DNA of 64,000 bases, taken from the NCBI GenBank assembly GCA_937923145.1, contig CALAJT010000008.1, forward strand, positions 1 through 64,000. The letters are read 5' to 3'. Source of the stretch: an uncultured Rubritalea sp. (GTDB lineage Bacteria > Verrucomicrobiota > Verrucomicrobiia > Verrucomicrobiales > Akkermansiaceae). The notes under the pieces were generated by a model that saw only the letters and a list, made by a program, of their open reading frames with translations, was not told the origin of the DNA and did not search any database. Positions 1 to 64,000 of this stretch are shown here, one piece after another (position 1 is the first letter of the stretch; each line of letters opens with the position of its first letter). A program made the position numbers and the translations under genes.

Positions 1-2
1 AA

Positions 3-194
3 GGATTCATAAAAGAATACACATGTGGTGACGATGATGACATATATGAAATAGCATGGAATACTGGAGAAATGATGGATGTGTTTTGTGATATAATCGA
101 AAAGCATAGATCAGAAATTGAAGATCATTATCGCATGATGGATCTTGGTATTACTCCGATAGATATATTTGAGACATTACCCGAGTCACTTTAG
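3..194 (+). CDS. Cassette-borne hypothetical protein, 5' end off window
   Basis: This frame is open from the window edge to a TAG at 192-194 and gives at least 63 residues of an acidic, soluble-looking protein (for example CGDDDDIYEIAW followed by MMDVFCDIIEKHR). The stop codon sits exactly at the left boundary of attC A. The start is outside the window. Because the array appears to read leftward, this gene is antisense to the cassette direction and would need its own promoter. I do not recognise the family. Confidence 0.6.
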   Translation, partial: GFIKEYTCGDDDDIYEIAWNTGEMMDVFCDIIEKHRSEIEDHYRMMDLGITPIDIFETLPESL

Positions 195-318
195 CAGAAC
201 GTCCTAGCATAGCCATCACAGACGGGAGGGCGATGGTGGACTGTGGGTTAATGGTTTAGTGGTGTGAAAACTGCGGTAACAGGCGCCGTCTGTGATTGGC
301 TACTGCGCCTTGTTCGCT
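194..318 (-). repeat. attC site A
   Basis: The outer core sequences are AGAAC (ending at 200) and GTTCGCT (312-318). The arms GTCCTAGCATAGCC and GGCTACTGCGCCTTGTT flank a long palindrome made of ATCACAGACGG and CCGTCTGTGAT. The right arm carries one additional T (TTGGCTA) relative to the left arm. This is the extrahelical-base asymmetry that marks orientation, and it places the canonical attC on the minus strand. The stop codon of the 300-737 gene lies inside this site. Confidence 0.9.
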
Positions 319-737
319 TTTTTTGTTTCTTTGGGTTCTTGCAAGTTTAGAGCATGCTCTTCTTTAGTCGGGTAAAGAGGGTTAACCTGTCCGCCATGTA
401 TTTTTGTCACTCGTCCAGCTTCGATAGTAAGAATATCTCCCCAGACTTGAACTGTAATCTTCTTACCTATATAACTTCTTAATCTCTTTTCATATTTGTT
501 ACGGTCATGAACATAGTAAGCAGGGTTTCCAAATGGCTGAGTTAACACTGCATGGTCAGCCTTCAAACCTGTTACTCGTCCTATTGTAATATCTCCTGAG
601 ACAATTAAAGCAAAACCAGTTGGAGTCTTCTTTACATCGTGAACAAGAGCTTCACGAATTTCTACGCTGGGAGCACCTGCGAATAAGTTTTGAAGATTCA
701 GGGCTAGAGTGATAGCTAATATAAAAATAGTTTTCAT
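300..737 (-). CDS. Integron cassette protein, exported, unknown function
   Basis: The 145-residue protein begins with a clear signal peptide (MKTIFILAITLALNLQNLFA, cleavage probably after FAG or AGA). The mature part contains a beta-rich central section (GFALIVSGDITIGRVTG, then KKITVQVWGDILTIEAG) and ends in a Lys/Glu/Ala-rich tail. The ORF occupies one cassette between attC B and attC A, is in the sense orientation of the array, and its stop codon falls in the attC A arm, a common arrangement for cassette genes. No family is recognised; a periplasmic or surface location is inferred from the signal peptide only. Confidence 0.75.
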   Translation of the reverse strand: MKTIFILAITLALNLQNLFAGAPSVEIREALVHDVKKTPTGFALIVSGDITIGRVTGLKADHAVLTQPFGNPAYYVHDRNKYEKRLRSYIGKKITVQVWGDILTIEAGRVTKIHGGQVNPLYPTKEEHALNLQEPKETKKANKAQ

Positions 738-793
738 GAGGTGTATTATAGCGAGTAATGATGTTTTGTATGTAAAGAGGGTGTAAATTTTTT

Positions 794-918
794 AGCGAAC
801 GTCCTAGCATAGCCATCACAGACGGAGGGCGAACATAGACTTTGGGTTGATGGTTTAATTGAGTGAAAAGTTCGAGATTAAGGCGCCGTCTGTGATTGGC
901 TACTGCGACTTGTTAGGC
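794..918 (-). repeat. attC site B
   Basis: The site runs from the AGCGAAC core (794-800) to GTTAGGC (912-918). Its arms and its ATCACAGACGG / CCGTCTGTGAT palindrome are nearly identical to those of attC A, and even the central loop is related (GGGTTGATGGTTTAATT against GGGTTAATGGTTTAGTG). As in the other copies, the right arm has the additional T. It bounds the cassette that holds 300-737 and the cassette that holds 964-1369. Confidence 0.92.
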
Positions 919-963
919 AGTTTGTTGTAATAGGTTGAGATTTTTTGTTGACTAAGTATTAGC

Positions 964-1155
964 ATGAACATCCTTGATCCTGATATAGAAAATTTCGGTG
1001 AAACACTAGAGTTTGCCAAACAGTCCTTAAATTGCACATCCGTTAAAAATGGCGATCCAAATGCTATCCAAATAGTAGAACGGTTAGGAACTAAGGCGTT
1101 AGAAATGACACAGCACATCAAATCGCTGATGGATGAATATGACTCTAATAAGTAG
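964..1155 (+). CDS. Small cassette protein, antisense orientation
   Basis: The 63-residue ORF starts at ATG 964, about 45 bp inside the cassette, and ends at TAG 1153-1155. The product is acidic and mostly helical in character (ENFGETLEFAKQSLNC, then IVERLGTKALEMTQHIKSL). It is convergent with the 1145-1369 gene and overlaps its 3' end by 11 bp. It runs against the inferred direction of the array, so expression from the integron promoter is not expected. The opposite-strand ORF at 900-1121 has an implausible composition and is taken as a shadow. Confidence 0.6.
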   Translation: MNILDPDIENFGETLEFAKQSLNCTSVKNGDPNAIQIVERLGTKALEMTQHIKSLMDEYDSNK

Positions 1156-1369
1156 TCTTCTTATCCAGATATTCAGTCTCAGCACGAACCAAAGCTCTAG
1201 CCAAATTCATAATTTCAGAATCTCCGTCCTTAAACATTTCGACTGATGGTTTTGGAAGTTTGTTCACAAATTCTGGATCATTCGCACATTTCTTTTTGAA
1301 TTCAGTCCAATATTGTTGAGCCTGAGTTAGGTTTTGGTCTGCGGTAATAATTTCTTCTTTGTCTGACAT
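1145..1369 (-). CDS. Small cassette protein, sense orientation
   Basis: The 74-residue soluble protein (MSDKEEIITADQNLTQAQQY at the N terminus) is helical and charged, with no signal peptide or membrane segment. The ATG at 1367-1369 is 14 bp from the boundary of attC C, so the gene fills the cassette start in the sense direction of the array and would be read from an upstream integron promoter. Its 3' end overlaps that of the convergent 964-1155 gene. The family is unknown. Two convergent genes in one cassette may reflect loss of an attC between two cassettes. Confidence 0.65.
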   Translation of the reverse strand: MSDKEEIITADQNLTQAQQYWTEFKKKCANDPEFVNKLPKPSVEMFKDGDSEIMNLARALVRAETEYLDKKTTY

Positions 1370-1382
1370 ATGTATATTTTTA

Positions 1383-1503
1383 GCCTAACGTCCTAGCATA
1401 GCCAGCCCTACAGAGAGGGAGCATAAATAAACCAAGCAACATTTAATACCGAAAAACTAAACTAACAAGAGCCGTAGGGCTTGGCTACTGCGACTTGTTA
1501 GCA
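1383..1503 (-). repeat. attC site C
   Basis: The core is GCCTAAC at 1383-1389 and GTTAGCA at 1497-1503. The inner palindrome is AGCCCTAC / GTAGGGCT, and the central loop is AT-rich and unrelated to that of attC A and B. The outer arms GTCCTAGCATAGCC and GGCTACTGCGACTTGTT are conserved. The right arm has the additional T at 1481-1482. This is the attC closest to the integrase. Confidence 0.92.
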
Positions 1504-1515
1504 CTGCAAAGAATT

Positions 1516-1782
1516 ATGATAACGATACAACACGAATATAAAAACAACGGCGATGAACGACGTAAATTTATTCTCAAGGAAGAAAACTCGAATCCTCCGC
1601 AGCTAGAGAAATTAGAAATAATAGCTTTTGATGGAGAGAGTGAAGGTGAAGGTATATGCTTCGACCTTTATAATCCTGAAAACCATGAGGAACAACACAA
1701 AATATTCTCATTAGACAGTAAGAGTGAAGCTAAACTTTTATTATCTTTTTTGACTGAGAGCATAGAGAAGATGAAAGACTGA
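1516..1782 (+). CDS. First-cassette hypothetical protein, antisense
   Basis: ATG 1516 opens an 88-residue acidic protein (MITIQHEYKNNGDERRKFIL at the N terminus) with a predicted alpha/beta character and a C-terminal SEAKLLLSFLTESIEKMKD helix. A TTG start at 1495 would lie inside attC C and is rejected. The gene lies in the cassette adjacent to attI and points toward the integrase, opposite to the array direction. The family is unknown. Low similarity of the reverse frame (1668-1859) to any protein supports this strand. Confidence 0.65.
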   Translation: MITIQHEYKNNGDERRKFILKEENSNPPQLEKLEIIAFDGESEGEGICFDLYNPENHEEQHKIFSLDSKSEAKLLLSFLTESIEKMKD

Positions 1783-1790
1783 TTCCTTTG

Positions 1791-1860
1791 TGCTAACAGG
1801 TTGTTTATGTGATGGTGGATAATTGAGAGTAGGATAATGATTTCCTTATTCGGCGTCAAG
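1791..1860 (-). other. Probable attI recombination site
   Basis: On the minus strand the core reads GTTAGCA (1797 down to 1791), the same core as at the end of attC C. It marks the junction between the integron platform and the first cassette. The roughly 60 bp to its right, up to the leader of the integrase gene, lack an attC-like palindrome and are taken as the attI body. The right boundary given is approximate. No LexA-type box was evident near the integrase start. Confidence 0.65.
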
Positions 1861-1953
1861 TGGATAACTGGTATCGCATTTTTTATCTTATGGAAAATTA
1901 AATTATTTTAAAATATCTTGCAGATAATAACGAGGATAGTAATCTAGTGAATT

Positions 1954-2922
1954 ATGGCTAAAGGAAAGTTGGAAGAACAGATGAGAACGTTGATGAAAAG
2001 ACGAGGTATGTCATATAGAACTGAGGAAAACTATGTTTCCTGGTATAGGAGGTATGTGAAATTTCATGGCATGAAATATCCTGCTGATCTAGGTAGTAAG
2101 GGGGTAGAAGAATTTCTAAATTATCTGGTAATGGAGCGGAATGTTGCAGCGGGCACGCAGAATCAGGCTTTTAATGCGCTAGTGTTCCTCTATCGAGAAG
2201 TTTTGGAAATCGAACTGACTGGTGTGGATGCCAAACGAGCTAAGAAGAAAAAGCAATTGCCAATGGTGCTGAGTAGGGATGAGATCAGAGGTTTATTTGA
2301 GCATACTAAGGCTGGACTACCTAGTTTAATGCTGAGGCTTCTTTATGGGTGTGGCTTGCGCGTGAGCGAGGGGTTGCGCCTACGAGTAAAGGATGTTGAT
2401 TTTAAGAATGATTGTATCTGGGTAAGAGATGGCAAGGGTGGAAAAGATAGGTGTGTGAGTATGCCTGAAAATATTAAACCAGAGTTGGAAAGACAGGTTA
2501 AAAAGGCGAGGTTACAGTATGAAGAGGATGTAGAGAATCATGGGGAGAGCAGGGTTTATGTGTCAAAGGCATTAGATAAGAAGATGGGTGGAAAACTAAG
2601 CCGAAGTTGGGAATGGTTTTGGGTATTTCCTACTGCATTACGTGGTGTTGACCCACGGGATGGTGAAGAGAAAAGGCATCATATGCTAGAAGGCGCTGTG
2701 AGTAAATGGCTGAAGTATGCTGTGACGAAGGCAGGAATAGAGAAGCGGGTAACAGCGCATGTTTTGAGGCATAGTTTTGCTACACATTTACTCCAAGCTG
2801 GGGTGGATCTGCGGAGTATACAGGAGTTATTAGGGCATGAAAATTTGAAAACTACAGAGATTTATACACACGTAGTTAAGGCTATGGCTGGGAAGGTGAA
2901 GAGCCCGCTGGATGATTTGTAG
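1954..2922 (+). CDS. intI: Integron integrase (tyrosine recombinase)
   Basis: The 322-residue protein is a tyrosine recombinase with an N-terminal SAM-like DNA-binding domain (about 5-85) and a catalytic domain. Visible catalytic residues are R136 (GLRVSE), H269 and R272 (HVLRH), H295 (LLGHE) and Tyr304 (TTEIYTHV). Residues about 217-243 (WEWFWVFP...DPRDGEEKRHH) form the additional segment found in IntI proteins and absent from XerC/XerD, which identifies it as an integron integrase. It would recombine attC with attI to insert and excise cassettes. The gene is divergent from the array. All key residues are present, so it looks functional. Confidence 0.96.
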   Translation: MAKGKLEEQMRTLMKRRGMSYRTEENYVSWYRRYVKFHGMKYPADLGSKGVEEFLNYLVMERNVAAGTQNQAFNALVFLYREVLEIELTGVDAKRAKKKKQLPMVLSRDEIRGLFEHTKAGLPSLMLRLLYGCGLRVSEGLRLRVKDVDFKNDCIWVRDGKGGKDRCVSMPENIKPELERQVKKARLQYEEDVENHGESRVYVSKALDKKMGGKLSRSWEWFWVFPTALRGVDPRDGEEKRHHMLEGAVSKWLKYAVTKAGIEKRVTAHVLRHSFATHLLQAGVDLRSIQELLGHENLKTTEIYTHVVKAMAGKVKSPLDDL

Positions 2923-3170
2923 AGCCGAGGCTCTGTCAATGGTCAATAGATCCTGCATGATGGAGCCTGAGGATGATAGGGTTTAAGGTTGCCCTTCAGG
3001 CAACTTGGTTATTGTTGTCGGTAACGCAGGGATGCGGCGTTGCCTTTCCGCTGGGCTGGTATGAGTTTCGTCTTCAGCGAAAGGGGGGAGTATTGTTTGA
3101 TGTTGGGTTTTAAAAGGAAAAGCAGTTATAGGTTAGATTAGGTCTTAGAGCTTTAGATTTTCAACTTAAA
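2923..3170. other. Gene-free stretch after intI
   Basis: No ORF of plausible composition is seen. The segment contains short hairpins, for example GTTGCC-CTTCA-GGCAAC at about 2991-3004, and a weaker pairing of CCTTTCCGCTG with CAGCGAAAGG. No attC, promoter or RNA gene could be recognised. Confidence 0.4.
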
Positions 3171-3200
3171 AAGGCAAACATCTGAGGATGTTTGCCTTTG
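3171..3200. terminator. Rho-independent terminator
   Basis: A perfect 12-bp stem (AAGGCAAACATC at 3171-3182 with GATGTTTGCCTT at 3187-3198) encloses a TGAG loop. It lies between the convergent intI and ilvB genes. The flanking A-run on the left gives a U-run for minus-strand transcripts, so it most likely ends the ilvB mRNA, and it may act in both directions. Confidence 0.75.
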
Positions 3201-3226
3201 TGTATCCAATGTTATTTAATGCGTAT

Positions 3227-3297
3227 TAGGTCGAGCCAATTAGTAGGTCGAGTCAGTGTGTTAGGTTGAGCCTGTAGATTAGGTTGAGCCTGTTGGC
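3227..3297. repeat. Four 17-18 bp tandem repeats across the ilvB stop
   Basis: Units begin with TAGG at 3227, 3244, 3262 and 3280, giving spacings of 17, 18 and 18 bp. The consensus is close to TAGGTTGAGCCTGTAGAT. The unit at 3280-3297 encodes the last codons and stop of ilvB, and the other three extend into its 3' untranslated region. The two ilvB-proximal units are nearly identical. It appears to be a local duplication of the gene's end. Confidence 0.75.
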
Positions 3298-5012
3298 TTG
3301 GCCATTTTGTGTTTTGGTGGCTCTGTGAGCATGTCTTCTAGAGCTGCTCCTGCTGGGATCATTGGGAATACGTTGTCGAGCTTGGTGCACTCTGCGTGGA
3401 CTAGGACTGGGCCTTCATTGTATTCTAAGGCTTGTTTTACCATGCGCTCTACGTCTGCAGGGCGTTTGATGTTGATGCCTTTGATGCCGTAAGATGCAGC
3501 TAGCTTGATGAAGTCTGGGTTGCCTTCTAGGTCTACACCAGAGGTGCGGTTTTCGAAGAAGAGTTCTTGCCATTGGCGAACCATTCCTAGGTAGTGATTG
3601 TTCAGGACTACGATTTTTATCGGGAGCTTGTGAATGGCTGCTGTAGCTAGCTCGAAGAGTGTCATCTGGAAGCCACCGTCTCCAGAGATGCTGATGACGG
3701 TGCGGTCTGGACAGGCGAACTGGGCGCCGATTGCTGCTGGGAAGCCGAAGCCCATGGTGCCTGCTCCACCGGAGCTGAGCCATGAGTGAGTCTTGGCATT
3801 TCTGTAAAACTGGGCTGCCCACATTTGGTGTTGGCCTACGTCCGTGGATACGATGGCTTCGCCATTGGTTTGCTTGTTAAACTCGTCGATGACTTGCTGC
3901 ATTTTGAGTCCGCCTTGCTTTTTGTAGGCGAGGGGGAATTTCTTTTTGTATCCATCTAGTCTTGCATTCCATTCTGGATGTTTAGCTGGCTTGATTTTTT
4001 CTAGAAGAGCATTGAGTGCGGTTTTTGCGTCTGCGATTACCTGAACGTCAGGGGTGATCATCTTGTTCATCTCTGAAGCATCGATATCGATGTGTATGAT
4101 CTCCGCATTGGCGCAGAATTTGTCTGCCTGACCGATGATTCTGTCGTCAAATCGAGAGCCGATGTTGATGAGTAGGTCACATTCACAGACGGCTTTATTA
4201 GCGTAGGCTGTGCCGTGCATTCCTAGCATTCCTTGGGCTAGGGGATGGGTTTCAGGGATGACGCCTTTGCCTAGTAAAGTGGTGGTTACTGGGCAGTCTA
4301 GTGTCTCAGCGAATTCTAGTAGTTCTTTATGGGCACCTGAGATCATGGCGCCTTGACCTGCTAGAATGAGTGGACGCTGAGCGCGTTTGATTAGCTTTAG
4401 GGTCTCTTTGATCGCAGTTTTGTCTACGGTGTAAGCTTTCTCAGGTTGATAACCTGGGAGATCCATAGGTTCTTTGATGCTTAGGTCTCCTGTAAATGGT
4501 CCTTGGCTGATGTCTTTCGGGATATCGATCAGTACTGCTCCTGGTCTACCTGAGGTGGCAATGTAGTGCGCTTCTCTGGTGATGCGTGGAATGCTGTTTG
4601 TTTCTCTGATGAGGTAGTTGTGCTTAACAACTGGGATGGTGATTCCAAAAATATCTGCTTCTTGGAATGCGTCTTTTCCGAGCATCCATGTGACTTGCTG
4701 ACCACAGATAACGATCATGGGAACGGAGTCCATCTGTGCGGTCATGAGACCTGTGATGGTATTGCCTGCACCTGGACCAGATGTTACTAATACTACAGCA
4801 GGTTTACCAGTCGCGCGTCCATAGCCATCTGCCATGTGGCAGGCTCCTTGCTCGTGTCTGGCTAGAATAAATTTGATGTTGCTCTCGACTGTCTCTAGCG
4901 CATCAAATATTGGGATCGCTGCGCCACCTGAGTATCCGAAAATATATTCTATTCCGAGTTCATTCAGGGTCATTATGAGAGCTTGCGCTCCATCTAGTTG
5001 TTCTTCGCTCAT
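3279..5012 (-). CDS. ilvB: Acetolactate synthase, large subunit
   Basis: This thiamine-diphosphate enzyme condenses two pyruvates, or pyruvate with 2-oxobutyrate, in branched-chain amino acid synthesis. The order is PYR domain ([16 protein letters not shown] and the catalytic Glu in [16 protein letters not shown]), a central FAD/domain-III region, and the PP domain (GDGGFQMT followed by [15 protein letters not shown]). Start M at 5012 is chosen because the upstream 20 codons are low complexity and all homologues start near [10 protein letters not shown]. An ilvN subunit gene is not adjacent; the ACT protein at 21925-22383 lies elsewhere. The C terminus is formed by a tandem repeat. Family and function are secure. 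Confidence 0.95.
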
Positions 5013-5199
5013 ATTGTTGAAAGTTGTTGTTTGTGTAGTAACTTGCCTTATTTTTGTAAAAAGTAAACTCAAAAATAGCCGATTTAGGCACGAGTGCGCT
5101 TTGTTTTGGGTGGAGGTTTTGTAAAAATTGCGTTTTTTGGGTTAAATGAGAGTTTTTTTGCTCTGTTGGATTTTGTTTGTGTTGATTGGTGAGCTAAAT

Positions 5200-6732
5200 C
5201 TATTGCTTAGGTTTGATGTCTACTTTACCGTCATTGAGCTGTGGGTAGCCGGGGGTGCTGCGGCCGTTTTTAATGTATTTTTCTAATAGTTCAGTTAGTT
5301 CTTGGACCTTTTCGGGCATTTCTGCTGCGAGGTTTTTCTGTTCTCCTAGGTCGTCTTTGAGATTGAACAGTTGGACAGGAGGGGCATTTTCAGGAGATTT
5401 TCCTGGCTTTGGTGGGCTCCATCCTCCTGAGCCTTTGCATAGAGCGAGTTTCCATTTTCCTGATCGGATGGCGAAGCTGCCATTGATAGAATGATTTACT
5501 ATGGGTGTGCGCTCAGTCTTGGAGGCATCGTTTAGCGTATTAAGAAATGATACGCTATCTACAGCTGCGTGAGGCTCTAGAGTGTGCCCTACTATTTCAG
5601 CGACGGTGGCGGTAATATCGGTCTGGCAAGTGATTCTGTCAGTAGTAGTCTCAGGTTTGATATTGCCTGGCCATTTGATGATGAATGGCACGCGGTGTCC
5701 GCCTTCGTAGATATCAGCTTTGTGGCCGCGTAGATTACCATTTGGGAGATGACCTTGTTTTATAAGGTTGGGAATTTTAGCGGCAGGGGAGCAGCCATTG
5801 TCTGTAGTGAATATTACGATGGTGTTATCCGTGATTCTATTTTTCTCTAGTGCGTCTATGACTTCGCCAACTAGCCAGTCAGTTTCCATGAGGGTATCAC
5901 CATAGGCTCCGATGCTAGATTTTCCCTGCCATGGCTTACTGGGTAGGATGGGTGTGTGTGGAGATGTGAGTGGTAGGTAGAGGAAGAATGGCATTTTCTT
6001 TTCTGTTGTGGCTCGTTGATTAATGTAGGCTACTGATTTTTCAGCAAATGTGATGAGGCATTGATCTGCCTCGAAATCTGTGGTGGCCGCTCCAGGTTGT
6101 TTAAATGCTTTGGTGACTGTGGGGATATGTGTGACTTTATCATTTTCTATGTAGACGTATGGAGGTATGTCGAGTGATGCTTGGATACCATAAAAGTAGT
6201 GAAAGCCATTGTTCTGTGGTGTGATGGCAGGTTTGGTGAAGTCGATGTCCCAGCCTGTTCCTGTTTGACTTTTATTTGGCTTATAATTTTCTTTAAGTTG
6301 CCATCCTATCCCGAGGTGCCATTTGCCGATGCATGCTGTGTGGTAGCCATTATCTTGGAGTATAGAGCCGATAGTAGGCTCGTCTGTTTTGATAAGAGGG
6401 GCGTCATGGGGAGTTAAAAATACTGAGCTTTTCAGACGTGTGCGCCAGCAGTATCTACCAGTGAGGCAGGAGTAGCGAGTGGGTGTGCAGACTGAGGAGC
6501 TGGAGTGGGCATCGGTGAATCTCATTCCTTGCTTGGCTAGAAGATCTATATTGGGTGTGGCTGCTTTGCCCCCATTATGTGAGACGTCACCTATTCCCAT
6601 GTCGTCTGCTAGGATGAATATGATGTTTGGCTTCTGCGGAGATTCTTGTGCTTGGATAGCGCAGGTAGATGAGAGAGTAGTTACGGCTGATATAATTGAT
6701 AAGGTGGGGATACGCTTAAGAAATGATTTCAT
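5200..6732 (-). CDS. Exported sulfatase (arylsulfatase family)
   Basis: The 510-residue precursor has an N-terminal signal peptide (MKSFLKRIPTLSIISAVTTL, cleavage near AIQAQ) followed by the type I sulfatase fold. Metal-binding residues D43-D44 are in ILADDMGIGD and the formylglycine motif is C82-TPTR. Further metal ligands are in TTDNG, and EGGHRVPFIIKWPG is a family hallmark. It should hydrolyse sulfate esters in the periplasm, probably from sulfated polysaccharide or glycan. Activity needs a formylglycine-generating enzyme, which is not in the window. The substrate cannot be read from sequence. It is divergent from bioD with about 100 bp between the starts. Confidence 0.93.
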   Translation of the reverse strand: MKSFLKRIPTLSIISAVTTLSSTCAIQAQESPQKPNIIFILADDMGIGDVSHNGGKAATPNIDLLAKQGMRFTDAHSSSSVCTPTRYSCLTGRYCWRTRLKSSVFLTPHDAPLIKTDEPTIGSILQDNGYHTACIGKWHLGIGWQLKENYKPNKSQTGTGWDIDFTKPAITPQNNGFHYFYGIQASLDIPPYVYIENDKVTHIPTVTKAFKQPGAATTDFEADQCLITFAEKSVAYINQRATTEKKMPFFLYLPLTSPHTPILPSKPWQGKSSIGAYGDTLMETDWLVGEVIDALEKNRITDNTIVIFTTDNGCSPAAKIPNLIKQGHLPNGNLRGHKADIYEGGHRVPFIIKWPGNIKPETTTDRITCQTDITATVAEIVGHTLEPHAAVDSVSFLNTLNDASKTERTPIVNHSINGSFAIRSGKWKLALCKGSGGWSPPKPGKSPENAPPVQLFNLKDDLGEQKNLAAEMPEKVQELTELLEKYIKNGRSTPGYPQLNDGKVDIKPKQ

Positions 6733-6835
6733 ATGATAAAGATAGTTTTTAGATTAGATGGTGCAAGAGATAAATTGTAGGATGGTGATTGCAAATAAAG
6801 CTACGGGTGCTAACCAGTTCTATATTAAAATTGAT

Positions 6836-7501
6836 ATGAAGAAAAAAGGATTATTCATTACTGGTACTGATACAGATGCTGGCAAGACGTATATTAGCTC
6901 ACTAATTATCAGGGCTCTCAGGGCTGAGAGTGTGAATACCATCGGCTATAAACCGATCTGCTGCGGTGACCGTAATGATGCAGTAGAGTTTGCAGATGCT
7001 AGTGGTCTCTCAGCAGAGGATGAAGCTGTGATGAAGCGTATCAATCCTGTCTGGATGAAGACTCCTGCAGCTCCGCATGTAGCGGCTATGTTTGAGAACT
7101 CACCGATAGAGAAGCAGCTCCTGCTAGATGGCTACCAGAGTCTAACAGAAAGTTATGACTGTGTGATCACTGAGGGTGTGGGTGGCTGGTTAGTTCCTAT
7201 CCAAGGGATGGAATTCAGCGTGGCAGAGCTCGCGGTGGCGATAGGTGATCCAGTCTTGTTAGTAGTGGGGAATAAACTTGGAGCGCTTAATCATACTTTA
7301 CTCACTGTCGAAGCGATGCGCTCCAGAGGCGTAGAGCCAGCTGGACTGATTTTTAATAATTTAATCGATGAGCTAGATACGGCTACTATCACAAATAAGG
7401 GAATAGTGGAAGACATGTGCGGTATAGAAGTCATTACTGATGTGATCCGCGGTCAAGAGGAGATCGAGAGTTGGCCATTTATGGAGATTCTCGGGTTGTA
7501 A
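6836..7501 (+). CDS. bioD: Dethiobiotin synthetase
   Basis: It forms the ureido ring of dethiobiotin from 7,8-diaminopelargonate, CO2 and ATP, the penultimate step of biotin synthesis. The N terminus MKKKGLFITGTDTDAGKTYI carries the BioD P-loop. Later segments are GYKPICCGDRNDAV and TEGVGGWLVPI, which match the substrate-binding and Walker B-like parts. Start 6836 places the P-loop where the family has it; an upstream start at 6758 would add 26 unlikely residues. The gene leads a run bioD-GNAT-menG with gaps of 28 and 18 bp. The other bio genes are not in the window. Confidence 0.92.
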   Translation: MKKKGLFITGTDTDAGKTYISSLIIRALRAESVNTIGYKPICCGDRNDAVEFADASGLSAEDEAVMKRINPVWMKTPAAPHVAAMFENSPIEKQLLLDGYQSLTESYDCVITEGVGGWLVPIQGMEFSVAELAVAIGDPVLLVVGNKLGALNHTLLTVEAMRSRGVEPAGLIFNNLIDELDTATITNKGIVEDMCGIEVITDVIRGQEEIESWPFMEILGL

Positions 7502-7529
7502 GTTTTCTAAAAGAGCCTAGTTTAATACT

Positions 7530-8003
7530 ATGATAGACATGATCGTAAATCTCTATGAGCTACCAGACTCTAGAGAACTCTATGAAAAAGTAGAAGCGCA
7601 GGGGATAATCCTTCGCAGAGCACGTGCTTATGAGCGCCAAAGCGTGGCTAACTGGGTGGGCGAACATTTCTCACCGAAGTGGGTTAGTGAGGTGAAAGTC
7701 GCTATGTCACGCCAGCCAGTCACTTGCTTTATTGCTACTCGTGATAAAGAGATACTGGGATTTGCCTGTATAGAGACTACTGCCAAAGGATTCTACGGAC
7801 CTACTGGTGTCAGCGAGGCGGCTCGTGGCACAGGAATCGGCAAGGCGCTTCTTTTCCAGAGTATGGAGGCTCTCCGAGAGAGTGGCTATGTGTATGGAGT
7901 GATAGGAGGCGTAGGCCCCCGAGAATTTTACGAGAAAGTATGCAATGCCCACGAGATTCCGAATAGTGATCCTGGGCTTTATACAGATATTTTACCTGAT
8001 TAA
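7530..8003 (+). CDS. GNAT family N-acetyltransferase
   Basis: The 157-residue protein has the GNAT core: a beta-strand with PVTCFIATRDKEILGFACIE, then the acetyl-CoA pyrophosphate loop GVSEAARGTGIGKALLFQSM (R/Q-x-x-G-x-G/A form) and the helix after it. It transfers an acyl group from acyl-CoA to an unknown acceptor. It sits between bioD and menG in a likely operon, which does not point to an obvious substrate. No signal peptide or membrane segment is present, so it is cytoplasmic. Confidence 0.87.
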   Translation: MIDMIVNLYELPDSRELYEKVEAQGIILRRARAYERQSVANWVGEHFSPKWVSEVKVAMSRQPVTCFIATRDKEILGFACIETTAKGFYGPTGVSEAARGTGIGKALLFQSMEALRESGYVYGVIGGVGPREFYEKVCNAHEIPNSDPGLYTDILPD

Positions 8004-8021
8004 TTTTAATTTATAGATACG

Positions 8022-8693
8022 ATGCAAGATCCTGGATTTGTCAAAGACGCGTTTAGCAAGATAGCCGATAGGTATGTGGTCACGAACCATGTGCTAAGTA
8101 TGGGAACTGATATTCTCTGGCGTAAGCGAGTGGGTCAGATCGTGGTGGAGTGGAATCCGGATACTGTTCTGGATATCGCTACTGGCACAGGAGATCTCGC
8201 CTTAGAGTTGCAGAAGGTCTGTTATGATGCGGAGGTAATAGCCTCTGATTTCTGCCCTGAGATGTTAGCTCACGCTACTAAGCGAGGTGTCAAGATCACT
8301 CAGGTAGTGGATGCTATGAGTATGCCGTTTGATGATGATAGTTGTGATGTCCTGACGGTCGCCTTCGGTCTTAGGAATATGGCGAACTATCCAGAAGCTC
8401 TCACGGAGATGAAGCGCGTCATCCGCCCTGGTGGACATCTGCTAATCCTAGATTTCTCTCAGCCTGAAGGTCTGCTGCAGAAACCATACGGTTTCTATCT
8501 GAATAAAATTCTCCCGATTATCGCAGGGAAACTCACCAATGAAAAGGAAGCGTATTCCTACCTAGCTGGATCTATTGGAGACTTTCCAAGTGGTAAAGCG
8601 ATGTGTGATCTGATCGAATCCCAAGGCTACAAAGAAGCTCGTCAAGAAGCACTGAGTGGTGGGATAGCTTCTATTTATACTGCAGAGGTTTAG
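8022..8693 (+). CDS. menG: Demethylmenaquinone C-methyltransferase (MenG/UbiE)
   Basis: This SAM-dependent methyltransferase carries out the last methylation of menaquinone (or ubiquinone in other bacteria). Residues 1-30 hold the typical VKDAFSKIADRYVVTNHVLS opening with W-R-K-R following. Motif I is VLDIATGTGDLAL, and later motifs are FGLRNM and PGGHLLILDFSQPEG, all diagnostic for UbiE/MenG. Length 223 is normal. It is the last gene of the bioD run and is followed by a large hairpin. Menaquinone rather than ubiquinone as substrate is an inference from the likely phylum. Confidence 0.93.
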   Translation: MQDPGFVKDAFSKIADRYVVTNHVLSMGTDILWRKRVGQIVVEWNPDTVLDIATGTGDLALELQKVCYDAEVIASDFCPEMLAHATKRGVKITQVVDAMSMPFDDDSCDVLTVAFGLRNMANYPEALTEMKRVIRPGGHLLILDFSQPEGLLQKPYGFYLNKILPIIAGKLTNEKEAYSYLAGSIGDFPSGKAMCDLIESQGYKEARQEALSGGIASIYTAEV

Positions 8694-8757
8694 CAGCTAG
8701 AGCCATTCGACCCTTATGGTGCCTGCGGCACGTCAGGGGTCAGATCCACCCTAGCTG
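8694..8757. terminator. Nested hairpin between convergent genes
   Basis: An outer stem CAGCTAG (8694-8700) / CTAGCTG (8751-8757) encloses GACCC (8709-8713) / GGGTC (8737-8741) and GTGCC (8719-8723) / GGCAC (8727-8731). The structure separates menG and the convergent 8768-10252 gene and probably ends transcription from both sides. There is no strong U-run. Confidence 0.55.
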
Positions 8758-8767
8758 ATAGCTCTTC

Positions 8768-10252
8768 TTAATTAACCTTTTTGAAGATAATGGTAGAGAA
8801 CTTCTTTTTAGGGTCATCAGCTTTTTTAAAGCGTTCATTATCCCAGGTCTTAATGACATACCATTCTGAGCTGTCGAATTTCTCACGGGAGTGATTTTCG
8901 CGTAGCTCGGAGAGTCTCTGATCCCAGATGAAATAGGTTCCTTTTTCGAAGTTCTGAATATCTCCCCAATCTCTGGCTATTGCTTCACTAGTGTGGAGGT
9001 TGTCGAAATGGATATCGATTTGTGGATGATTACCTGTGACGGGCTCGTCTTTCCTGATTTGGTCTACGTGGTGAATGGCTTCTCGCATGTTGAGTCCTCG
9101 CTGTTCTGGAGTCATTGGTGGGTTGAAGAATGATCCTTCGTAAGATTTCTGTCCTGCTATGACTGCTTGCCATTGATACATGCCTTGCTGTTGAATCATG
9201 TGGAAACCTTGGGCCATGATGAGTGCTGTGATACTAAGAACGATGGTGTTTCCGTGCTTTTTATATTTGAATTCAATAACATCGAAAGCCTTAGCCCCGA
9301 GCATGGCGAATAGAGGAGCCATGGGCATGAGGAAATGGAAGTAGCCGCCAGATGCAAATTTACCAGCCCAGAAGATGACCGAATGAACTGCAAAGTAACT
9401 GACGTAGGTGAAAAGTATGAGCGACCATTGAGGTAGGTCTTTCTTGATGTAGAATGATCCGAAGATAGCTAATGGGAGAGAGAATAACCCGAGAGCTGGA
9501 AGAAGCAAGCTAGCGTAGTGATAGATGGGTCCGCTGCCGTAGTAGTCGGTCGGTTCGGAGTTGAAGTAGACTAGGAATGGGATGGAGCCATCGAAGAAGT
9601 AGTTGGCTACATTATAGATAAGGATAGCGAGGACAGTGAAGAAAGCTAGGGTGAGATCACGCTTGATCGCCTCTAAACTGAATTTCCTCTTCATGAGGTT
9701 ATAGAGGATTCCTCCTGGCTGGAATGATACCCAGATACCCCAAAGAGCTGTGAGAAGTATGCCTTCATGACGGATCAGCGAGAGGTAGCCGAAGCAGATA
9801 GAAGCTAGGTAAAGACGGTCCTTCTGAGCAAGATAGATACCAAGAATCCATACGATCATGAAGGGAGTCTGGGTGAGCACTGAGTAGGAAAGATCAGGGA
9901 ACCATGATTGGAAAAGCATTAGCACAGGGATAGCCCAGATGGACTTGATGCCGATGTGTTTGGCGGACTTAGCAGTGAGCCAGACGGCTATACCAGCTAG
10001 AAGCAGGGTGAACACTCGAGTGGCTGTTAGACCGAAGATTGCGATGGGAGCGTGAATGAGATTTCTGCCAGCTCGGGTCCAGCCATCAAAGAAGATACTA
10101 GTGTTAGTCCAAGCGCTTCTAGACTTAATGTAATGCGTAGCTTCATCGTCAAGGATGTATCCAGTGCTAGTGAAGAGACGATAGAGCGCCCAGCCTATTC
10201 CGAGTGTGAAGGTAAACCAGAATACATTGCGCTGCGTGGTGTTTTGGAACAT
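8768..10252 (-). CDS. Multi-pass membrane glycosyltransferase (PMT-like)
   Basis: The 494-residue protein has about ten hydrophobic helices and an N-terminal loop with LDDEATHY, the acidic pair expected in GT-C fold enzymes such as PMT and ArnT that use polyprenyl-phosphate sugars. A soluble C-terminal part follows the last helix (about residue 355 onward). It is the last gene of a leftward operon GtrA-GT2-this gene (gaps 8 and 11 bp). In such operons the GT2 enzyme charges the lipid carrier, GtrA is thought to flip it and the GT-C enzyme transfers the sugar to a surface acceptor. The acceptor is unknown. Confidence 0.75.
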   Translation of the reverse strand: MFQNTTQRNVFWFTFTLGIGWALYRLFTSTGYILDDEATHYIKSRSAWTNTSIFFDGWTRAGRNLIHAPIAIFGLTATRVFTLLLAGIAVWLTAKSAKHIGIKSIWAIPVLMLFQSWFPDLSYSVLTQTPFMIVWILGIYLAQKDRLYLASICFGYLSLIRHEGILLTALWGIWVSFQPGGILYNLMKRKFSLEAIKRDLTLAFFTVLAILIYNVANYFFDGSIPFLVYFNSEPTDYYGSGPIYHYASLLLPALGLFSLPLAIFGSFYIKKDLPQWSLILFTYVSYFAVHSVIFWAGKFASGGYFHFLMPMAPLFAMLGAKAFDVIEFKYKKHGNTIVLSITALIMAQGFHMIQQQGMYQWQAVIAGQKSYEGSFFNPPMTPEQRGLNMREAIHHVDQIRKDEPVTGNHPQIDIHFDNLHTSEAIARDWGDIQNFEKGTYFIWDQRLSELRENHSREKFDSSEWYVIKTWDNERFKKADDPKKKFSTIIFKKVN

Positions 10253-10263
10253 AGCTTATAAGA

Positions 10264-11028
10264 TTATCGTTCAGAGATGGAGAGCTTGTTATTCTCATCG
10301 ATAAGCATGACGTTTTTATTACGTCTCCAGATACCATATTTGAAAATACACCAGATAGCTCTAACACCATCTTTCCAGCCGATGTGTTTTCCCTCTGCGT
10401 TAGTGCGTGGGAAGTAGGAGATAGAGACCTCGAAGACACGGAGACCCCTACGAGCTATCTTTGCTGTGATTTCAGGTTCGAAGCCGAAGCGGTTTTCTTC
10501 GATTTTAATGTTTTGAATGACCTCGCGTTTGAATGCCTTGTAACAAGTTTCCATGTCAGTGACGTGGAGGTTGGTCGCCATGTTAGAGAGAGTTGTTAGA
10601 AAGCGGTTTCCCATGGTGTGCCAGAATTGAAGGACGCGCCGTGGATTGTTTTTTAGGTAGCGAGAGCCGTAGCAGACATCACATTTATCATCGATCAGCG
10701 GGCGGACTACACGCTCGAACTCTGAGGGGGCATATTCTAGGTCTGCATCTTGGACGATGACGAATGGTAGCTTAGCGTGTTGGAAGCCGGTACGAAGAGC
10801 AGCGCCTTTACCTTGGTTGTGATCGTGACTGATAAAGGTAATCTTCGGCTCTTTTCTAGCCATTTCCTCCACGATCTCTCTTGTCTTATCCTTTGAGAAG
10901 TCATTCACTACAACTACTTCACCTACCAGAGGGGTGTTAAGGACAGTATTGATGACAGATTCTACAGTTTCTTCTTCATTGTAGGCAGGGATGACGACGG
11001 TGAGTGGGTTTTCGGGTAGATCAGACAT
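10264..11028 (-). CDS. Glycosyltransferase family 2, polyprenyl-phosphate sugar synthase type
   Basis: The 254-residue GT-A enzyme begins LTVVIPAYNEEETVESVI and has the DxD-type segment IVQDADLEYAPSEFE and FGFEPEITAKIARRG, which match dolichol-phosphate-mannose-synthase-like transferases. No long membrane anchor is visible, so it would act at the cytoplasmic face and load a sugar on undecaprenyl phosphate. It is 8 bp downstream of the GtrA gene and 11 bp upstream of the membrane glycosyltransferase, which supports a shared pathway. The identity of the sugar is unknown. Confidence 0.88.
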   Translation of the reverse strand: MSDLPENPLTVVIPAYNEEETVESVINTVLNTPLVGEVVVVNDFSKDKTREIVEEMARKEPKITFISHDHNQGKGAALRTGFQHAKLPFVIVQDADLEYAPSEFERVVRPLIDDKCDVCYGSRYLKNNPRRVLQFWHTMGNRFLTTLSNMATNLHVTDMETCYKAFKREVIQNIKIEENRFGFEPEITAKIARRGLRVFEVSISYFPRTNAEGKHIGWKDGVRAIWCIFKYGIWRRNKNVMLIDENNKLSISER

Positions 11029-11036
11029 GATTTATA

Positions 11037-11636
11037 TTAGTGCGAGATAGTATTATCTGGTTCAGAGGTGTTTGAGAACACTAAATATTTTCTGGCGACA
11101 AAATTGACAAGTGCAGAGGAGACTGCGAATGATAGTGCTGCGACATCTATATTGGTTCCGAGGTCTATGAACCAATCTTTAGCGAAGTTTCCAGCTAAGA
11201 AACTTATAGCGGAAATTAGGAAAAATAGAGACATTTCACGGATGAATGAATGCTTTCCAGGTGTAAATACGAAGATTCTATTGCTGAAATAAGCCACGAA
11301 ATTCGCCAGTATGAATGCAACTAGCATCACGTGAGCAGAGTGTAATTTCTTTGTATTATCAGGTAAATCGTTAGCTATATAATCAGGAATGTAGATTCTG
11401 GCGAGAGTCCAGACTAAGCCAAGAACTAGAGTCGCAATAATTCCACAAACTCCATATTTGAAAAATTGAGCCCAGAGTGGGGGATTATTCTTAATTTTAA
11501 GATCACTTAGGATTTCGCTCGGCTTTAGTGGGATACGGCCGAATATTGGGCACTTTAGCGTTGGACCTAAGTATTGCCTAGTTGCTAGATTATGCTCAGT
11601 CTCTGGACTTATAGGCGGTAGATTGTCGGTAGTCAT
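11037..11636 (-). CDS. GtrA family membrane protein
   Basis: The 199-residue protein has a cytoplasmic N-terminal region of about 60 residues followed by four hydrophobic helices (for example FFKYGVCGIIATLVLGLVW, then HVMLVAFILANFVAYFSNR, a family hallmark FVAYFSNRIFVF, and AALSFAVSSALVNFVARKY). GtrA proteins are thought to move polyprenyl-linked sugars across the membrane. It is the first gene of the three-gene glycosyl transfer operon. The N-terminal extension is longer than usual. Confidence 0.85.
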   Translation of the reverse strand: MTTDNLPPISPETEHNLATRQYLGPTLKCPIFGRIPLKPSEILSDLKIKNNPPLWAQFFKYGVCGIIATLVLGLVWTLARIYIPDYIANDLPDNTKKLHSAHVMLVAFILANFVAYFSNRIFVFTPGKHSFIREMSLFFLISAISFLAGNFAKDWFIDLGTNIDVAALSFAVSSALVNFVARKYLVFSNTSEPDNTISH

Positions 11637-11829
11637 TTGCGTTTAGTCAGCTTGGCGTTTTTGTCTAAATGAGAGGTTGCATGGCTACACTAGTGCCAAA
11701 AGTCAAACCAATTCATTTTAACGCTTATTGTAGCAGGGTGTTTGGTAATTTTTCTGGAATATTAAGAAAAGTTAAATAAATAGTATAATTGGCGTGACAT
11801 AGAGAAGACTAAACTTTACAAGACTTGTA

Positions 11830-12675
11830 ATGAAAATGTTTATCAAACAACTTGTCTTGGTGTCCTGTGGAGCGCTCTTGCTAAATAGCTGCGGCACATC
11901 TCCAGATGCCTTAGGTAGTAATGTAAGTCCTGTAAATAATCCTATCCCGCAGCCTACGCCATACGGTTCGATGACAGTGCCTCAGAATACTGGCTATGTA
12001 GCCCCTACACTGAACACAGCGCCACCTAGGAATTATGTCCCGCCGCTTTCATCTAATATTGGTAGTAATAAGAAGATTTCATGGAGTCGTGCTAATGTGA
12101 ATGGTAAGTATGTGGCAATGACCTTCGATGACGGTCCTGTATCTGCAAATACCACTCGAGTGCTTAACATGCTAAAGATGAGAAATATTAAGGCTACGTT
12201 CTACGTGATCGGCACACGTGTCAAAAACAACCCATCTTTGATGAGAAGAATGGTAGCTGAAGGACATGAAGTGGGTAATCACACTTGGACACACGGTAAG
12301 CTAACAGGGATGAGTGACTCAATGGTGCGTTCTGAATTGAATAGAACTCGTGACGCTATCGTAGCCACTACTGGTATAAAGCCACGCACAATGCGCCCAC
12401 CTTATGGAGCACTTTCAACACGTCAGCGTAATTGGATTTTCAGTGAGTATGGCTATCCTACTATCCTCTGGGATGTAGATCCAGAGGACTGGAAAAAGCC
12501 AGGAGCTAGCGTGATCAAAAGTAGAATCGTGAACAATACTAAGAGTGGCTCTATCATTCTACTCCATGATCTACACAAGACTACTGTAGATGCTGTGCCA
12601 GCGACTCTGGACGCTCTACTTAGACAAGGATATAAGTTTGTCACTGTGTCTCAGTTGATTGCAATGTCGCAATAA
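11830..12675 (+). CDS. Polysaccharide deacetylase lipoprotein (NodB domain)
   Basis: The 281-residue protein has a lipoprotein signal with lipobox LLNSC near residues 18-22, a Pro/Asn-rich linker to about 85, and a NodB domain. The domain shows VAMTFDDGPVS (metal and catalytic Asp), GHEVGNHTWTHG (metal His pair), RPPYGAL and IILLHD, all five canonical motif positions. It would remove acetyl groups from peptidoglycan or another N-acetylated glycan at the envelope. It is followed by the dynamin-like gene after 43 bp, but shared transcription is uncertain. Confidence 0.92.
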   Translation: MKMFIKQLVLVSCGALLLNSCGTSPDALGSNVSPVNNPIPQPTPYGSMTVPQNTGYVAPTLNTAPPRNYVPPLSSNIGSNKKISWSRANVNGKYVAMTFDDGPVSANTTRVLNMLKMRNIKATFYVIGTRVKNNPSLMRRMVAEGHEVGNHTWTHGKLTGMSDSMVRSELNRTRDAIVATTGIKPRTMRPPYGALSTRQRNWIFSEYGYPTILWDVDPEDWKKPGASVIKSRIVNNTKSGSIILLHDLHKTTVDAVPATLDALLRQGYKFVTVSQLIAMSQ

Positions 12676-12718
12676 TTGCTAATTTATTAGAGCTACGATC
12701 GATAGACAGAAAATAGCT

Positions 12719-14413
12719 ATGCTGGGCAAGCGTTATTTAGATACTAGAGTAGGATTGGCTGAAGTGCTTGATGCAGTCAAGTCGCTAGCTTTTCAGACTC
12801 AAGTCGACTACCATGAACTCGAGCACGAGGACATGGGGATATGCCTGACGAGTCCATTCCGCATTGTAGTAGCAGGTGAATCAGAGTCGGGTAAAACTTC
12901 CTTTTTAAATGCTCTACTGGGCATTAATCTCATAGAGGATGATGAGTATCCGATCTATGTTTATGGTTCGGCTAGAATCTGGTCTGGTGGAGAAAGTCCA
13001 TTTGTTAAATATACTCAGATCCAAACGCTATCTGAGGTAGAAATCGTTGATAACAGGGGGATTTCAAAACTGACTGTTGATGAGCGTGACTACCTCAAAG
13101 AACTGATGGAAGAAGCTGATCATGTATTTTACGTGATGTCTGCTGAGAATCCATGGGCAGCGAAATCATGGGATTTTGTGACTGAATCTAGGGAACAGGT
13201 AGGTAAACGATGCTCAGTAATTCTGCAGAAGACAGACATACTCAAAAAGCGGGATATTGAAGTTTTAGTCGGTCACTTAACATCGCTCTCTATTCAGAGG
13301 GTAGGGCATGCTCTTCAGATTCATTGTATTTCAGCAATTGCTGGTGTTGCTTCATGGGGAAAGCAAAAGCGTGACGGCAGAGCGTGGCTTCATTCTGGCT
13401 ATAAAGAACTGGAAGCTTATCTTAATGAGCAACTCAATGGAGGAGAGGAACGCCGAGGTGCACTTCAGTATGTCAGTAGGAAGGTGAAGCAAGTTATAGA
13501 TAGAATAGAGTCTTCTATCGAAGGCAAAATGGGAGTATTACGATCCGATACTAATTCGCTAAAAATCGTAGAAGCAGAGGTAGAGCGAGCTCGCGAGGGA
13601 GAGGTGGAGAATGCAAAAATAGGCTTACTTCAGATGGCATCAGTTATCACAGAGCAGATAGAGCCAGCGGTGAAATATGCTTCTAAGAAAAATGGATTTT
13701 TCTCAACATTGATCGCAGTCTTCAGCCGCGGTGATGGAGCACTCGAAGTGGAGAAGCAACTTCAGCTAGATGTCAGTGGAGCAGCATTTGAGAGGGCTAG
13801 AGAAATAGCTTTCAGTCTGCTAGCCAAATGCGAGCATCAATGGCGTGGGATGCGAGATGACTTACAGAAGCGTATGGCAGTGACCGTAGTCGGTTTCGAC
13901 TCCAAGATGTTTGAAAAAAATGTGGAGAAATTTTCTGACCAGATGCAGCATCAGACTAAGCGAACGATGATGATGCTCAAGCTAAGTCGACTGTTAGATA
14001 GAATGATGGTAGCACGTCAGCGCGCGCTTAAGAAGATGTTATGCTGGCTACTATTACTAGTTAGTGCCGCTGGTTTCACAGGTTATATGGAGTTGAACTT
14101 CTTTGCTGAGCTGCCTTGGCTCATACTGGTTATTGCGACGGGCTTATTTTTCTACATGCTTTACTTCGGCAGTAAAACTAAGAGCGCGTTGCTGCTAGCC
14201 TATAGTGAACGGCTTCATAATGCGCGATTTGAGTTCTCCGAGATGATGCAGGAACCTTACTCTACGGAAATGCGTGAGTTCTATACTGGCTATACAAGTA
14301 TGTTCGAGAATCTCAGGCAATACATAGTGAGTAGTGAGGAACGACTAGTCCCTATGCACGATAAATGGCATGCACTATTTTTAAGATACAAAGCTGTGGA
14401 TCAGGGTATCTAA
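12719..14413 (+). CDS. Dynamin-like GTPase with C-terminal membrane hairpin
   Basis: The 564-residue protein has a GTPase domain with P-loop GESESGKT (residues 53-60), DNRG at 111-114 in the G3 position and QKTD at 170-173 in the G4 position. A long helical section (about 245-430) follows, with SSIEGKMGVL and repeated charged heptads. Two adjacent hydrophobic helices occur near residues 440-485 (CWLLLLVSAAGFTGY and LILVIATGLFFYML). The layout resembles bacterial dynamin-like or Era-like membrane-remodelling GTPases. It overlaps no gene; the next start is 5 bp away. The function is inferred from layout only. Confidence 0.75.
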   Translation: MLGKRYLDTRVGLAEVLDAVKSLAFQTQVDYHELEHEDMGICLTSPFRIVVAGESESGKTSFLNALLGINLIEDDEYPIYVYGSARIWSGGESPFVKYTQIQTLSEVEIVDNRGISKLTVDERDYLKELMEEADHVFYVMSAENPWAAKSWDFVTESREQVGKRCSVILQKTDILKKRDIEVLVGHLTSLSIQRVGHALQIHCISAIAGVASWGKQKRDGRAWLHSGYKELEAYLNEQLNGGEERRGALQYVSRKVKQVIDRIESSIEGKMGVLRSDTNSLKIVEAEVERAREGEVENAKIGLLQMASVITEQIEPAVKYASKKNGFFSTLIAVFSRGDGALEVEKQLQLDVSGAAFERAREIAFSLLAKCEHQWRGMRDDLQKRMAVTVVGFDSKMFEKNVEKFSDQMQHQTKRTMMMLKLSRLLDRMMVARQRALKKMLCWLLLLVSAAGFTGYMELNFFAELPWLILVIATGLFFYMLYFGSKTKSALLLAYSERLHNARFEFSEMMQEPYSTEMREFYTGYTSMFENLRQYIVSSEERLVPMHDKWHALFLRYKAVDQGI

Positions 14414-14418
14414 CAGCT

Positions 14419-15525
14419 ATGGATCAATCTACAATAAAACGAGTTTTTGAAGAAAATTTCAACCAATATGGTGAACTAGGAGCGAGCGTCTCAGTGTGGC
14501 AAAATGGTGAAGAAATTTTAAACCTAGCTCAAGGATGGTGCGAGCGAGAGCGGCAAAGACCATGGGACAAGAATACGCTAGTACCTGTCTACTCAGCAAC
14601 TAAGGGACCAGCTTCTGCGACCTTGCTAATGCTATTAGAGGAAAATGGATTGACGCCAGAATCACTAGTAGCTCAAGTATGGGGAAATTTCCCAAGTCAG
14701 AATGCTACATTTGCAGAGATGATGTCGCACCAATGTGGGCTGAGCTCTCTGGATCAGGCTGAGAGTGTGTTTGATTACACTGCAGTGATCGCTGCAATAG
14801 AATCTCAGACCCCGAATTGGTCGATAGGAGATGGTCACGGCTACCATCCTAGGACTTACGGTTTCCTGTTAGATGAATGTGTTAGGAGGCTGACAGGTGA
14901 GACATTGGGGCAGGTGTGGCAGAATAGAATAGCAGAGAAATTGGATATAGATTTTCACATAGGATTGCCTGAAGCGGAGTTCTATCGAGTAGCGAAGCTC
15001 TATCCTGGCAAAATGGATAAATCAGAGTTAGAAAGCGGCTTCTACAGAGAATTTAACCAACCTGACACACTTGTAAGAAAGGCATTTGGTTCTCCTAGAG
15101 GGCTTCATGCTGTTCATGAGATGAACACTCCACTTGCTTGGCAATCAGCATTACCAGCGATGGGAGGCTTGGCGACAGCTTCTGCTCTAGCTAAATTCTA
15201 TCAATCTGCTATCGGAGCTATCGATTTCTTTGCTGACGATGTGTTAGAGTGGATGCAAGAGAGTCAAAGTATGGGAGATGATAAAGTCTTAATCACTCCG
15301 ACACATTTCAGCTGTGGATTCCAGAAAGATCCGCTAGATGAAATTGGCGAAAAAATCCGTAATAACTACGGTAAATCAACCAGCGCATTTGGTCATCCTG
15401 GGGCAGGTGGCAGTCATGCATTTGGCGATCCAGATTCCGGTATATCCTTTGCCTACACGATGAATCAGATGGATCTTTCAGTGCTCCCAGGCGCTAAGAG
15501 TAGTAGGATGATAAACTGTATTTAG
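14419..15525 (+). CDS. Serine hydrolase, beta-lactamase/esterase family
   Basis: Start ATG 14419 gives 369 residues and avoids overlap with the preceding gene; a start at 14365 is possible but reads into it. The catalytic S-x-x-K is S59-ATK62 in VPVYSATKGP. A Tyr-based second motif is likely in GHGYHPRTYGFLLDE and the third in FGHPGAGGSHAFGDP (H-x-G type), as in EstB and class C-like hydrolases. No signal peptide is present, so a cytoplasmic esterase is more likely than an antibiotic-degrading enzyme. It is translationally linked to the dynamin-like gene (5 bp) and its stop overlaps that of dapF. Confidence 0.88.
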   Translation: MDQSTIKRVFEENFNQYGELGASVSVWQNGEEILNLAQGWCERERQRPWDKNTLVPVYSATKGPASATLLMLLEENGLTPESLVAQVWGNFPSQNATFAEMMSHQCGLSSLDQAESVFDYTAVIAAIESQTPNWSIGDGHGYHPRTYGFLLDECVRRLTGETLGQVWQNRIAEKLDIDFHIGLPEAEFYRVAKLYPGKMDKSELESGFYREFNQPDTLVRKAFGSPRGLHAVHEMNTPLAWQSALPAMGGLATASALAKFYQSAIGAIDFFADDVLEWMQESQSMGDDKVLITPTHFSCGFQKDPLDEIGEKIRNNYGKSTSAFGHPGAGGSHAFGDPDSGISFAYTMNQMDLSVLPGAKSSRMINCI

Positions 15526-16334
15526 ACCTGAATACTTCCTTGGAACACAAAGTCTGCTGGACCACAAAGAGTCACATTGGTGAACTGATTATCCGCTCCT
15601 TTTTCGAAGCCTATTTCTAGGGTGTCTCCTCCAGCTACGTCTACTTTTACAGGAGATGGGGCATCTGTGAGTAGGTGATGAATTATGGCGGCCGCGCACA
15701 TTCCCGTGCCACATGCGAGAGTTTCACCTTCTACTCCACGCTCATAGGTGCGGATAGCGATGTGATCATTATCGATTACTGTTGCGAAATTAGCATTTGT
15801 GCCTTTGGGGCTAAAGCGTTGGTGATAGCGTATAGCTGCTCCGTTTTTAATCACATCAAGTTCAGGAAGATTATCTACGAATGCAACTGCATGAGGGACA
15901 CCTGTGTTGACTACATGGACTGCAGCGCCGAGTGATTCGATATTGCAGTCGGCATTCATCTCTAGATCAAATGGGTCTGACATGGCGATGCGCACGTCGT
16001 CACCGATCATCTCAGCAGTGAGTGTCCCAGCAATGGTTTCGAAGCTTACAGTTGTAGGCTTCTCTTCAGTTAAATTAGCTACATATCTACCGAAGCATCG
16101 CGCGCCATTTCCACACATTTCTGCTTCTCCGCCATCAGCATTGTAATAGCGGAATTTGTAGTCAGCTCCTTGTTCGGCTGGTTCTACAGCGAGTAGTCCA
16201 TCGGCTCCGATACCTCGGTGACGGTCACACAGGGCTTCGATCTCGGACTTGCTGAGATTGATACCAAGGTCTCTGTTATCGATGACGACAAAGTCATTTC
16301 CAGCACCGTTCATTTTGTTGAATTGGAGAAGCAT
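15522..16334 (-). CDS. dapF: Diaminopimelate epimerase
   Basis: It converts LL- to meso-diaminopimelate for lysine and peptidoglycan synthesis. The two catalytic cysteines are C74 (EMCGNGARC) and C208 (TLACGTGMC), and the substrate-binding start MLLQFNKMNGAGNDFVVIDN is typical. Length 270 is normal. The 3' end overlaps the convergent serine hydrolase by 4 bp, so transcription from the two sides would collide. Confidence 0.95.
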   Translation of the reverse strand: MLLQFNKMNGAGNDFVVIDNRDLGINLSKSEIEALCDRHRGIGADGLLAVEPAEQGADYKFRYYNADGGEAEMCGNGARCFGRYVANLTEEKPTTVSFETIAGTLTAEMIGDDVRIAMSDPFDLEMNADCNIESLGAAVHVVNTGVPHAVAFVDNLPELDVIKNGAAIRYHQRFSPKGTNANFATVIDNDHIAIRTYERGVEGETLACGTGMCAAAIIHHLLTDAPSPVKVDVAGGDTLEIGFEKGADNQFTNVTLCGPADFVFQGSIQV

Positions 16335-16432
16335 TAGTTTTTTTAATCCGTAAATTAGAATTTGTCAAATCCTGTAAATAAGTAGATTTTTTTAGAATAG
16401 ACAGTAGATTAGATCACTCTAAAAAAATAACG

Positions 16433-17173
16433 ATGAGAAAATTATTATCTATAACAGCAAGTTCCATCATTTGTGCTAACTTGAATCTAAAAGCTCAAGA
16501 GGCAGAGAAAAAACTGACTCTAAGAGAGAGGCTGCAGGCTCTAGAGGATGGGGGATCTAAAAAATTAACCGAGGAGATTAAAGCTGAATTTGGGAAAGGT
16601 ATCCAATCAATCAAAGGTGCAAAAGTCGTAGAGAGTGCAAAGCAGGTAGGCGATAATGCTCCTAAATTCACATTAAAAAATGCGATAGCTAGAGAGGTTA
16701 GCCTTACCGCTGAGCTTAAGAAGGGACCTGTAGTTATTACTTGGTATAGAGGTGGCTGGTGTCCTTATTGCAATATAGCTATGGCGGCAATGCAGGAGAA
16801 ACTCCCAGAGATTAAAGCGGCAGGAGCGAGCTTGATAGCGCTCACACCAGAGCTTCCGGATAAGAGTCTAACTACTGTGGGAAAAAATAAGTTAGAGTTT
16901 GAGGTTCTTACTGATTTGAACCACAAAGTTGCAGATCAATATGGATTACTTTTTAAACTAACCCCAGAAGTGGAAAAACTCTACGGAAAGTTCTTTGATC
17001 TAAAGGAATTCAATGGCAAGTATGCAGGGACTGATACACTACCATTAGCGGCAACTTATATCATAGGACAGGATGGAAAGATTAACTGGGCGTTTCTTCA
17101 TCATGATTACCACATGCGAGCTGAGCCTAACGATATAGTTAATTTCCTAAAGATGCAGAAAAAAGACCAATAG
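16433..17173 (+). CDS. Exported peroxiredoxin-like (AhpC/TSA) protein
   Basis: The 246-residue protein starts with a probable signal peptide (MRKLLSITASSIICANLNLK). A charged helical segment follows, then a thioredoxin-fold redoxin domain from about residue 75 (VGDNAPKFTLKNA) with the redox site WCPYC in GGWCPYCNIAMAAMQ. The CPYC pair suggests a disulfide reductase or peroxidase in the periplasm. Its partner is unknown. The gene is 56 bp upstream of the cyclase gene, and cotranscription is possible. Confidence 0.85.
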   Translation: MRKLLSITASSIICANLNLKAQEAEKKLTLRERLQALEDGGSKKLTEEIKAEFGKGIQSIKGAKVVESAKQVGDNAPKFTLKNAIAREVSLTAELKKGPVVITWYRGGWCPYCNIAMAAMQEKLPEIKAAGASLIALTPELPDKSLTTVGKNKLEFEVLTDLNHKVADQYGLLFKLTPEVEKLYGKFFDLKEFNGKYAGTDTLPLAATYIIGQDGKINWAFLHHDYHMRAEPNDIVNFLKMQKKDQ

Positions 17174-17228
17174 ATTGTTATAAGATTTGCTATTGCTCAT
17201 TCGTAATTGTAAATGAAATATAGAAACG

Positions 17229-18407
17229 ATGAGCAACAGTAATAGCATAGAAAAAGACTACACGATATCCTTAGAACTGAAGCATAGGATTAGGTTCACG
17301 AAAGATGCCTTCTCGGGTGCCAATAGGATGTTAGCGCAATTGTTAGAGACAAATGGGCATGCCAAAGTACTGGTGTTTCTAGAACAGGCCGTTGCGGTAG
17401 AATTCCCCCAATTAAAGGAACAAATAGAAGAATATTTTAAAGGCACTTCAGGGCTGATTTTTAAAGGTGTCCGAGTAGATGTAGGAGCAGAGGAATGTAA
17501 GCGTAATGAGAAGGTGCTACGCAGAGTTTGGGATGGCATTGAGGAAGAGAAAATCGACCGTCATTCCTACATATTTGCCATTGGTGGGGGAGCATTTCTA
17601 GATGTGGTAGGCTTCGGAGCTGCCACAGCGCACCGTGGTGTTAGACTTGTTAGATTTCCTACTACTACACTTTCGCAGGACGATAGCGGAGTAGGGGTTA
17701 AGAATGGGATTAATGCATTTGGTAAGAAGAACTGGATTGGCTCATTCGCTGTTCCTTATGCCGTAGTTAATGATTTTAATTTCCTTCACTCACAACCTAA
17801 GAAGATTCGTAGAGATGGACTGATCGAGGCTATTAAGGTAGCCCTTGTTAGAGATCGCGATTTTTATTACTGGCTGGAAGATAATGCAAAGTTTCTATGT
17901 GATTTGAAACCACACTTTCTAGAAGAAGCTGTGGAGCGCTCAGCTATCTTACATGCTGAACATATTACCCAGGGTGGAGATCCTTTCGAAACAGGTAGTA
18001 GCCGCCCACTAGACTATGGTCACTGGGCAGCGCATAAGCTAGAGCAGCTTACTGATTTCGAGCTTACTCATGCAGAGGCAGTGAGTATCGGGCTTGCTCT
18101 AGATACGGTATACTCTTGGCGCACTGGGCGACTGGAAGAAGATGATGCAAAACGCGTCCTAGATTTACTGGTCACGCTCAAGCTTCCTCTGTATCACGAA
18201 TCCTATGAACTCAGAGATGAGTCAGGCAGGCGTAAGGTATTCGCTGGACTAGAAGAATTCCGCGAGCACCTAGGTGGTAAGCTAACGATACTTCTGCTTA
18301 AGTCTTTAGGACAAGGAGAAGACATTCATTCTATGGACGAAAGCTTGCTAGAAGACTGTATTAACATGCTAAAAGATTATTCGGATGAAGAAGAAAAAGT
18401 TAGTTAA
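17229..18407 (+). CDS. 3-dehydroquinate synthase-like sugar phosphate cyclase (EboD type)
   Basis: The 392-residue protein has the NAD-binding segment AIGGGAFLDVVGFGAATAHRG, the substrate segment RFPTTTLSQDDSGVGVKNGI, and metal-ligand regions DGLIEAIKVAL and LDYGHWAAHKLE then THAEAVSIGLALDT. This is the sugar phosphate cyclase superfamily; the spacing and wording of the motifs resemble EboD proteins rather than canonical AroB. The remaining ebo genes are not next to it. Alternative: a secondary AroB. A classical aroB elsewhere in the genome would support the EboD reading. Confidence 0.75.
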   Translation: MSNSNSIEKDYTISLELKHRIRFTKDAFSGANRMLAQLLETNGHAKVLVFLEQAVAVEFPQLKEQIEEYFKGTSGLIFKGVRVDVGAEECKRNEKVLRRVWDGIEEEKIDRHSYIFAIGGGAFLDVVGFGAATAHRGVRLVRFPTTTLSQDDSGVGVKNGINAFGKKNWIGSFAVPYAVVNDFNFLHSQPKKIRRDGLIEAIKVALVRDRDFYYWLEDNAKFLCDLKPHFLEEAVERSAILHAEHITQGGDPFETGSSRPLDYGHWAAHKLEQLTDFELTHAEAVSIGLALDTVYSWRTGRLEEDDAKRVLDLLVTLKLPLYHESYELRDESGRRKVFAGLEEFREHLGGKLTILLLKSLGQGEDIHSMDESLLEDCINMLKDYSDEEEKVS

Positions 18408-18473
18408 TTGTTTCACTTGATGGATGCGGTTATTTCATTTGACATGTTCTTATGGATGAATTAATGTATTCAT

Positions 18474-18935
18474 ATGAGATATACAGATGAACCCATTGTA
18501 ACCTCTTTTTTGCCTAGAGCGTGTGATAAACAACATGCTAATATGCTAGCGGAAACTTGTATTGCTGCCCAGACACCTCTCGTAGAGAGATTGCGCAAAG
18601 GTTTTCCTATGCAGGAGTTTCGTCTGCTTCAGGAGATATTGAAGATTTCTGAAGAAGAGCTAGGTAGATATTTGGGGATTTCTCCTGCTACTCTTCACAG
18701 GCGCAAGAAGTCTGGTCGTCTGGAGACTCCAGAGAGTGAGAGGGTGGTTCGCTTTGCTCGCTTATTTGGTATTGTAATGGATGTTTTTGAGACTCAGGAG
18801 GCAACTCGTGAATGGCTTAAAACTGCAAACCCAGGTACAGCGAATGAGAGCCCTCTTAGCTATGCTGATACGGAGTTTGGTGCTAGGGAGGTTGAGAGCC
18901 TCATTGGGCGAATTGATCATGGGGTTTTTAATTAG
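18474..18935 (+). CDS. Xre/MbcA/ParS-type antitoxin
   Basis: The 153-residue protein has a central helix-turn-helix (LLQEILKISEEELGRYLGIS, then PATLHRRKKSGRLE) and the C-terminal toxin-binding region (REWLKTANPGTANESPLSYA, then GAREVESLIGRIDHGVF) of the DUF2384 family. It should neutralise the RES toxin encoded next and repress the operon. The stop codon is immediately followed by the toxin ATG, with no gap. The first 40 residues are poorly conserved in such families. Confidence 0.9.
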   Translation: MRYTDEPIVTSFLPRACDKQHANMLAETCIAAQTPLVERLRKGFPMQEFRLLQEILKISEEELGRYLGISPATLHRRKKSGRLETPESERVVRFARLFGIVMDVFETQEATREWLKTANPGTANESPLSYADTEFGAREVESLIGRIDHGVFN

Positions 18936-19409
18936 ATGTCTGATATTGATTACATTTGTGGTTACCGAATAGTCGCTCCTAGGTGGGCGGAAGATGCTCT
19001 CTCAGGCGAGGGCGCTAGGAAGTTTGGGGGGCGCTGGAATTCTCCAGGGAGGGCCATGACTTACCTTGGTGGTAGCCGAGCTCTAGCTGCTCTTGAATTG
19101 TTGGTGCATCTGCCTTCAGCGTTGAGCAGGGCTAAGCCTTATCGTATTATTGAGGTGAAAATCCCTGAACAATTTATAGCTAATTACCCGTCTAGATTAT
19201 TACATGAAGGATGGAGAGAAAGTCCATCTCCTAGCGTGACTACGGTGATAGGTGATGACTGGATAGAGGCTGGAGGACAACTTGCTATGCAGGTTCCTTC
19301 AGTGCTTATTCCAGAAGAGACGAATATTTTGCTGAATCCAAACCATCCGGATTTTAAGCAGGTTGTTTGTGGAGAGGTTAGAGAGTTTAGATTTGATCAG
19401 AGATTATAA
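18936..19409 (+). CDS. RES domain toxin
   Basis: The 157-residue RES protein contains R11 (YRIV), GGRWNSPGRAMTYLG with the conserved Arg and Tyr, E54 in ALAALELLVHL, and VPSVLIPEETNILLNP with the Ser. These correspond to the Arg, Glu and Ser positions for which the RES family is named. Characterised members degrade NAD+. It forms an operon with the Xre antitoxin directly upstream. All named positions are present, so the toxin appears intact. Confidence 0.92.
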   Translation: MSDIDYICGYRIVAPRWAEDALSGEGARKFGGRWNSPGRAMTYLGGSRALAALELLVHLPSALSRAKPYRIIEVKIPEQFIANYPSRLLHEGWRESPSPSVTTVIGDDWIEAGGQLAMQVPSVLIPEETNILLNPNHPDFKQVVCGEVREFRFDQRL

Positions 19410-20462
19410 TTATCTACGTCTCTTACTTCTGTAGCGGTTTTTTTTCGGATCTTTAGGGTCTGCAGTTTGGTCGTCTTTGTAGCGTAAGATACCGTAATGT
19501 TTTAGATTTTTTACGAATTGCTTGGTGTCGGTATCGAGTTCTTTATCGTTAGATAGTGATCCAAGTAACCCTTTTCCATTACCAATTTTAGTGATAGTTT
19601 TTTCTGCACTATCCATTGTAGTTTCTGCTTGTTTTGCTGCTTTCTTGAAGCTTGCTAGAGTCTCGGGGACGTCAGCTATTGCAGGTTCGATGTTTCTGAG
19701 CTGCGTTGACGCGTCTGCAAAAGTTTTTTGCGCAGTTTCCACGGCAGAGTTAATTTTAGCGATTGTGGCGCGGGCTTCCTTAAATGTCGGATTAATCTGA
19801 TCACCTATTCCTTTGAAGCTAGCAGTAATTTGTTCGACGTTTTTGAGTGAGCGTTTGATACTGGTCATGTTTTCTTTATCTAACATACCTGTATTTACCC
19901 TCTCTACTGTCTCAGCGAGTCTTCCAGCAACCGAGCGGATGTCATCGATAGATGAGTCTACTTTCAGAAGAGTAGTCCGGGCGTCCTTCATCAGAACTCG
20001 TAAGTCTCTAGCTACTGATTCTGCGTCGGATTGTATAGCGTCTAAACCACCAGCTGCGTCGCCCAGTATCTCGTCACCGTGTTTAAGGTGCTCGCCACTG
20101 TTGGCCTTTGGTTTACCGATAACGATCATTTTATCTCCAATGAGTGATAGAGACTGAACTTGAAAAGTACTGGCTTTGTCTATTTTTATGCGTTTATCTA
20201 GCTTAAGATTTACTCTAACAGTAAGATCATCCTGTAGCTCAGGTGTATTTACTACCTTACCTATACGCGCTCCACCCATGCGCACTTCGCTACCTTTGAT
20301 GAGACCAGATGCGTCATTGAAGGTGATGTGAACCATATAGTTACCGTCCATTCCTGAGTCACCGAGTCTACCGAATTTAAGGACGAGTATCCCCAGAACT
20401 CCTAGGCCGATTAGGAGGAATAAGCCTACGACAGCTTCTGATCTTTTTTCTTTTAATGCCAT
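19410..20462 (-). CDS. MlaD/MCE family lipid-transport protein
   Basis: The 350-residue protein has one N-terminal membrane anchor (VGLFLLIGLGVLGILVLKFG) and an MCE domain (about 40-115; YMVHITFNDASGLIKGSEVR, then IGKVVNTPEL). A long helical region follows with repeated polar heptads (about 140-310) and a very basic C-terminal end (KNRYRSKRRR). It would bind lipids in the periplasm as part of an Mla-like transporter. It is 12 bp downstream of the ATPase gene. A permease (MlaE) is not encoded in this run. Confidence 0.88.
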   Translation of the reverse strand: MALKEKRSEAVVGLFLLIGLGVLGILVLKFGRLGDSGMDGNYMVHITFNDASGLIKGSEVRMGGARIGKVVNTPELQDDLTVRVNLKLDKRIKIDKASTFQVQSLSLIGDKMIVIGKPKANSGEHLKHGDEILGDAAGGLDAIQSDAESVARDLRVLMKDARTTLLKVDSSIDDIRSVAGRLAETVERVNTGMLDKENMTSIKRSLKNVEQITASFKGIGDQINPTFKEARATIAKINSAVETAQKTFADASTQLRNIEPAIADVPETLASFKKAAKQAETTMDSAEKTITKIGNGKGLLGSLSNDKELDTDTKQFVKNLKHYGILRYKDDQTADPKDPKKNRYRSKRRR

Positions 20463-20474
20463 TTTTTTGGTAGA

Positions 20475-21239
20475 TTAGATAGTTTCGATGTGTTCTCTAG
20501 AGCGTCCTTCTATGAAGTCAGTGAGGTTTTGGTCACCAGAATCTTTCATTTCTTGAGGTGTGCCTTGCCAATAAATTTGCCCTTCTTTGAGGAAAATAAC
20601 ACGGTCTGCGATGCGGAATACGCTGCGCATTTCGTGGGTGATGATTACGTTTGTGATGCCTTGGTTATCTTGCAGGCTCTTCATCAGGTGATCGATAGAA
20701 TCAGCGGTGATTGGGTCGAGTCCTGCGTGTGGTTCATCGTAGAGAACGCATTTAGGTCTATCAACGATGGCTCTGGCTAGTGCTACGCGTTTACGCATTC
20801 CGCCTGAGAGATCCGCTGGCATTTTGTCGATTTGTCCGTCGAGCTTTACGATCTCTAGACATCTAGTTACGCGTTCTTCGATTTCCTTTTCCTTAGCTTT
20901 TGTATTCTGCCGGAGAGGGAAGGCTATGTTCTGACCGACTGTCATGTAGTCGAAGAGAGCACCGTTCTGAAACATCATGCCCATCATTCTTCTTACTTTT
21001 CCAAGCTGGCGCTCGTTCATTTTAGAGATGTTTTCTCCCTCTACGATGACGTCGCCACTGTGAGGTGACAGTAGACCGAGGAAGTGTTTCACTAGCACAC
21101 TTTTACCTCCACCCGATCCACCTAGAAGAACCACTGTTTCGCCCTCGTAGATTTTACAAGTCACACCCTTGAGAACGTGGTGCTGACCGAATATTTGGTG
21201 CAGATCACGGACTTCTATCAATGGTGTTTTTTCGCTCAT
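20475..21239 (-). CDS. ABC transporter ATPase, MlaF type
   Basis: The 254-residue ATPase has Walker A GGSGGGKSVLVKHFLG, signature LSGGMRKRVALARA and Walker B KCVLYDEPHAGLD. The Gly-rich P-loop and HAGLDP in Walker B are typical of MlaF/Ttg2A ATPases that drive lipid transport between membranes. It is directly upstream of the MCE gene. The permease gene is missing from this operon, and leuD lies 15 bp upstream instead. Confidence 0.9.
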   Translation of the reverse strand: MSEKTPLIEVRDLHQIFGQHHVLKGVTCKIYEGETVVLLGGSGGGKSVLVKHFLGLLSPHSGDVIVEGENISKMNERQLGKVRRMMGMMFQNGALFDYMTVGQNIAFPLRQNTKAKEKEIEERVTRCLEIVKLDGQIDKMPADLSGGMRKRVALARAIVDRPKCVLYDEPHAGLDPITADSIDHLMKSLQDNQGITNVIITHEMRSVFRIADRVIFLKEGQIYWQGTPQEMKDSGDQNLTDFIEGRSREHIETI

Positions 21240-21254
21240 TAGTAAGTTGGGAGT

Positions 21255-21860
21255 TTAAACGTAGGGTAAGTTGGCTGCTATTGCCTCCACTTGAGGAATG
21301 TTGTCGACCAGCTCTAGAATAGCATCCCACTTGCCGCTCAGGAGCGCTTCGCGTGCCCCTTCTGGCATGGTGATGGTGAATGTCTTATCTCCAAATGTGA
21401 CTAACATAGACTGTAAATCTAGGGAAAGTATTTGCTGAGGATCAGAGGCTACTAAAGCCATAAGTGTTTCATTGTCAGACTCGCTTAGGCTCACGCAGGG
21501 CATGCCAAGATTGGTAGAGTTCCCAAAGAAAATTTCTGCATAGCTCACTCCAACGATAGCTTCGAAACCGAATCGTTTGATTGATTGAGGTGCGTGCTCA
21601 CGTGAGGAACCGCAACCAAAGTTAGGTCCTACTACCATGATACTGGCGCCTGAGTATTTAGCGTTATCGATGGGGTGTCTTTTGCTAGATCCATCGTCAG
21701 TGAAGCGTTCGTCATAGAACATGCCCTCAGCGAGATCGTCGAAGGTGACACATTTTAAAAAACGTGCTGGAATAATTCTGTCTGTGTCTACATCAGCCCC
21801 AGGCACGGGGACTGCTCTGCCGCTGATCTTAGTAACTGGTGCTATTGCTGTATTAGCCAT
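21255..21860 (-). CDS. leuD: 3-isopropylmalate dehydratase, small subunit
   Basis: With LeuC this enzyme isomerises 2- to 3-isopropylmalate in leucine synthesis. The 201-residue protein shows VDTDRIIPARFLK and GPNFGCGSSREHAPQSIK, the LeuD/aconitase swivel-domain hallmarks, and FFGNSTNLGMPCV. The catalytic partner leuC is not in the window. It lies in a leftward run between the ACT protein and the mla genes (15 bp before mlaF). Confidence 0.94.
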   Translation of the reverse strand: MANTAIAPVTKISGRAVPVPGADVDTDRIIPARFLKCVTFDDLAEGMFYDERFTDDGSSKRHPIDNAKYSGASIMVVGPNFGCGSSREHAPQSIKRFGFEAIVGVSYAEIFFGNSTNLGMPCVSLSESDNETLMALVASDPQQILSLDLQSMLVTFGDKTFTITMPEGAREALLSGKWDAILELVDNIPQVEAIAANLPYV

Positions 21861-21924
21861 GTATTTACTCTCGACTAGCCTTAAGATAAAAGCAAGTGCT
21901 TAGGATGGCAGAAAGTCAGGTATT

Positions 21925-22383
21925 TTAACGAGAAATATCTTGCTGATAAAGTACTTGAATACCAGCGCTACGAAGAATTTCTGTGCCGAATAAGTGATCG
22001 CAGAGGTGGAAGGCTAGAAGGCTTTTACCGTTTGGTTGAGATAATAGGGTGTAAGCGAAGTCTACATTGGTCTCACCAGCATGTAGAGTTTGGAGACATT
22101 TCTCTAGGTCTACGCTAGGATCATGCGTAGCGACTACCACCATGCGGCAGGTGGCGTGTGGGATACCTTTTTCCTGGAAAATCCGGCGGACTTTTTCAGG
22201 GTCAGTGAGGATGAGACGGACAATGGTAGCGTCTTTAGCATCTTGCATACTGAAGCCAACTACTTCCTCACCGTGTTTTTTGATGAGCTTAAGTAGTGAG
22301 CTTAGGGAGCCAACACGATTTTGCAGCATCACTGAGATTTGAATCACAGGATCACCTTCTTTTTTTACTAGTACGTCGTCCAT
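21925..22383 (-). CDS. Tandem ACT-domain regulatory protein
   Basis: The 152-residue protein has an N-terminal ACT domain (VIQISVMLQNRVGSLSSLLKLI, too long to quote fully; the GSLSSLL ligand loop is at about residues 26-32) and a second ACT-like half (NVDFAYTLLSQ, then GKSLLAFHLCDHLF). ACT domains bind small ligands, usually amino acids. Its position before leuD suggests control of branched-chain synthesis, but it is not recognisably IlvN. The start follows the ankyrin gene by 9 bp in the same direction. Confidence 0.8.
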   Translation of the reverse strand: MDDVLVKKEGDPVIQISVMLQNRVGSLSSLLKLIKKHGEEVVGFSMQDAKDATIVRLILTDPEKVRRIFQEKGIPHATCRMVVVATHDPSVDLEKCLQTLHAGETNVDFAYTLLSQPNGKSLLAFHLCDHLFGTEILRSAGIQVLYQQDISR

Positions 22384-22392
22384 GGTGTTGTT

Positions 22393-23967
22393 TTATTGAT
22401 GTGTTATGCCCAGCAGGGGAAGTAAAGTTACTTCATTAGTTTGGGTGTTTTCTACTACTACTTCAAGCTCATTTACATCTGAAACTTTATAGTTCATACC
22501 GTCTGCATCAGTGAATGTATCACCTCTGCGGACGATCCAGTGATCGCCCGTTTCCTTTAGTCTGACTACTGCGACAGCGTCTGCTGCGGTGGATTCGTAG
22601 CCAGAGTAGATCTCGCGACTTTTACCAGATTTTTCATCTGTGACCATGAGGGTGACGAGTTCTTGGTCAAGTCCACCAGTCATCTTGCTGTTGATGATTT
22701 TCTTTTTGATCTGAGTAACTTTAAGTCCAGTCATTCCGATCTCACTGCCTTCTGCTACTGCTACGGGCGCGGCATCTGAATTTCTAAGGTCTTTGATTTC
22801 TACACTTCCTGGCTCCTCTGCATTCATGATGAGAGGTAGAGGTTTTTCTGCATAGTTAGCCATACTCATTTGTTTTTGAAGACTTTCTGATGAACTTGTT
22901 TTGATAGGTAGCATTTTACCGCGTATGCTTGCTACCGTAACTTGGGCAGGAGCTACTGGTGGAGCAGGTATGGAGACTTTAGCTACCATTTTGCCGTCAT
23001 CAGTTTTTACCGTTTCAGATTTGGTGCTCTTGAGAGCATCTATCTCTGATTCGTGATAGCGCTCCATAGCGTGTCTAACTACGTCTTCTAATTCTACTTC
23101 GTTCCACTCCAGAGCGAGAACTCCTTCTTCATTGGTAGCGGTGGACGCTGACTGGAGCACAGCTAGGACATGTTCATTATCTTGAGCGTAGTCTCTGGCT
23201 AGCTGACCATCCTGAGAAACTGCAAATGGATTGGCTCCGTTAGCGAGAAGTTTTTCTGCTACTTTATCGTGACCTTTCATTGCCGCTATCATGAGGCTAG
23301 TTTTGCCTTGGTCTCTGGCGTAGACTGATGCTCCATATTGGATCAGAGGATCGATAGCATCTGACTTGTTTTGATCTGATGCATAGAGGAGAGCCGTGTC
23401 TAATAGTTCGCGATTGTGTGGTGCGATGAGGCGGATGGCTTCTTCTGAGTTGGCATCAATAGCGTGGAGTAGAGCAAATTTCTTTTCATGGTCTCTCATC
23501 TGTGTGGGAACGCCAGCCTTAAGCAAGTATTGGATTACTTCTAGCTGGTCACTTGCAGCGGCGAGCATAAGTGGTGTGGTATTCTCTTTATCGAGAGCTT
23601 CTAGATCAGATCCATTGGCGCTGAGGAAATTAAGTGTTCTAATGGCTCCAGAGTTAGCCGCAGCATGAACTGCCGATCTTCCTAGTAAGTCTGTTACTGT
23701 CAGATCGAATTTGTTTTCCTTGAAAATTTTGAGTGCCTCGATGTTATCTTGGGCAGCAGCCTTGAATAGACCGTCTTGATTATATTCATAGCCTACTAGC
23801 TCTAGCTTTTTCTTATCTTGCTGAACCTGAGTATCACGATTACAGCTCACGCTGAGTAAACTACATGTAGTCATGCTCCCTACTAGGCTAAGCGTGACGA
23901 TAGATGAGCGCTGAACTTTTAAACAAGAGGATTTCTTGAACTTGCTTAAGTTATCTTTATTTTCCAT
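22393..23967 (-). CDS. Ankyrin-repeat lipoprotein
   Basis: Start ATG 23967 gives 524 residues with an N-terminal lipoprotein-type signal ending in the lipobox LLSVSC. Residues about 55-265 are ankyrin repeats (for example DLLGRSAVHAAANSGAIRTL, then NTTPLMLAAASDQLEVIQYL and KTSLMIAAMKGHDKVAEKLL). The C-terminal half is low in motifs and ends with a beta-rich part. It is first in the leftward run toward ACT, leuD and mla. A periplasmic scaffold role is inferred from the repeats and the lipobox; the partner is unknown. Confidence 0.85.
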   Translation of the reverse strand: MENKDNLSKFKKSSCLKVQRSSIVTLSLVGSMTTCSLLSVSCNRDTQVQQDKKKLELVGYEYNQDGLFKAAAQDNIEALKIFKENKFDLTVTDLLGRSAVHAAANSGAIRTLNFLSANGSDLEALDKENTTPLMLAAASDQLEVIQYLLKAGVPTQMRDHEKKFALLHAIDANSEEAIRLIAPHNRELLDTALLYASDQNKSDAIDPLIQYGASVYARDQGKTSLMIAAMKGHDKVAEKLLANGANPFAVSQDGQLARDYAQDNEHVLAVLQSASTATNEEGVLALEWNEVELEDVVRHAMERYHESEIDALKSTKSETVKTDDGKMVAKVSIPAPPVAPAQVTVASIRGKMLPIKTSSSESLQKQMSMANYAEKPLPLIMNAEEPGSVEIKDLRNSDAAPVAVAEGSEIGMTGLKVTQIKKKIINSKMTGGLDQELVTLMVTDEKSGKSREIYSGYESTAADAVAVVRLKETGDHWIVRRGDTFTDADGMNYKVSDVNELEVVVENTQTNEVTLLPLLGITHQ

Positions 23968-24094
23968 AAGTCTATAATAACACAAGAGCAACGATGGTCA
24001 ATGGCATTTCTATACTGTTATTTCATTAAAAACGTCTAGAAAATATCACAAAGGGTTTGACCCATTAAAGCTAGCAATTAGCATACTTCCATCT

Positions 24095-25114
24095 ATGAAA
24101 CTAAAAACAGTATTATTATTAGCTGCTTCTGCATCATTCGCCCATGCGCATGATGAAGCAAAGGGCGACAAGCATGACCATGCACCAAAGCCTGTGATCG
24201 CCGATAAGGTGACTACAGGGAATGGAACTTTCACTTATGTGGCTGACGCTCAGTGGGGTAAAATAAATGGAGAGCATATTGGCTCTACTCACGGTGGAAT
24301 CGTAGTTGATTCAGCAGGTCTTATCTACATCAGTACAGACGGTGAAAATTCCATCATCGTATTTAAGTCTGATGGAACATTTGTTAAGAAGATAGCTCCT
24401 GAAGCTAGAGGAACTCATCATCTGTGTATCGTAAAAGAAGGTGATAAGGAAGTAATCTACGCTGCTCACCTTAAAGGTAACCGCGTTCTTAAGTTAGATC
24501 TGGATGGTAAGATTCTTATGGAAATTTCTGAGAAGGTTTCAGGTGAAGTTCCCGGCGGATACGGTGGTCTCACTGGAGTCGCTGTAGCGGCAGACGGACA
24601 CATCTTTGTATCTCATGGATATGGGTCTAACATGATCCATAAGTTCGATAAAGCAGGTAAGCTAGTGACAAGCTTCGGCGGAAAAGGTAATGAAGAAGAG
24701 AAGTTTAAGACTCCGCACTCACTCTCTATCGACACACGATTCGGTGATGCTAGATTACTTATTGCTGATCGTGAGAAGCGCCGTCTTGTTCACTATAGTC
24801 TAGATGGAAAGTTTATCGGTGTTCACGCTACTAATCTACGCAGACCATGTGCTATCTCATTCTGGGGTGACTACTGTGCAGTGGCTGAGCTTGAGTCAAG
24901 AGCAGTAGTGTTAGATAAGAATGGAACGCCAGTTTCTTTCCTAGGAGACAATCCTAACAAGAGTCAATGGGCGAAAAATGGTGTGAAGCCAAAAGAGCAA
25001 AAACTAGGTATTTTCTCTGCGCCACACGGACTATCATTCGATAAGGATGGTAATCTCTATGTTCAAGACTGGAACGCTACAGGTAGAGCGACTCGTCTTC
25101 AGCTAGTGAAATAG
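24095..25114 (+). CDS. Exported NHL-type beta-propeller protein
   Basis: The 339-residue protein has a signal peptide (MKLKTVLLLAASASFAHA) and a His/Asp-rich start of the mature chain (HDEAKGDKHDH). It then has six repeats with the NHL pattern, such as GGIVVDSAGLIYISTDGENS, GVAVAADGHIFVSHGYGSN and GLSFDKDGNLYVQDWN. Such propellers occur as binding or lyase-like proteins in the envelope. No catalytic residues can be assigned. A strong terminator follows. Confidence 0.87.
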   Translation: MKLKTVLLLAASASFAHAHDEAKGDKHDHAPKPVIADKVTTGNGTFTYVADAQWGKINGEHIGSTHGGIVVDSAGLIYISTDGENSIIVFKSDGTFVKKIAPEARGTHHLCIVKEGDKEVIYAAHLKGNRVLKLDLDGKILMEISEKVSGEVPGGYGGLTGVAVAADGHIFVSHGYGSNMIHKFDKAGKLVTSFGGKGNEEEKFKTPHSLSIDTRFGDARLLIADREKRRLVHYSLDGKFIGVHATNLRRPCAISFWGDYCAVAELESRAVVLDKNGTPVSFLGDNPNKSQWAKNGVKPKEQKLGIFSAPHGLSFDKDGNLYVQDWNATGRATRLQLVK

Positions 25115-25142
25115 ATTTACTGCATTATTTTAAACTTAAAAA

Positions 25143-25177
25143 AGCCACTCAGCAAATCTGCTGGGTGGCTTTTTTTG
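25143..25177. terminator. Bidirectional rho-independent terminator
   Basis: AGCCACTCAGCA (25143-25154) pairs with TGCTGGGTGGCT (25159-25170) around an AATC loop, with one G-T type mismatch. The T-run to 25176 ends the plus-strand propeller gene, and the A-run on the left gives a U-run for the convergent FKBP gene. Confidence 0.88.
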
Positions 25178-25197
25178 TTACAAAGAATAAGTTGAGG

Positions 25198-26421
25198 TTA
25201 CTTGATCTCTACCATTTCGAACTCATAGCAGAAAGGACCTTCAGGAGCTCCTGGCTGTGGTTCTTTTCCTACGATATGCTCAGAAGGAATCCATACGCGA
25301 CGAGTCTCACCGACTTGCATGAGAAGAAGCGCGGACTTGAGAGCAGGTGGGATCTTCTCTAGTGGAAGTGGGACAGTTTCACCTGTAGGGATAGAGGAAT
25401 CGATTACGTTTCCTTTGATATCCCAGCCAGTGTAGTTTACGAATACTACGTCAGTGTCTTTAGGTTTTTCTCCTGTTCCTGCTTTGATCACCTTTGATTT
25501 GATGTCACCGGCTACTTCTGCATCAGCAGGTGGAGTAGCTAGGTCAGCAGGTGCGTCAGGGACTTTGAGAATATTGAGTAACTCTACGTCGAACACGAGA
25601 TCGCCGGCAGGTGCACCAGGACGGGCAGGAGTTGCACCGTAAGCTAGCTCAGCAGGAATCCAGAAGCGGCGCTTCTCACCAGCTACCATAAGTTGAAGAC
25701 CTTCCGTCCAGCCTTTGATAACTTGGTTCAGAGGGAATGAAGTTGGCTCGCCACGCATGACTGAGCTGTCGAACATTTTGCCAGACTTGTCCCATCCAGA
25801 GTAGTGGACTTTTACTGTATCGGCTGCACTGGGCTTCACTGTGCCAGAGCCTTTGGTGATTACTCTAGACTTTAGACCTGAAGCAGTAGTTTCTGCATCA
25901 GCAGGAGCGGTAGCTAAATCTGCAGGAACTTCAGGAGCTTTAGGTGCTCTCTTGATTTTGATAAGTTCTACATCGAAGCAGAGGTCACCAGCTGGTGCTC
26001 CAGGTCGAGCTGGAACTTCGCCGTAAGCCAAAGCAGCAGGAATCCAGAATCTTCTCTTTTCTCCTTCGACCATGAGTTGGACACCTTCAGTCCAGCCCTT
26101 GATGACTTGACCTAGTCCAAATGAAATAGATTCTCCACGTGTGACTGAGCTATCGAACATTTTGCCAGTCTTATCCCAGCCAGTGTAGTGTACTTCGACT
26201 GTATCTGCTGCGGTAGGGTGGTCTTTGCCAGTGCCCTTTAGGAGAACTTTTGATGCTAGTCCAGATTTAGTTTTGACCGCATCAGCAGGTGCAGCTGCCA
26301 CGTCTTTAGGAGCTGGTATGTCTTGAGCATTAGTAATGCTCATAGACCCGAACGCAATAAGGCTCGCAAAGCCAGCCGCAATTAAGTATTTAGATTTAGT
26401 GTATTTCACGATGCGGGACAT
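25198..26421 (-). CDS. Exported protein with three FKBP-type PPIase domains
   Basis: The 407-residue protein has a signal peptide (cleavage near ITNAQD) and three FKBP domains joined by Pro/Ala-rich linkers with repeated PADLATAPADAE-like sequence. Domains 1 and 2 (about 50-155 and 180-285) keep VHYTGWDKTGKMFDSS, VIKGWTEG and the aromatic/Tyr of ALAYG, the active-site set of FKBPs. Domain 3 (about 300-407) reads NVIDSSIPTG and lacks the VIKGWTEG and YG parts, so it is probably inactive or a binding module. It likely folds periplasmic proteins. Confidence 0.92.
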   Translation of the reverse strand: MSRIVKYTKSKYLIAAGFASLIAFGSMSITNAQDIPAPKDVAAAPADAVKTKSGLASKVLLKGTGKDHPTAADTVEVHYTGWDKTGKMFDSSVTRGESISFGLGQVIKGWTEGVQLMVEGEKRRFWIPAALAYGEVPARPGAPAGDLCFDVELIKIKRAPKAPEVPADLATAPADAETTASGLKSRVITKGSGTVKPSAADTVKVHYSGWDKSGKMFDSSVMRGEPTSFPLNQVIKGWTEGLQLMVAGEKRRFWIPAELAYGATPARPGAPAGDLVFDVELLNILKVPDAPADLATPPADAEVAGDIKSKVIKAGTGEKPKDTDVVFVNYTGWDIKGNVIDSSIPTGETVPLPLEKIPPALKSALLLMQVGETRRVWIPSEHIVGKEPQPGAPEGPFCYEFEMVEIK

Positions 26422-26472
26422 TCAGTCATAGAATGTGCTCTGTCAAGTCGCTAGGTGGGTTTAACTTAGACT

Positions 26473-27006
26473 TTAGCTTCTAGAAATAGCCATTTCTTGC
26501 TCGTGAGCACGATGTGCGAGCATGAATCCAGCTATAATGGATAAAACCACACTCAGTGCGAAAATATAAAGTCCCCACTCAGCATGGATCAGAGAACCTC
26601 CAGGGAGTCCTTTTACTGTGACGATAAGTACGGAAATTACAAAGACATCGATCATGGAGAACTTGCCAAGCTTTTCGACAAATTTGAGAGATTTTCCAGG
26701 GCATTTTTTTTGACTGAGCTTTAGCGATGCCATCCAGAGAATCAGTAATTTCAAAACGGGAAATACGATAGAGAATCCAAAGATAAGTGATGCTATTCCT
26801 TTTGCGCCACCATGCCACATGTGGGAGATACCATCTATGATAGAGAAGCTGGAAACTTTAAATTCCTCAGGAAAAAGTAGATGCATCACTTCTGTGTAAT
26901 CACCATCATAGAGCGTGAGTCTAGGCTCAGTCTGCATCGTAGGTGCCATGATGCCTATGCCTAGGGTGAAGCTAGAAATTATTAGGAGTAGAAAAATACG
27001 CTTCAT
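26473..27006 (-). CDS. PqiA-family membrane protein
   Basis: The 177-residue protein has four hydrophobic helices (first near residues 3-20; others near GIASLIFGFSIVFPVLKLLI, MIDVFVISVLIVTVKG and YIFALSVVLSIIAGFML). FPVLKLLILW and GKFSMIDVFVISVL match the PqiA domain. The periplasmic loop between helix 1 and 2 is unusually long (about 45 residues). It is 6 bp downstream of the C2-like gene and most likely cotranscribed. PqiA proteins often work with MCE-type lipid carriers, but that is only family knowledge. Confidence 0.85.
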   Translation of the reverse strand: MKRIFLLLIISSFTLGIGIMAPTMQTEPRLTLYDGDYTEVMHLLFPEEFKVSSFSIIDGISHMWHGGAKGIASLIFGFSIVFPVLKLLILWMASLKLSQKKCPGKSLKFVEKLGKFSMIDVFVISVLIVTVKGLPGGSLIHAEWGLYIFALSVVLSIIAGFMLAHRAHEQEMAISRS

Positions 27007-27012
27007 GAGAGA

Positions 27013-27672
27013 TTACTTAGATTGTTCGTGAGTCATTTCACGGAGTAGGGGAAGAAGGTAGTCCTTCACACTACCTTCGCGCTTCACTACTTTGATATCT
27101 ACATTTTTCCAGCCGTTGTCATCATTACGGTTTTTATTGGAGATGACATTTGAGCCTTCGTGGAGGTCGCTTACGGAGAGTGTTAGTTTGCCAACATCAT
27201 CAGTAGGGGAGAGGCTATCGTGGTCGAACATTTTAATGGTGATTTCTGAAGCGCCTTTGACCCTCGCAGCATTAACGATCTGCTCGAAATCTACTCCCAG
27301 ATTTATGTCACCCTGAACAACACTAGTGAGATCTTTCAGCGCAATTGGTAAAGTAATACCTCTCCAGTTTCCGATAAAAGTATTGTTTCTCTGCGGAGAT
27401 TTAAAGACTCTTTTTCCTTGGTATTCGATTTCATAAAAGAGGTCTGGAGCGTCATCGTCATCATCCCAGTCTTCCTCATCACCATCATCTAACACTTTAT
27501 TAAAGACCTCAATCTCCGAGACGAAGACATAATAAGTAGCCTCGTCATCCATGCTGTTCTTAATATAATCGGGAGTGTCTAGGTGGATAGGTTTCTCCAC
27601 CATTATAGAAGTAATGCCAGCGCCGCACAGGATGAGTCCTGCTGGAACACTGAGAGACAATAAATTCTTCAT
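27013..27672 (-). CDS. Exported C2-like domain protein
   Basis: The 219-residue protein has an N-terminal signal or anchor (LLSLSVPAGLILCGAGITSI) and a very acidic stretch (about 60-75: GDEEDWDDDDDAPD). A beta-sandwich with the C2 pattern follows (LFYEIEYQGKRVFKSPQRNN, then SEITIKMFDHDSLSPTDDVG). The Asp-rich loops could bind Ca2+. The gene starts a two-gene operon with PqiA. I do not recognise an enzyme; the C2 assignment is by pattern and moderately sure. Confidence 0.7.
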   Translation of the reverse strand: MKNLLSLSVPAGLILCGAGITSIMVEKPIHLDTPDYIKNSMDDEATYYVFVSEIEVFNKVLDDGDEEDWDDDDDAPDLFYEIEYQGKRVFKSPQRNNTFIGNWRGITLPIALKDLTSVVQGDINLGVDFEQIVNAARVKGASEITIKMFDHDSLSPTDDVGKLTLSVSDLHEGSNVISNKNRNDDNGWKNVDIKVVKREGSVKDYLLPLLREMTHEQSK

Positions 27673-27758
27673 ATACTCAAGCTACTGCTAGAGTGCTCCC
27701 GATCAAGGACTATTTCTAAAGGTAGACTTTTCAGTGATTTCATGGCTAGCTATCTCCA

Positions 27759-28220
27759 GTGAATCAGGAAATACAACATCCCGTATTAGGAATAGATCAT
27801 GGTGAAGCTCGGATCGGGCTTGCGATTACTGATGTGGTCGGAATTCTGGCACATCCGTTAGAGACGATTCAAGTAAAGACCAGGGAGCCTATTTCTAGAA
27901 TAGTAGAGCTAATAGCCGAGCGTCAGATACAGCAAATCGTTATAGGATTACCTCTGCGGATGGATGGATCAGAAGGGACAGCCGCTGAGAAAATTAGGAA
28001 TTTTGCTGTTGAACTGGCTGAAAAAGTTAGTATCTCTATCTCTTACCAAGACGAAAGACTCACTACCGTATCGGCAGCTGCGAAGCTTCACCAAGCGGGA
28101 AGAAATGCGAAGAAACAGAAAACGATGATCGACCAAGCAGCTGCGGTTGAGATTCTAACAGAATGGCTCAGCGATCAAGCGCCAGAATTTTACCCAGAAG
28201 ATATTCATCCTGATCTTTAG
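27759..28220 (+). CDS. ruvX: Pre-16S rRNA nuclease (YqgF/RuvX family)
   Basis: The 153-residue RNase H-fold protein contains VLGIDHGEARIGLAITD (the first catalytic Asp), IVIGLPLRMDGSEGTAAEK and YQDERLTTVSAAAKL (the later acidic residues). YqgF proteins mature the 5' end of 16S rRNA. Length and motifs are standard. It runs divergent from the C2-like gene and is 22 bp before the ThuA gene. Confidence 0.92.
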   Translation: MNQEIQHPVLGIDHGEARIGLAITDVVGILAHPLETIQVKTREPISRIVELIAERQIQQIVIGLPLRMDGSEGTAAEKIRNFAVELAEKVSISISYQDERLTTVSAAAKLHQAGRNAKKQKTMIDQAAAVEILTEWLSDQAPEFYPEDIHPDL

Positions 28221-28242
28221 AACTATTTAACATCAAATAATC

Positions 28243-29235
28243 ATGAAAATTCTATTTATACTATTGCTTAGTATTATTTCACTCAACGCTCAAATCACCT
28301 ACAAGGGAGACTCTAAACCTGAAAATAAGAAACATATAGTTTTCGTAGCATCTGATCACGAATACCGCGCTGAAGAAGCCTGCACTGGTCTAGCCAGAAT
28401 TTTAGCAAAGCATCACGGCTACACCTGTACTGTTCTGTATGGAGTTGATGACAAGGGAGAGATCGAAGCTGGAGCATCTAATATCAAAGGGCTAGAGGCT
28501 CTAGAGAAGGCTGATCTCATGGTGATCTACACACGCTTCCTAGATCTGCCAGATGATCAGATGAAGTATATTGATGATTATGTTAAGCGTGGCAGACCAG
28601 TAGTAGGAATGCGCACATCTTCACACGGATTTAAAATTAAGCCTGGTAAGACATATTCTAAGTATGACTTTAGATCCAAAGACCCAGAATTCAAAAATGG
28701 ATTTGGTGAGCAGATTCTAGGTAACACTTGGGAAGGTCACTATGGCACGAATCACAAGCAGGGAACTCGTATTCAGATTATACCTGAGCAGAAGAGTAAC
28801 TCTATTCTGACAGGAGTGAAAGATGGCGCATTCTGTTATGCTGGTGGGTATAACGGCGTAGCGCGCGAAGGCTTTACTGTCCTCACTAACAGCCAGCCAT
28901 TAGTATCTATGAATAAAGACGCTGCTTTAGATGATAAGAAACCAGCAGTTCCTTCCACATGGACACGTCACTATGTCTCGGCTGATGGCAAGAAAGCACG
29001 GGTATTTCACTCTACACAGGGGGCATCGGAAGACTTCTTAGATGATGACTACCGACGTATGATGATTAATGGTATCTTCTGGGCAGCTGGAGATGAAGCT
29101 AATATCAATGCGGATAATGATATTTCTTTCGTAGGAAAGTATCAGCCTACTACCTTTAAAAATGGTGCTTATGTTAGAGGAGTAAAGCCTTCTGATCTTA
29201 AGGACATGAATAGTCCGATCTTGCCTAAGAAGTAA
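28243..29235 (+). CDS. Exported ThuA-domain protein
   Basis: The 330-residue protein has a signal peptide (MKILFILLLSIISLNA) and a ThuA domain with a class-I-glutamine-amidotransferase-like fold. Visible motifs are HIVFVASDHEYRAEEACTGL, YTRFLDLPDDQMKYIDDYV, then GMRTSSHGF, and a HSTQGASEDFLDDDYRRMMI end. In Verrucomicrobia and Planctomycetes such proteins are linked to sugar metabolism and are often exported; the substrate is unknown. It is 27 bp upstream of truA and could be cotranscribed with it. Confidence 0.87.
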   Translation: MKILFILLLSIISLNAQITYKGDSKPENKKHIVFVASDHEYRAEEACTGLARILAKHHGYTCTVLYGVDDKGEIEAGASNIKGLEALEKADLMVIYTRFLDLPDDQMKYIDDYVKRGRPVVGMRTSSHGFKIKPGKTYSKYDFRSKDPEFKNGFGEQILGNTWEGHYGTNHKQGTRIQIIPEQKSNSILTGVKDGAFCYAGGYNGVAREGFTVLTNSQPLVSMNKDAALDDKKPAVPSTWTRHYVSADGKKARVFHSTQGASEDFLDDDYRRMMINGIFWAAGDEANINADNDISFVGKYQPTTFKNGAYVRGVKPSDLKDMNSPILPKK

Positions 29236-29262
29236 TTTTTTTATCTGCTACTAAAAATTAAA

Positions 29263-30018
29263 ATGCGTCTTAAACTCACTGTTGCCTATGACGGTAGACC
29301 TTATTCTGGATGGCAATGCCAGCCGAATGGAAATACTATTCAAGATTTCATTCAAGGTGCTTTAGAAAAAGTATCTAAAGTTCCGGTCACGCTTCATGGC
29401 TCGGGACGCACAGATACGGGAGTTCATGCTGATGCTCAGGTAGCTCACTTTGATACTCCTGAAAGTGTTGATATGAATCCCTACAACTGGGTTCCTGCTC
29501 TAAATACGAAACTCCCAGCCACGATTCGTATCATGGACTGCGAAGAGGTTACGGATGACTTTCATGCACGTTTTTCAGCTAAGCAAAAGACCTATTCTTA
29601 CGATCTCTGCTTAGCCCCAGTTCTACACCCTCTGATGTCTGGCAGAGCATGGCATCTACCACGACAGTTAGATCCAGAAAGTTTAGAACAAGCACTGAGT
29701 CACTACGTCGGCGAACATTGCTTCAAAGCATTCGCTGCAAATCGTGGTAACGAAACCGAAGCCACCGAATACACCCGCACTCTAACAGAATCATCATTCG
29801 AAGTGATCGAAGACGGCTACCGCATCACCTGTACAGGGGATGGTTTCATGTATAAAATGGTGCGACTACTTACAGGAGCCGCTGTTCAGTGTGCTCAAGG
29901 CAGACTCAGACTAGATGACCATCTAGCACTCCTAAATCAGCTAGAGAATTTACCTAATGGTAAGTCACCTTATTGTGCACCTGCGGATGGGCTCACGCTT
30001 AAGAATGTGAGTTACTAA
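29263..30018 (+). CDS. truA: tRNA pseudouridine(38-40) synthase TruA
   Basis: The 251-residue enzyme isomerises uridines 38-40 in the anticodon stem of many tRNAs. The start MRLKLTVAYDGRPYSGWQCQ and the motif GSGRTDTGVHA with catalytic D51 are hallmarks, as is FKAFAANRGN and the C-terminal GDGFMYKMVRLL. Length is normal. Confidence 0.95.
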   Translation: MRLKLTVAYDGRPYSGWQCQPNGNTIQDFIQGALEKVSKVPVTLHGSGRTDTGVHADAQVAHFDTPESVDMNPYNWVPALNTKLPATIRIMDCEEVTDDFHARFSAKQKTYSYDLCLAPVLHPLMSGRAWHLPRQLDPESLEQALSHYVGEHCFKAFAANRGNETEATEYTRTLTESSFEVIEDGYRITCTGDGFMYKMVRLLTGAAVQCAQGRLRLDDHLALLNQLENLPNGKSPYCAPADGLTLKNVSY

Positions 30019-30187
30019 GAATAGAGCCTGGGGCTGGCTAAAGCTGTCCAAAGCTCATAGGTTGACTAATCATTAGTCCAATTTTTCTCTGGCTGACACA
30101 TAGACTCGAAGCTTCATGTTACTGGATCGATGACTACTGACAAGTAAACCTCTGACGGAGTGCTGTTCCCATGCGGCTCAGAGCTCC

Positions 30188-30901
30188 CTAGCTGGTCAAA
30201 AAATCACTAGAACAACACCCATGAAAATCCTCACCACTTATAGGATGCTCAAAATGCAAATCACTAGCGTGTAACATCAAGCGATCCGCCATCTCCTGAC
30301 TACGATCACTTTTATAAAGATCACAACCGAGAATCGGGTGACCCATGAAAAGACTGTGAATCCGCAGCTGGTGTGTCCGCCCAGTAATAGGAGTAAACTG
30401 CACAAGACTCCGAGGGGGATTCTCCAGACGTTGTAATACCTTGTATTCACTAACTGCTTCTTTACCGTCACTTTGACAAATTTTGACTTTAGGAAATAGC
30501 TTTTTATCCTTAGCTATAGGAGCACTAATCCGCGCCTGGTCATCTTCAATAGACCCCTCTAGCATAGCTATATAACGCTTCTTTATCGTTCGCATTTGGA
30601 ACTGTTTATTAAGATTTTTCGATGACTGGGTGTGAAGTCCTACTACCATGACTCCTGATGTCCCTAAATCTAATCGGTGAGGTAAAATAGCATTTGGAAA
30701 TGCTGGCGTCTCACCTTCCTGACCATGCACTAATCGATAATGAACTGAATCCCAATTCAGAGGGTTTTTACCAGATAGGCTTAACAAGCCACTAGGCTTA
30801 TTGATCAGCAGAATATCCTCATCTTGATATAGAATATCGAATAGATCTTCACACGCTGGTGCTATAAAATTATCGATAATAGGATTGTGCTTACTAGGCA
30901 T
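30188..30901 (-). CDS. RluA-family pseudouridine synthase
   Basis: The 237-residue single-domain enzyme has ILLINKPSGLLSLSG and the catalytic motif LPHRLDLGTSGVMVVG (Asp in RLD), then TGRTHQLRIHSLFMGHPILG. There is no S4 RNA-binding domain, and the length resembles RluA or TruC. It modifies uridine in rRNA or tRNA; the exact target cannot be assigned from sequence. It is 16 bp downstream of the helicase gene in the same direction, so an operon murI-helicase-RluA is likely. Confidence 0.9.
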   Translation of the reverse strand: MPSKHNPIIDNFIAPACEDLFDILYQDEDILLINKPSGLLSLSGKNPLNWDSVHYRLVHGQEGETPAFPNAILPHRLDLGTSGVMVVGLHTQSSKNLNKQFQMRTIKKRYIAMLEGSIEDDQARISAPIAKDKKLFPKVKICQSDGKEAVSEYKVLQRLENPPRSLVQFTPITGRTHQLRIHSLFMGHPILGCDLYKSDRSQEMADRLMLHASDLHFEHPISGEDFHGCCSSDFLTS

Positions 30902-30917
30902 TAATTCAGAGTCCTAA

Positions 30918-32231
30918 TTACCTTCTTCTACGCTTTGCGCTCTTCTTAGGTCCGCGTTTTTTAGCCTGGGCGTTATTCTTGCGGTTGGCGAATTTGTTTT
31001 GGTATTCACTGTTTCTTCCAGTGTTTGTTCCTGCTTTCTTGGCTATTTTTCTGGCTCTTGGGCGGTCTTCTGGTCTGAGTTCTTCGGCTGCTTGGTCGTA
31101 TTTGAAGCCTTCAGCTTGCTTTTTCGGGAGTGTTTTACCGATAAGTTTTTCTACTTTCTTAAGTGCATTCTGGTTTGCTGGGCTGACGAAGGTGATGGCT
31201 ACGCCTTTGACACCTGCTCTGCCTGTTCTGCCGATGCGGTGGATGTAGTCCTCGCTCTGCTCAGGAAAGTCGTAGTTGATAACATGGGTGACGGAGTCGA
31301 CATCAATACCACGAGCTGCCACATCAGTAGCTACTAGGACACGAACTTTACCTGTTTTAAAGTCGTCTAGCGCACGTCTACGCTGTCCTTGTGATCGGTC
31401 GCCGTGGATTGCCTCAGCAGTGATGCCTTCCATCTTGAGAGCGGTTACTAACTCCTCAGTTCCAAGCTTAGTGCGGGCGAATACCATAACAGCATAGAGC
31501 TCGTGTGAGCTATCGAGTAGGTGCTCTAATAGCTCGGTTTTCTGATGCTGATGCACTTCATAAATCTGTTGGTCGATGGTCTCTGCGGCACTGGCTCTTT
31601 TCTCGACTTCTACTAGGGTAGGGGAGTTGAGGAATTCTTTTGTTAGAGTCTCGATCTGGGTGTTCATCGTTGCTGAGAAGAAGAGTGTCTGCTTGGACTT
31701 AGGCAGTTTCTTCATCACTGTGCGGATGTCTGGTATGAATCCCATGTCGAGCATGCGGTCTGCTTCATCTAGGACTAGTGTCTGGACGTGCTGGAAATTT
31801 CCATGACCTCGGTCTACCAGATCTAACAGTCTTCCTGGAGTGGCTACGATGATGTCTACGCCAGAATTGAGCTTGGCGATCTGACCTCTGTCGACGATGC
31901 CACCGAAGATGACCCCGGTTCTGAGATTAGTGTATTTAGCATAGCCACGTATATTTTCATGAATCTGCTGCACTAGCTCACGGGTGGGAGCGATGATAAG
32001 TATGCGAGTGTGACGCTCTTCTTTAGCCTCTGTCTTATCTACTAATTTTGAAAGTAGAGGAAGCGTGAAAGCTGCGGTTTTACCAGTACCTGTCTGAGCT
32101 ATTCCTATTACATCTGCTCCTTTAGCGACCTTAGGTATAGCTTGTGCTTGAATTGGAGTAGGCTTGGTGTAGCCAGAGTCTGCGACGGCTTTGAGGATGC
32201 GTTCGTGGAGTGGAAGTTGATTGAAATTCAT
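30918..32231 (-). CDS. DEAD-box RNA helicase, RhlE-like
   Basis: The 437-residue helicase has the Q motif and all core motifs: AQTGTGKTAAFTLPLL (I), APTRELVQQI (Ia), TPGRLLD, VLDEADRMLDMGF (II), FFSATM (III), VLVATDVAARGIDV (V) and YIHRIGRTGRAG (VI). The C-terminal 40 residues are basic (Arg/Lys/Asn-rich, ending KKSAKRRRR). It remodels RNA, probably ribosome or mRNA. Its start overlaps the murI stop by 4 bp, which points to translational coupling. Confidence 0.93.
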   Translation of the reverse strand: MNFNQLPLHERILKAVADSGYTKPTPIQAQAIPKVAKGADVIGIAQTGTGKTAAFTLPLLSKLVDKTEAKEERHTRILIIAPTRELVQQIHENIRGYAKYTNLRTGVIFGGIVDRGQIAKLNSGVDIIVATPGRLLDLVDRGHGNFQHVQTLVLDEADRMLDMGFIPDIRTVMKKLPKSKQTLFFSATMNTQIETLTKEFLNSPTLVEVEKRASAAETIDQQIYEVHQHQKTELLEHLLDSSHELYAVMVFARTKLGTEELVTALKMEGITAEAIHGDRSQGQRRRALDDFKTGKVRVLVATDVAARGIDVDSVTHVINYDFPEQSEDYIHRIGRTGRAGVKGVAITFVSPANQNALKKVEKLIGKTLPKKQAEGFKYDQAAEELRPEDRPRARKIAKKAGTNTGRNSEYQNKFANRKNNAQAKKRGPKKSAKRRRR

Positions 32232-33082
32232 GATAATGTTAAACTTGTTAGAGTGGCAGTAAGGTCTGGGCAGAGAGTTGGAAAAATAGTTTTCAGTAGC
32301 TCTAAATCTCCAGTGGTGTGGATGTTGATTTTATTAGAAAGTGATGTTTTCTCTGTGAGTAGTGAGTCAGTGCGTCGAGCAACAGCTGCTCCAGTGCAGA
32401 TGATTACAATGTCTTCTCCTACTAGATTCTGGATAGCTGGTCTTAGAAATGGATAGTGAGTGCAACCGAGGACTAATGTGTCAGCACCGGCATCTAGCAT
32501 AGGCTGGGTGTATTGGCAGATGGCTTCATCTACTCTAGATCCTGTTAGAGTTCCTGACTCTACTAGTTCTACAAATTGAGGACAAGGCTGAGTGATTACC
32601 TTAACCTTACTCGCTGGTGCATGGGTATCTAGCAAGTGGTGAAATTTTTCACCAGCTATAGATGCTTCTGTAGCAAGGACTCCTATGATGTGAGACTGAG
32701 TAGCGCTGGCCGCAGGCTTCACCGCCGGCTCCATGCCTACGAATGGGATATCAAACTGCTTTCTAGCTGCTTCGATGGCTTGAATGGTAGCGGAGTTACA
32801 AGCCAGCACAATGATCGTTGCTCCTTGGGCTATCAGGTGCTCAGCTAAGGTGAATACACGCTGCTGAATCTGCTCTGGCGACTTGCTACCATATGGACAC
32901 CATGCAGAGTCGGCTATGTAGTCAATAGCCATGTCTGGAAGCAATTTTCTAATTTCTAATAGCACAGATAGACCACCCACTCCAGAATCGAGTATTCCGA
33001 TCTTGGATTGAAGCTGAGTTGATGTGTCTGTATCTGAGTAGGTCACAGAGTTGGTTAGAAATGAGAATGAAGCGGATAGCAA
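32228..33082 (-). CDS. murI: Glutamate racemase
   Basis: The 284-residue enzyme makes D-glutamate for peptidoglycan. GILDSGVGGLSVLLEIRKLL carries the first catalytic Asp, VLACNSATIQAIE the first cysteine, and LVLGCTHYPFLRPAI the second with its His. The N terminus is about 25 residues longer than usual and polar; no better internal ATG is seen, so the true start may be a non-ATG codon downstream. It overlaps the helicase start by 4 bp. Confidence 0.93.
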   Translation of the reverse strand: MLSASFSFLTNSVTYSDTDTSTQLQSKIGILDSGVGGLSVLLEIRKLLPDMAIDYIADSAWCPYGSKSPEQIQQRVFTLAEHLIAQGATIIVLACNSATIQAIEAARKQFDIPFVGMEPAVKPAASATQSHIIGVLATEASIAGEKFHHLLDTHAPASKVKVITQPCPQFVELVESGTLTGSRVDEAICQYTQPMLDAGADTLVLGCTHYPFLRPAIQNLVGEDIVIICTGAAVARRTDSLLTEKTSLSNKINIHTTGDLELLKTIFPTLCPDLTATLTSLTLS

Positions 33083-33120
33083 GCGAAACGTGCGATCCAG
33101 CTACAGAATTTATGGTGAAA

Positions 33121-36100
33121 TCAAGTGGTAGGACGTTTCCGATCTAGCATGAGAAACCAGCGCAAAAACCTAACAACATAAGCTTTCAGTTCCTCACCTA
33201 CCATATAGCAGCAGGGGATAAGCAATAGTGTGATGGCTGTAGCAAACAAGATTCCGAAACCTAGTGAAATAGCCATTGGGATGAGAAATTGTGCTTGGAT
33301 AGAATTCTCAGACAATAATGGCATCAAGCCTGCAAAGGTGGTCAGAGAGGTGAGTATAATAGGTCTGAATCTTCTGCCACCAGCCGTGTAGACAGCCTTA
33401 TTGAGTGGCATGCCTTCAAGTCGCTTCTTATTAATATAATCTACTAAAACAAGTGAGTCATTTACTACAACACCGGCAAGAGCTAGGACGCCAATCCAAC
33501 TGAGAATCGTAATCTCCATATCCATAATATAGTGCCCCCAGATAGCACCGACTATACCAAATGGTACAGCTAGTAAGACATAAAGCGGCTGTAAAAATGA
33601 TTTAAACGGAATTGCCAAGAGTGTAAAGAGTAGCAGCATCACAGCACCTAGTTGAACGAGTGTTTCCTTTTGCTGTTTACGATGATTTGCTAGCGTGCCT
33701 TGGTATTTCCATGAGACGGTGGGATGTGACGCTATAGTCTCCTTCATAAAGGCTGTGATCTCATCTTCCATATCTGTTACCTTGTTGCCTGACTTTACTC
33801 TAGCTCTTAGCTCCATGATCCTGGAGCCATCCTCACGCTCGATACGGGGTGGGGTCGTGGTCTCGGTAATGTCAGCGAACTGTGTGAGTGGTGCTGTCTT
33901 GTTGCCTGGTACATTGATTCGCAGGGTATTCAGTGTATGGACTGATTTACGGACTTCCTCTGGGAAGCGTAGCATGACATTGATCTCATCTTCACCACGC
34001 TGAATCTTCTCTATACGAGTGCCGTTGAATGCGGTTCTGACCTGTGATGCTAGGCTTTGTTCAGTGAGCTCTGAATCAGTGTCCTTAGGTCTTATGCGTA
34101 GCTCTCGCGAGGGCTTTTGTGCAGAGGTATATGGGCTTTTTAGATGGGGATGGTCATTGATCCATTTTTCAAATTTCTCTGCGACAAGCGCTTTAGCTTC
34201 ATCATCATTTCCTCTTAGCTGAATCTCTAGACCAGTTCCCATTTCCTGATGTTTCCCTTGGGTAGACTCTCCCTGAATATAGAAGAATGCGGAGCCCTCT
34301 ATCTTACCGACTTTTTCATCCCAGGCTTTGACGATTTCTGCATTTGAAACCGCATTCTCAGAGCTGCGCTGACTAGGAGGCGTAAGTGCTACCATGACGA
34401 ATCCTCGCTCCTCTTTATTTCCTCCCCATCTGCGGCTACCTCCAGAGATTTCTATAATGTCGCGGATCAGACTTTCGCCGGTATCTCCGTCCATGAAATC
34501 ACTACGAATATCCTTGATCGCGGAGGCGATGATGTTGACTCGGTCTTTAGTTACCGCTACCTCCGTGCCTTGCTTCATATCGAGGTGGGCAAAGAGAAAG
34601 TAGCGCTCTACGGAGGGCATACTTTTACTCTCCATTTTATTTATGAAAAAGCTCATCGTAATCCCGAGGATAGCGATGAATGCGCAGATGACTGCGTAGC
34701 GGAATTTGATGCAGATATGGAGGAACGGCTGGTAAACCTTCTCAATAAATATTTCCAAGCTTCGCGCTATTTTGTCTTGGATTCTAGTGAGGAAATTAGC
34801 ATTTTGCTTCCCTGATTTTAGATGCTTCAGGTGAGCTGGTAAGATGAATTTAGATTCTATCAATGAGAAAAATAGCACAGGTAAGACGACGAAGGGAATC
34901 TGTTTTTTAATGTTATCGAAATAAGTGTCGCCGAGTAATAGAGGAATGAACGCAGCCATTGTTGTTACCACACCGAAGGTGACTGGCACTGCTACTTCCT
35001 TCGTGCCAATTATAGCAGCTTCGAGCTGAGAATATTTACCTGAGCTAGCCTTAGCGAAGATGTTCTCGCCCGTGACTATAGCATCATCTACCACGATGCC
35101 TAGCACGATGATGAAGCCGAAGAGGCTCATATTATTAATGGTGACTCCGAAGAGATACATACTCAGCGCAGCTCCTGCAAAGCTCACTGGAATACCTATA
35201 GTCACCCAGAATGCAACACTCGGGCGGAGAAAAAGACCAAGCATGATCATTACTAAGATACCACCCTGAATGAGGCTCCAGATGAGTGTTTCTATTCTAC
35301 CACGGAGACTGATAGAGTCATCATCCCAAGAGTCTATGTAGAGTCCTTCAGGAAGAGATTTTCTAGATTCGGCGATGTACTCATGGACGATGTCTGAGGT
35401 ATCCAGCGCATTCTCTCCATTTTTTCTTAGCACATCAATGAGAATGGCAGGTCTACCGTTAAAGAGCGTTTCCATGGAGCCTTCCTCAAAGCTATCACGC
35501 ACCACCGCGACGTCTTCTACGAGGATTTCTGAGCCGTTCACATTCTTGACGGGAAGCTTACTGAATTGTTCACCGTAGTAGGCTTTATTGCTAGAGCGGA
35601 TCGCTACGTTTTGACCGAATTCTTTGATAGAACCTGCTGAAAGGTCGATAGAGCTTTGCCTGATACCTTTTGAAATATCGTCGAAAGTGAGATTATAGGC
35701 ATTGAGTTTCTCAGGTATTAGATCGATGCTGATTTCCTTATTCTGGGTAGCTGAGATGCTGACTTTAGAGATACCTGGCTTAGACTGTAGATCATCACGG
35801 ATCTTTCTAGCCGCGACTAGCAGTTGTTCTTCAGAGAAATTTCCTGAGATAGCTACCGTGATCACTTCTTTCCAGTTAGACCTATCGTAGATGAATACCT
35901 GTGGCTTTTCAGATTCTTGAGGGAAGGTATTTACGCGTTGAATACGTGATTCTATTTCTAGCTTGAGATCGTCTAGATCTGCATAACTGTCTGCCTCCAC
36001 TTTAATATCCGCTCGTCCTCTTCTCGCATCAGCCTCGATAGATTTGATCCCAGGTGTGCCTTCTAGTGCCTTTTCAATAGGGAGGATGACTTGTTTCTCA

Positions 36101-36273
36101 AGGTCCTCTGGGGTTCCTCCTTGGAGGTTGATCTTGATCCCGATAGTATTATATCTAAATGCTGGCTCTACCTCGACACCCAGCTTCTCAACTGCCACGT
36201 ATATCCCCGAAATGAGAATACCTAGCATAAGCAAATTAGCAGCAACGTGATTTTTAGTGAACCAGCGGATCAT
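33121..36273 (-). CDS. RND efflux transporter (AcrB/MdtB-like)
   Basis: The 1050-residue protein has twelve membrane helices in two repeats, a first helix LLMLGILISGIYVAVEKLG, and two large periplasmic domains. The proton relay is in GIVVDDAIVTGENI of helix 4 (two acidic residues) with the matching Lys/Thr region later. It belongs to the HAE-1 like family for drugs or lipids rather than metal ions. No membrane-fusion protein or TolC-like gene is next to it: upstream there is only the galM remnant region, downstream murI. It may use partners encoded elsewhere. Confidence 0.9.
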   Translation of the reverse strand: MIRWFTKNHVAANLLMLGILISGIYVAVEKLGVEVEPAFRYNTIGIKINLQGGTPEDLEKQVILPIEKALEGTPGIKSIEADARRGRADIKVEADSYADLDDLKLEIESRIQRVNTFPQESEKPQVFIYDRSNWKEVITVAISGNFSEEQLLVAARKIRDDLQSKPGISKVSISATQNKEISIDLIPEKLNAYNLTFDDISKGIRQSSIDLSAGSIKEFGQNVAIRSSNKAYYGEQFSKLPVKNVNGSEILVEDVAVVRDSFEEGSMETLFNGRPAILIDVLRKNGENALDTSDIVHEYIAESRKSLPEGLYIDSWDDDSISLRGRIETLIWSLIQGGILVMIMLGLFLRPSVAFWVTIGIPVSFAGAALSMYLFGVTINNMSLFGFIIVLGIVVDDAIVTGENIFAKASSGKYSQLEAAIIGTKEVAVPVTFGVVTTMAAFIPLLLGDTYFDNIKKQIPFVVLPVLFFSLIESKFILPAHLKHLKSGKQNANFLTRIQDKIARSLEIFIEKVYQPFLHICIKFRYAVICAFIAILGITMSFFINKMESKSMPSVERYFLFAHLDMKQGTEVAVTKDRVNIIASAIKDIRSDFMDGDTGESLIRDIIEISGGSRRWGGNKEERGFVMVALTPPSQRSSENAVSNAEIVKAWDEKVGKIEGSAFFYIQGESTQGKHQEMGTGLEIQLRGNDDEAKALVAEKFEKWINDHPHLKSPYTSAQKPSRELRIRPKDTDSELTEQSLASQVRTAFNGTRIEKIQRGEDEINVMLRFPEEVRKSVHTLNTLRINVPGNKTAPLTQFADITETTTPPRIEREDGSRIMELRARVKSGNKVTDMEDEITAFMKETIASHPTVSWKYQGTLANHRKQQKETLVQLGAVMLLLFTLLAIPFKSFLQPLYVLLAVPFGIVGAIWGHYIMDMEITILSWIGVLALAGVVVNDSLVLVDYINKKRLEGMPLNKAVYTAGGRRFRPIILTSLTTFAGLMPLLSENSIQAQFLIPMAISLGFGILFATAITLLLIPCCYMVGEELKAYVVRFLRWFLMLDRKRPTT

Positions 36274-36511
36274 TAAGTAGAATAGTTAGCGGAATCAAAC
36301 ATAGAGGTAAATCATAATCTGGATTCTCAGAACTGCTAGGGGTAATGTCTATAAAGTCTAGTAGTCTGGTAGCTCCTATACTTGCCGAATCTCTTTAGCC
36401 ATTAGCTGAAAAATTACTCTTGAGCAACATTCAGTAAACGTGCGGGAACTCCCTGTTATTTACTCAATTTAGAGTATACTATTCACACACATCAATATAA
36501 GATTTATTACG
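36274..36511. other. Intergenic region before the epimerase remnant
   Basis: No adaptor gene or other ORF is visible in this 238-bp stretch between the divergent RND pump and the epimerase fragment. The start of the aldose epimerase expected here was not found. Confidence 0.4.
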
Positions 36512-36994
36512 ATGACAGAAGGGGTATTAATAATTCTATTCGGTATCATTTTCAACGGTCGAGCAGGTATTCTTTGTGAGAGTGAAAATGGCGAGAAAAT
36601 TGTGGATGCAGAAGGTGTCAAATCTATGGTCACTGGCATCAATATTTCTACTTCTACTAGCACCCCTACTCGTATTGGCGATTATTTTTGTGAACTTCAA
36701 AATGGTTTTGATCATTACTACATCTTTGATAAAATAGATACGATAAAGAACTCAAGTAGTGGTAGAGTTCTAGAATTCTCGACAATCGACCCAGGCGGTC
36801 TATTCTACGATGGTCCTAATACCTCAGATAAATTACATCGCGAAAGCGGGATTAAGTTTGGTAATTACAGGGGCTTATGTTTAGAAACATCACATTACCC
36901 CATCGGTGCAAATATTACATGTTCTCCAAGCGCAGTTCTTCTGTCAGAAGATGAGTGTAATAGCAGCACTTCTTACAAATTTAGCACAAACTAA
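36512..36994 (+). pseudogene. Aldose-1-epimerase (GalM family) remnant
   Basis: The 160-residue frame matches the C-terminal half of GalM proteins: PTRIGDYF, NGFDHYYIFDK, SGRVLEFSTIDPGG and RGLCLETSHYPIGANITCSP, the last containing the catalytic Glu of the family (LCLET). Intact enzymes are about 340-380 residues. The N-terminal sugar-binding half, including the His-containing catalytic segment (HSYFN type), is missing, and the first 40 codons look like a residual jumble joined across deletions. It is 23 bp before the dehydrogenase gene, so it once led that operon. An alternative reading as a small new protein is unlikely given the alignment by motif. Confidence 0.82.
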
Positions 36995-37017
36995 TACTAA
37001 ACAATCACTTTTATATA

Positions 37018-38031
37018 ATGAAAACAGCATCCTACATAGGTAATAAAACTGTCAATGTCAGCCCTGGAGAAGCAATCGCTCCAGCTGCTGATGAAGTCCG
37101 CCTCGATGTCGCTTATTGCGGTATTTGTGGCACTGATCTCCACATCTACCTTGGTCACATGGATCAAAGAGTGGCTAATCCTCAGATCATTGGTCACGAG
37201 GTCTCCGCTACAGTTGCTGAAATCGGAGCTGATGTTACAGACTTTGCAGTCGGTGACAATGTGGCTGTAAGACCTCTCAAATTTGGAGAGCCTAGCAGCT
37301 TTGATAAAGGGCATGCCCACGTTGGCAAAAATCTTAAGTTCATAGGTATCGATCTACCTGGTGGTATGCAGTCTTCTTGGACAGTACCCGCATACACGCT
37401 TCACAAGTTGCCTGCTAATCTAACACTAGAGCACGGAGCTCTCATTGAACCTGCAGCGGTGGCTTGTCATGATGTTCGTCTTGGTAGAGTTAAAGCTGGT
37501 GAAACTTGCGTCGTCATCGGGGGAGGTCCTATAGGTCTACTCATCGCACTAGTGGCGATGGAGAAGGGGGCCAAGGTCATTTTATCAGAGGTTAATGAGA
37601 CTCGCCTAGATCTCGCACGTAGCCTAGGCTTAGAAGCAGTGAACCCTATGAAAGATGATGTAGCTGCTACTGTCTCTAGTCTTACAGATGGAGCTATGGC
37701 GGACTGTGTATTCGAAGTGTCAGGCTCCGCGCCTGGTGTGGAAATGATGACCGAACTCTCTTGCGCACGTGGACGCATCGTCATGGTAGCGATCCATCCA
37801 GAGCCTAAGCCGGTGAACTTATTCAAGTTCTTTTGGTCTGAGCTAGAATTGATCGGAGCACGTCTATACGAGGAAGAAGATTTCGATGAAGCAATTAAGC
37901 TAGCAGCTGGAGGAAAGTTAGCTCTTGACCAGCTAATCACTCAGGTAAGTCCTATTGATGAAGTGCAAGCCACTTTCGAAGCCGTAACCTCAAATCCGAA
38001 CGGTATTAAATATCTCATTCAATGTAACTAA
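37018..38031 (+). CDS. Zinc-type medium-chain dehydrogenase
   Basis: The 337-residue enzyme has the catalytic zinc ligands in AYCGICGTDLHIYLGH (Cys) and IGHEVSATVAEIG (His-Glu), and a Rossmann NAD site CVVIGGGPIGLLIALVAMEKG. The four-Cys structural zinc lobe usual near residues 90-110 is absent; instead the loop reads RPLKFGEPSSFDKGHAH. This resembles polyol or threonine-type dehydrogenases. Its neighbours (aldose epimerase remnant, fucP remnant, L-fuconate dehydratase) suggest a sugar or sugar-acid oxidation in L-fucose breakdown, but the substrate is not proven. Confidence 0.85.
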   Translation: MKTASYIGNKTVNVSPGEAIAPAADEVRLDVAYCGICGTDLHIYLGHMDQRVANPQIIGHEVSATVAEIGADVTDFAVGDNVAVRPLKFGEPSSFDKGHAHVGKNLKFIGIDLPGGMQSSWTVPAYTLHKLPANLTLEHGALIEPAAVACHDVRLGRVKAGETCVVIGGGPIGLLIALVAMEKGAKVILSEVNETRLDLARSLGLEAVNPMKDDVAATVSSLTDGAMADCVFEVSGSAPGVEMMTELSCARGRIVMVAIHPEPKPVNLFKFFWSELELIGARLYEEEDFDEAIKLAAGGKLALDQLITQVSPIDEVQATFEAVTSNPNGIKYLIQCN

Positions 38032-38225
38032 CAGAAAATCCAGTTTGTCATCTCTTAACTAAATGAGTGAAAATCCAGTATCTCATTTATATTAATGGAG
38101 ACTGGTAAGACTGGGAAGACTCTGTTTCTAAGGGAGCGCATCGAAGTGGGGGAATCCAATTATTGAAGAGATAATCTGCACCGTATTTAAGCCAAATCTT
38201 AGCATCTTGACTTACACTCTGTGGG

Positions 38226-38653
38226 CACTGCCTTCAGGTAGGGAAAGATGTCTAGATTTAAGATTGCAGTTTTCTCTATCGAGAGTTCTCGTATGTAGCC
38301 ATCGACGATGTTTTGAAATCAGAAATAGGGGATTTCAGTGAGTGAAAATAAGGCTACGATGAATGCTCTTGAAATTGAGAGCATTACAGACAGTGTGAAG
38401 GGAATTAAGCCGACAACGATCTTTGTCTTTCAGCAGACCTTACTAATAAATAGGGTAGCTGGGATAGGAACAGTAGCCACAGTAGGATACAATGTAAGCT
38501 ACTGGTGACTAATCGTTACTGATTGCGAGAACGTCTTTGAATACTTTAACTGATGAATAGTAAAGTATTAGAGAATACCGAAAGGCCGAATGAAATAGTT
38601 ATTAGAATGTAGAAGACTAAACATTCCTTAGGTATGACTGCCGGCTTTTAGAT
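38226..38653 (-). pseudogene. Frameshifted remnant of L-fucose permease FucP
   Basis: No long ORF occurs here, yet the minus strand read across frames gives pieces in FucP order. From the right: IPKECLVFYILITISFG (N terminus, helix 1), VKVFKDVLAISN, IPATLFISK, KTKIVVGLIPFTLS (helix 3 region) and IRELSIEKTAILNLDIF, which matches the YxxxxGxEKTATxRLNxAQ segment of FucP. In-frame stops occur at several points and the rest of the roughly 430-residue transporter is missing. It lies 24 bp downstream of L-fuconate dehydratase in the same orientation. This is an old, inactivated sugar transporter. Confidence 0.8.
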
Positions 38654-38677
38654 AGTTGTTTGTTTTAATTTTTAAGT

Positions 38678-40015
38678 TTAATTAAGTTTACGAACGCTCT
38701 CAAATAGAACTCCACATTTTTCTGCTGGTCGGTCTTTCCAGACTTTCCCATCAGGGTAGGTATGATCTTCCAGGAATTCTTGATGAAATTCAAGTCCCCA
38801 GCCCGGTGCCGTAGGAGTAACATAGTGACCATTCTTCATTTCGACTGGATGCTCTACAGCTTCCTGAAGGAAATCTATGTATTCTACGAGCTGTGTATCT
38901 GAATGGCCACTGACTGCGATCTGATCCCACATTCCGTAGTGCTGAATCATGTTACATAGCACGATTCCCCCACCGTGTGGACAGACTGGCTTGTTGTATT
39001 TTGCTGCCATGAGTATGATGGCCATGACGTCATTTACTCCAGCAACGCGAACTGCATCTATTTGGCAGTAATGTATGGCATCGCTCTTGAGTAGCTGTTT
39101 GAAGATTACTGGTGATGCACCTTGCTCACCACATGCCATTTTGAATGACGCGTCTTTAAAAGTTTCTGAGAGATCTACGTATCCGAGGACATCATCACGA
39201 GCGATAGGTTCTTCGATCCACTTGAGGTTATATGGTAGATAGTTCTCGATATGTGCTTTCGCTTCATCCACTCCCCAAAATTGGTTTGCATCTACCATAA
39301 GGTCGATATCGTCACCAACTGCATCGCGCATGAATTTTATACGATCTACATCGGCTTCTAAGTCTTGACCTACCTTGAGCTTGAAGGCATCGAAGCCATC
39401 TTTTTGCAGTTTCTCGATAGTATCTAAAATCTGCTTATTGGTAAGGCCTAACCATCCAGCGGTGCAGTAGGCTTTTGGTCCTATTGGAGACATGTCTTGC
39501 TCGCGCTGAGCTTTATTAGACTTACCTTTGTTAAGTATTTCTAACGCTTCGTCTGGAGTGAGTGCATCCTTAAGATTTCTCCAGTCGATACAGTCTACTA
39601 CGAACTCAGGCTCAAGATCCGTGAGGAGTTTCCATAATGGCTTGCCCTCAGACTTTGCCCAAAGATCCCACATCGCGTTTAACACAGAGCCACATGCCAT
39701 ACGGAATACTCCATCGTGAAGCCAACGAAGTTGGTGATGATCGATAAGGCGCTTGTAGAGTGTGATAGGGGACTTAGTAAAGTCCTCTAGATCTGAACCG
39801 ATAACAAGCTGACAAAGATCCTCAACACCATGGCAAACCCAGTCGGTTCCTGCTCCGATGGTGAAAACTACAGAAACTCCGCGTAGACCAGAGTCAGTTT
39901 CTAGGTGGAGGACTGTAGATGAGTAGTCAGGTTCTGTGTGAAATGGATCTGAACCTAGGAGGCTGTCAGATGTGGGGATACGGAGGTCGGTGACTTTGGC
40001 TGATGTGATTTTCAT
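38678..40015 (-). CDS. L-fuconate dehydratase (enolase superfamily)
   Basis: The 445-residue protein has the mandelate-racemase-group fold. Visible catalytic set: KxK in GFDAFKLKVGQD, metal ligand Asp in DLMVDANQFWG, Glu in KWIEEPIARDD and Glu in MACGEQG, then the His of CPHGGGIVLC. The spacing and the motif FHTEPDYSSTVLHLETD at the N terminus match L-fuconate dehydratases. It makes 2-keto-3-deoxy-L-fuconate in non-phosphorylative L-fucose catabolism. The gene is intact although the permease and epimerase remnants nearby are broken. Confidence 0.92.
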   Translation of the reverse strand: MKITSAKVTDLRIPTSDSLLGSDPFHTEPDYSSTVLHLETDSGLRGVSVVFTIGAGTDWVCHGVEDLCQLVIGSDLEDFTKSPITLYKRLIDHHQLRWLHDGVFRMACGSVLNAMWDLWAKSEGKPLWKLLTDLEPEFVVDCIDWRNLKDALTPDEALEILNKGKSNKAQREQDMSPIGPKAYCTAGWLGLTNKQILDTIEKLQKDGFDAFKLKVGQDLEADVDRIKFMRDAVGDDIDLMVDANQFWGVDEAKAHIENYLPYNLKWIEEPIARDDVLGYVDLSETFKDASFKMACGEQGASPVIFKQLLKSDAIHYCQIDAVRVAGVNDVMAIILMAAKYNKPVCPHGGGIVLCNMIQHYGMWDQIAVSGHSDTQLVEYIDFLQEAVEHPVEMKNGHYVTPTAPGWGLEFHQEFLEDHTYPDGKVWKDRPAEKCGVLFESVRKLN

Positions 40016-40499
40016 GTAATTAAAGTATGAATTTTGAGGTGTGAACTTAGAATTTTTTTGTAGGATGAAGCCTGTTATTAGGTGTTTCCCGTGAAATGTG
40101 GATTTATGCTAATCTTTGTTTTTATTGGCTTTGATTATCAGCGGTAAGATTGTGCGCTACTGGTCTGGCTATGCCAGACTCTGCACCTATTAATACTGCT
40201 GTTTTTATAATAGTTATCTCAATATCTAGAGCTTGTTTATTTTATAAGCGTGCTGAATAGATGCATTAAAACTAGATTTTTATCAATTGAAATAGTCTAT
40301 TGCGTCTTATTTATATAGAGCAAAGGATTTATCATCGTAGTATTAAGATGGGTAGAGACTTTTCCTTTACGATATGTTTCTTAGTAGAAGCGGCATAATA
40401 AATGCTGAGAAAATTCCACTAGGTCGTTTCTACTTTGGTTTATCTGATTTATCACCTTTAGAATGTGTATTTTCCGTGGTTGTAGGTCTTAATCTTAAG
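40016..40499. other. Gene-free AT-rich stretch
   Basis: No ORF with convincing composition is present in this 484-bp region. Reading both strands for remnants of sugar genes gave no clear match. A short hydrophobic frame near 40155-40260 is too weak to assign. Confidence 0.4.
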
Positions 40500-41513
40500 T
40501 TATTGAATAGAAATAATTAATGCACGGTGATCACTAGCTGGATCATTCCTAGGTACTTCTAGAATGGATGAATTTTTATGATTAATGTGTGGAGTCATCT
40601 GTACAGAGGTCATTGCGAAGTCGAAGCGTGAATAAATATCTTGGTAACTCCAATACTGAGTCCAACGACTGCCATTAGGTGCTTCTATATCGATTGGGCG
40701 TATCGAGAGTTTACCTCGATATGGTCCTTTGATAGATCTCAGGGCAGGGGAATTCTTAGTGTCATTCATGTCGCCGTATACGAGTAGCTTATATGGCTTA
40801 GCCAATAGTAAGCTAGTGATATGCTTACGCAAAATTAAAGCTTCATTCCTTCGTACTAGATCGTGGTCGTATTCTTTACTAGGTCGCTTCGACTTTAGAT
40901 GAACACCTAGGAAGCGGAAGTTACCATTAGGTGTATTTATAGTCGCATCCAGAATTCCACGTTTAATTTCAAATTTCCTATCCTTCATAGTGTAAGTATA
41001 CTTAGGAACTTTATTGGGCTGAATAGGGAATGTTGATAAAATAGCCTGTCTACGCGTGGGATCAGAGCCCATGGTAAGATAGGTGTGCTGAAAATGTACA
41101 CCTGCTTTTGCTAAGCGATCTTTGAGGTCTACCAAGTCCTCTTCTATTCCGATTTCACATACAGCAAGAATATCTGGGTGGACTCTTTTAATATTCTGAA
41201 TGAGCGCTGTGACCTCCTTCTCAGGTTTCGTTCTCTCCGTGTCACCTCTGCGCATAGTGAGGTAATTCCGCAGATTGTAATACATAAAGGTAATTTCTTC
41301 TCCATTTGGCTTCGGCGAAGGCTGAGCTTTCTTAATCTTAGCTGGCTCTACATGGAGGTCAGTGTTTACTGAATCATCTTCTTTCTGATTAGCCTGAATT
41401 TCTTCCGAGAGATCTGCCCAGTCTGGAGTAACTTCCTTTTTCTCACAAGAAAAGAAGAGAAAAGAGCCTAGGAAAAGTAAGAAGTAGAGATGGGATTTAG
41501 CTTTGTATAACAT
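40500..41513 (-). CDS. Endonuclease/exonuclease/phosphatase family lipoprotein
   Basis: The 337-residue protein has a lipoprotein signal (LYFLLFLGSFLFFSC, Cys near residue 23). An EEP fold follows: EITFMYYNLRNYLT, ILAVCEIG (catalytic Glu), GVHLKSKRPSKEYD and LLVYGDMNDTKNS (Asp/Asn pair), ending in DPASDHRALIISI (Asp-His). It would be anchored at the envelope and cleave a phosphodiester or phosphomonoester. The substrate is unknown. The predicted leader before TatA is separated by a terminator. Confidence 0.87.
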   Translation of the reverse strand: MLYKAKSHLYFLLFLGSFLFFSCEKKEVTPDWADLSEEIQANQKEDDSVNTDLHVEPAKIKKAQPSPKPNGEEITFMYYNLRNYLTMRRGDTERTKPEKEVTALIQNIKRVHPDILAVCEIGIEEDLVDLKDRLAKAGVHFQHTYLTMGSDPTRRQAILSTFPIQPNKVPKYTYTMKDRKFEIKRGILDATINTPNGNFRFLGVHLKSKRPSKEYDHDLVRRNEALILRKHITSLLLAKPYKLLVYGDMNDTKNSPALRSIKGPYRGKLSIRPIDIEAPNGSRWTQYWSYQDIYSRFDFAMTSVQMTPHINHKNSSILEVPRNDPASDHRALIISIQ

Positions 41514-41534
41514 TATTTATTGGGAGGGGATAAT

Positions 41535-41582
41535 AAAAAACCCCAATGCTTGATCCCATCTATAAGGGAGGCATTGAGGTGA
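41535..41582 (-). terminator. Terminator of tatA
   Basis: On the minus strand ACCTCAATGCC pairs with GCATTGGGGT around an inner CCC/GGG pairing, followed by a run of six T residues (plus-strand AAAAAA at 41535-41540). It lies between tatA and the nuclease-fold gene, both on the minus strand. Confidence 0.75.
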
Positions 41583-41609
41583 TTAAATTTTGGAAATTAG
41601 AGACCTAGC

Positions 41610-41870
41610 TTATGATTCCTTAGGTTCTTCTTTTTTAACTTCAGTAGTCTCTGCTTTGTGTGCCTTTGTTTCTTCTTCAGTCTCAGCTCTAGTGATTTCG
41701 TTCTCGAACTCTGCACGAGCGCGCTTGAACTCCCCAGCACTCTTACCAATTCCACGAGCTAATTGCGGGAGTTTCTTAGCTCCGAAAAGTAGGAGCACTA
41801 CGAGAAATACCAATAGCATTTCTTGCCCACCGAAGTTGAATGCAAGGATAGATGATGTAAATATTGACAT
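41610..41870 (-). CDS. tatA: Twin-arginine translocase subunit TatA/TatE
   Basis: The 86-residue protein has one N-terminal helix (FNFGGQEMLLVFLVVLLLFG) followed by the hallmark FGAKKLPQLARGIGKSAGEFK amphipathic helix (partial quote) and a charged tail. TatA/B proteins form the pore for folded-protein export. No tatC is in the window, so the partner is encoded elsewhere. Distinguishing TatA from TatB by sequence is not certain, but the length and Gly in FGAKKLP favour TatA. Confidence 0.9.
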   Translation of the reverse strand: MSIFTSSILAFNFGGQEMLLVFLVVLLLFGAKKLPQLARGIGKSAGEFKRARAEFENEITRAETEEETKAHKAETTEVKKEEPKES

Positions 41871-41999
41871 ATTCTTATGATAGCTTAGATCGCCAATTTT
41901 GCAAATGAAATCATAGCCCTACAGTATGAACTACAGATTCAGGTGACTTGTAAATCTGGTATTGGTTGCAATTAGCCAGAAAACCATTATGAAAACTAC

Positions 42000-43802
42000 A
42001 TGGCAGAAGATATCATAGGTATAGATCTAGGAACGACTAATTCGGCAGTAGGTGTAGTCGAAAGTGGGTTCCCCATCTTACTCGCTGATCAAAGCGGCGC
42101 GAGGATTACCCCAAGTGCGATAAGCTATATTAATTGTGATGCTCATGAGGTCGGGAAGGTAGCCCTTCGTAGTAGAGGCTCAGGAAGTATAGTAGTCACC
42201 AGTGCTAAACGCTACATGGGTCGTCGCTATCAGGCTGTAAAGGGAGATGACTTCTGCGTCCCACTCGTAGCTCAGGATGATGGATCAGTAGGATTTCAAG
42301 TCGGTGAATCTATAGTCAGCCCAGAGCAGGCAAGCTCTGAGATCCTCAAGCATCTAAAAAAAGTAGCTGAGCACCAACTAAATCGCGAGATTTCAAAAGC
42401 GGTGATCACTGTGCCTGCTTACTATAATGACGCTCAGCGGAATGCCACTAAGTTAGCCGGCGAAATAGCAGGCTTAGAAGTAGTTCGTATCATCAGCGAA
42501 CCTACTGCAGCAGCTCTAGCATATGGTCTCGATAAGCTAGATGAGTCATCCCGTGTGGCAGTCTACGACTACGGTGGCGGCACCTTTGACATATCTGTAC
42601 TAGAAATGAAGGACGGAGTCTTCCAAGTCATATCCACCGCCGGAGACACCCTTCTAGGTGGAGATGATATAGATGAAGCCGTGGCAAGGTGGGCGTGCGA
42701 ACAAACGAATGATTTAGAATACGATCAACTCACTACTGAGCAGCGTGAGCGCCTGTTAGACGAATCTAGAAAGCTCAAAGAGGCGCTCACAGAGAACGAT
42801 ACCGCGAAGCTCCAAATCCCATTTTTCAGAGCAGGGCTAAATATTAATATTGAGTTATCAGCAGAAGGTTTTGATAAGCTCATTCATACAGAGATTTCTA
42901 GAACAGCACCTTACTGCAAACAAGTGCTGTTAGATGCTGGCGGAGATGTGGACAAGGTCATCCTGGTAGGAGGCTCGACACGTATTCCAGCTGTCCAGAG
43001 ACTCGTTAAAAAAGTCTTCGGACTAGATCCAGATGTTTCCCAGCACCCTGATGAAGCGGTAGCTCTAGGTGCAGTAATTCAGGGTGGCATGCTCAGTGGA
43101 GCACTGCGTGAAATGGTGCTACTGGACGTGACTCCACTCTCGCTGGGCATAGAAACTTTAGGTGGACTAATGAATGTCATCATCCCCAGAAACACTACTA
43201 TTCCGTGCAAGGCAGGCGAGATGTTTACTAATGCCGTAGCCAACCAGAAATCCATGCGAGTGCGTGTGCTCCAGGGAGAACGTGAAATGGCTAGAGATAA
43301 CTGGGAGCTAGGCAGCGTAGATGTCCACTTCAGCCCTGCTACGAAAGGGCAAGCCCGTGTAGGTGTGCAGTTTAGCATTGATGAAAACGGAATTCTCCAA
43401 GTCCTCACCAGAGATGTAGAAACAGGCAAGGACACCATTCTAGAAATCAATAGCGCAGCAGTGGATGTAGACGATGAAAATGTCGAGAAAATGGTCTCAG
43501 AAAGCGTAGACTACGCCTTCGATGACATGGCTGAGCGTGTCTTCACTGAAGCCAAACTAAAAGCCGAAGAGCTCCTGCCAGCAGTAGAAGCAGGGCTAGC
43601 TCAAGTAGGTGAGGAAATGGACGAAGCTGACTTAAATTTGATAAGAGATGCCGAATCTGAGGTAAAAGAAATGCTAAAGCAAGAGGACGCCAACTTACTC
43701 AAGAAAGCAGTGCAAAAGCTAGACAAAGCTACCGAGCACATGGCGGCGATATTGGTAGAAAAAGCAATGGAAGCTGCGTTGATGCGCAAACTTGAAAACT
43801 AA
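42000..43802 (+). CDS. Hsp70-family chaperone (DnaK-like)
   Basis: The 600-residue protein has an ATPase domain (start [68 protein letters not shown]) and a peptide-binding domain ([15 protein letters not shown]). The C-terminal lid is short (about 500-600) and lacks the EEVD-like end, so it resembles secondary DnaK/HscA-type proteins in this phylum. No dnaJ or grpE is adjacent. It is followed after 16 bp by a small helical gene that probably shares the transcript. Confidence 0.93.
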
Positions 43803-43818
43803 CTAGAAAGATATTATT

Positions 43819-44229
43819 ATGGCAGATGCAATGTGGATGAAAATTAGGGACGTGAACTGGAAGACATTTAAGTCATCAGCAGGGGACGCAGCTGGGATGC
43901 CTACGATACTGAAAAATCTATCGTCCCGCAAACCAGCCCGAGCGATAAGAGCCAGCCACCAACTCTGGACAGCACTTTGTGGAGGAGGAAAGGTCTACTC
44001 TGCAGTAGTCCCTGCGATCCCTTTATTGTTAGAAATTTTCTCAATCTCTGATCCTTCTGTCCAAGAAGGAATCATCGATGTGCTAGTGCGTTGCGACACA
44101 GCAGAGATCGATGAGAAATGGGATGAAGATCTAAAATTTCTCATCGTCCAAGCTAAAGAAAATTTAACTTTTCAGCGAATCAAAGATGACATCGTGAAAG
44201 CAAAGTTAGAAGACTTCGCTCAAGGATAA
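43819..44229 (+). CDS. HEAT-like small helical protein next to Hsp70
   Basis: The 136-residue protein shows two to three helical repeats of HEAT/ARM type (LSSRKPARAIRASHQLWTAL, then AVVPAIPLLLEIFSISDPSV and QEGIIDVLVRC). It starts 16 bp after the Hsp70 stop, so the two are likely cotranscribed, and a cofactor or substrate-adaptor role is inferred from that position only. I do not recognise a named family. Confidence 0.7.
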   Translation: MADAMWMKIRDVNWKTFKSSAGDAAGMPTILKNLSSRKPARAIRASHQLWTALCGGGKVYSAVVPAIPLLLEIFSISDPSVQEGIIDVLVRCDTAEIDEKWDEDLKFLIVQAKENLTFQRIKDDIVKAKLEDFAQG

Positions 44230-44333
44230 TGTTAGGGTTAGGTCCGTTACTAATTATTTCAGGAGTTAAGGAGACTTAAGAGCGTGCTGGATACACAGTC
44301 GATTTCTGTATCTACTGCCGTGAAATTAGCGCT

Positions 44334-44777
44334 GTGAGCGTGTATAAGCATCAGTTGGTAAAACACCTTTACTATATCGGCTATAAAGCGGAATCAGATC
44401 CGTGGTATGAGAGAACCTGTTCAGTGTGTAGTGGAGTAGAGGCTACAGAAATAAGCGCATACTCTCAGCTTCTAAAGAAACCTACAGCGCGACAGGAAGA
44501 AACGATTAAAAATTCTTATCCTAATATTTATAGAGATTACAGAGAACGTCTGGCTATAGAAACAGAAGTAAAAAGAGCGCCCTTAGAGATAGACTATGAA
44601 ACGCGAATGAGTTTAATTAAAGAACCCTTTAAAGCTCAAGCGCCACAGATCGAGTCAGTCTATTCATCTGGCGCCCATCTAGATAGACATTTGGTCCTGA
44701 GTTTAATAATGAGTATTTTAGCTTTTATTGGAATACTGTTTCTAGCAGGAAATACGTCGGAAACGCAGATTGAGTAG
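44334..44777 (+). CDS. Unknown protein with Cys pair and C-terminal membrane helix
   Basis: The GTG at 44334 opens a 147-residue protein (KHQLVKHLYYIGYKAESD at the N terminus) with a CSVC pair near residue 30. A long charged middle follows, and a single hydrophobic helix near the C terminus (LVLSLIMSILAFIGILFLAG). It would be tail-anchored with the bulk in the cytoplasm. It is unrelated to any family I know. An in-frame GTG at 44340 is an alternative start. Confidence 0.6.
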   Translation: MSVYKHQLVKHLYYIGYKAESDPWYERTCSVCSGVEATEISAYSQLLKKPTARQEETIKNSYPNIYRDYRERLAIETEVKRAPLEIDYETRMSLIKEPFKAQAPQIESVYSSGAHLDRHLVLSLIMSILAFIGILFLAGNTSETQIE

Positions 44778-44825
44778 ATTCTCTATAAAGTATCATACGT
44801 TGTTATAACTTTAATCTTTTTTTGG

Positions 44826-45110
44826 ATGATTTATTCATGGGGTAGCACACCTGTATGGAGGGTTAAGAAACATTTCCTCCCTCCTTTAGTGAGGTCTCTT
44901 CGTCCTCTAAAGCCAATAGCTACAGAGTTAGAGCAAATCGAAACTTTTTATAGTAATACAAAAGCTAAGATCGGCAAAAGATGGGTTTTTGCTACAATTG
45001 GAAAAGAGCTGGAAGAACCAGAGGTGAAGTTAGAATCACTCAAAGTAGCGGCGAAGAATATTAAAGTAGTGAAAGGTGATTACGTGAAAGCAATGCGTAA
45101 GAAACCGTAA
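44826..45110 (+). CDS. Small basic protein of unknown function
   Basis: The 94-residue protein is basic and helical (ATELEQIETFYSNTKAKIGK, then EPEVKLESLKVAAKNIKVVK). It has no signal peptide or clear membrane span. It is near the tRNA-Cys gene and 48 bp after the preceding gene. Composition is protein-like but no family is recognised. Confidence 0.5.
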   Translation: MIYSWGSTPVWRVKKHFLPPLVRSLRPLKPIATELEQIETFYSNTKAKIGKRWVFATIGKELEEPEVKLESLKVAAKNIKVVKGDYVKAMRKKP

Positions 45111-45173
45111 AAATAACTGACTGAGATGTTGACACCACCACAATCTAAGGTTAACAACTGCGCACACGAATAA

Positions 45174-45250
45174 GGCGGAGTAGCCAAGTGGCCTAAGGCA
45201 TCAGTTTGCAAAACTGACATTCGTGGGTTCGAATCCCACCTCCGCCTCCA
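45174..45250 (+). tRNA. tRNA-Cys (GCA)
   Basis: A full cloverleaf is visible: acceptor GGCGGAG (45174-45180) with CTCCGCC (45240-45246), anticodon stem TCAGT/ACTGA around the loop TTGCAAA with anticodon GCA at 45208-45210, and T-arm GTGGGTTCGAATCCCAC. The discriminator base is U (45247), as expected for cysteine tRNA, and CCA is encoded at 45248-45250. A terminator follows directly. Confidence 0.97.
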
Positions 45251-45256
45251 TTTCCT

Positions 45257-45288
45257 AAAAAAGCTCTGTAGAAATGCTGAGCTTTTTT
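45257..45288 (+). terminator. Terminator after tRNA-Cys
   Basis: AAAAAAGCTC (45257-45266) pairs with GAGCTTTTTT (45279-45288) with a 12-nt loop. It ends the tRNA transcript just upstream of the thioredoxin-like gene. Confidence 0.8.
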
Positions 45289-45336
45289 GTGTCTGTGAAC
45301 TTGCATTTTTCTCTTACAAGTTTAGGAATAGTGCCC

Positions 45337-46515
45337 ATGAAATTATTTATTACTATTTTTACCGTCGTATCTAGCTGCATGCTTTTGCCCGCGATAGCTA
45401 AGCCAGGAGCTCCTAAAGTGAAGACTATAGAAATAGGAGCTACTGCTCCTGCATTCAAGCTTCAAGGAGTGGATGATAAGGAATATAGCTTAGATACCTT
45501 CAAGGATTATAAGTATCTGATGGTCATTTTTACATGTAATCACTGCCCGGACGCACGTGCTACATGGGGGAGACTAAATACATTTGCTGCAGAGTATGAG
45601 AAAAAGGGAGTGAAGGTAGTAGCAATCTCAAGTAATTCTCCAGCAGCTCTGATGCTATGGGAGAATGGTTATTCTGAGTTTGGCGATAGTTTTCCTGAAA
45701 TGAAGAAAGTTTCAACGCGCCGTAAGTTTGTATTTCCATACCTCTACGATGGCGACACTCAGGAAGTAGCTAAAGCTTATGGAGCACAAGCTACGCCTCA
45801 TACATTTATCTTTGGACCAGAAAGAAAACTTCTTTATCATGGTCAGTTTGATGACGGCAGAAGAGACCCTGGTCCACCTGCTAACAATACTGCGCAGAAT
45901 AATATCGACGCGCTATTAGCTGGTAAGACAATCGAGAAACCTGTGATGCGAACCTTTGGGTGTTCTACTAAGTGGGCTTGGAAAAAAGACTGGGTGGCTG
46001 ATAAGGAGAAGGAATGGCAAGCACTAGAAGTCTCTGTAGAGGCTGCCGATGTTGCAAAAGTAAAAGAGCTAGCTAATAACAAAACAGGCAAGGTGAGAGT
46101 GATCAATGTTTGGTCAACTACATGTGGTCCATGTGTCGCTGAGTTCCCCGATCTTATTGACACCTACCGTCGTTACCAGAGAAGACCGTTTGATCTTATC
46201 ACCATCTCTACAGATGCTAAGAAAGATGCTGATGCCGTGAAGGCGTTTCTAGTGAAAGAGCATTTGCCAACATCACCTCAATCAGTGAAAGCGATGAAAA
46301 AAGAGGGAAGAACTACTAATAACTATCATTACCAGAGCGATGATTTAGACGCTCTAGCAAACGCTCTAGATCCTAAGTGGACAGGACCGATGCCTCACAC
46401 TGTAGTGATCGCGCCAAACGGCAAAATCCTCTATCGCCACACAGGAGCTTTTGATCCAGTCGAGCTTCGTGCTGAGATTGTCAAGGCGATCGAAGGAATG
46501 TCCGCTGCTGAGTAA
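45337..46515 (+). CDS. Exported protein with two thioredoxin-like domains
   Basis: ATG 45337 gives 392 residues with a signal peptide (MKLFITIFTVVSSCMLLPAI, cleavage near IAKPG). Domain 1 (about 30-175) is redoxin-like with the site FTCNHCPDA. Domain 2 (about 225-390) has VINVWSTTCGPCVAEFPDL, a CxxC of the TlpA type. A link containing a Lys/Glu-rich stretch joins them. The upstream in-frame ATG at 45274 lies inside the tRNA terminator and is rejected. It is probably a periplasmic thiol-disulfide carrier. The two-domain fusion is typical of this phylum. Confidence 0.88.
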   Translation: MKLFITIFTVVSSCMLLPAIAKPGAPKVKTIEIGATAPAFKLQGVDDKEYSLDTFKDYKYLMVIFTCNHCPDARATWGRLNTFAAEYEKKGVKVVAISSNSPAALMLWENGYSEFGDSFPEMKKVSTRRKFVFPYLYDGDTQEVAKAYGAQATPHTFIFGPERKLLYHGQFDDGRRDPGPPANNTAQNNIDALLAGKTIEKPVMRTFGCSTKWAWKKDWVADKEKEWQALEVSVEAADVAKVKELANNKTGKVRVINVWSTTCGPCVAEFPDLIDTYRRYQRRPFDLITISTDAKKDADAVKAFLVKEHLPTSPQSVKAMKKEGRTTNNYHYQSDDLDALANALDPKWTGPMPHTVVIAPNGKILYRHTGAFDPVELRAEIVKAIEGMSAAE

Positions 46516-46524
46516 TTCTTCGAG

Positions 46525-46567
46525 ATAAAAAAATCTCGCATCCTCGGGCTACCCCAAAGATGCGAGA
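46525..46567. terminator. Terminator between convergent genes
   Basis: TCTCGCATC (46534-46542) pairs with GATGCGAGA (46559-46567). The A-run at 46527-46533 gives a U-run on the minus strand, so it ends the hsp20 transcript, and the stem can also act for the thioredoxin-like gene. Confidence 0.78.
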
Positions 46568-46609
46568 CACTTATCCGGCACACACACTTCCTTGACTATG
46601 AAAAATTTG

Positions 46610-46951
46610 TTAATCGAGAATGTCGATTTGTCTAGGTAAGACAGCTTCGTGCTTCGTTATTTCAAGTTTTAGAATGCCATTGCTGAAGCTTGCTTTGGTC
46701 TCAGCCAGATTAAAATCTTGGCTTAGCTCTAGTTCCAAGGAATATTCTTCGCTTAGTTTAGCCTGATTGATGAGTTGCCAATCCTCGGGTATCGAATTTT
46801 TTCTAGTAGCTAAGACTTTAATGGTATTTGCCTCAGTTGTGATCTTGGCATCTTCTTTTAAGACGCCAGGTAGCTCGATTTTGAGAATGACTCCATGGTC
46901 AGTAGTTTCACTAGTATAGTCTGGTCTGATTGTGTTACATTGATTGGTCAT
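46610..46951 (-). CDS. Small heat-shock protein, Hsp20 family
   Basis: The 113-residue alpha-crystallin domain protein has GVILKIELPGVLKEDAKITTE and FSNGILKLEITK as the hallmark beta-strand pair (A-x-x-x-N-G-I-L-x-L form), and a short tail with IDILD. It holds unfolding proteins under stress. It is 28 bp downstream of the other Hsp20 gene and probably cotranscribed. The N-terminal arm is very short. Confidence 0.9.
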   Translation of the reverse strand: MTNQCNTIRPDYTSETTDHGVILKIELPGVLKEDAKITTEANTIKVLATRKNSIPEDWQLINQAKLSEEYSLELELSQDFNLAETKASFSNGILKLEITKHEAVLPRQIDILD

Positions 46952-46979
46952 AATAATTGATTTTCTATAGTTGAATGAT

Positions 46980-47342
46980 TTAGTAAATTTCGATTTGGTG
47001 ATTCACTGGTGTAGTCTCTTCTTTCTTAGGAAGACTTATTTCTAGAACACCGTGTTCAAGTTTCGCATTGATGGCTTCCACTTTGACTTCGTCGCCTAGA
47101 GCGAAGCGGAGAGTCTTTTCTCCTCTCGCTTCGTTATTCGCAGTAAGTGTGAGAGCATCTTTCTCAAACTGAAGTGTAAGATCAGATTTTACATATCCAG
47201 GGAGGTCGATGCGTGTGACCCACCCCTCTGGTGTAGAGAAAAGCTGATGCTTTTTGTCAGGTTGATTGTAGTTAATCTGGGCGATAGCTCCGTTAAGAAT
47301 GCTATTGATTTCGTTGATTAAGTAGTTTGTTGTGTTTCTCAT
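46980..47342 (-). CDS. Small heat-shock protein, Hsp20 family
   Basis: Start ATG 47342 gives 120 residues: MRNTTNYLINEINSIL, then PEGWVTRIDLPGYVKSDLTL and KLEHGVLEISLPKKEE, a complete alpha-crystallin domain, ending in HQIEIY with the I-x-I motif that mediates oligomerisation. The start at 47369 would lie upstream of the transcription start implied by the sigma-54 site and has no better context. It is the first gene of a two-gene hsp20 operon. Confidence 0.9.
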   Translation of the reverse strand: MRNTTNYLINEINSILNGAIAQINYNQPDKKHQLFSTPEGWVTRIDLPGYVKSDLTLQFEKDALTLTANNEARGEKTLRFALGDEVKVEAINAKLEHGVLEISLPKKEETTPVNHQIEIY

Positions 47343-47371
47343 GATAATTATTGGTTTGTTTGGTTTCATTT

Positions 47372-47389
47372 ATGCAACTTGTATGCCAA
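47372..47389 (-). promoter_or_regulatory. Sigma-54 promoter match upstream of hsp20
   Basis: On the minus strand TTGGCATACAAGTTGCA has the GG and GC pairs exactly ten bases apart, as required for a -24/-12 promoter (consensus TGGCACG-N4-TTGC). The implied transcription start is near 47362, about 20 nt before the chosen ATG of the first hsp20 gene. An activator site upstream was not identified. This is a motif match only. Confidence 0.6.
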
Positions 47390-47445
47390 AAAACTATTTG
47401 ATCATTCAATGTGCTTATAATTAAGTTTTTAAGAGTTTTTTGGCA
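47384..47445. repeat. Perfect 12-bp inverted repeat next to the hsp20 promoter
   Basis: TGCCAAAAAACT (47384-47395) is exactly repeated in reverse complement as AGTTTTTTGGCA (47434-47445) with 38 bp between. The left arm contains the -24 box of the sigma-54 match. It could be an operator or part of an activator site, or a stem in a transcript. Confidence 0.6.
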
Positions 47446-47528
47446 GTTGAATTGATTTGATGTTTGGGTAATATTGGCACGTGTGTGTCATTTTGTCGTG
47501 ACTAAGTGTCTCAATTAATAAAGTTGTA

Positions 47529-47554
47529 TTGACAGTAAATAAAATTTGTATAAT
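47529..47554 (+). promoter_or_regulatory. Sigma-70-like promoter elements, short spacing
   Basis: TTGACA (47529-47534) and TATAAT (47549-47554) precede the PEP-CTERM gene start by few bases. The spacer is only 14 bp, which is short for a housekeeping sigma factor. Individual boxes are perfect but the spacing argues against function as a pair. Confidence 0.3.
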
Positions 47555-47562
47555 GTATCTAT

Positions 47563-48564
47563 ATGATGAACACTGTCATCCCCAAAAGATTATTAAGATT
47601 AGGCGTTGTAGCTTTTTTTACACAAGGTCTGAGCTCAGCGAACGATGTTTCAAATCACAGTGCAGAAACCAATGATCGTTTCAAGAATGATGCTTCCTTA
47701 ATCTCAGGTAACTATGATTTATCAGGGATCGGAAGAACAGCTGATGGCAACTGGGCTACGAGAATTGGCGATAATTTTTTCCTCTCAGCGAACCATTTTC
47801 ATTCTGGTGTTGGAGAAGATGTGACATTCCATTCCTCTAATGATCCATCTGGACCTAGCTATACCTATGCAACTGCTGGTGGCATGGCAATATCTGGAAC
47901 GGATATTTGGCTTGGGTATTTTAATGAATCAATAGACAGCTCGATAAAGACGTATAGCTACAATACTACGAATGCGAATAGTCTGGCTGACACAGGAGTC
48001 GCGAATGCAGATGTGCTCATGTTTGGCAACAGCCGCACAGGCAATGCTTATGGTGGTGTTGGTAGGACTAGGAATTTTGCAGTGGCGCAAAACCAGGCGG
48101 AGTCATGGCTAGAGGAGGGGACTACCGGGGTAAATGTGGCTGGAGTTACAAATAATTTTTCGAGCGGATCACCATTTGATCAGCTGGTAACCTTTAAAAA
48201 TGAAAGTGGTGATACAGTGCACTCATTTCAAACTTATGAAGGGCAGCTTCAAAGTGGAGACTCTGGCAGCCCTTTGATGTCATTTGCTGGTAATGAACTC
48301 ATTCTTCAAGGTCTAGCTTATTCAATAGCCACCCAAAACGGTGGGTTAACAGGAAACTTTATTGATACGTTTGGACCAAGTCCTGCCCCTGATCCATTCG
48401 AGCAAAGAGTGACTTCTTTTTATTCTTACTTAGGGTCATACGACACTGGTATTCAATCTGCTATTAAAAATACTCCTCCACCTACAACGGTTCCTGAACC
48501 GAGTTCATCGCTTTTGTTGGCTTTGGGAGCAGTAGGTTTTTTTCTAAAGAGAAAGAGAGCTTAA
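47563..48564 (+). CDS. PEP-CTERM trypsin-like serine protease
   Basis: The 333-residue protein has an N-terminal signal (RLLRLGVVAFFTQGLSSA) and a trypsin-like fold: catalytic His in FFLSANHFHSG, an Asp in SGTDIWLGYF or the following strand, and the Ser in QLQSGDSGSPLM. The C terminus is VPEPSSSLLLALGAVGFFLK and then RKRA, a PEP-CTERM sorting signal for exosortase processing. It would be displayed at or released from the surface. The exosortase gene is not in the window. Assignment of the catalytic Asp is uncertain. Confidence 0.85.
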   Translation: MMNTVIPKRLLRLGVVAFFTQGLSSANDVSNHSAETNDRFKNDASLISGNYDLSGIGRTADGNWATRIGDNFFLSANHFHSGVGEDVTFHSSNDPSGPSYTYATAGGMAISGTDIWLGYFNESIDSSIKTYSYNTTNANSLADTGVANADVLMFGNSRTGNAYGGVGRTRNFAVAQNQAESWLEEGTTGVNVAGVTNNFSSGSPFDQLVTFKNESGDTVHSFQTYEGQLQSGDSGSPLMSFAGNELILQGLAYSIATQNGGLTGNFIDTFGPSPAPDPFEQRVTSFYSYLGSYDTGIQSAIKNTPPPTTVPEPSSSLLLALGAVGFFLKRKRA

Positions 48565-48721
48565 CTTATATTGCTGTTATCTTCTATCCAGTCTCTGCAA
48601 TTCATCTTTCTGCGATTTTTGCGGTGTTGCATTTGTCACAGCTGCTTAGGAGTGAGTGGTTTCTCAAATGTTTCAGCACGTCCCTCATGATCGAGCCTAG
48701 TGGCTTAATCTCGGCTATTAT
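48565..48721. other. Short intergenic region
   Basis: Nothing recognisable beyond possible weak hairpins is seen between the protease gene and the RtcB remnant, which are convergent. Confidence 0.3.
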
Positions 48722-50207
48722 TTAAGCTAGCTCGTATTTTTCTAATTGATTACGCACAGTCTGAGCTGGTTTATATCCTAAAGGAGTCTCAGTGATGTCA
48801 GATCTTCCTTGGAACCATCGGACTTCTAGCCCTTCACTTGCCTTTGCTAGATCCTGTTCCAAAAGCTTTTGATCAAAGCCAATTTTCTTTGACTTCGTAT
48901 AGCGATCCAAGACTGCTCTTCGTGTCTTATTCCTTCCTGCTCCATGCGGAGAAAAGCTGAGATACTTAGATTGATTAGAACCTAGCGTCAGTAGTATTGG
49001 CTCTGCCGTATTAAGAGGGATTAATCCCAGTAGTGGCGACCTTTCATTATCTCGCCATGCAGGTTTAGCTCCTTTTCCATGTAGGAATTGATCACCATAT
49101 TTCCAGACGAAGTTGTGTTCATTGCCACTCTCTGCAGCGCATTCGTTATCTATTGATTTTAAGAAATTATGGTGAATGCATAGGTGATTAGCCTTAGTCC
49201 ACCGACTCACATATTGAAGAGTGTCCCAATAGTCAGTGCCTTGTTTAGTATCCATACTTAGCCAAGCAGCTTCATCTGCTATTCCTCTAGCGAATTACCT
49301 AGTCTGCTTGATAGCCGCTGCTAGTCCACGTGTATAGAGCGTTGCACCTAGGCTTCTTGAGCCATGGTGAGTGACTAATACATACCAGTGTTTTCTATCT
49401 AACAGACTATTAGTTAAATCAGAAAAATTATTCTCTGCTAGAGTGTTAATGAGTTCGTAGTAACTTCGATTTCTCCTAAGAAAGCAAAATGATTTCCATC
49501 ACCTTGGTCTGCTAAATGGCTAGCGGCTGTTGCTTTGAGACCTGTTAAGAATGGATTGCTCCAGACCTGTTCCTCAAGTATAGGGTGGTAAACTTGATCT
49601 TTCTTATCTCTACCCCTACTGGACCAAATCTGGTCTCCTTCATTAGTGTATCGATTTGTTCCGCTGCGGTCAGCTCTGTATGGTAAAAGCTAGCGTGAAG
49701 TGAGCAGCAAATATCTGCACTGTGGGCTGCTGGAATAATAGCATTCTCCACAGAGATAGCTCCACCTACTGGCATCGATGCGGGTGCTGAGCCAGCAGGG
49801 CAGGCGTCAGGCATTAGTGCTCCAGCACTGACCACTGGACAGCGAAGTAGTTCGGTGATTTGTTTGGTCGCCTTGTTAAGATTCTTTATCTCATCTTTCG
49901 TTTCTGCCTCGATTGCCAGCTCTAGTGGGGCTGGTTCATCCCGCATTTGAAGTGAGGCATGTTGATCTGGAAAATCTCGCTTCAGTAATTTGAAGAGATA
50001 TTTCGTAGTAGTAGCGCTCTTGTTTCCGATCAGTGTGAGTGCGTGTAAGTAGGTATGATCTAGCTCGGCATTATCTTGCCAGCCAGCATCGATTAGTTGT
50101 TGTCTTGTAAATTTCAAAATAAATAACTCTGTTAGATTAGTCGGACTAGAGATTGTCTCTTTTAAAAAGTCCTGGAAAATAGGCATGAAAATACCCTGCA
50201 CGGTCAA
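48722..50207 (-). pseudogene. RtcB-family RNA ligase homologue with three frame breaks
   Basis: Read from right to left, the frame gives an RtcB-like N-terminal half (ALMPDACPAGSAPASMPVGG, then SVENAIIPAAHSADICCSL with the metal-binding Asp and Cys). It is then broken near 49600-49612 (continuing KKDQVYHPILEEQVWSNPFL), near 49455-49470 (continuing NNFSDLTNSLLDRKHWYVLV, then THHGSRSLGA) and near 49285-49300 (continuing ARGIADEAAWLSMDT). The last part contains SPHGAGRNKTRRA, whose His is the guanylate acceptor in RtcB. Together about 480 residues would be intact. The gene is clearly inactivated. Intact RtcB repairs RNA ends. Confidence 0.85.
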
Positions 50208-50352
50208 ATGAGCAGGGTGGATTAGGCTATCTAAGAATGATTATGTTGTTCTAACAGATCGACAATACACCTCTACACAAATTGCTGTGCGAGTTGATAA
50301 GTGTTGATATGTAGTTGCTTGTGCATAATTTCTTAGTATGTCAGATTACAAA

Positions 50353-50547
50353 TTAGTCAATTAATTTTGGAAAATAGCTTTCTAACAGTTTTTTAAATAA
50401 AGTATAGAAAAAGAAGAGTAGGGCGGCACCAAGAGCTGTATAAAATTCTTTGCCTATCATTTCACGAATACTAAAGTAGTTACAAATTAGAGAGTAAAGA
50501 AATGTTATTCCGTGGGCTAGTATTATACTAAATAGAACTTGTATCAC
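50353..50547 (-). CDS. Small two-helix membrane protein, doubtful
   Basis: The 64-residue frame has two hydrophobic helices (VLFSIILAHGITFLYSLICN and YTALGAALLFFFYTLFKKLL) and overlaps the 3' end of the hydrolase gene by 20 bp. Composition fits a membrane protein, but no homologue is known to me and it could be a chance ORF in an AT-rich region. Confidence 0.4.
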   Translation of the reverse strand: MIQVLFSIILAHGITFLYSLICNYFSIREMIGKEFYTALGAALLFFFYTLFKKLLESYFPKLID

Positions 50548-51409
50548 TAGCTTCTTCTATCGTTCTCTCAATGATTCTCTTATATGTATCTATCCGGCGA
50601 TCACGAAAGATAGGCATACTGCAGCGACGAGAGTTGATAGCTTCTAAATCGATGTCCGCAAAGACGATGGAGTTTTCTGTCTCAGCACCTTCGGCAATAA
50701 TAGTGCCTGCTGGATCTGCTACTAATGATCGTCCCCAGTATTCCATGCAATCTTCTATTCCTACTCGGTTAACCGCTGCAACATAGCAACAATTACTGAT
50801 AGCATGAGAGCGGAGGATAGTTTTCCAAGTATCGTGCTGAACATCGCCATCGTCACTAATATTGTCAATATGACATCCTTCTGTAGTAGGATAAACAATG
50901 ATATCAGCACCCTTCAAAGCATTGATTCTCGCCGCTTCAGTAAACCACTGATCCCATGAGATAAGAACACCGATTTTTCCGAACATAGTATCCGCTACTA
51001 GGTAACCTTCCTCTCCTTGAGTAAAGTAGAATTTCTGTTCGGAGGTTGCGTCTTGAGATATATGTTGTTGACGGTATTTTCCGAGCAAGCTTCCATCAGC
51101 ATTTAACACAACTGCTGTATTATGGTAGATGCCTTTAGTACGCTTTTCAAACAGGCTGGCTATAATCACGACACCAAGCTCAGAAGCTAATTCTCCGAGT
51201 TGATGGGTTAATTCCCCAGGGACTTCTACTGCATGTTGGAATGCTTCGGCCGACTGTTTGATGCAGAAATATTCTGTAGTGAAGAGTTCTTGGGTGCAGA
51301 TAATCTGTGCCCCTCCATCTGCTGCTTTGATGATTGCTTTCTTCGTGCTGTCAATATTGAGCTGCGGGTCGTTGCTAGATTTGAGCTGTAGTAATGCTAT
51401 TCTGGGCAT
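50528..51409 (-). CDS. Carbamoylputrescine-amidase-like protein lacking catalytic Lys and Cys
   Basis: The 293-residue nitrilase-fold protein follows AguB closely (ICTQELFTTEYFCIKQS with catalytic Glu41, KFYFTQGEEGYL, SWDQWFTEAARINALKGADI). However, in place of the family sequence KYRK-x-HIP it reads KYRQQHIS, with Q114 where the catalytic Lys is expected. The ICWDQW motif is ISWDQW with Ser151 replacing the catalytic Cys (codon TCA, 50957-50959). It is therefore either a pseudoenzyme or an early stage of decay. The frame is intact. Agmatine deiminase is not a neighbour. Confidence 0.8.
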   Translation of the reverse strand: MPRIALLQLKSSNDPQLNIDSTKKAIIKAADGGAQIICTQELFTTEYFCIKQSAEAFQHAVEVPGELTHQLGELASELGVVIIASLFEKRTKGIYHNTAVVLNADGSLLGKYRQQHISQDATSEQKFYFTQGEEGYLVADTMFGKIGVLISWDQWFTEAARINALKGADIIVYPTTEGCHIDNISDDGDVQHDTWKTILRSHAISNCCYVAAVNRVGIEDCMEYWGRSLVADPAGTIIAEGAETENSIVFADIDLEAINSRRCSMPIFRDRRIDTYKRIIERTIEEASDTSSI

Positions 51410-51555
51410 TGGTATATAGTGTTGATGGAGGGTAAAACTTATGACTTGGCGACGTTATCACAAAAAATAGTTAAGGAAAGTGAAATTTCTTTGATTTATC
51501 GCTGGTCAAGCGACTTCTAAAAAGGTAAACAAAGCTTAACTAATTAGTTTTACAC

Positions 51556-53532
51556 ATGATAACATACGAAAGAGAGCAACAACAAACCATACCTGACTCA
51601 GAGGTCATCATCGTAGGAATCGGTGGTGCAGGGGCAAATGTAATCGATAGAGTCGCACTAGATGGCATGGAGAATGCCCAGCAGCTAGCGCTCAATACAG
51701 ACACCAGAACGCTTAGCAGAACAGTAGCTAAACAGAAAATTCAGATGGGTAGCAAGCTCACACGAGGACTAGGCTGTGGTGGTGATCCAGAGTTAGGTCT
51801 ACAAGCTGCAATGGAAGTAGAAGATGAGATCCGTGATGCACTCAGAGGTCATAAGATGGTCTTTGTCTGTGTAGGTTTAGGAGGAGGGACGGGCTCAGGA
51901 GCAGCTCCACTAGTGACCCGTATTGCGCGGGAGCTAGGAGCATTTGTAGTAGTATTTGGTACAATGCCATTTAATTTTGAAGGAAGACGCAGAAGAGAAC
52001 AGGCGGAGACATCATTGAATGAACTTTCAGTGCTAGCGAACGCTCTAGTAACTTTTGATAATGGAAGAATGGGTGAACTAGTACTCGCATCACAGGGAAT
52101 TCACGAAGCATTTGCTGCTGCTGATAATATGATCAGTGAAAGCATCCGTGCAGTGACGCGCTTAGTGATCAAGCCAGGCTTGGTAAATGTTGGTCTTGAT
52201 GATTTGATGAGTTCTTTACGTGCTACACGTTCACGCTGTTTGTTTGGTTCTGGTATCGCTACTGGCGAAAACCGTAGTCAGACAGCATTAAAAAATGCGA
52301 TGAATAGCCCTTTATTAGATAAAGGTAGACTATTGAAAAACACTCAGACGGCACTCGTACATGTATGTGGTGGTCCTGAGATGACGCTTTATGAAGTAGA
52401 ACTACTCATGAGAGAACTTTCTAAGACGGTGCCTAAAGATGCACATATTTTATTCGGGGCTGCTGTGGATGACTCCATGGGAGATAGCCTCAGTGTGACT
52501 ATCATTAGCTCGCTTCCTGAGGAGCATGTGATCGTGAATGAGAGCGAAGAAATCGAAGCGGCAAAAAAGCCCAAAAAGCCAGAGGCTAAAAATGTAGCGA
52601 GCACTAAAGCTCAGTCTACGCCTGTGGCTAAAAAACTAGCAGCTGCTACAGCAGTAAGTCATTTAACACCTCTACCAGCACCGGTAGCTAAAACAGCAGC
52701 TAAAGCAATTGTTAAGCCTGATGTGAAAAATGAGGTCGATCTTCCAGCGGTCAAAGTTGAGAAAGAAATCGAACCTGCAGTAGCTCCTGAACGTATCGAG
52801 CCTGAGAAGGACAAGGAGCCAGAAGTAGTCGATAAAGTCGTAGAATCTATATTTGAACCTGAGGAAAAAATTATTGAGCCAGAACAGGATCAAGAGGAAG
52901 CCAAAGAGGAAGAGGAAGATCTTGAACCGTTTGCCGAACAAGTAGAGGAACCTGAGGAACAGGAGGTAGAAGAAGAAGGTGAATCCAAAGCTGAGCAAGA
53001 GGAGGAAGAACCCGAGGAGGAGAGCATTCCAGAACCTACTCCCGAACCTGTCAAAAAGCGCAGAGGCATTTTTGGTTCACGAAAAGACCAAAAAGTAGAC
53101 GATACTGATACTGATACTGAGATTGAGCCTGAGGAAGAAGAAATAGTGGTAGATCCACCCGTTTCTAACGCACCTCCACCACCTGTAGTTAAAGAAGTAG
53201 AAAGCCAACCACAAGCTAAGATTAAACTGGAAGTCGAAGAGCCTGAAATCGAGGAACCTGAGGAGGAAAAAACTCCAGAGCAAGATCCTGATCCTGATCC
53301 TGAGGAAGAAACAGAGGTCAAACTCATCGATGAGGAAGTTGATGTTGAAGTAGAAGAGGTAATCACCAAAAAAACTACTCGTGTAAGAGCTAGCAAAACG
53401 ACTACTTCAGATACAGAGCAAGGCGAGCTTCTATTAGATGGCGGACCTAGAGGGAAATTCGAAGGCGAAGCTCCTAATATAGTAGACGGAGAAGACTTAG
53501 ACATCCCTCCATTCTTGAGAAAGAGACGTTAG
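51556..53532 (+). CDS. ftsZ: Cell division GTPase FtsZ with long acidic tail
   Basis: The tubulin-like domain (about 15-330) has VGIGGAGANVIDR, the tubulin signature VGLGGGTGSGAAPLV (GGGTGSG 109-115) and FNFEGRRRREQA. The T7 loop reads NVGLDD (211-216) instead of N-L-D-F-A-D; the second catalytic Asp (216) is kept and the first is Gly. Residues about 330-640 are a disordered, Glu/Pro/Lys-rich tail with repeated EEPE and DTDTDTE or DPDPDPE tracts. The end DIPPFLRKRR is the conserved C-terminal peptide for FtsA/ZipA-type partners. It stands alone without ftsA or ftsQ. It forms the division ring. Confidence 0.94.
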   Translation: MITYEREQQQTIPDSEVIIVGIGGAGANVIDRVALDGMENAQQLALNTDTRTLSRTVAKQKIQMGSKLTRGLGCGGDPELGLQAAMEVEDEIRDALRGHKMVFVCVGLGGGTGSGAAPLVTRIARELGAFVVVFGTMPFNFEGRRRREQAETSLNELSVLANALVTFDNGRMGELVLASQGIHEAFAAADNMISESIRAVTRLVIKPGLVNVGLDDLMSSLRATRSRCLFGSGIATGENRSQTALKNAMNSPLLDKGRLLKNTQTALVHVCGGPEMTLYEVELLMRELSKTVPKDAHILFGAAVDDSMGDSLSVTIISSLPEEHVIVNESEEIEAAKKPKKPEAKNVASTKAQSTPVAKKLAAATAVSHLTPLPAPVAKTAAKAIVKPDVKNEVDLPAVKVEKEIEPAVAPERIEPEKDKEPEVVDKVVESIFEPEEKIIEPEQDQEEAKEEEEDLEPFAEQVEEPEEQEVEEEGESKAEQEEEEPEEESIPEPTPEPVKKRRGIFGSRKDQKVDDTDTDTEIEPEEEEIVVDPPVSNAPPPPVVKEVESQPQAKIKLEVEEPEIEEPEEEKTPEQDPDPDPEEETEVKLIDEEVDVEVEEVITKKTTRVRASKTTTSDTEQGELLLDGGPRGKFEGEAPNIVDGEDLDIPPFLRKRR

Positions 53533-53555
53533 TTTTTTAGATCACTTTTCAGAGT

Positions 53556-53588
53556 TTTTCGTCAGCCATTGACGAAAAGCTTTGTCTT
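53556..53588 (+). terminator. Terminator after ftsZ
   Basis: TTTTCGTCA (53556-53564) pairs with TGACGAAAA (53570-53578) around a GCCAT loop, and a partly T-rich tract follows. It is 24 bp after the ftsZ stop. Confidence 0.65.
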
Positions 53589-53804
53589 TTGATCCTGTAG
53601 GTGTTTTGAGAAACTTAGGGTGTTTAACCGAGAATTTTCTCAGATTTGGCAATAGAAGTTTGAAATTTCCTTTGGCAATTTCTTAATCTTGAGCCCCTCT
53701 AAACTATGCGTAAATCATGGCTATAATTGGAAATCATTTTGAGTGAAATATTCCATAGCTACTGGTAAAATAAGTCTAGAGTGAGGATTTATTCGTCACT
53801 AAAC

Positions 53805-54407
53805 TTAGTCTTTAGCTTTGATAGCGGCATCGATAAACCCTAACACTTCACGTCGTCCATCACGATTCTTGGACGATGTCGTGAAGAACTTAGGTAGCCC
53901 ATCACACCAGTCGCTCATGCTATGTAGGAAGGCGTCTTGGTTTCTTCTGACTGCCCCAGGTTTGGCTTTGTCAGCTTTGGTGAAGATAAGTACGAAGGGG
54001 ATTTCGCTATCCATCATCCATTTTGTGAAATTAAGATCGATTTCCTGTGGAGGAAGCTTTGAGTCGATGAGCACAAAAACACATTTCAACGCTTCTCTGT
54101 TTAATAAATAATCATCCACGAACTCTTGAAATTTCTCTTGTTCACTTTTCGCTATTTTAGCGTAACCATATCCTGGAAGATCCACTAATTTCCACTTTTT
54201 ATTTATATTGAAAAAATTGATAAGCCTAGTTCTACCTGGTCGGGAGGAGACGATAGCGATGTCTTTCTTCTGTCCAGACAGCATATTGATTAAAGATGAC
54301 TTACCTACATTTGAGCGACCTACAAAGGCGAACTCAGGCAGACTCTCAGGTGGACAATTCTCGAGATCGGCTGAGCTAGTTTCAAATTCTGCGGAATGGA
54401 TTTGCAT
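53805..54407 (-). CDS. engB: Ribosome biogenesis GTPase EngB/YsxC
   Basis: The 200-residue GTPase has G1 FVGRSNVGKSSLINML, G2/G3 RPGRTRLINFF and DLPGYGYAK, and G4 IFTKADK, all diagnostic for YihA/EngB. It acts in late assembly of the large ribosomal subunit. Length is normal. It is 25 bp downstream of the M48 peptidase gene on the same strand. Confidence 0.95.
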   Translation of the reverse strand: MQIHSAEFETSSADLENCPPESLPEFAFVGRSNVGKSSLINMLSGQKKDIAIVSSRPGRTRLINFFNINKKWKLVDLPGYGYAKIAKSEQEKFQEFVDDYLLNREALKCVFVLIDSKLPPQEIDLNFTKWMMDSEIPFVLIFTKADKAKPGAVRRNQDAFLHSMSDWCDGLPKFFTTSSKNRDGRREVLGFIDAAIKAKD

Positions 54408-54432
54408 GGTGAATATGGTGTGAAGTTAGAAA

Positions 54433-55683
54433 CTACTTAAGCTTACGCAGCGCGTCCAGACGCTCTAGCATCGGTGGGTGTGAGTAGTCTAGGAATACAG
54501 GGAAAGGGTGGGGAGTGAGATTGACTAAGTTATCAGCAGAGAGTTTCTTAAGCGACTGCACTAGATGATCTGGAGTCTCCTGAGCGTCCGCAGCATAAGC
54601 ATCAGCTTCGAACTCATCTTTACGGCTACCCCAGTTACTATAGATACTAAGTAACTTCTTCACAGGAGCGAAGAGTAGACCGAAGAATACAAGTCCTGCG
54701 TAGACTGAGATTTGCTCTACATAGAATGCATCGAATAGCATTCTAGCTACCGTTCCGTCCTTATCTGTAAATAGACCAATGAGGAAAAAGACGACTGCAG
54801 ACTGAAGTATTCCTGTGATCATGCGTTTGATAATATGCTTACATTTAAAATGTCCGATTTCGTGAGCAAGAATGCCGACAAGACCTTCCGTAGTATGATT
54901 TTCAACTAGTGTATCGAACAGGGCTATCTTCTTGTTCTTGCCGAATCCTGTGAAAAAGGCATTCGATTTTGTAGAGCGTTTAGAGCCATCCATGATGAAG
55001 AGTTCAGTAAGCGGGAAATCACATTTTTTAGCCATGTCATTGATGGCATCCTTAAGTTCTCCTTCAGGCATAGGTTCAAATTTATTGAACATCGGTAGGA
55101 AGACAGAAGGGGCGATGTAAGTAAGCAGTAATTGAATCACAGTGAATGCAACCCAAGCCCATACCCAAGCCATCGGCACGGAATCAAAGATCCAGAGAAT
55201 CAACGCTAAGATAGGTCCACCGATCACCGCTAATAGGATGAGTCCTTTAATCTGATCAATAAAGAATGTCTTCATTGTTGTCTTATTGAAGCCGAACTTC
55301 TCCTCAATCACGAAGGTGTCATAGAGTTGGAAGGGGATCATGATAATCGTTTGGACAGCAAACAGAATACCCATGAAAACAAGTCCAGTATAGATCTCAT
55401 TATAGCCAAATCCACGAACGTAATTATCTAGTATACCAAACCCGCCAGCAAGCCAGAATCCGAGTGTTAGCATCAGCGTAAAGATACCCTCGATCATTCC
55501 AAATCTCTCTGTTACTCGCGTGTATTCCTGAGATTTAGCATACTTCTCAGCATCGAACACATCCTTAAATTCGTCAGGGAGTTCAGGGTCGAGAGCCTTT
55601 AGGTTTAGAATCGTAGAAATGAACTCTACTTTCCAGAGTAGAAAGAGAGAGATCACGATAAATAGTCCGAGAGCGTTGTCCAT
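54433..55683 (-). CDS. M48-family membrane metallopeptidase (Ste24-like)
   Basis: ATG 55683 gives 416 residues; the upstream in-frame ATG at 55752 would add 23 residues of poor composition. Seven hydrophobic helices are spread over the sequence. The zinc site HEIGH is in GILAHEIGHFKCKHI, with a later Glu in DEFEADAYAADA. The N-terminal LDPELPDEFKDVFD segment matches the Ste24 N-terminal domain. It probably removes damaged membrane proteins or processes peptides at the inner membrane. Confidence 0.9.
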   Translation of the reverse strand: MDNALGLFIVISLFLLWKVEFISTILNLKALDPELPDEFKDVFDAEKYAKSQEYTRVTERFGMIEGIFTLMLTLGFWLAGGFGILDNYVRGFGYNEIYTGLVFMGILFAVQTIIMIPFQLYDTFVIEEKFGFNKTTMKTFFIDQIKGLILLAVIGGPILALILWIFDSVPMAWVWAWVAFTVIQLLLTYIAPSVFLPMFNKFEPMPEGELKDAINDMAKKCDFPLTELFIMDGSKRSTKSNAFFTGFGKNKKIALFDTLVENHTTEGLVGILAHEIGHFKCKHIIKRMITGILQSAVVFFLIGLFTDKDGTVARMLFDAFYVEQISVYAGLVFFGLLFAPVKKLLSIYSNWGSRKDEFEADAYAADAQETPDHLVQSLKKLSADNLVNLTPHPFPVFLDYSHPPMLERLDALRKLK

Positions 55684-55752
55684 GTCAGAGAGATAATGTA
55701 GACAGGAAGGGATGCAAGTTAAAAACAATGCCTGTTTCACCAGTGCATCCAA

Positions 55753-56110
55753 GCTAGGGATAAATACTTTTAAAACCGCTTATTACGCAGATTTCAAATT
55801 GATTTTAAACTGATATTATACCCTCAGTGTTCAAAAATTGAGGTTTTAATGTTACGGGTTGAATCTATTTTCTCTAAAAGTTCTGATAAACAACAAAAAA
55901 TCAGCGTCAATTTTTTAACTTTCCTCCCTAGCTTGATCGCCCCTGCCTGTTCACCAGGTATCTAAAGTGGATGTTACTGGTGCGGCGTTAGACATATTTA
56001 TAATAATTATAAATTGCTTTTTGATCTTTAGAAAAAAGATAATCAGAATCTCATATCGCATTGAATATAATTCTGTCTATAAAGTTTTAGTTTAAGTGTA
56101 GTGATACTTT
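55753..56110. other. Gene-free stretch
   Basis: No convincing ORF, RNA gene or strong hairpin is visible in this 358-bp region upstream of the M48 gene. It is AT-rich and presumably holds that gene's promoter. Confidence 0.4.
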
Positions 56111-56992
56111 TTACTCATTGTCATTAAGTTGCTTCAGATGATCTAGATACTTGTTCTTAGGCTCAGGTTTCAGAGGGCGGTTTTCCTCTTTCATCATGCC
56201 GTTAACTCTGTCGGTGCTGGTCTGGATGAGTTCCTCTATGATTTCTGCCTCTGGAAGGTTCTTCCAGTATTTCTTGGGCATTTCGCTCTGCATCATTTTA
56301 ATTTTTACTCGAGCTGGGTTGAATATGCTGCGGTAATATCCTTTCCAGAGTTCTTCTAGTTCGTCACCCTCTGGTGCGTGAGACTGGTCTACTCCTTCGG
56401 TGTAGCTGATTTCGTTTCCATCCCAATGGACGCATTCGTCTGGGGTGAGGATAGACCAGTTCATACCTGCGAAACGCTTGCGGAAGAAGGGTGTATTGGC
56501 TCTAACAATAAGATGTTCAGGCTCAAACCAAGCTACGTAGTTCTCACGATTATTTTCAGGCTCTATGCTATCAACTTGTCTGAATCTAACGAACGCTCGC
56601 ATTTTGTGGATATCTCTGCTGATGGATTTACGCATATGCTCTAGCTTTCGCATGGTGTCATTGGTCTGGTCTACTAGGATGTCACGCTCTTGCTCATAGG
56701 TAATAGACCAGAGAATATGATAGAGCATCGACCACTGTTGCTGTGATCGATGACAACTTACTGTCTCAGATAGTTTTATGAAGTAAGCAGGGACTTTTAC
56801 TCGGTTGTTTATTTGCGAGACTGGGAACTTAATTACATTTTCATGAGTAGGCTCGGCAAAGCCGAAGAGTTCGTCGGTATCATTTCCTTTAGTAGACCAG
56901 ATGACATCATTTGGATGAACTCTCTCATCTAACAATGTTCTTGCTCTACTACGCCATGCTCGGAATGTGGGATCTATGGTGATTGTTCTCAT
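56111..56992 (-). CDS. TIGR03915-type DNA metabolism protein (DUF4130)
   Basis: The 293-residue protein has the DUF4130 pattern: FRAWRSRARTLLDERVHPND, then MRKLEHMRKSISRDIHKMRA and FRKRFAGMNWSILTP, and a C-terminal EELWKGYYRSIFNPARVKIK. It starts 3 bp after the radical-SAM gene stop, and the two genes are known to occur as a pair with a proposed role in DNA repair. Some homologues have this domain fused to a uracil-DNA glycosylase (UdgX); here it stands alone. The biochemical role remains unproven. Confidence 0.88.
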   Translation of the reverse strand: MRTITIDPTFRAWRSRARTLLDERVHPNDVIWSTKGNDTDELFGFAEPTHENVIKFPVSQINNRVKVPAYFIKLSETVSCHRSQQQWSMLYHILWSITYEQERDILVDQTNDTMRKLEHMRKSISRDIHKMRAFVRFRQVDSIEPENNRENYVAWFEPEHLIVRANTPFFRKRFAGMNWSILTPDECVHWDGNEISYTEGVDQSHAPEGDELEELWKGYYRSIFNPARVKIKMMQSEMPKKYWKNLPEAEIIEELIQTSTDRVNGMMKEENRPLKPEPKNKYLDHLKQLNDNE

Positions 56993-56995
56993 ATT

Positions 56996-58309
56996 TTAAA
57001 ACTCTCCGTGTTTAGCTTCTTGCTGGGCAGTCATACTGGTTGCTTTTGGGACTATAATAGGTGTTGAAAAGTCCATTTCTATCTGCTCAGGTGGTGGTGC
57101 GAATTTTGCTCTGAGAGCTGCGCTATCAAGTTCTAATTTAGCAGGATTGTGATTTACACAAATCATGAAGGGGAGTGTCTTTTTTAAGTTTACACGAAGT
57201 TTAACCAGGTCTTCTAGCCGCACAGCATGATGTCTACGGAGTCCTACGATACGCTGCGCATTTCTGACACCAAGCCCTGGTATACGGAAGAGCATTTCTA
57301 GTGGTGATCGATTAAGATCTATCGGGAAAAATGAACGATTTCGTAGTGCCCAAGAAAGCTTAGGGTCTATATCTAGTTCGAGATTGGGTGCTTGTGCGGT
57401 GGTGAGTTCGTTGACATCAAATTTATAGAAACGCATTAGCCAATCTGCTTGGTATAGCCTATGCTCACGAATTAGAGGAGGGGACTTGAGTGGGAGAATT
57501 ACCGATGGTTCAGGGATAGGGCTGAATGCTGAGTAATAGACTCTACGAAGTTTAAAGTTACCATAGAGGTCTCCAGCTCGATTTAGAAATTGACTATCGT
57601 TCGACTGATCAGCCCCTACTATCATTTGAGTGCTCTGGCCAGATGCATAGGTTGGTTTTTTTACACGTGAGTTTGCCTTCTTAAGTTCCTTACAAGTTTC
57701 TTTTGTCTCTGTGATCTTTGATTGGATAGTTGCCATTGCATCACGGGTTCGATGCACATTTTTTTCTGGTGCAAGTATCTTTAAACCCTCTGGAGTGGGG
57801 AGCTCGACATTGATGCTGAGTCTATCCGCATACTTACCCGCTTCTGCAATCAGCTCGGGAGAAGCTTCAGGGATCGTTTTTAGATGAATATATCCTCTAA
57901 AGTGGTGTTGCTCTCGGAGAGATTTAGCGACTTTAATCACCAATTCCATAGTGTAGTCAGCACTGCGGACGATGCCTGAGCTTAGGAATAGTCCCTCTAT
58001 ATAATTACGTTTATAGAATGAAAGCGTAAGATCTACTACTTCTTCAGGAGTGAATCTAGCACGTCTAACATTACTAGAGCGGCGATTGATACAGTAGTGG
58101 CAGTCGTAGAGGCAGACATTGGTCAGTAATACTTTGAGCAGAGAGATACATCTGCCATCAGGTGTATAAGAGTGGCAGATCCCAGTTCCACCAGTAGAGC
58201 CAACACCTTTCCCTCCAGTGGAGTCCTTCCTAGCTGCTCCAGAGCTAGCGCATGATGCATCATATTTAGCTGCATCGGCTAGTATTTCCAATTTCTGTAA
58301 GCTGTTCAT
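56996..58309 (-). CDS. TIGR03916-type putative DNA-modification radical SAM protein
   Basis: The 437-residue protein has the radical-SAM cluster C-x3-C-x2-C in NVCLYDCHYCINRRSS and later a helix-hairpin-helix DNA-binding region (RIPGLGVRNAQRIVGLRRHH). Residues 15-45 hold a Ser/Gly/Thr-rich segment (SCASSGAARKDSTGGKGVGS) of the family's usual N terminus. It is translated with the DUF4130 gene 3 bp downstream. The pair is proposed to act on DNA lesions; the substrate is not known. Confidence 0.9.
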   Translation of the reverse strand: MNSLQKLEILADAAKYDASCASSGAARKDSTGGKGVGSTGGTGICHSYTPDGRCISLLKVLLTNVCLYDCHYCINRRSSNVRRARFTPEEVVDLTLSFYKRNYIEGLFLSSGIVRSADYTMELVIKVAKSLREQHHFRGYIHLKTIPEASPELIAEAGKYADRLSINVELPTPEGLKILAPEKNVHRTRDAMATIQSKITETKETCKELKKANSRVKKPTYASGQSTQMIVGADQSNDSQFLNRAGDLYGNFKLRRVYYSAFSPIPEPSVILPLKSPPLIREHRLYQADWLMRFYKFDVNELTTAQAPNLELDIDPKLSWALRNRSFFPIDLNRSPLEMLFRIPGLGVRNAQRIVGLRRHHAVRLEDLVKLRVNLKKTLPFMICVNHNPAKLELDSAALRAKFAPPPEQIEMDFSTPIIVPKATSMTAQQEAKHGEF

Positions 58310-58424
58310 AAAAGCACGATACTCTTATGAACACTAATTTCAATCTTTATTTAGTAAACTTAGGTTAATTAGGTATGGTTTCCTTAAACTACAGAGGATT
58401 GATCTTAGTGAGAATTACCTTATA

Positions 58425-58640
58425 GTTATCCATTCGGAGACCATCTTTGAAAGTCTATCATTTGTTTGAAAAGAGGGGGCTGTTAGATGTAGGAGTTCTA
58501 GACTTCTAGTGGAGGAAAAGTCCGCCATTGTCAGAGGTGAAAATGATGATTGTATTTTTTTAGTAGCCCTTTGCTGTCTAGTCGGTCTAATCGATTTTGT
58601 CGATTTTGTCGGTTTTGTCGATTTTGTCTGTCTTTGTTAA
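58425..58640 (-). pseudogene. Sulfatase remnant
   Basis: On the minus strand the sequence reads RLDSKGLLK, then after a frame change NTIIIFTSDNGG, followed by a stop and then PTSNSP and DGLRMDN. This is the LxxxGLxxNTIIIFTSDNGG and PTSNxPLRAGK segment of sulfatases, with in-frame stops and shifts. Only about 70 codons of a 450-500 codon gene remain. The tandem repeat at 58591-58626 lies within the remnant. Confidence 0.72.
58591..58626. repeat. Four 9-bp tandem repeats inside the sulfatase remnant
   Basis: Three perfect and one single-mismatch copies of TCGATTTTG occur in a row (third copy TCGGTTTTG). On the minus strand each unit is CAAAATCGA. The copy number suggests slippage in a decayed gene. 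Confidence 0.8.
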
Positions 58641-58799
58641 ATGTATTGTAGAGCTCTTTAGTAAATTAGTTACCTTATAGCTCAATAGTTCAGAAACACC
58701 TATTCAGACCTTGTTAAATCGATATAAGAGCTGGTTTAGTATGCTTTAAGTGTTAGATTATTATTAATATTACGTATATAGAGCTATTAAAGTATCAAG

Positions 58800-60068
58800 A
58801 TGAAGCATCAATTTTCCATTTCTAAATCACTTCTCGCTATAGGCTGCATCACATATTGTGGACTTTCTATTGCTGCGTCGGAGTTTTTTGAACTCGGTCC
58901 TATTCACTACAGCGATTCTAAGCCAGATAATGCGGTGACTGATCTGGCTGATAAGACCTTTAAACGTACAGCTGGGTATTCTACAGACCTAGCATTCTTG
59001 AAAACAGTGCTGAAGGAGTTGAATGTGTCTGAGGATACTCAGTTATTGGTGTTTTCAAAAACTAGTGCGCAGAGGAAGCGCATCTTTCCTCGTTATCCGA
59101 GGGCATTGTATTACTCTGATTCTACCTACGTTGGTTATGTGCCTGGAGGACCTCTAGAGATCATTACACATGATCCGAAGTTAGGGCTCGTGTTCTATCT
59201 ATTATCTCCAGAAAACGGTGAAGAAGAGCATGGTGTTGAAGTCCAGCGTAAGGGATCCTGCCTGAGTTGTCATGTTTCAACTCGGACTAAAGGTGTGCCG
59301 GGGCTCTTCGCTAGATCGCTCTATACTGACGATGACGGGGAGATCGATTTTAAGAAAAATAATTTCGATGTTAATGATGAGACATCTCTGACTAAACGCT
59401 GGGGCGGTTGGTATGTTACCGGGAACTGGAGTGGTATTTCCCACCTAGGAAATGATCCCAATGGTGAATCTACACTGAAGAAGCTAGAAAACGTAAGAGA
59501 TAGAGTCGAAACGAGCCGCTATCCAAGGGACACGAGCGATATAGCGTCGCTGCTAGTATTTGAGCATCAGTGTAAGATGCACACGCTTTTCGTGGAGGCT
59601 AAATTCCAGTATGAGCGCTCACTCCACCTAGAGAACGCTATTCATATGGCCGCAAAAGTGAAGCAGGAGGAAAGTTCTTCCTATAGAATAGCTAATAATG
59701 CGGCTGACACACTAGTTAAAGCCTTACTCTTCTGCAATGAAGCTAATATAAGTGGTGATGGTATAGAAGGTAACAAGGCGTTTGAAGCAGCCTTCATCTC
59801 TAAGGCTAGAGTTAGTAAATCTGGTAAACACCTGAGAAAACTTAGACTCTACGGACGTTTATTCAAATACCGTTGTTCCTATATGATACATAGCGAGGCA
59901 TTCGATGCTCTACCTAAAATAGTAAAAAAACTCACCTTCCATAAATTACATACAATATTGACTACAGAGAATATTCTTGCTGATTTTCAACATCTTAAAA
60001 GCAGAGAGAAAACGGCTATCCTAGAAATCCTAAAAGAGACCACTCCGATAAATGAATATCTAAAATAG
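58800..60068 (+). CDS. Exported protein with a CxxCH heme-binding site
   Basis: The 422-residue protein has a signal peptide (MKHQFSISKSLLAIGCITYC, partly quoted; cleavage near IAASEF) and one C154-LSC-H158 heme c motif in KGSCLSCHVSTR. The N-terminal half reads RYPRALYYSDSTYVGYVPGG and resembles exported cytochrome-like proteins of Planctomycetes and Verrucomicrobia. The C-terminal half is helical. It may be a periplasmic electron carrier or sensor. The exact family is unknown. It starts right beside the decayed sulfatase. Confidence 0.75.
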   Translation: MKHQFSISKSLLAIGCITYCGLSIAASEFFELGPIHYSDSKPDNAVTDLADKTFKRTAGYSTDLAFLKTVLKELNVSEDTQLLVFSKTSAQRKRIFPRYPRALYYSDSTYVGYVPGGPLEIITHDPKLGLVFYLLSPENGEEEHGVEVQRKGSCLSCHVSTRTKGVPGLFARSLYTDDDGEIDFKKNNFDVNDETSLTKRWGGWYVTGNWSGISHLGNDPNGESTLKKLENVRDRVETSRYPRDTSDIASLLVFEHQCKMHTLFVEAKFQYERSLHLENAIHMAAKVKQEESSSYRIANNAADTLVKALLFCNEANISGDGIEGNKAFEAAFISKARVSKSGKHLRKLRLYGRLFKYRCSYMIHSEAFDALPKIVKKLTFHKLHTILTTENILADFQHLKSREKTAILEILKETTPINEYLK

Positions 60069-60208
60069 TATTCAAAAACGTGAATACAGCATGTTTCAAC
60101 GCTTTCGTTCACTGAATTAATAACAAATTAAATGAAGAAAGTCTTAATTCCCTCGTGTTTCACGTTAATTAGTTGATTTACGATGAATAGGTGATAAATT
60201 TAATTTAG

Positions 60209-61081
60209 ATGGCTAATATAGCAAAAGTGATGTTGAGAGTGAAGGTGCTCCAAGCTCGGTATTTAAAAGCGAGTTTGGGCAAAGAATCGTTGCTAAAAAT
60301 GATCTATGAATCAGAAGTTACCGAGCAGGTCTATAACTCGAATGCCATTGAAAACAGTACTCTCTCGCTAGACGAGACGGATAAGATACTACAGAAAATC
60401 GACCTGGATCGCTTCATCAACGAGCGTGAACTTTTCGAGGCTAAAAACCTAGCGAGGGTGGTCGAATATATTGATCAGAAAGCGAAAAAAGCGGAACTTA
60501 CTCTAGATGTTCTCATGCTCATGCATCAGATGCTACTCAGCAATATTCAGGACGACATCGCAGGGCGCTTCCGTAATGATGACGAATGGGTGCGGGTAGG
60601 CAGCCACATCGCTGCTGACCCTAAAGATGTAGTTAAGCTACTACAAGTAATGATGATAGATTATAAGCTCAGTAGCGAAGAAAATATCATCAAACGCATC
60701 GCCAAAATTCATCTTACATTTGAGCGTATCCATCCCTTTGTAGACGGTAATGGTAGGATAGGTAGAGTGGTGAACAACTTCCTCCTAATCCGTGATCACC
60801 ATGTGCCTATTAATATCAAATTCATAGATAGAGCACAGTATTACGATGCTTTTCACGACTTTAACACTAAAGGTAACACCAAGATAATGGAAGAAATAGT
60901 AGGTCGCGCTCTGAGCAATAGCTACCATAAGCGCCTAGCCTACCTAGAAGGAAAATCCATCGTCAAGCTAGCGGACTACGCTAAGAAAAGTAAAGAATCC
61001 CATTCCAACCTCCTTAACAAAGCAAACCGTCAAACTATCGAAGCCTTCTGGGAGCGTGGGGTTTGGAAAATTGGAACTTAA
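60209..61081 (+). CDS. Fic-domain protein, class II
   Basis: The 290-residue protein has the Fic motif HPFVDGNGRIGR (residues 175-186) with catalytic His175. The inhibitory motif S44-NAI-E48-N49 in VYNSNAIENSTLSLDETD sits in an N-terminal helix, which defines class II Fic proteins with built-in auto-inhibition. It probably transfers AMP or another nucleotide moiety to a protein target. A C-terminal extension (about 235-290) is helical. No antitoxin gene is adjacent, consistent with class II. Confidence 0.92.
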   Translation: MANIAKVMLRVKVLQARYLKASLGKESLLKMIYESEVTEQVYNSNAIENSTLSLDETDKILQKIDLDRFINERELFEAKNLARVVEYIDQKAKKAELTLDVLMLMHQMLLSNIQDDIAGRFRNDDEWVRVGSHIAADPKDVVKLLQVMMIDYKLSSEENIIKRIAKIHLTFERIHPFVDGNGRIGRVVNNFLLIRDHHVPINIKFIDRAQYYDAFHDFNTKGNTKIMEEIVGRALSNSYHKRLAYLEGKSIVKLADYAKKSKESHSNLLNKANRQTIEAFWERGVWKIGT

Positions 61082-61187
61082 TTCTGCCTATGATTTTGGC
61101 TATTAATAAAAGAAACTTCGAAAATGTTTGTTCTGTCACATTTCTATTGTTGAAGTTTTGCAAGATGAGGTGGATGATTGAACTGAA

Positions 61188-62720
61188 ATGGAGAATCACT
61201 TAACACCACTGAACCTCAAGGCGGCTATACACATAGGCGCTAGTTCTATCTCGCTATTAGTTACTGATGCAGATGGCGCTCAGGTGGACTATCTAGAGAA
61301 ATCTACATCTCTCGCTCACGATGTTTTTAACAAGGGATCAATCACTCGATCCACTATTGAAAAGTGTGTGACTATACTGAGTGGCTATTCAGCAGTTCTC
61401 CTAGAACTCGGCATCTCACAGGACTCATTAGATGTCCGGATCGTGGCTACCAATATCGTCTCAGAAGCATCTAACAAAGACATATTTATCAATCGTCTAC
61501 AAGTAGGTTGCGGGATATCAGTAGAGGTGCTCGATGACGGTGAAATGACGCGTCTAATCTACATGAAGACTAGACGACGTCTTTTAGATAAAGACTCCAT
61601 GCAGGAAAATAACACACTCGTAGTACATGCTGGTCCTGGTAACACGAGGGTGATTTTCTTCAAAGAAGGCAAGATCGAGTCGTATAGTAATTACCGCATG
61701 GGGACTCACCGTATAGGAGAGACTATCCGTAAGAATATTGATGATGATCATGCTGTGCGCCAAGTAATGACAGAGCAAATCCAGAGTATGCTAGATACAC
61801 TGATAGAAGAATACGCCGAGCAGGATGTGAAGGAAATAGCATTCATTGGTTACGAAATCCAACTGATGAGCCCCCATATCAAGCGTGATACAGTAGGGGG
61901 GTGCTCGCTGGATGAAATAGAAAAACTGACTACTAAACTAGTAATGATGGATGACGATGAGATGGTCTCCAAATACAATTTAGCCTATCAAACGACGGAA
62001 TCATTAGTACCTGCTCTGATCATTAATACTTCAATAGCGAAGGCTCTGAAATTAGATCATGCTCACATACCATCTAGTAACTACGAGAAAGGACTGCTTT
62101 CAGACATACACGTATCTCATGCTGTACTAGCTTCATTTATAGATGAGGTGCTAGCATCAGCGTGGGCACTTGCTAAGAAATATCGTGTAAATAGAAAACA
62201 CGCTAAACAAGTCGCAAGACTTAGTGTATTATTATTTAATGAACTCCAGAGCCTGCATAAGCTAGATGAACAAGACCGGCTACTGCTGCACTGTGCAGCA
62301 TTACTCCACGAGTCAGGTGGTTTCATCAGTTCTAGAGCGCACCACAAGCACTCGCTTTACCTCATCATGCATAGCGAAATTTTCGGTCTTTCTAAGACTG
62401 ATATCATGCTTGTTGCTATTATCACTCGCTACCATAGGAACTCCCCGCCTAAGTCCACTCACCCTTACTACTCTGAGCTAGACACTATGCAGCAGATGAG
62501 AGTATCGAAGATAGCTAGTATTTTAAGAATGGCAGACGCATTAGACCGCACACACACAAGCCGCATTAATGATGTGAAAGTGAAAATTAAGAAAAAGCGA
62601 CTAGAACTTCAGTTAGTAGGAATCAAAGACGCCTCCGTAGAGCGTATCTCCATGAAGTCGAAAGGGAACTTATTTGACCACATCTTTGGGCTGGACGTTA
62701 CAATTCAAGAAGAGAGATAA
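61188..62720 (+). CDS. ppx: Ppx/GppA phosphatase with C-terminal HD-like domain
   Basis: The 510-residue protein has the Ppx/GppA N-terminal actin-like fold (AAIHIGASSISLLVTDADGA, then VVHAGPGNTRVIFFKEGKIE) and a C-terminal domain with HCAALLHESGGFISSRAHHKH and YHRNSPP, the HD-type segment of exopolyphosphatases. It would hydrolyse polyphosphate or ppGpp-type substrates. The stop is 4 bp before the ppk start, so the two are almost certainly cotranscribed and act on the same polymer. HD is replaced by HE in the motif. Confidence 0.9.
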   Translation: MENHLTPLNLKAAIHIGASSISLLVTDADGAQVDYLEKSTSLAHDVFNKGSITRSTIEKCVTILSGYSAVLLELGISQDSLDVRIVATNIVSEASNKDIFINRLQVGCGISVEVLDDGEMTRLIYMKTRRRLLDKDSMQENNTLVVHAGPGNTRVIFFKEGKIESYSNYRMGTHRIGETIRKNIDDDHAVRQVMTEQIQSMLDTLIEEYAEQDVKEIAFIGYEIQLMSPHIKRDTVGGCSLDEIEKLTTKLVMMDDDEMVSKYNLAYQTTESLVPALIINTSIAKALKLDHAHIPSSNYEKGLLSDIHVSHAVLASFIDEVLASAWALAKKYRVNRKHAKQVARLSVLLFNELQSLHKLDEQDRLLLHCAALLHESGGFISSRAHHKHSLYLIMHSEIFGLSKTDIMLVAIITRYHRNSPPKSTHPYYSELDTMQQMRVSKIASILRMADALDRTHTSRINDVKVKIKKKRLELQLVGIKDASVERISMKSKGNLFDHIFGLDVTIQEER

Positions 62721-62724
62721 AATT

Positions 62725-64000
62725 ATGGAATATATTAACAGAGAGCTATCATGGCTAGAGTTTAACCAACGCGTCCTGAGCGAGGCTCAGCGTGAAGAAT
62801 TACCATTGCTAGAACGATTAAAATTTTTAGCAATTACGACCACTAACCTCGACGAATTTTTTCAAGTTCGGGTAGGTAGTCTTACCGCACAGATTAACAC
62901 GGGGTCTCGCAAAAAAGGTATTGCTGGAATGTCGCCAGATCAGCAACTTAAAGCTATACGAAAGCGTGTGGAGAAAATGTATCTTGATTGCTATTCTCTC
63001 TACTTTGACGAACTCACACCAAAGTTAGCTGAAGATGGGATCAAGTTTTCCAGATATGCCTACCTTAATCATCAGCAGAAATCAGAGCTGAGTAATCGTT
63101 TTCAGGATGCAGTCTTACCATTATTAACTCCTCTAGGCTACCTCACTGATGAAGGTGCTCCTATTATACCGGCACTTAACCTGATAGTCACTCTTTCACT
63201 CAAGAATGAAGAAGGCGAGAGCAGAATCATCTTTATCCCTATCCCTGAAATAGTCGGAAGGTTTATGCATCTAACAGATCAAAAATCTGAAATAATTATC
63301 TGCATAGAAGAAGTCATCGCTGAGAATATCGGGTTGATTTTCGAGAATGAAGAAGTCTCAGAAGTGAGCGGCTTCCGTATCACACGTAATGGTGACATAG
63401 CTGTCCAAGAAGAAGATGCCTTAGATCTAGCAGGGGAGATGGAAGAGATCTTAATTGAGAGGCAGTTCAGTAATATAGTCCGTCTAGAAATTCCAGATGA
63501 CATGCCTCATGATCTTCTAAGTGCTATCTGCACAGTGACTGAAGCGAAGGCTGACCACGTCTACAAAGTGTCAGGACCTCTCAACCTCAATGACTACATG
63601 CAGCTAGCATTTCTCCCAGGCTATGATGATCTAAGAGATGCAGAATGGACACCTCAGCCAGCACCAGCTTTCCAGAATGATCAGTCTATGTTTGAGACGA
63701 TAGCTGAGCAGGACGTGCTACTCTATCATCCATACGAAAGTTTTGAGCCGGTGATCAGATTGATAGAAGAAGCCGCCTCAGACCCATACACTCTAGCCAT
63801 CAAACAAGTGCTCTACCGCACGGCTAAAAACTCAAGAATCATTAATGCTCTTATCAAGGCTGCTGACAATGGCAAGCAAGTAACCGTCCTAGTAGAGCTC
63901 AAAGCAAGATTCGACGAAGCGAGAAACCTTCAACGTGCGGATGAACTGCAGAGAGCCGGAGTTCAGATCGTATACGGAGTGCGTAACCTTAAGACACATG
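62725..64000 (+). CDS. ppk1: Polyphosphate kinase, 3' end off window
   Basis: ATG 62725 opens a frame that stays open to the window edge (425 codons). INRELSWLEFNQRVLSEAQ and ITTTNLDEFFQVRVGSLTAQ are hallmarks of the Ppk1 N-terminal domain. Near the end RLIEEAASDPYTLAIKQVLY and then TAKNSRIINALIKAADNGKQ match the start of the catalytic domain. It makes polyphosphate from ATP. The phospho-accepting His is beyond the window. It is 4 bp downstream of ppx in an operon. Confidence 0.95.
   Translation, partial: MEYINRELSWLEFNQRVLSEAQREELPLLERLKFLAITTTNLDEFFQVRVGSLTAQINTGSRKKGIAGMSPDQQLKAIRKRVEKMYLDCYSLYFDELTPKLAEDGIKFSRYAYLNHQQKSELSNRFQDAVLPLLTPLGYLTDEGAPIIPALNLIVTLSLKNEEGESRIIFIPIPEIVGRFMHLTDQKSEIIICIEEVIAENIGLIFENEEVSEVSGFRITRNGDIAVQEEDALDLAGEMEEILIERQFSNIVRLEIPDDMPHDLLSAICTVTEAKADHVYKVSGPLNLNDYMQLAFLPGYDDLRDAEWTPQPAPAFQNDQSMFETIAEQDVLLYHPYESFEPVIRLIEEAASDPYTLAIKQVLYRTAKNSRIINALIKAADNGKQVTVLVELKARFDEARNLQRADELQRAGVQIVYGVRNLKTH

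Follow-up and report, generated by a model that had tools for sequence, protein, structure and literature searches.

A fucP pseudogene beside an intact L-fuconate dehydratase gene in a Rubritalea-like verrucomicrobial genome

In the genome of this marine, Rubritalea-like member of the Verrucomicrobiota, the remains of the L-fucose transporter gene fucP lie next to an intact gene for L-fuconate dehydratase (FucD). The remains are a pseudogene. They were analysed within a 64-kb stretch of DNA, the window, which belongs to a draft genome of 53 contigs that is 92% complete. We are confident that an L-fucose operon has collapsed here by gene decay, with FucP as a true pseudogene and FucD as the only gene still intact. 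The features of the region are, in the direction of transcription of FucD:

40209 to 40310, minus strand: remains of the leader 5' of SDR1, which align with the spacer between FadR and SDR1 in the congener G002
40140 to 40208, minus strand: SDR1 fossil, the first 23 codons with the start codon now ATA and the rest deleted (70% identity, tblastn E 1.9e-4)
40016 to 40139, minus strand: scar at the site where congeners have the remainder of SDR1 and the whole of FAH; no similarity is kept (z at most 0.7)
38678 to 40015, minus strand: FucD, L-fuconate dehydratase of the enolase superfamily, 445 aa, intact, named by similarity to characterised FucD
38206 to 38653, minus strand: fucP pseudogene, found by tblastn, DNA alignment, own-genome match and block alignment
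38032 to 38205, no strand given: unassigned DNA separating the FucP remnant from the convergent zinc alcohol dehydrogenase gene, including a 42-codon frame; chance-level matches only
37018 to 38031, plus strand: zinc alcohol dehydrogenase (Zn-ADH), threonine-dehydrogenase-like, convergent, not in the ancestral operon

The gap downstream of FucD has no open reading frame over 60 codons; the longest frame with an ATG, GTG or TTG start encodes 56 aa on the plus strand. The initial annotation had nevertheless recognised a FucP remnant from five short peptides. All five were present in the minus-strand frames of 38032-38677 and stood in FucP order: IPKECLVF in frame 0, VKVFKDVLAISN in frame 1, and IPATLFISK, KTKIVVGL and IRELSIEKTAILNLD in frame 2. 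The window was searched by tblastn with the FucP protein of G002 (490 aa). This protein scored 462.7 bits with the NCBIfam fucP equivalog model TIGR00885, above its cut-off of 280.4, and matched the solved structure of the L-fucose-proton symporter (3o7q; a further structure is 3o7p) with an E-value of 4.8e-66. Colinear matches were obtained on the minus strand at 38647-38567, 38550-38467, 38498-38247 and 38378-38208 (best E 2.4e-11), and the next match elsewhere in the window had an E-value of 3.3. At the DNA level, the alignment score was 149 compared to a mean of 30 and a maximum of 46 for shuffled sequences (z 33-36). The short, scattered frames and the low GC content of the gap (0.39) would also suit ordinary intergenic DNA with peptides matching by chance, a reading to which we give practically no probability, as the colinear matches and the shuffle z refute it. 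The remnant is thus real. It was expected at 38226-38653 and is found there, but continues slightly further, to about 38206. The 24 bp that had been noted between the two genes were confirmed, with FucD ending at 38678 and the lost FucP start at 38653. When the whole genome was searched, the fossil was the sole FucP match (E 7.8e-10), and the TIGR00885 model had no match in the draft.

The remnant aligns piecewise to the first 215 or so of the 490 codons of FucP, and the alignment ends at codon 209-215, near 38206. The former start codon at 38653-38651 reads ATC and codon 2 is TAA. The pieces are spread over three frames, with several frameshifts and stops. Block alignment showed an internal deletion of about 200 nt around fucP nucleotides 251-455, and the 3' part of about 830 nt is missing. 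Compared to the symporter gene, the window keeps about 30% of the gene, with no start codon and a broken frame, and, judged from its sequence, the pseudogene cannot make a transporter. The mismatches at the three codon positions were then compared. Against G002, the remnant differs by 0.215/0.240/0.445 and the neighbouring FucD by 0.081/0.052/0.452, whereas the intact FucP genes of G002 and G010 differ by 0.136/0.066/0.582. FucP has therefore drifted free of protein constraint, whereas FucD stayed under it. The remnant combines similarity at the syntenic position, a destroyed frame, an intact ortholog beside the same neighbour in relatives and the lack of protein-level constraint. With the genome assembled as a draft of 53 contigs, the damaged frame could in principle be an artefact of sequencing or assembly in an organism with an intact operon. 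We regard this as extremely improbable, because substitutions at all three codon positions and an internal deletion are unlike read errors, and so is the pattern of one gene wholly and two others mostly lost around an undamaged FucD frame.

The arrangement of the operon was studied in congeners. In G010 the order is a FadR-type regulator, a short-chain dehydrogenase-like SDR1, a FAH-family hydrolase, FucD, FucP, SDR2, a mutarotase-like protein and an LldD-like protein. The order in G009 is the same up to FucP, which adjoins FucD but is cut by the contig end; an additional amidohydrolase of this genome may be the fuconolactonase. In G002, FucP follows directly after FucD, and an extra gene lies between FAH and FucD. 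The same core operon was found in G022, from another genus. An intact FucP thus stands beside the same FucD in G002, G010 and G022. The functions of SDR1, FAH and SDR2 were assigned by family and operon context; among the NCBIfam models, FAH and FucD stay below every cut-off and SDR1 passes a general SDR subfamily model only. In the non-phosphorylating route of the Xanthomonas campestris type, dehydration and oxidation of L-fuconate lead up to its cleavage to pyruvate and L-lactate (reviewed in PMC13406643). The neighbours of FucD in the congeners, with dehydratase, SDR, FAH-family hydrolase and FucP, fit this route, whereas in the genome studied here the dehydratase alone is intact. No fucose isomerase (PF02952) turned up in the genus. 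One congener, G011, has a cluster (L158, 5460-10199) with SDR1, FAH and FucP and with FucD absent. Its place is taken by a 554-aa protein that by eye looks like a member of the altronate dehydratase family (UxaA-like), a possible non-orthologous replacement.

Upstream of FucD, on the correct side for the operon order, we found the fossil of SDR1. Its DNA alignment gave a z of 12.6 against G002 and of 6.5 against G009 and G010, and the stretch taken by itself, together with the leader, gave 16.4; the call rests on the 23 codons and this leader. A search of the window for fossils of FAH, FadR, SDR2, mutarotase, lactonase and LldD found none. In particular, FadR had no match at 40300-40499 (z at most 2.1).

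These observations bear on the order of events. The initial annotation had proposed import as the first loss, with genes for later steps still surviving; the remaining pathway would then perhaps be fed by another transporter. The intact FucD beside the FucP fossil agrees with this, and so does a FAH paralog, 46% identical, elsewhere in the genome. However, SDR1, which acts at a later step than FucD, is reduced to a fossil, and the FAH gene, whose product acts last, has been deleted from the operon. The draft also lacks orthologs of SDR1, SDR2, mutarotase and lactonase. Loss of import only therefore fails, and with the SDR1 fossil largely refuting it, we consider an import-first loss with survival of the remaining pathway very improbable. 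In the comparison with the congener operons only FucD is intact, and the order of the losses is not readable from the locus.

To see what the rest of the genome holds, the operon genes were searched for in the whole draft. No ortholog of SDR1, FucP, SDR2, mutarotase, lactonase or the regulator was found, the best SDR matches being at most 33% identical, and FAH is represented by its single paralog. Because of this, we view the whole operon as collapsed with FucD as the only survivor. Genes for the first steps of the pathway were not found in the draft, nor did the models for the C-terminal domain of fucose isomerase and for GH29 fucosidase match. A complete L-fucose pathway of transporter, dehydrogenase, lactonase, SDR1 and hydrolase was not encountered. 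Since genes could sit in sequence missing from a 92% complete draft, the absence of the operon genes elsewhere is likely rather than proven. Taken together, the ancestor would have had the operon of the congeners, with FadR, SDR1, FAH, FucD, FucP, SDR2 and mutarotase. In this lineage, FucP has lost its start codon and its C-terminal part and drifted in all frames, SDR1 has been cut to its first 23 codons, and FAH and the downstream genes have been deleted; nothing recognisable of the downstream genes remains, and their former presence is read from the congeners. Relaxed selection and deletion may in this way have ended the use of L-fucose by this route, probably once the lineage had separated from G002. 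FucD would have been kept for some other reason or released only recently.

The stretch beyond the remnant was also analysed. The 42-codon frame at 38087-38213 on the minus strand exists, but its interpretation as the tail of a further lost gene found no support, as it has no detectable relative. Its translation gave only chance-level matches to FucP, the downstream genes of the relatives, 58 genomes, Pfam and the PDB sequences, and so did its DNA in 12 genomes. Rfam had no match over 36000-42000, and scans for promoters and terminators showed no excess. The Zn-ADH has no ortholog in eleven congeners (best identity 32%) and was possibly acquired or replaced. Just past its end, at 38025-38086, lies an imperfect 27-nt direct repeat (78%, spacing 35). 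On its other side, a 160-aa frame at 36512-36994 on the plus strand shows, in its residues 50-156, a sub-threshold match to aldose 1-epimerase (PF01263) that is confined to the final third (positions 203-299), and is 33% identical to a congener GalM. From its sequence, this frame is probably another truncated sugar gene.

The claim of an intact L-fuconate dehydratase beside the remnant held, since the FucD frame is full-length with its motifs kept. FucD matched the characterised Xanthomonas FucD (2hxt/1yey) over residues 5-429 with an E-value of 2e-99 and human ENOSF1 (4a35) with 1e-113, and is 86-90% identical to the FucD of three congeners. When aligned to 4a35, FKLKVG, DANQ, EEP, GEQ and CPHGGG were in place, which we take to be the catalytic KxK, the metal ligands D/E/E and the His. 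By similarity and motifs, the protein is predicted to be an L-fuconate dehydratase. As pairwise dS was saturated for nearly all FucD pairs, lineage-specific changes were counted with G009 and G010 as outgroups; G022 was left out since an indel shifts its columns. FucD has 22-27 amino-acid changes here and 7-10 in G002, at 23-52 and 35-68 synonymous changes, respectively. This is about 2.7 times more amino-acid changes than in the sister lineage, with synonymous change at a comparable level (Fisher p 0.001-0.006). By rough arithmetic, free drift at the synonymous level of FucD would give well over 100 amino-acid changes, which is far above the count, and FucD was therefore under selection for most of the branch. 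Its constraint appears either reduced or, with a change of function, shifted, not released to free drift.

It is conceivable, if somewhat unlikely, that FucD outlived the operon by serving alone in another route, on a different sugar acid and with changed specificity. The surplus amino-acid changes would in that case reflect adaptation and not the onset of decay. Stand-alone FucD genes are not unusual; they occur in Pirellulaceae and other Verrucomicrobiales (70-77% identical) and, as here, have no SDR1 or FAH nearby. In about 24 of 43 loci with at least 70% identity and room upstream, FucD is without SDR1 or FAH. Four such loci in Planctomycetes and Verrucomicrobiales (L091, L092, L094 and L098) have a FucD of 74-76% identity with no SDR1 or FAH, and some FucD neighbours in L091 and L092 look sulfatase-like by eye.

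Elsewhere in bacteria, too, the loss of a sugar-use operon leaves fossils and deleted stretches next to a gene that survives, and congeners keep the copies intact. The mechanism does not differ here, but the survivor is a mid-pathway enzyme. We conclude that the locus clearly illustrates a well-known process, pseudogene formation and operon decay, and that the surviving FucD is its single feature worth an experiment. A stretch that is blank to gene finders documents the dismantling of a sugar pathway: two fossils, one clean deletion and the surviving gene are found together at a single locus. The use of L-fucose should hence not be predicted from FucD alone, and the locus is a small case in which to ask why an enzyme from the middle of a pathway can survive the rest of its operon.
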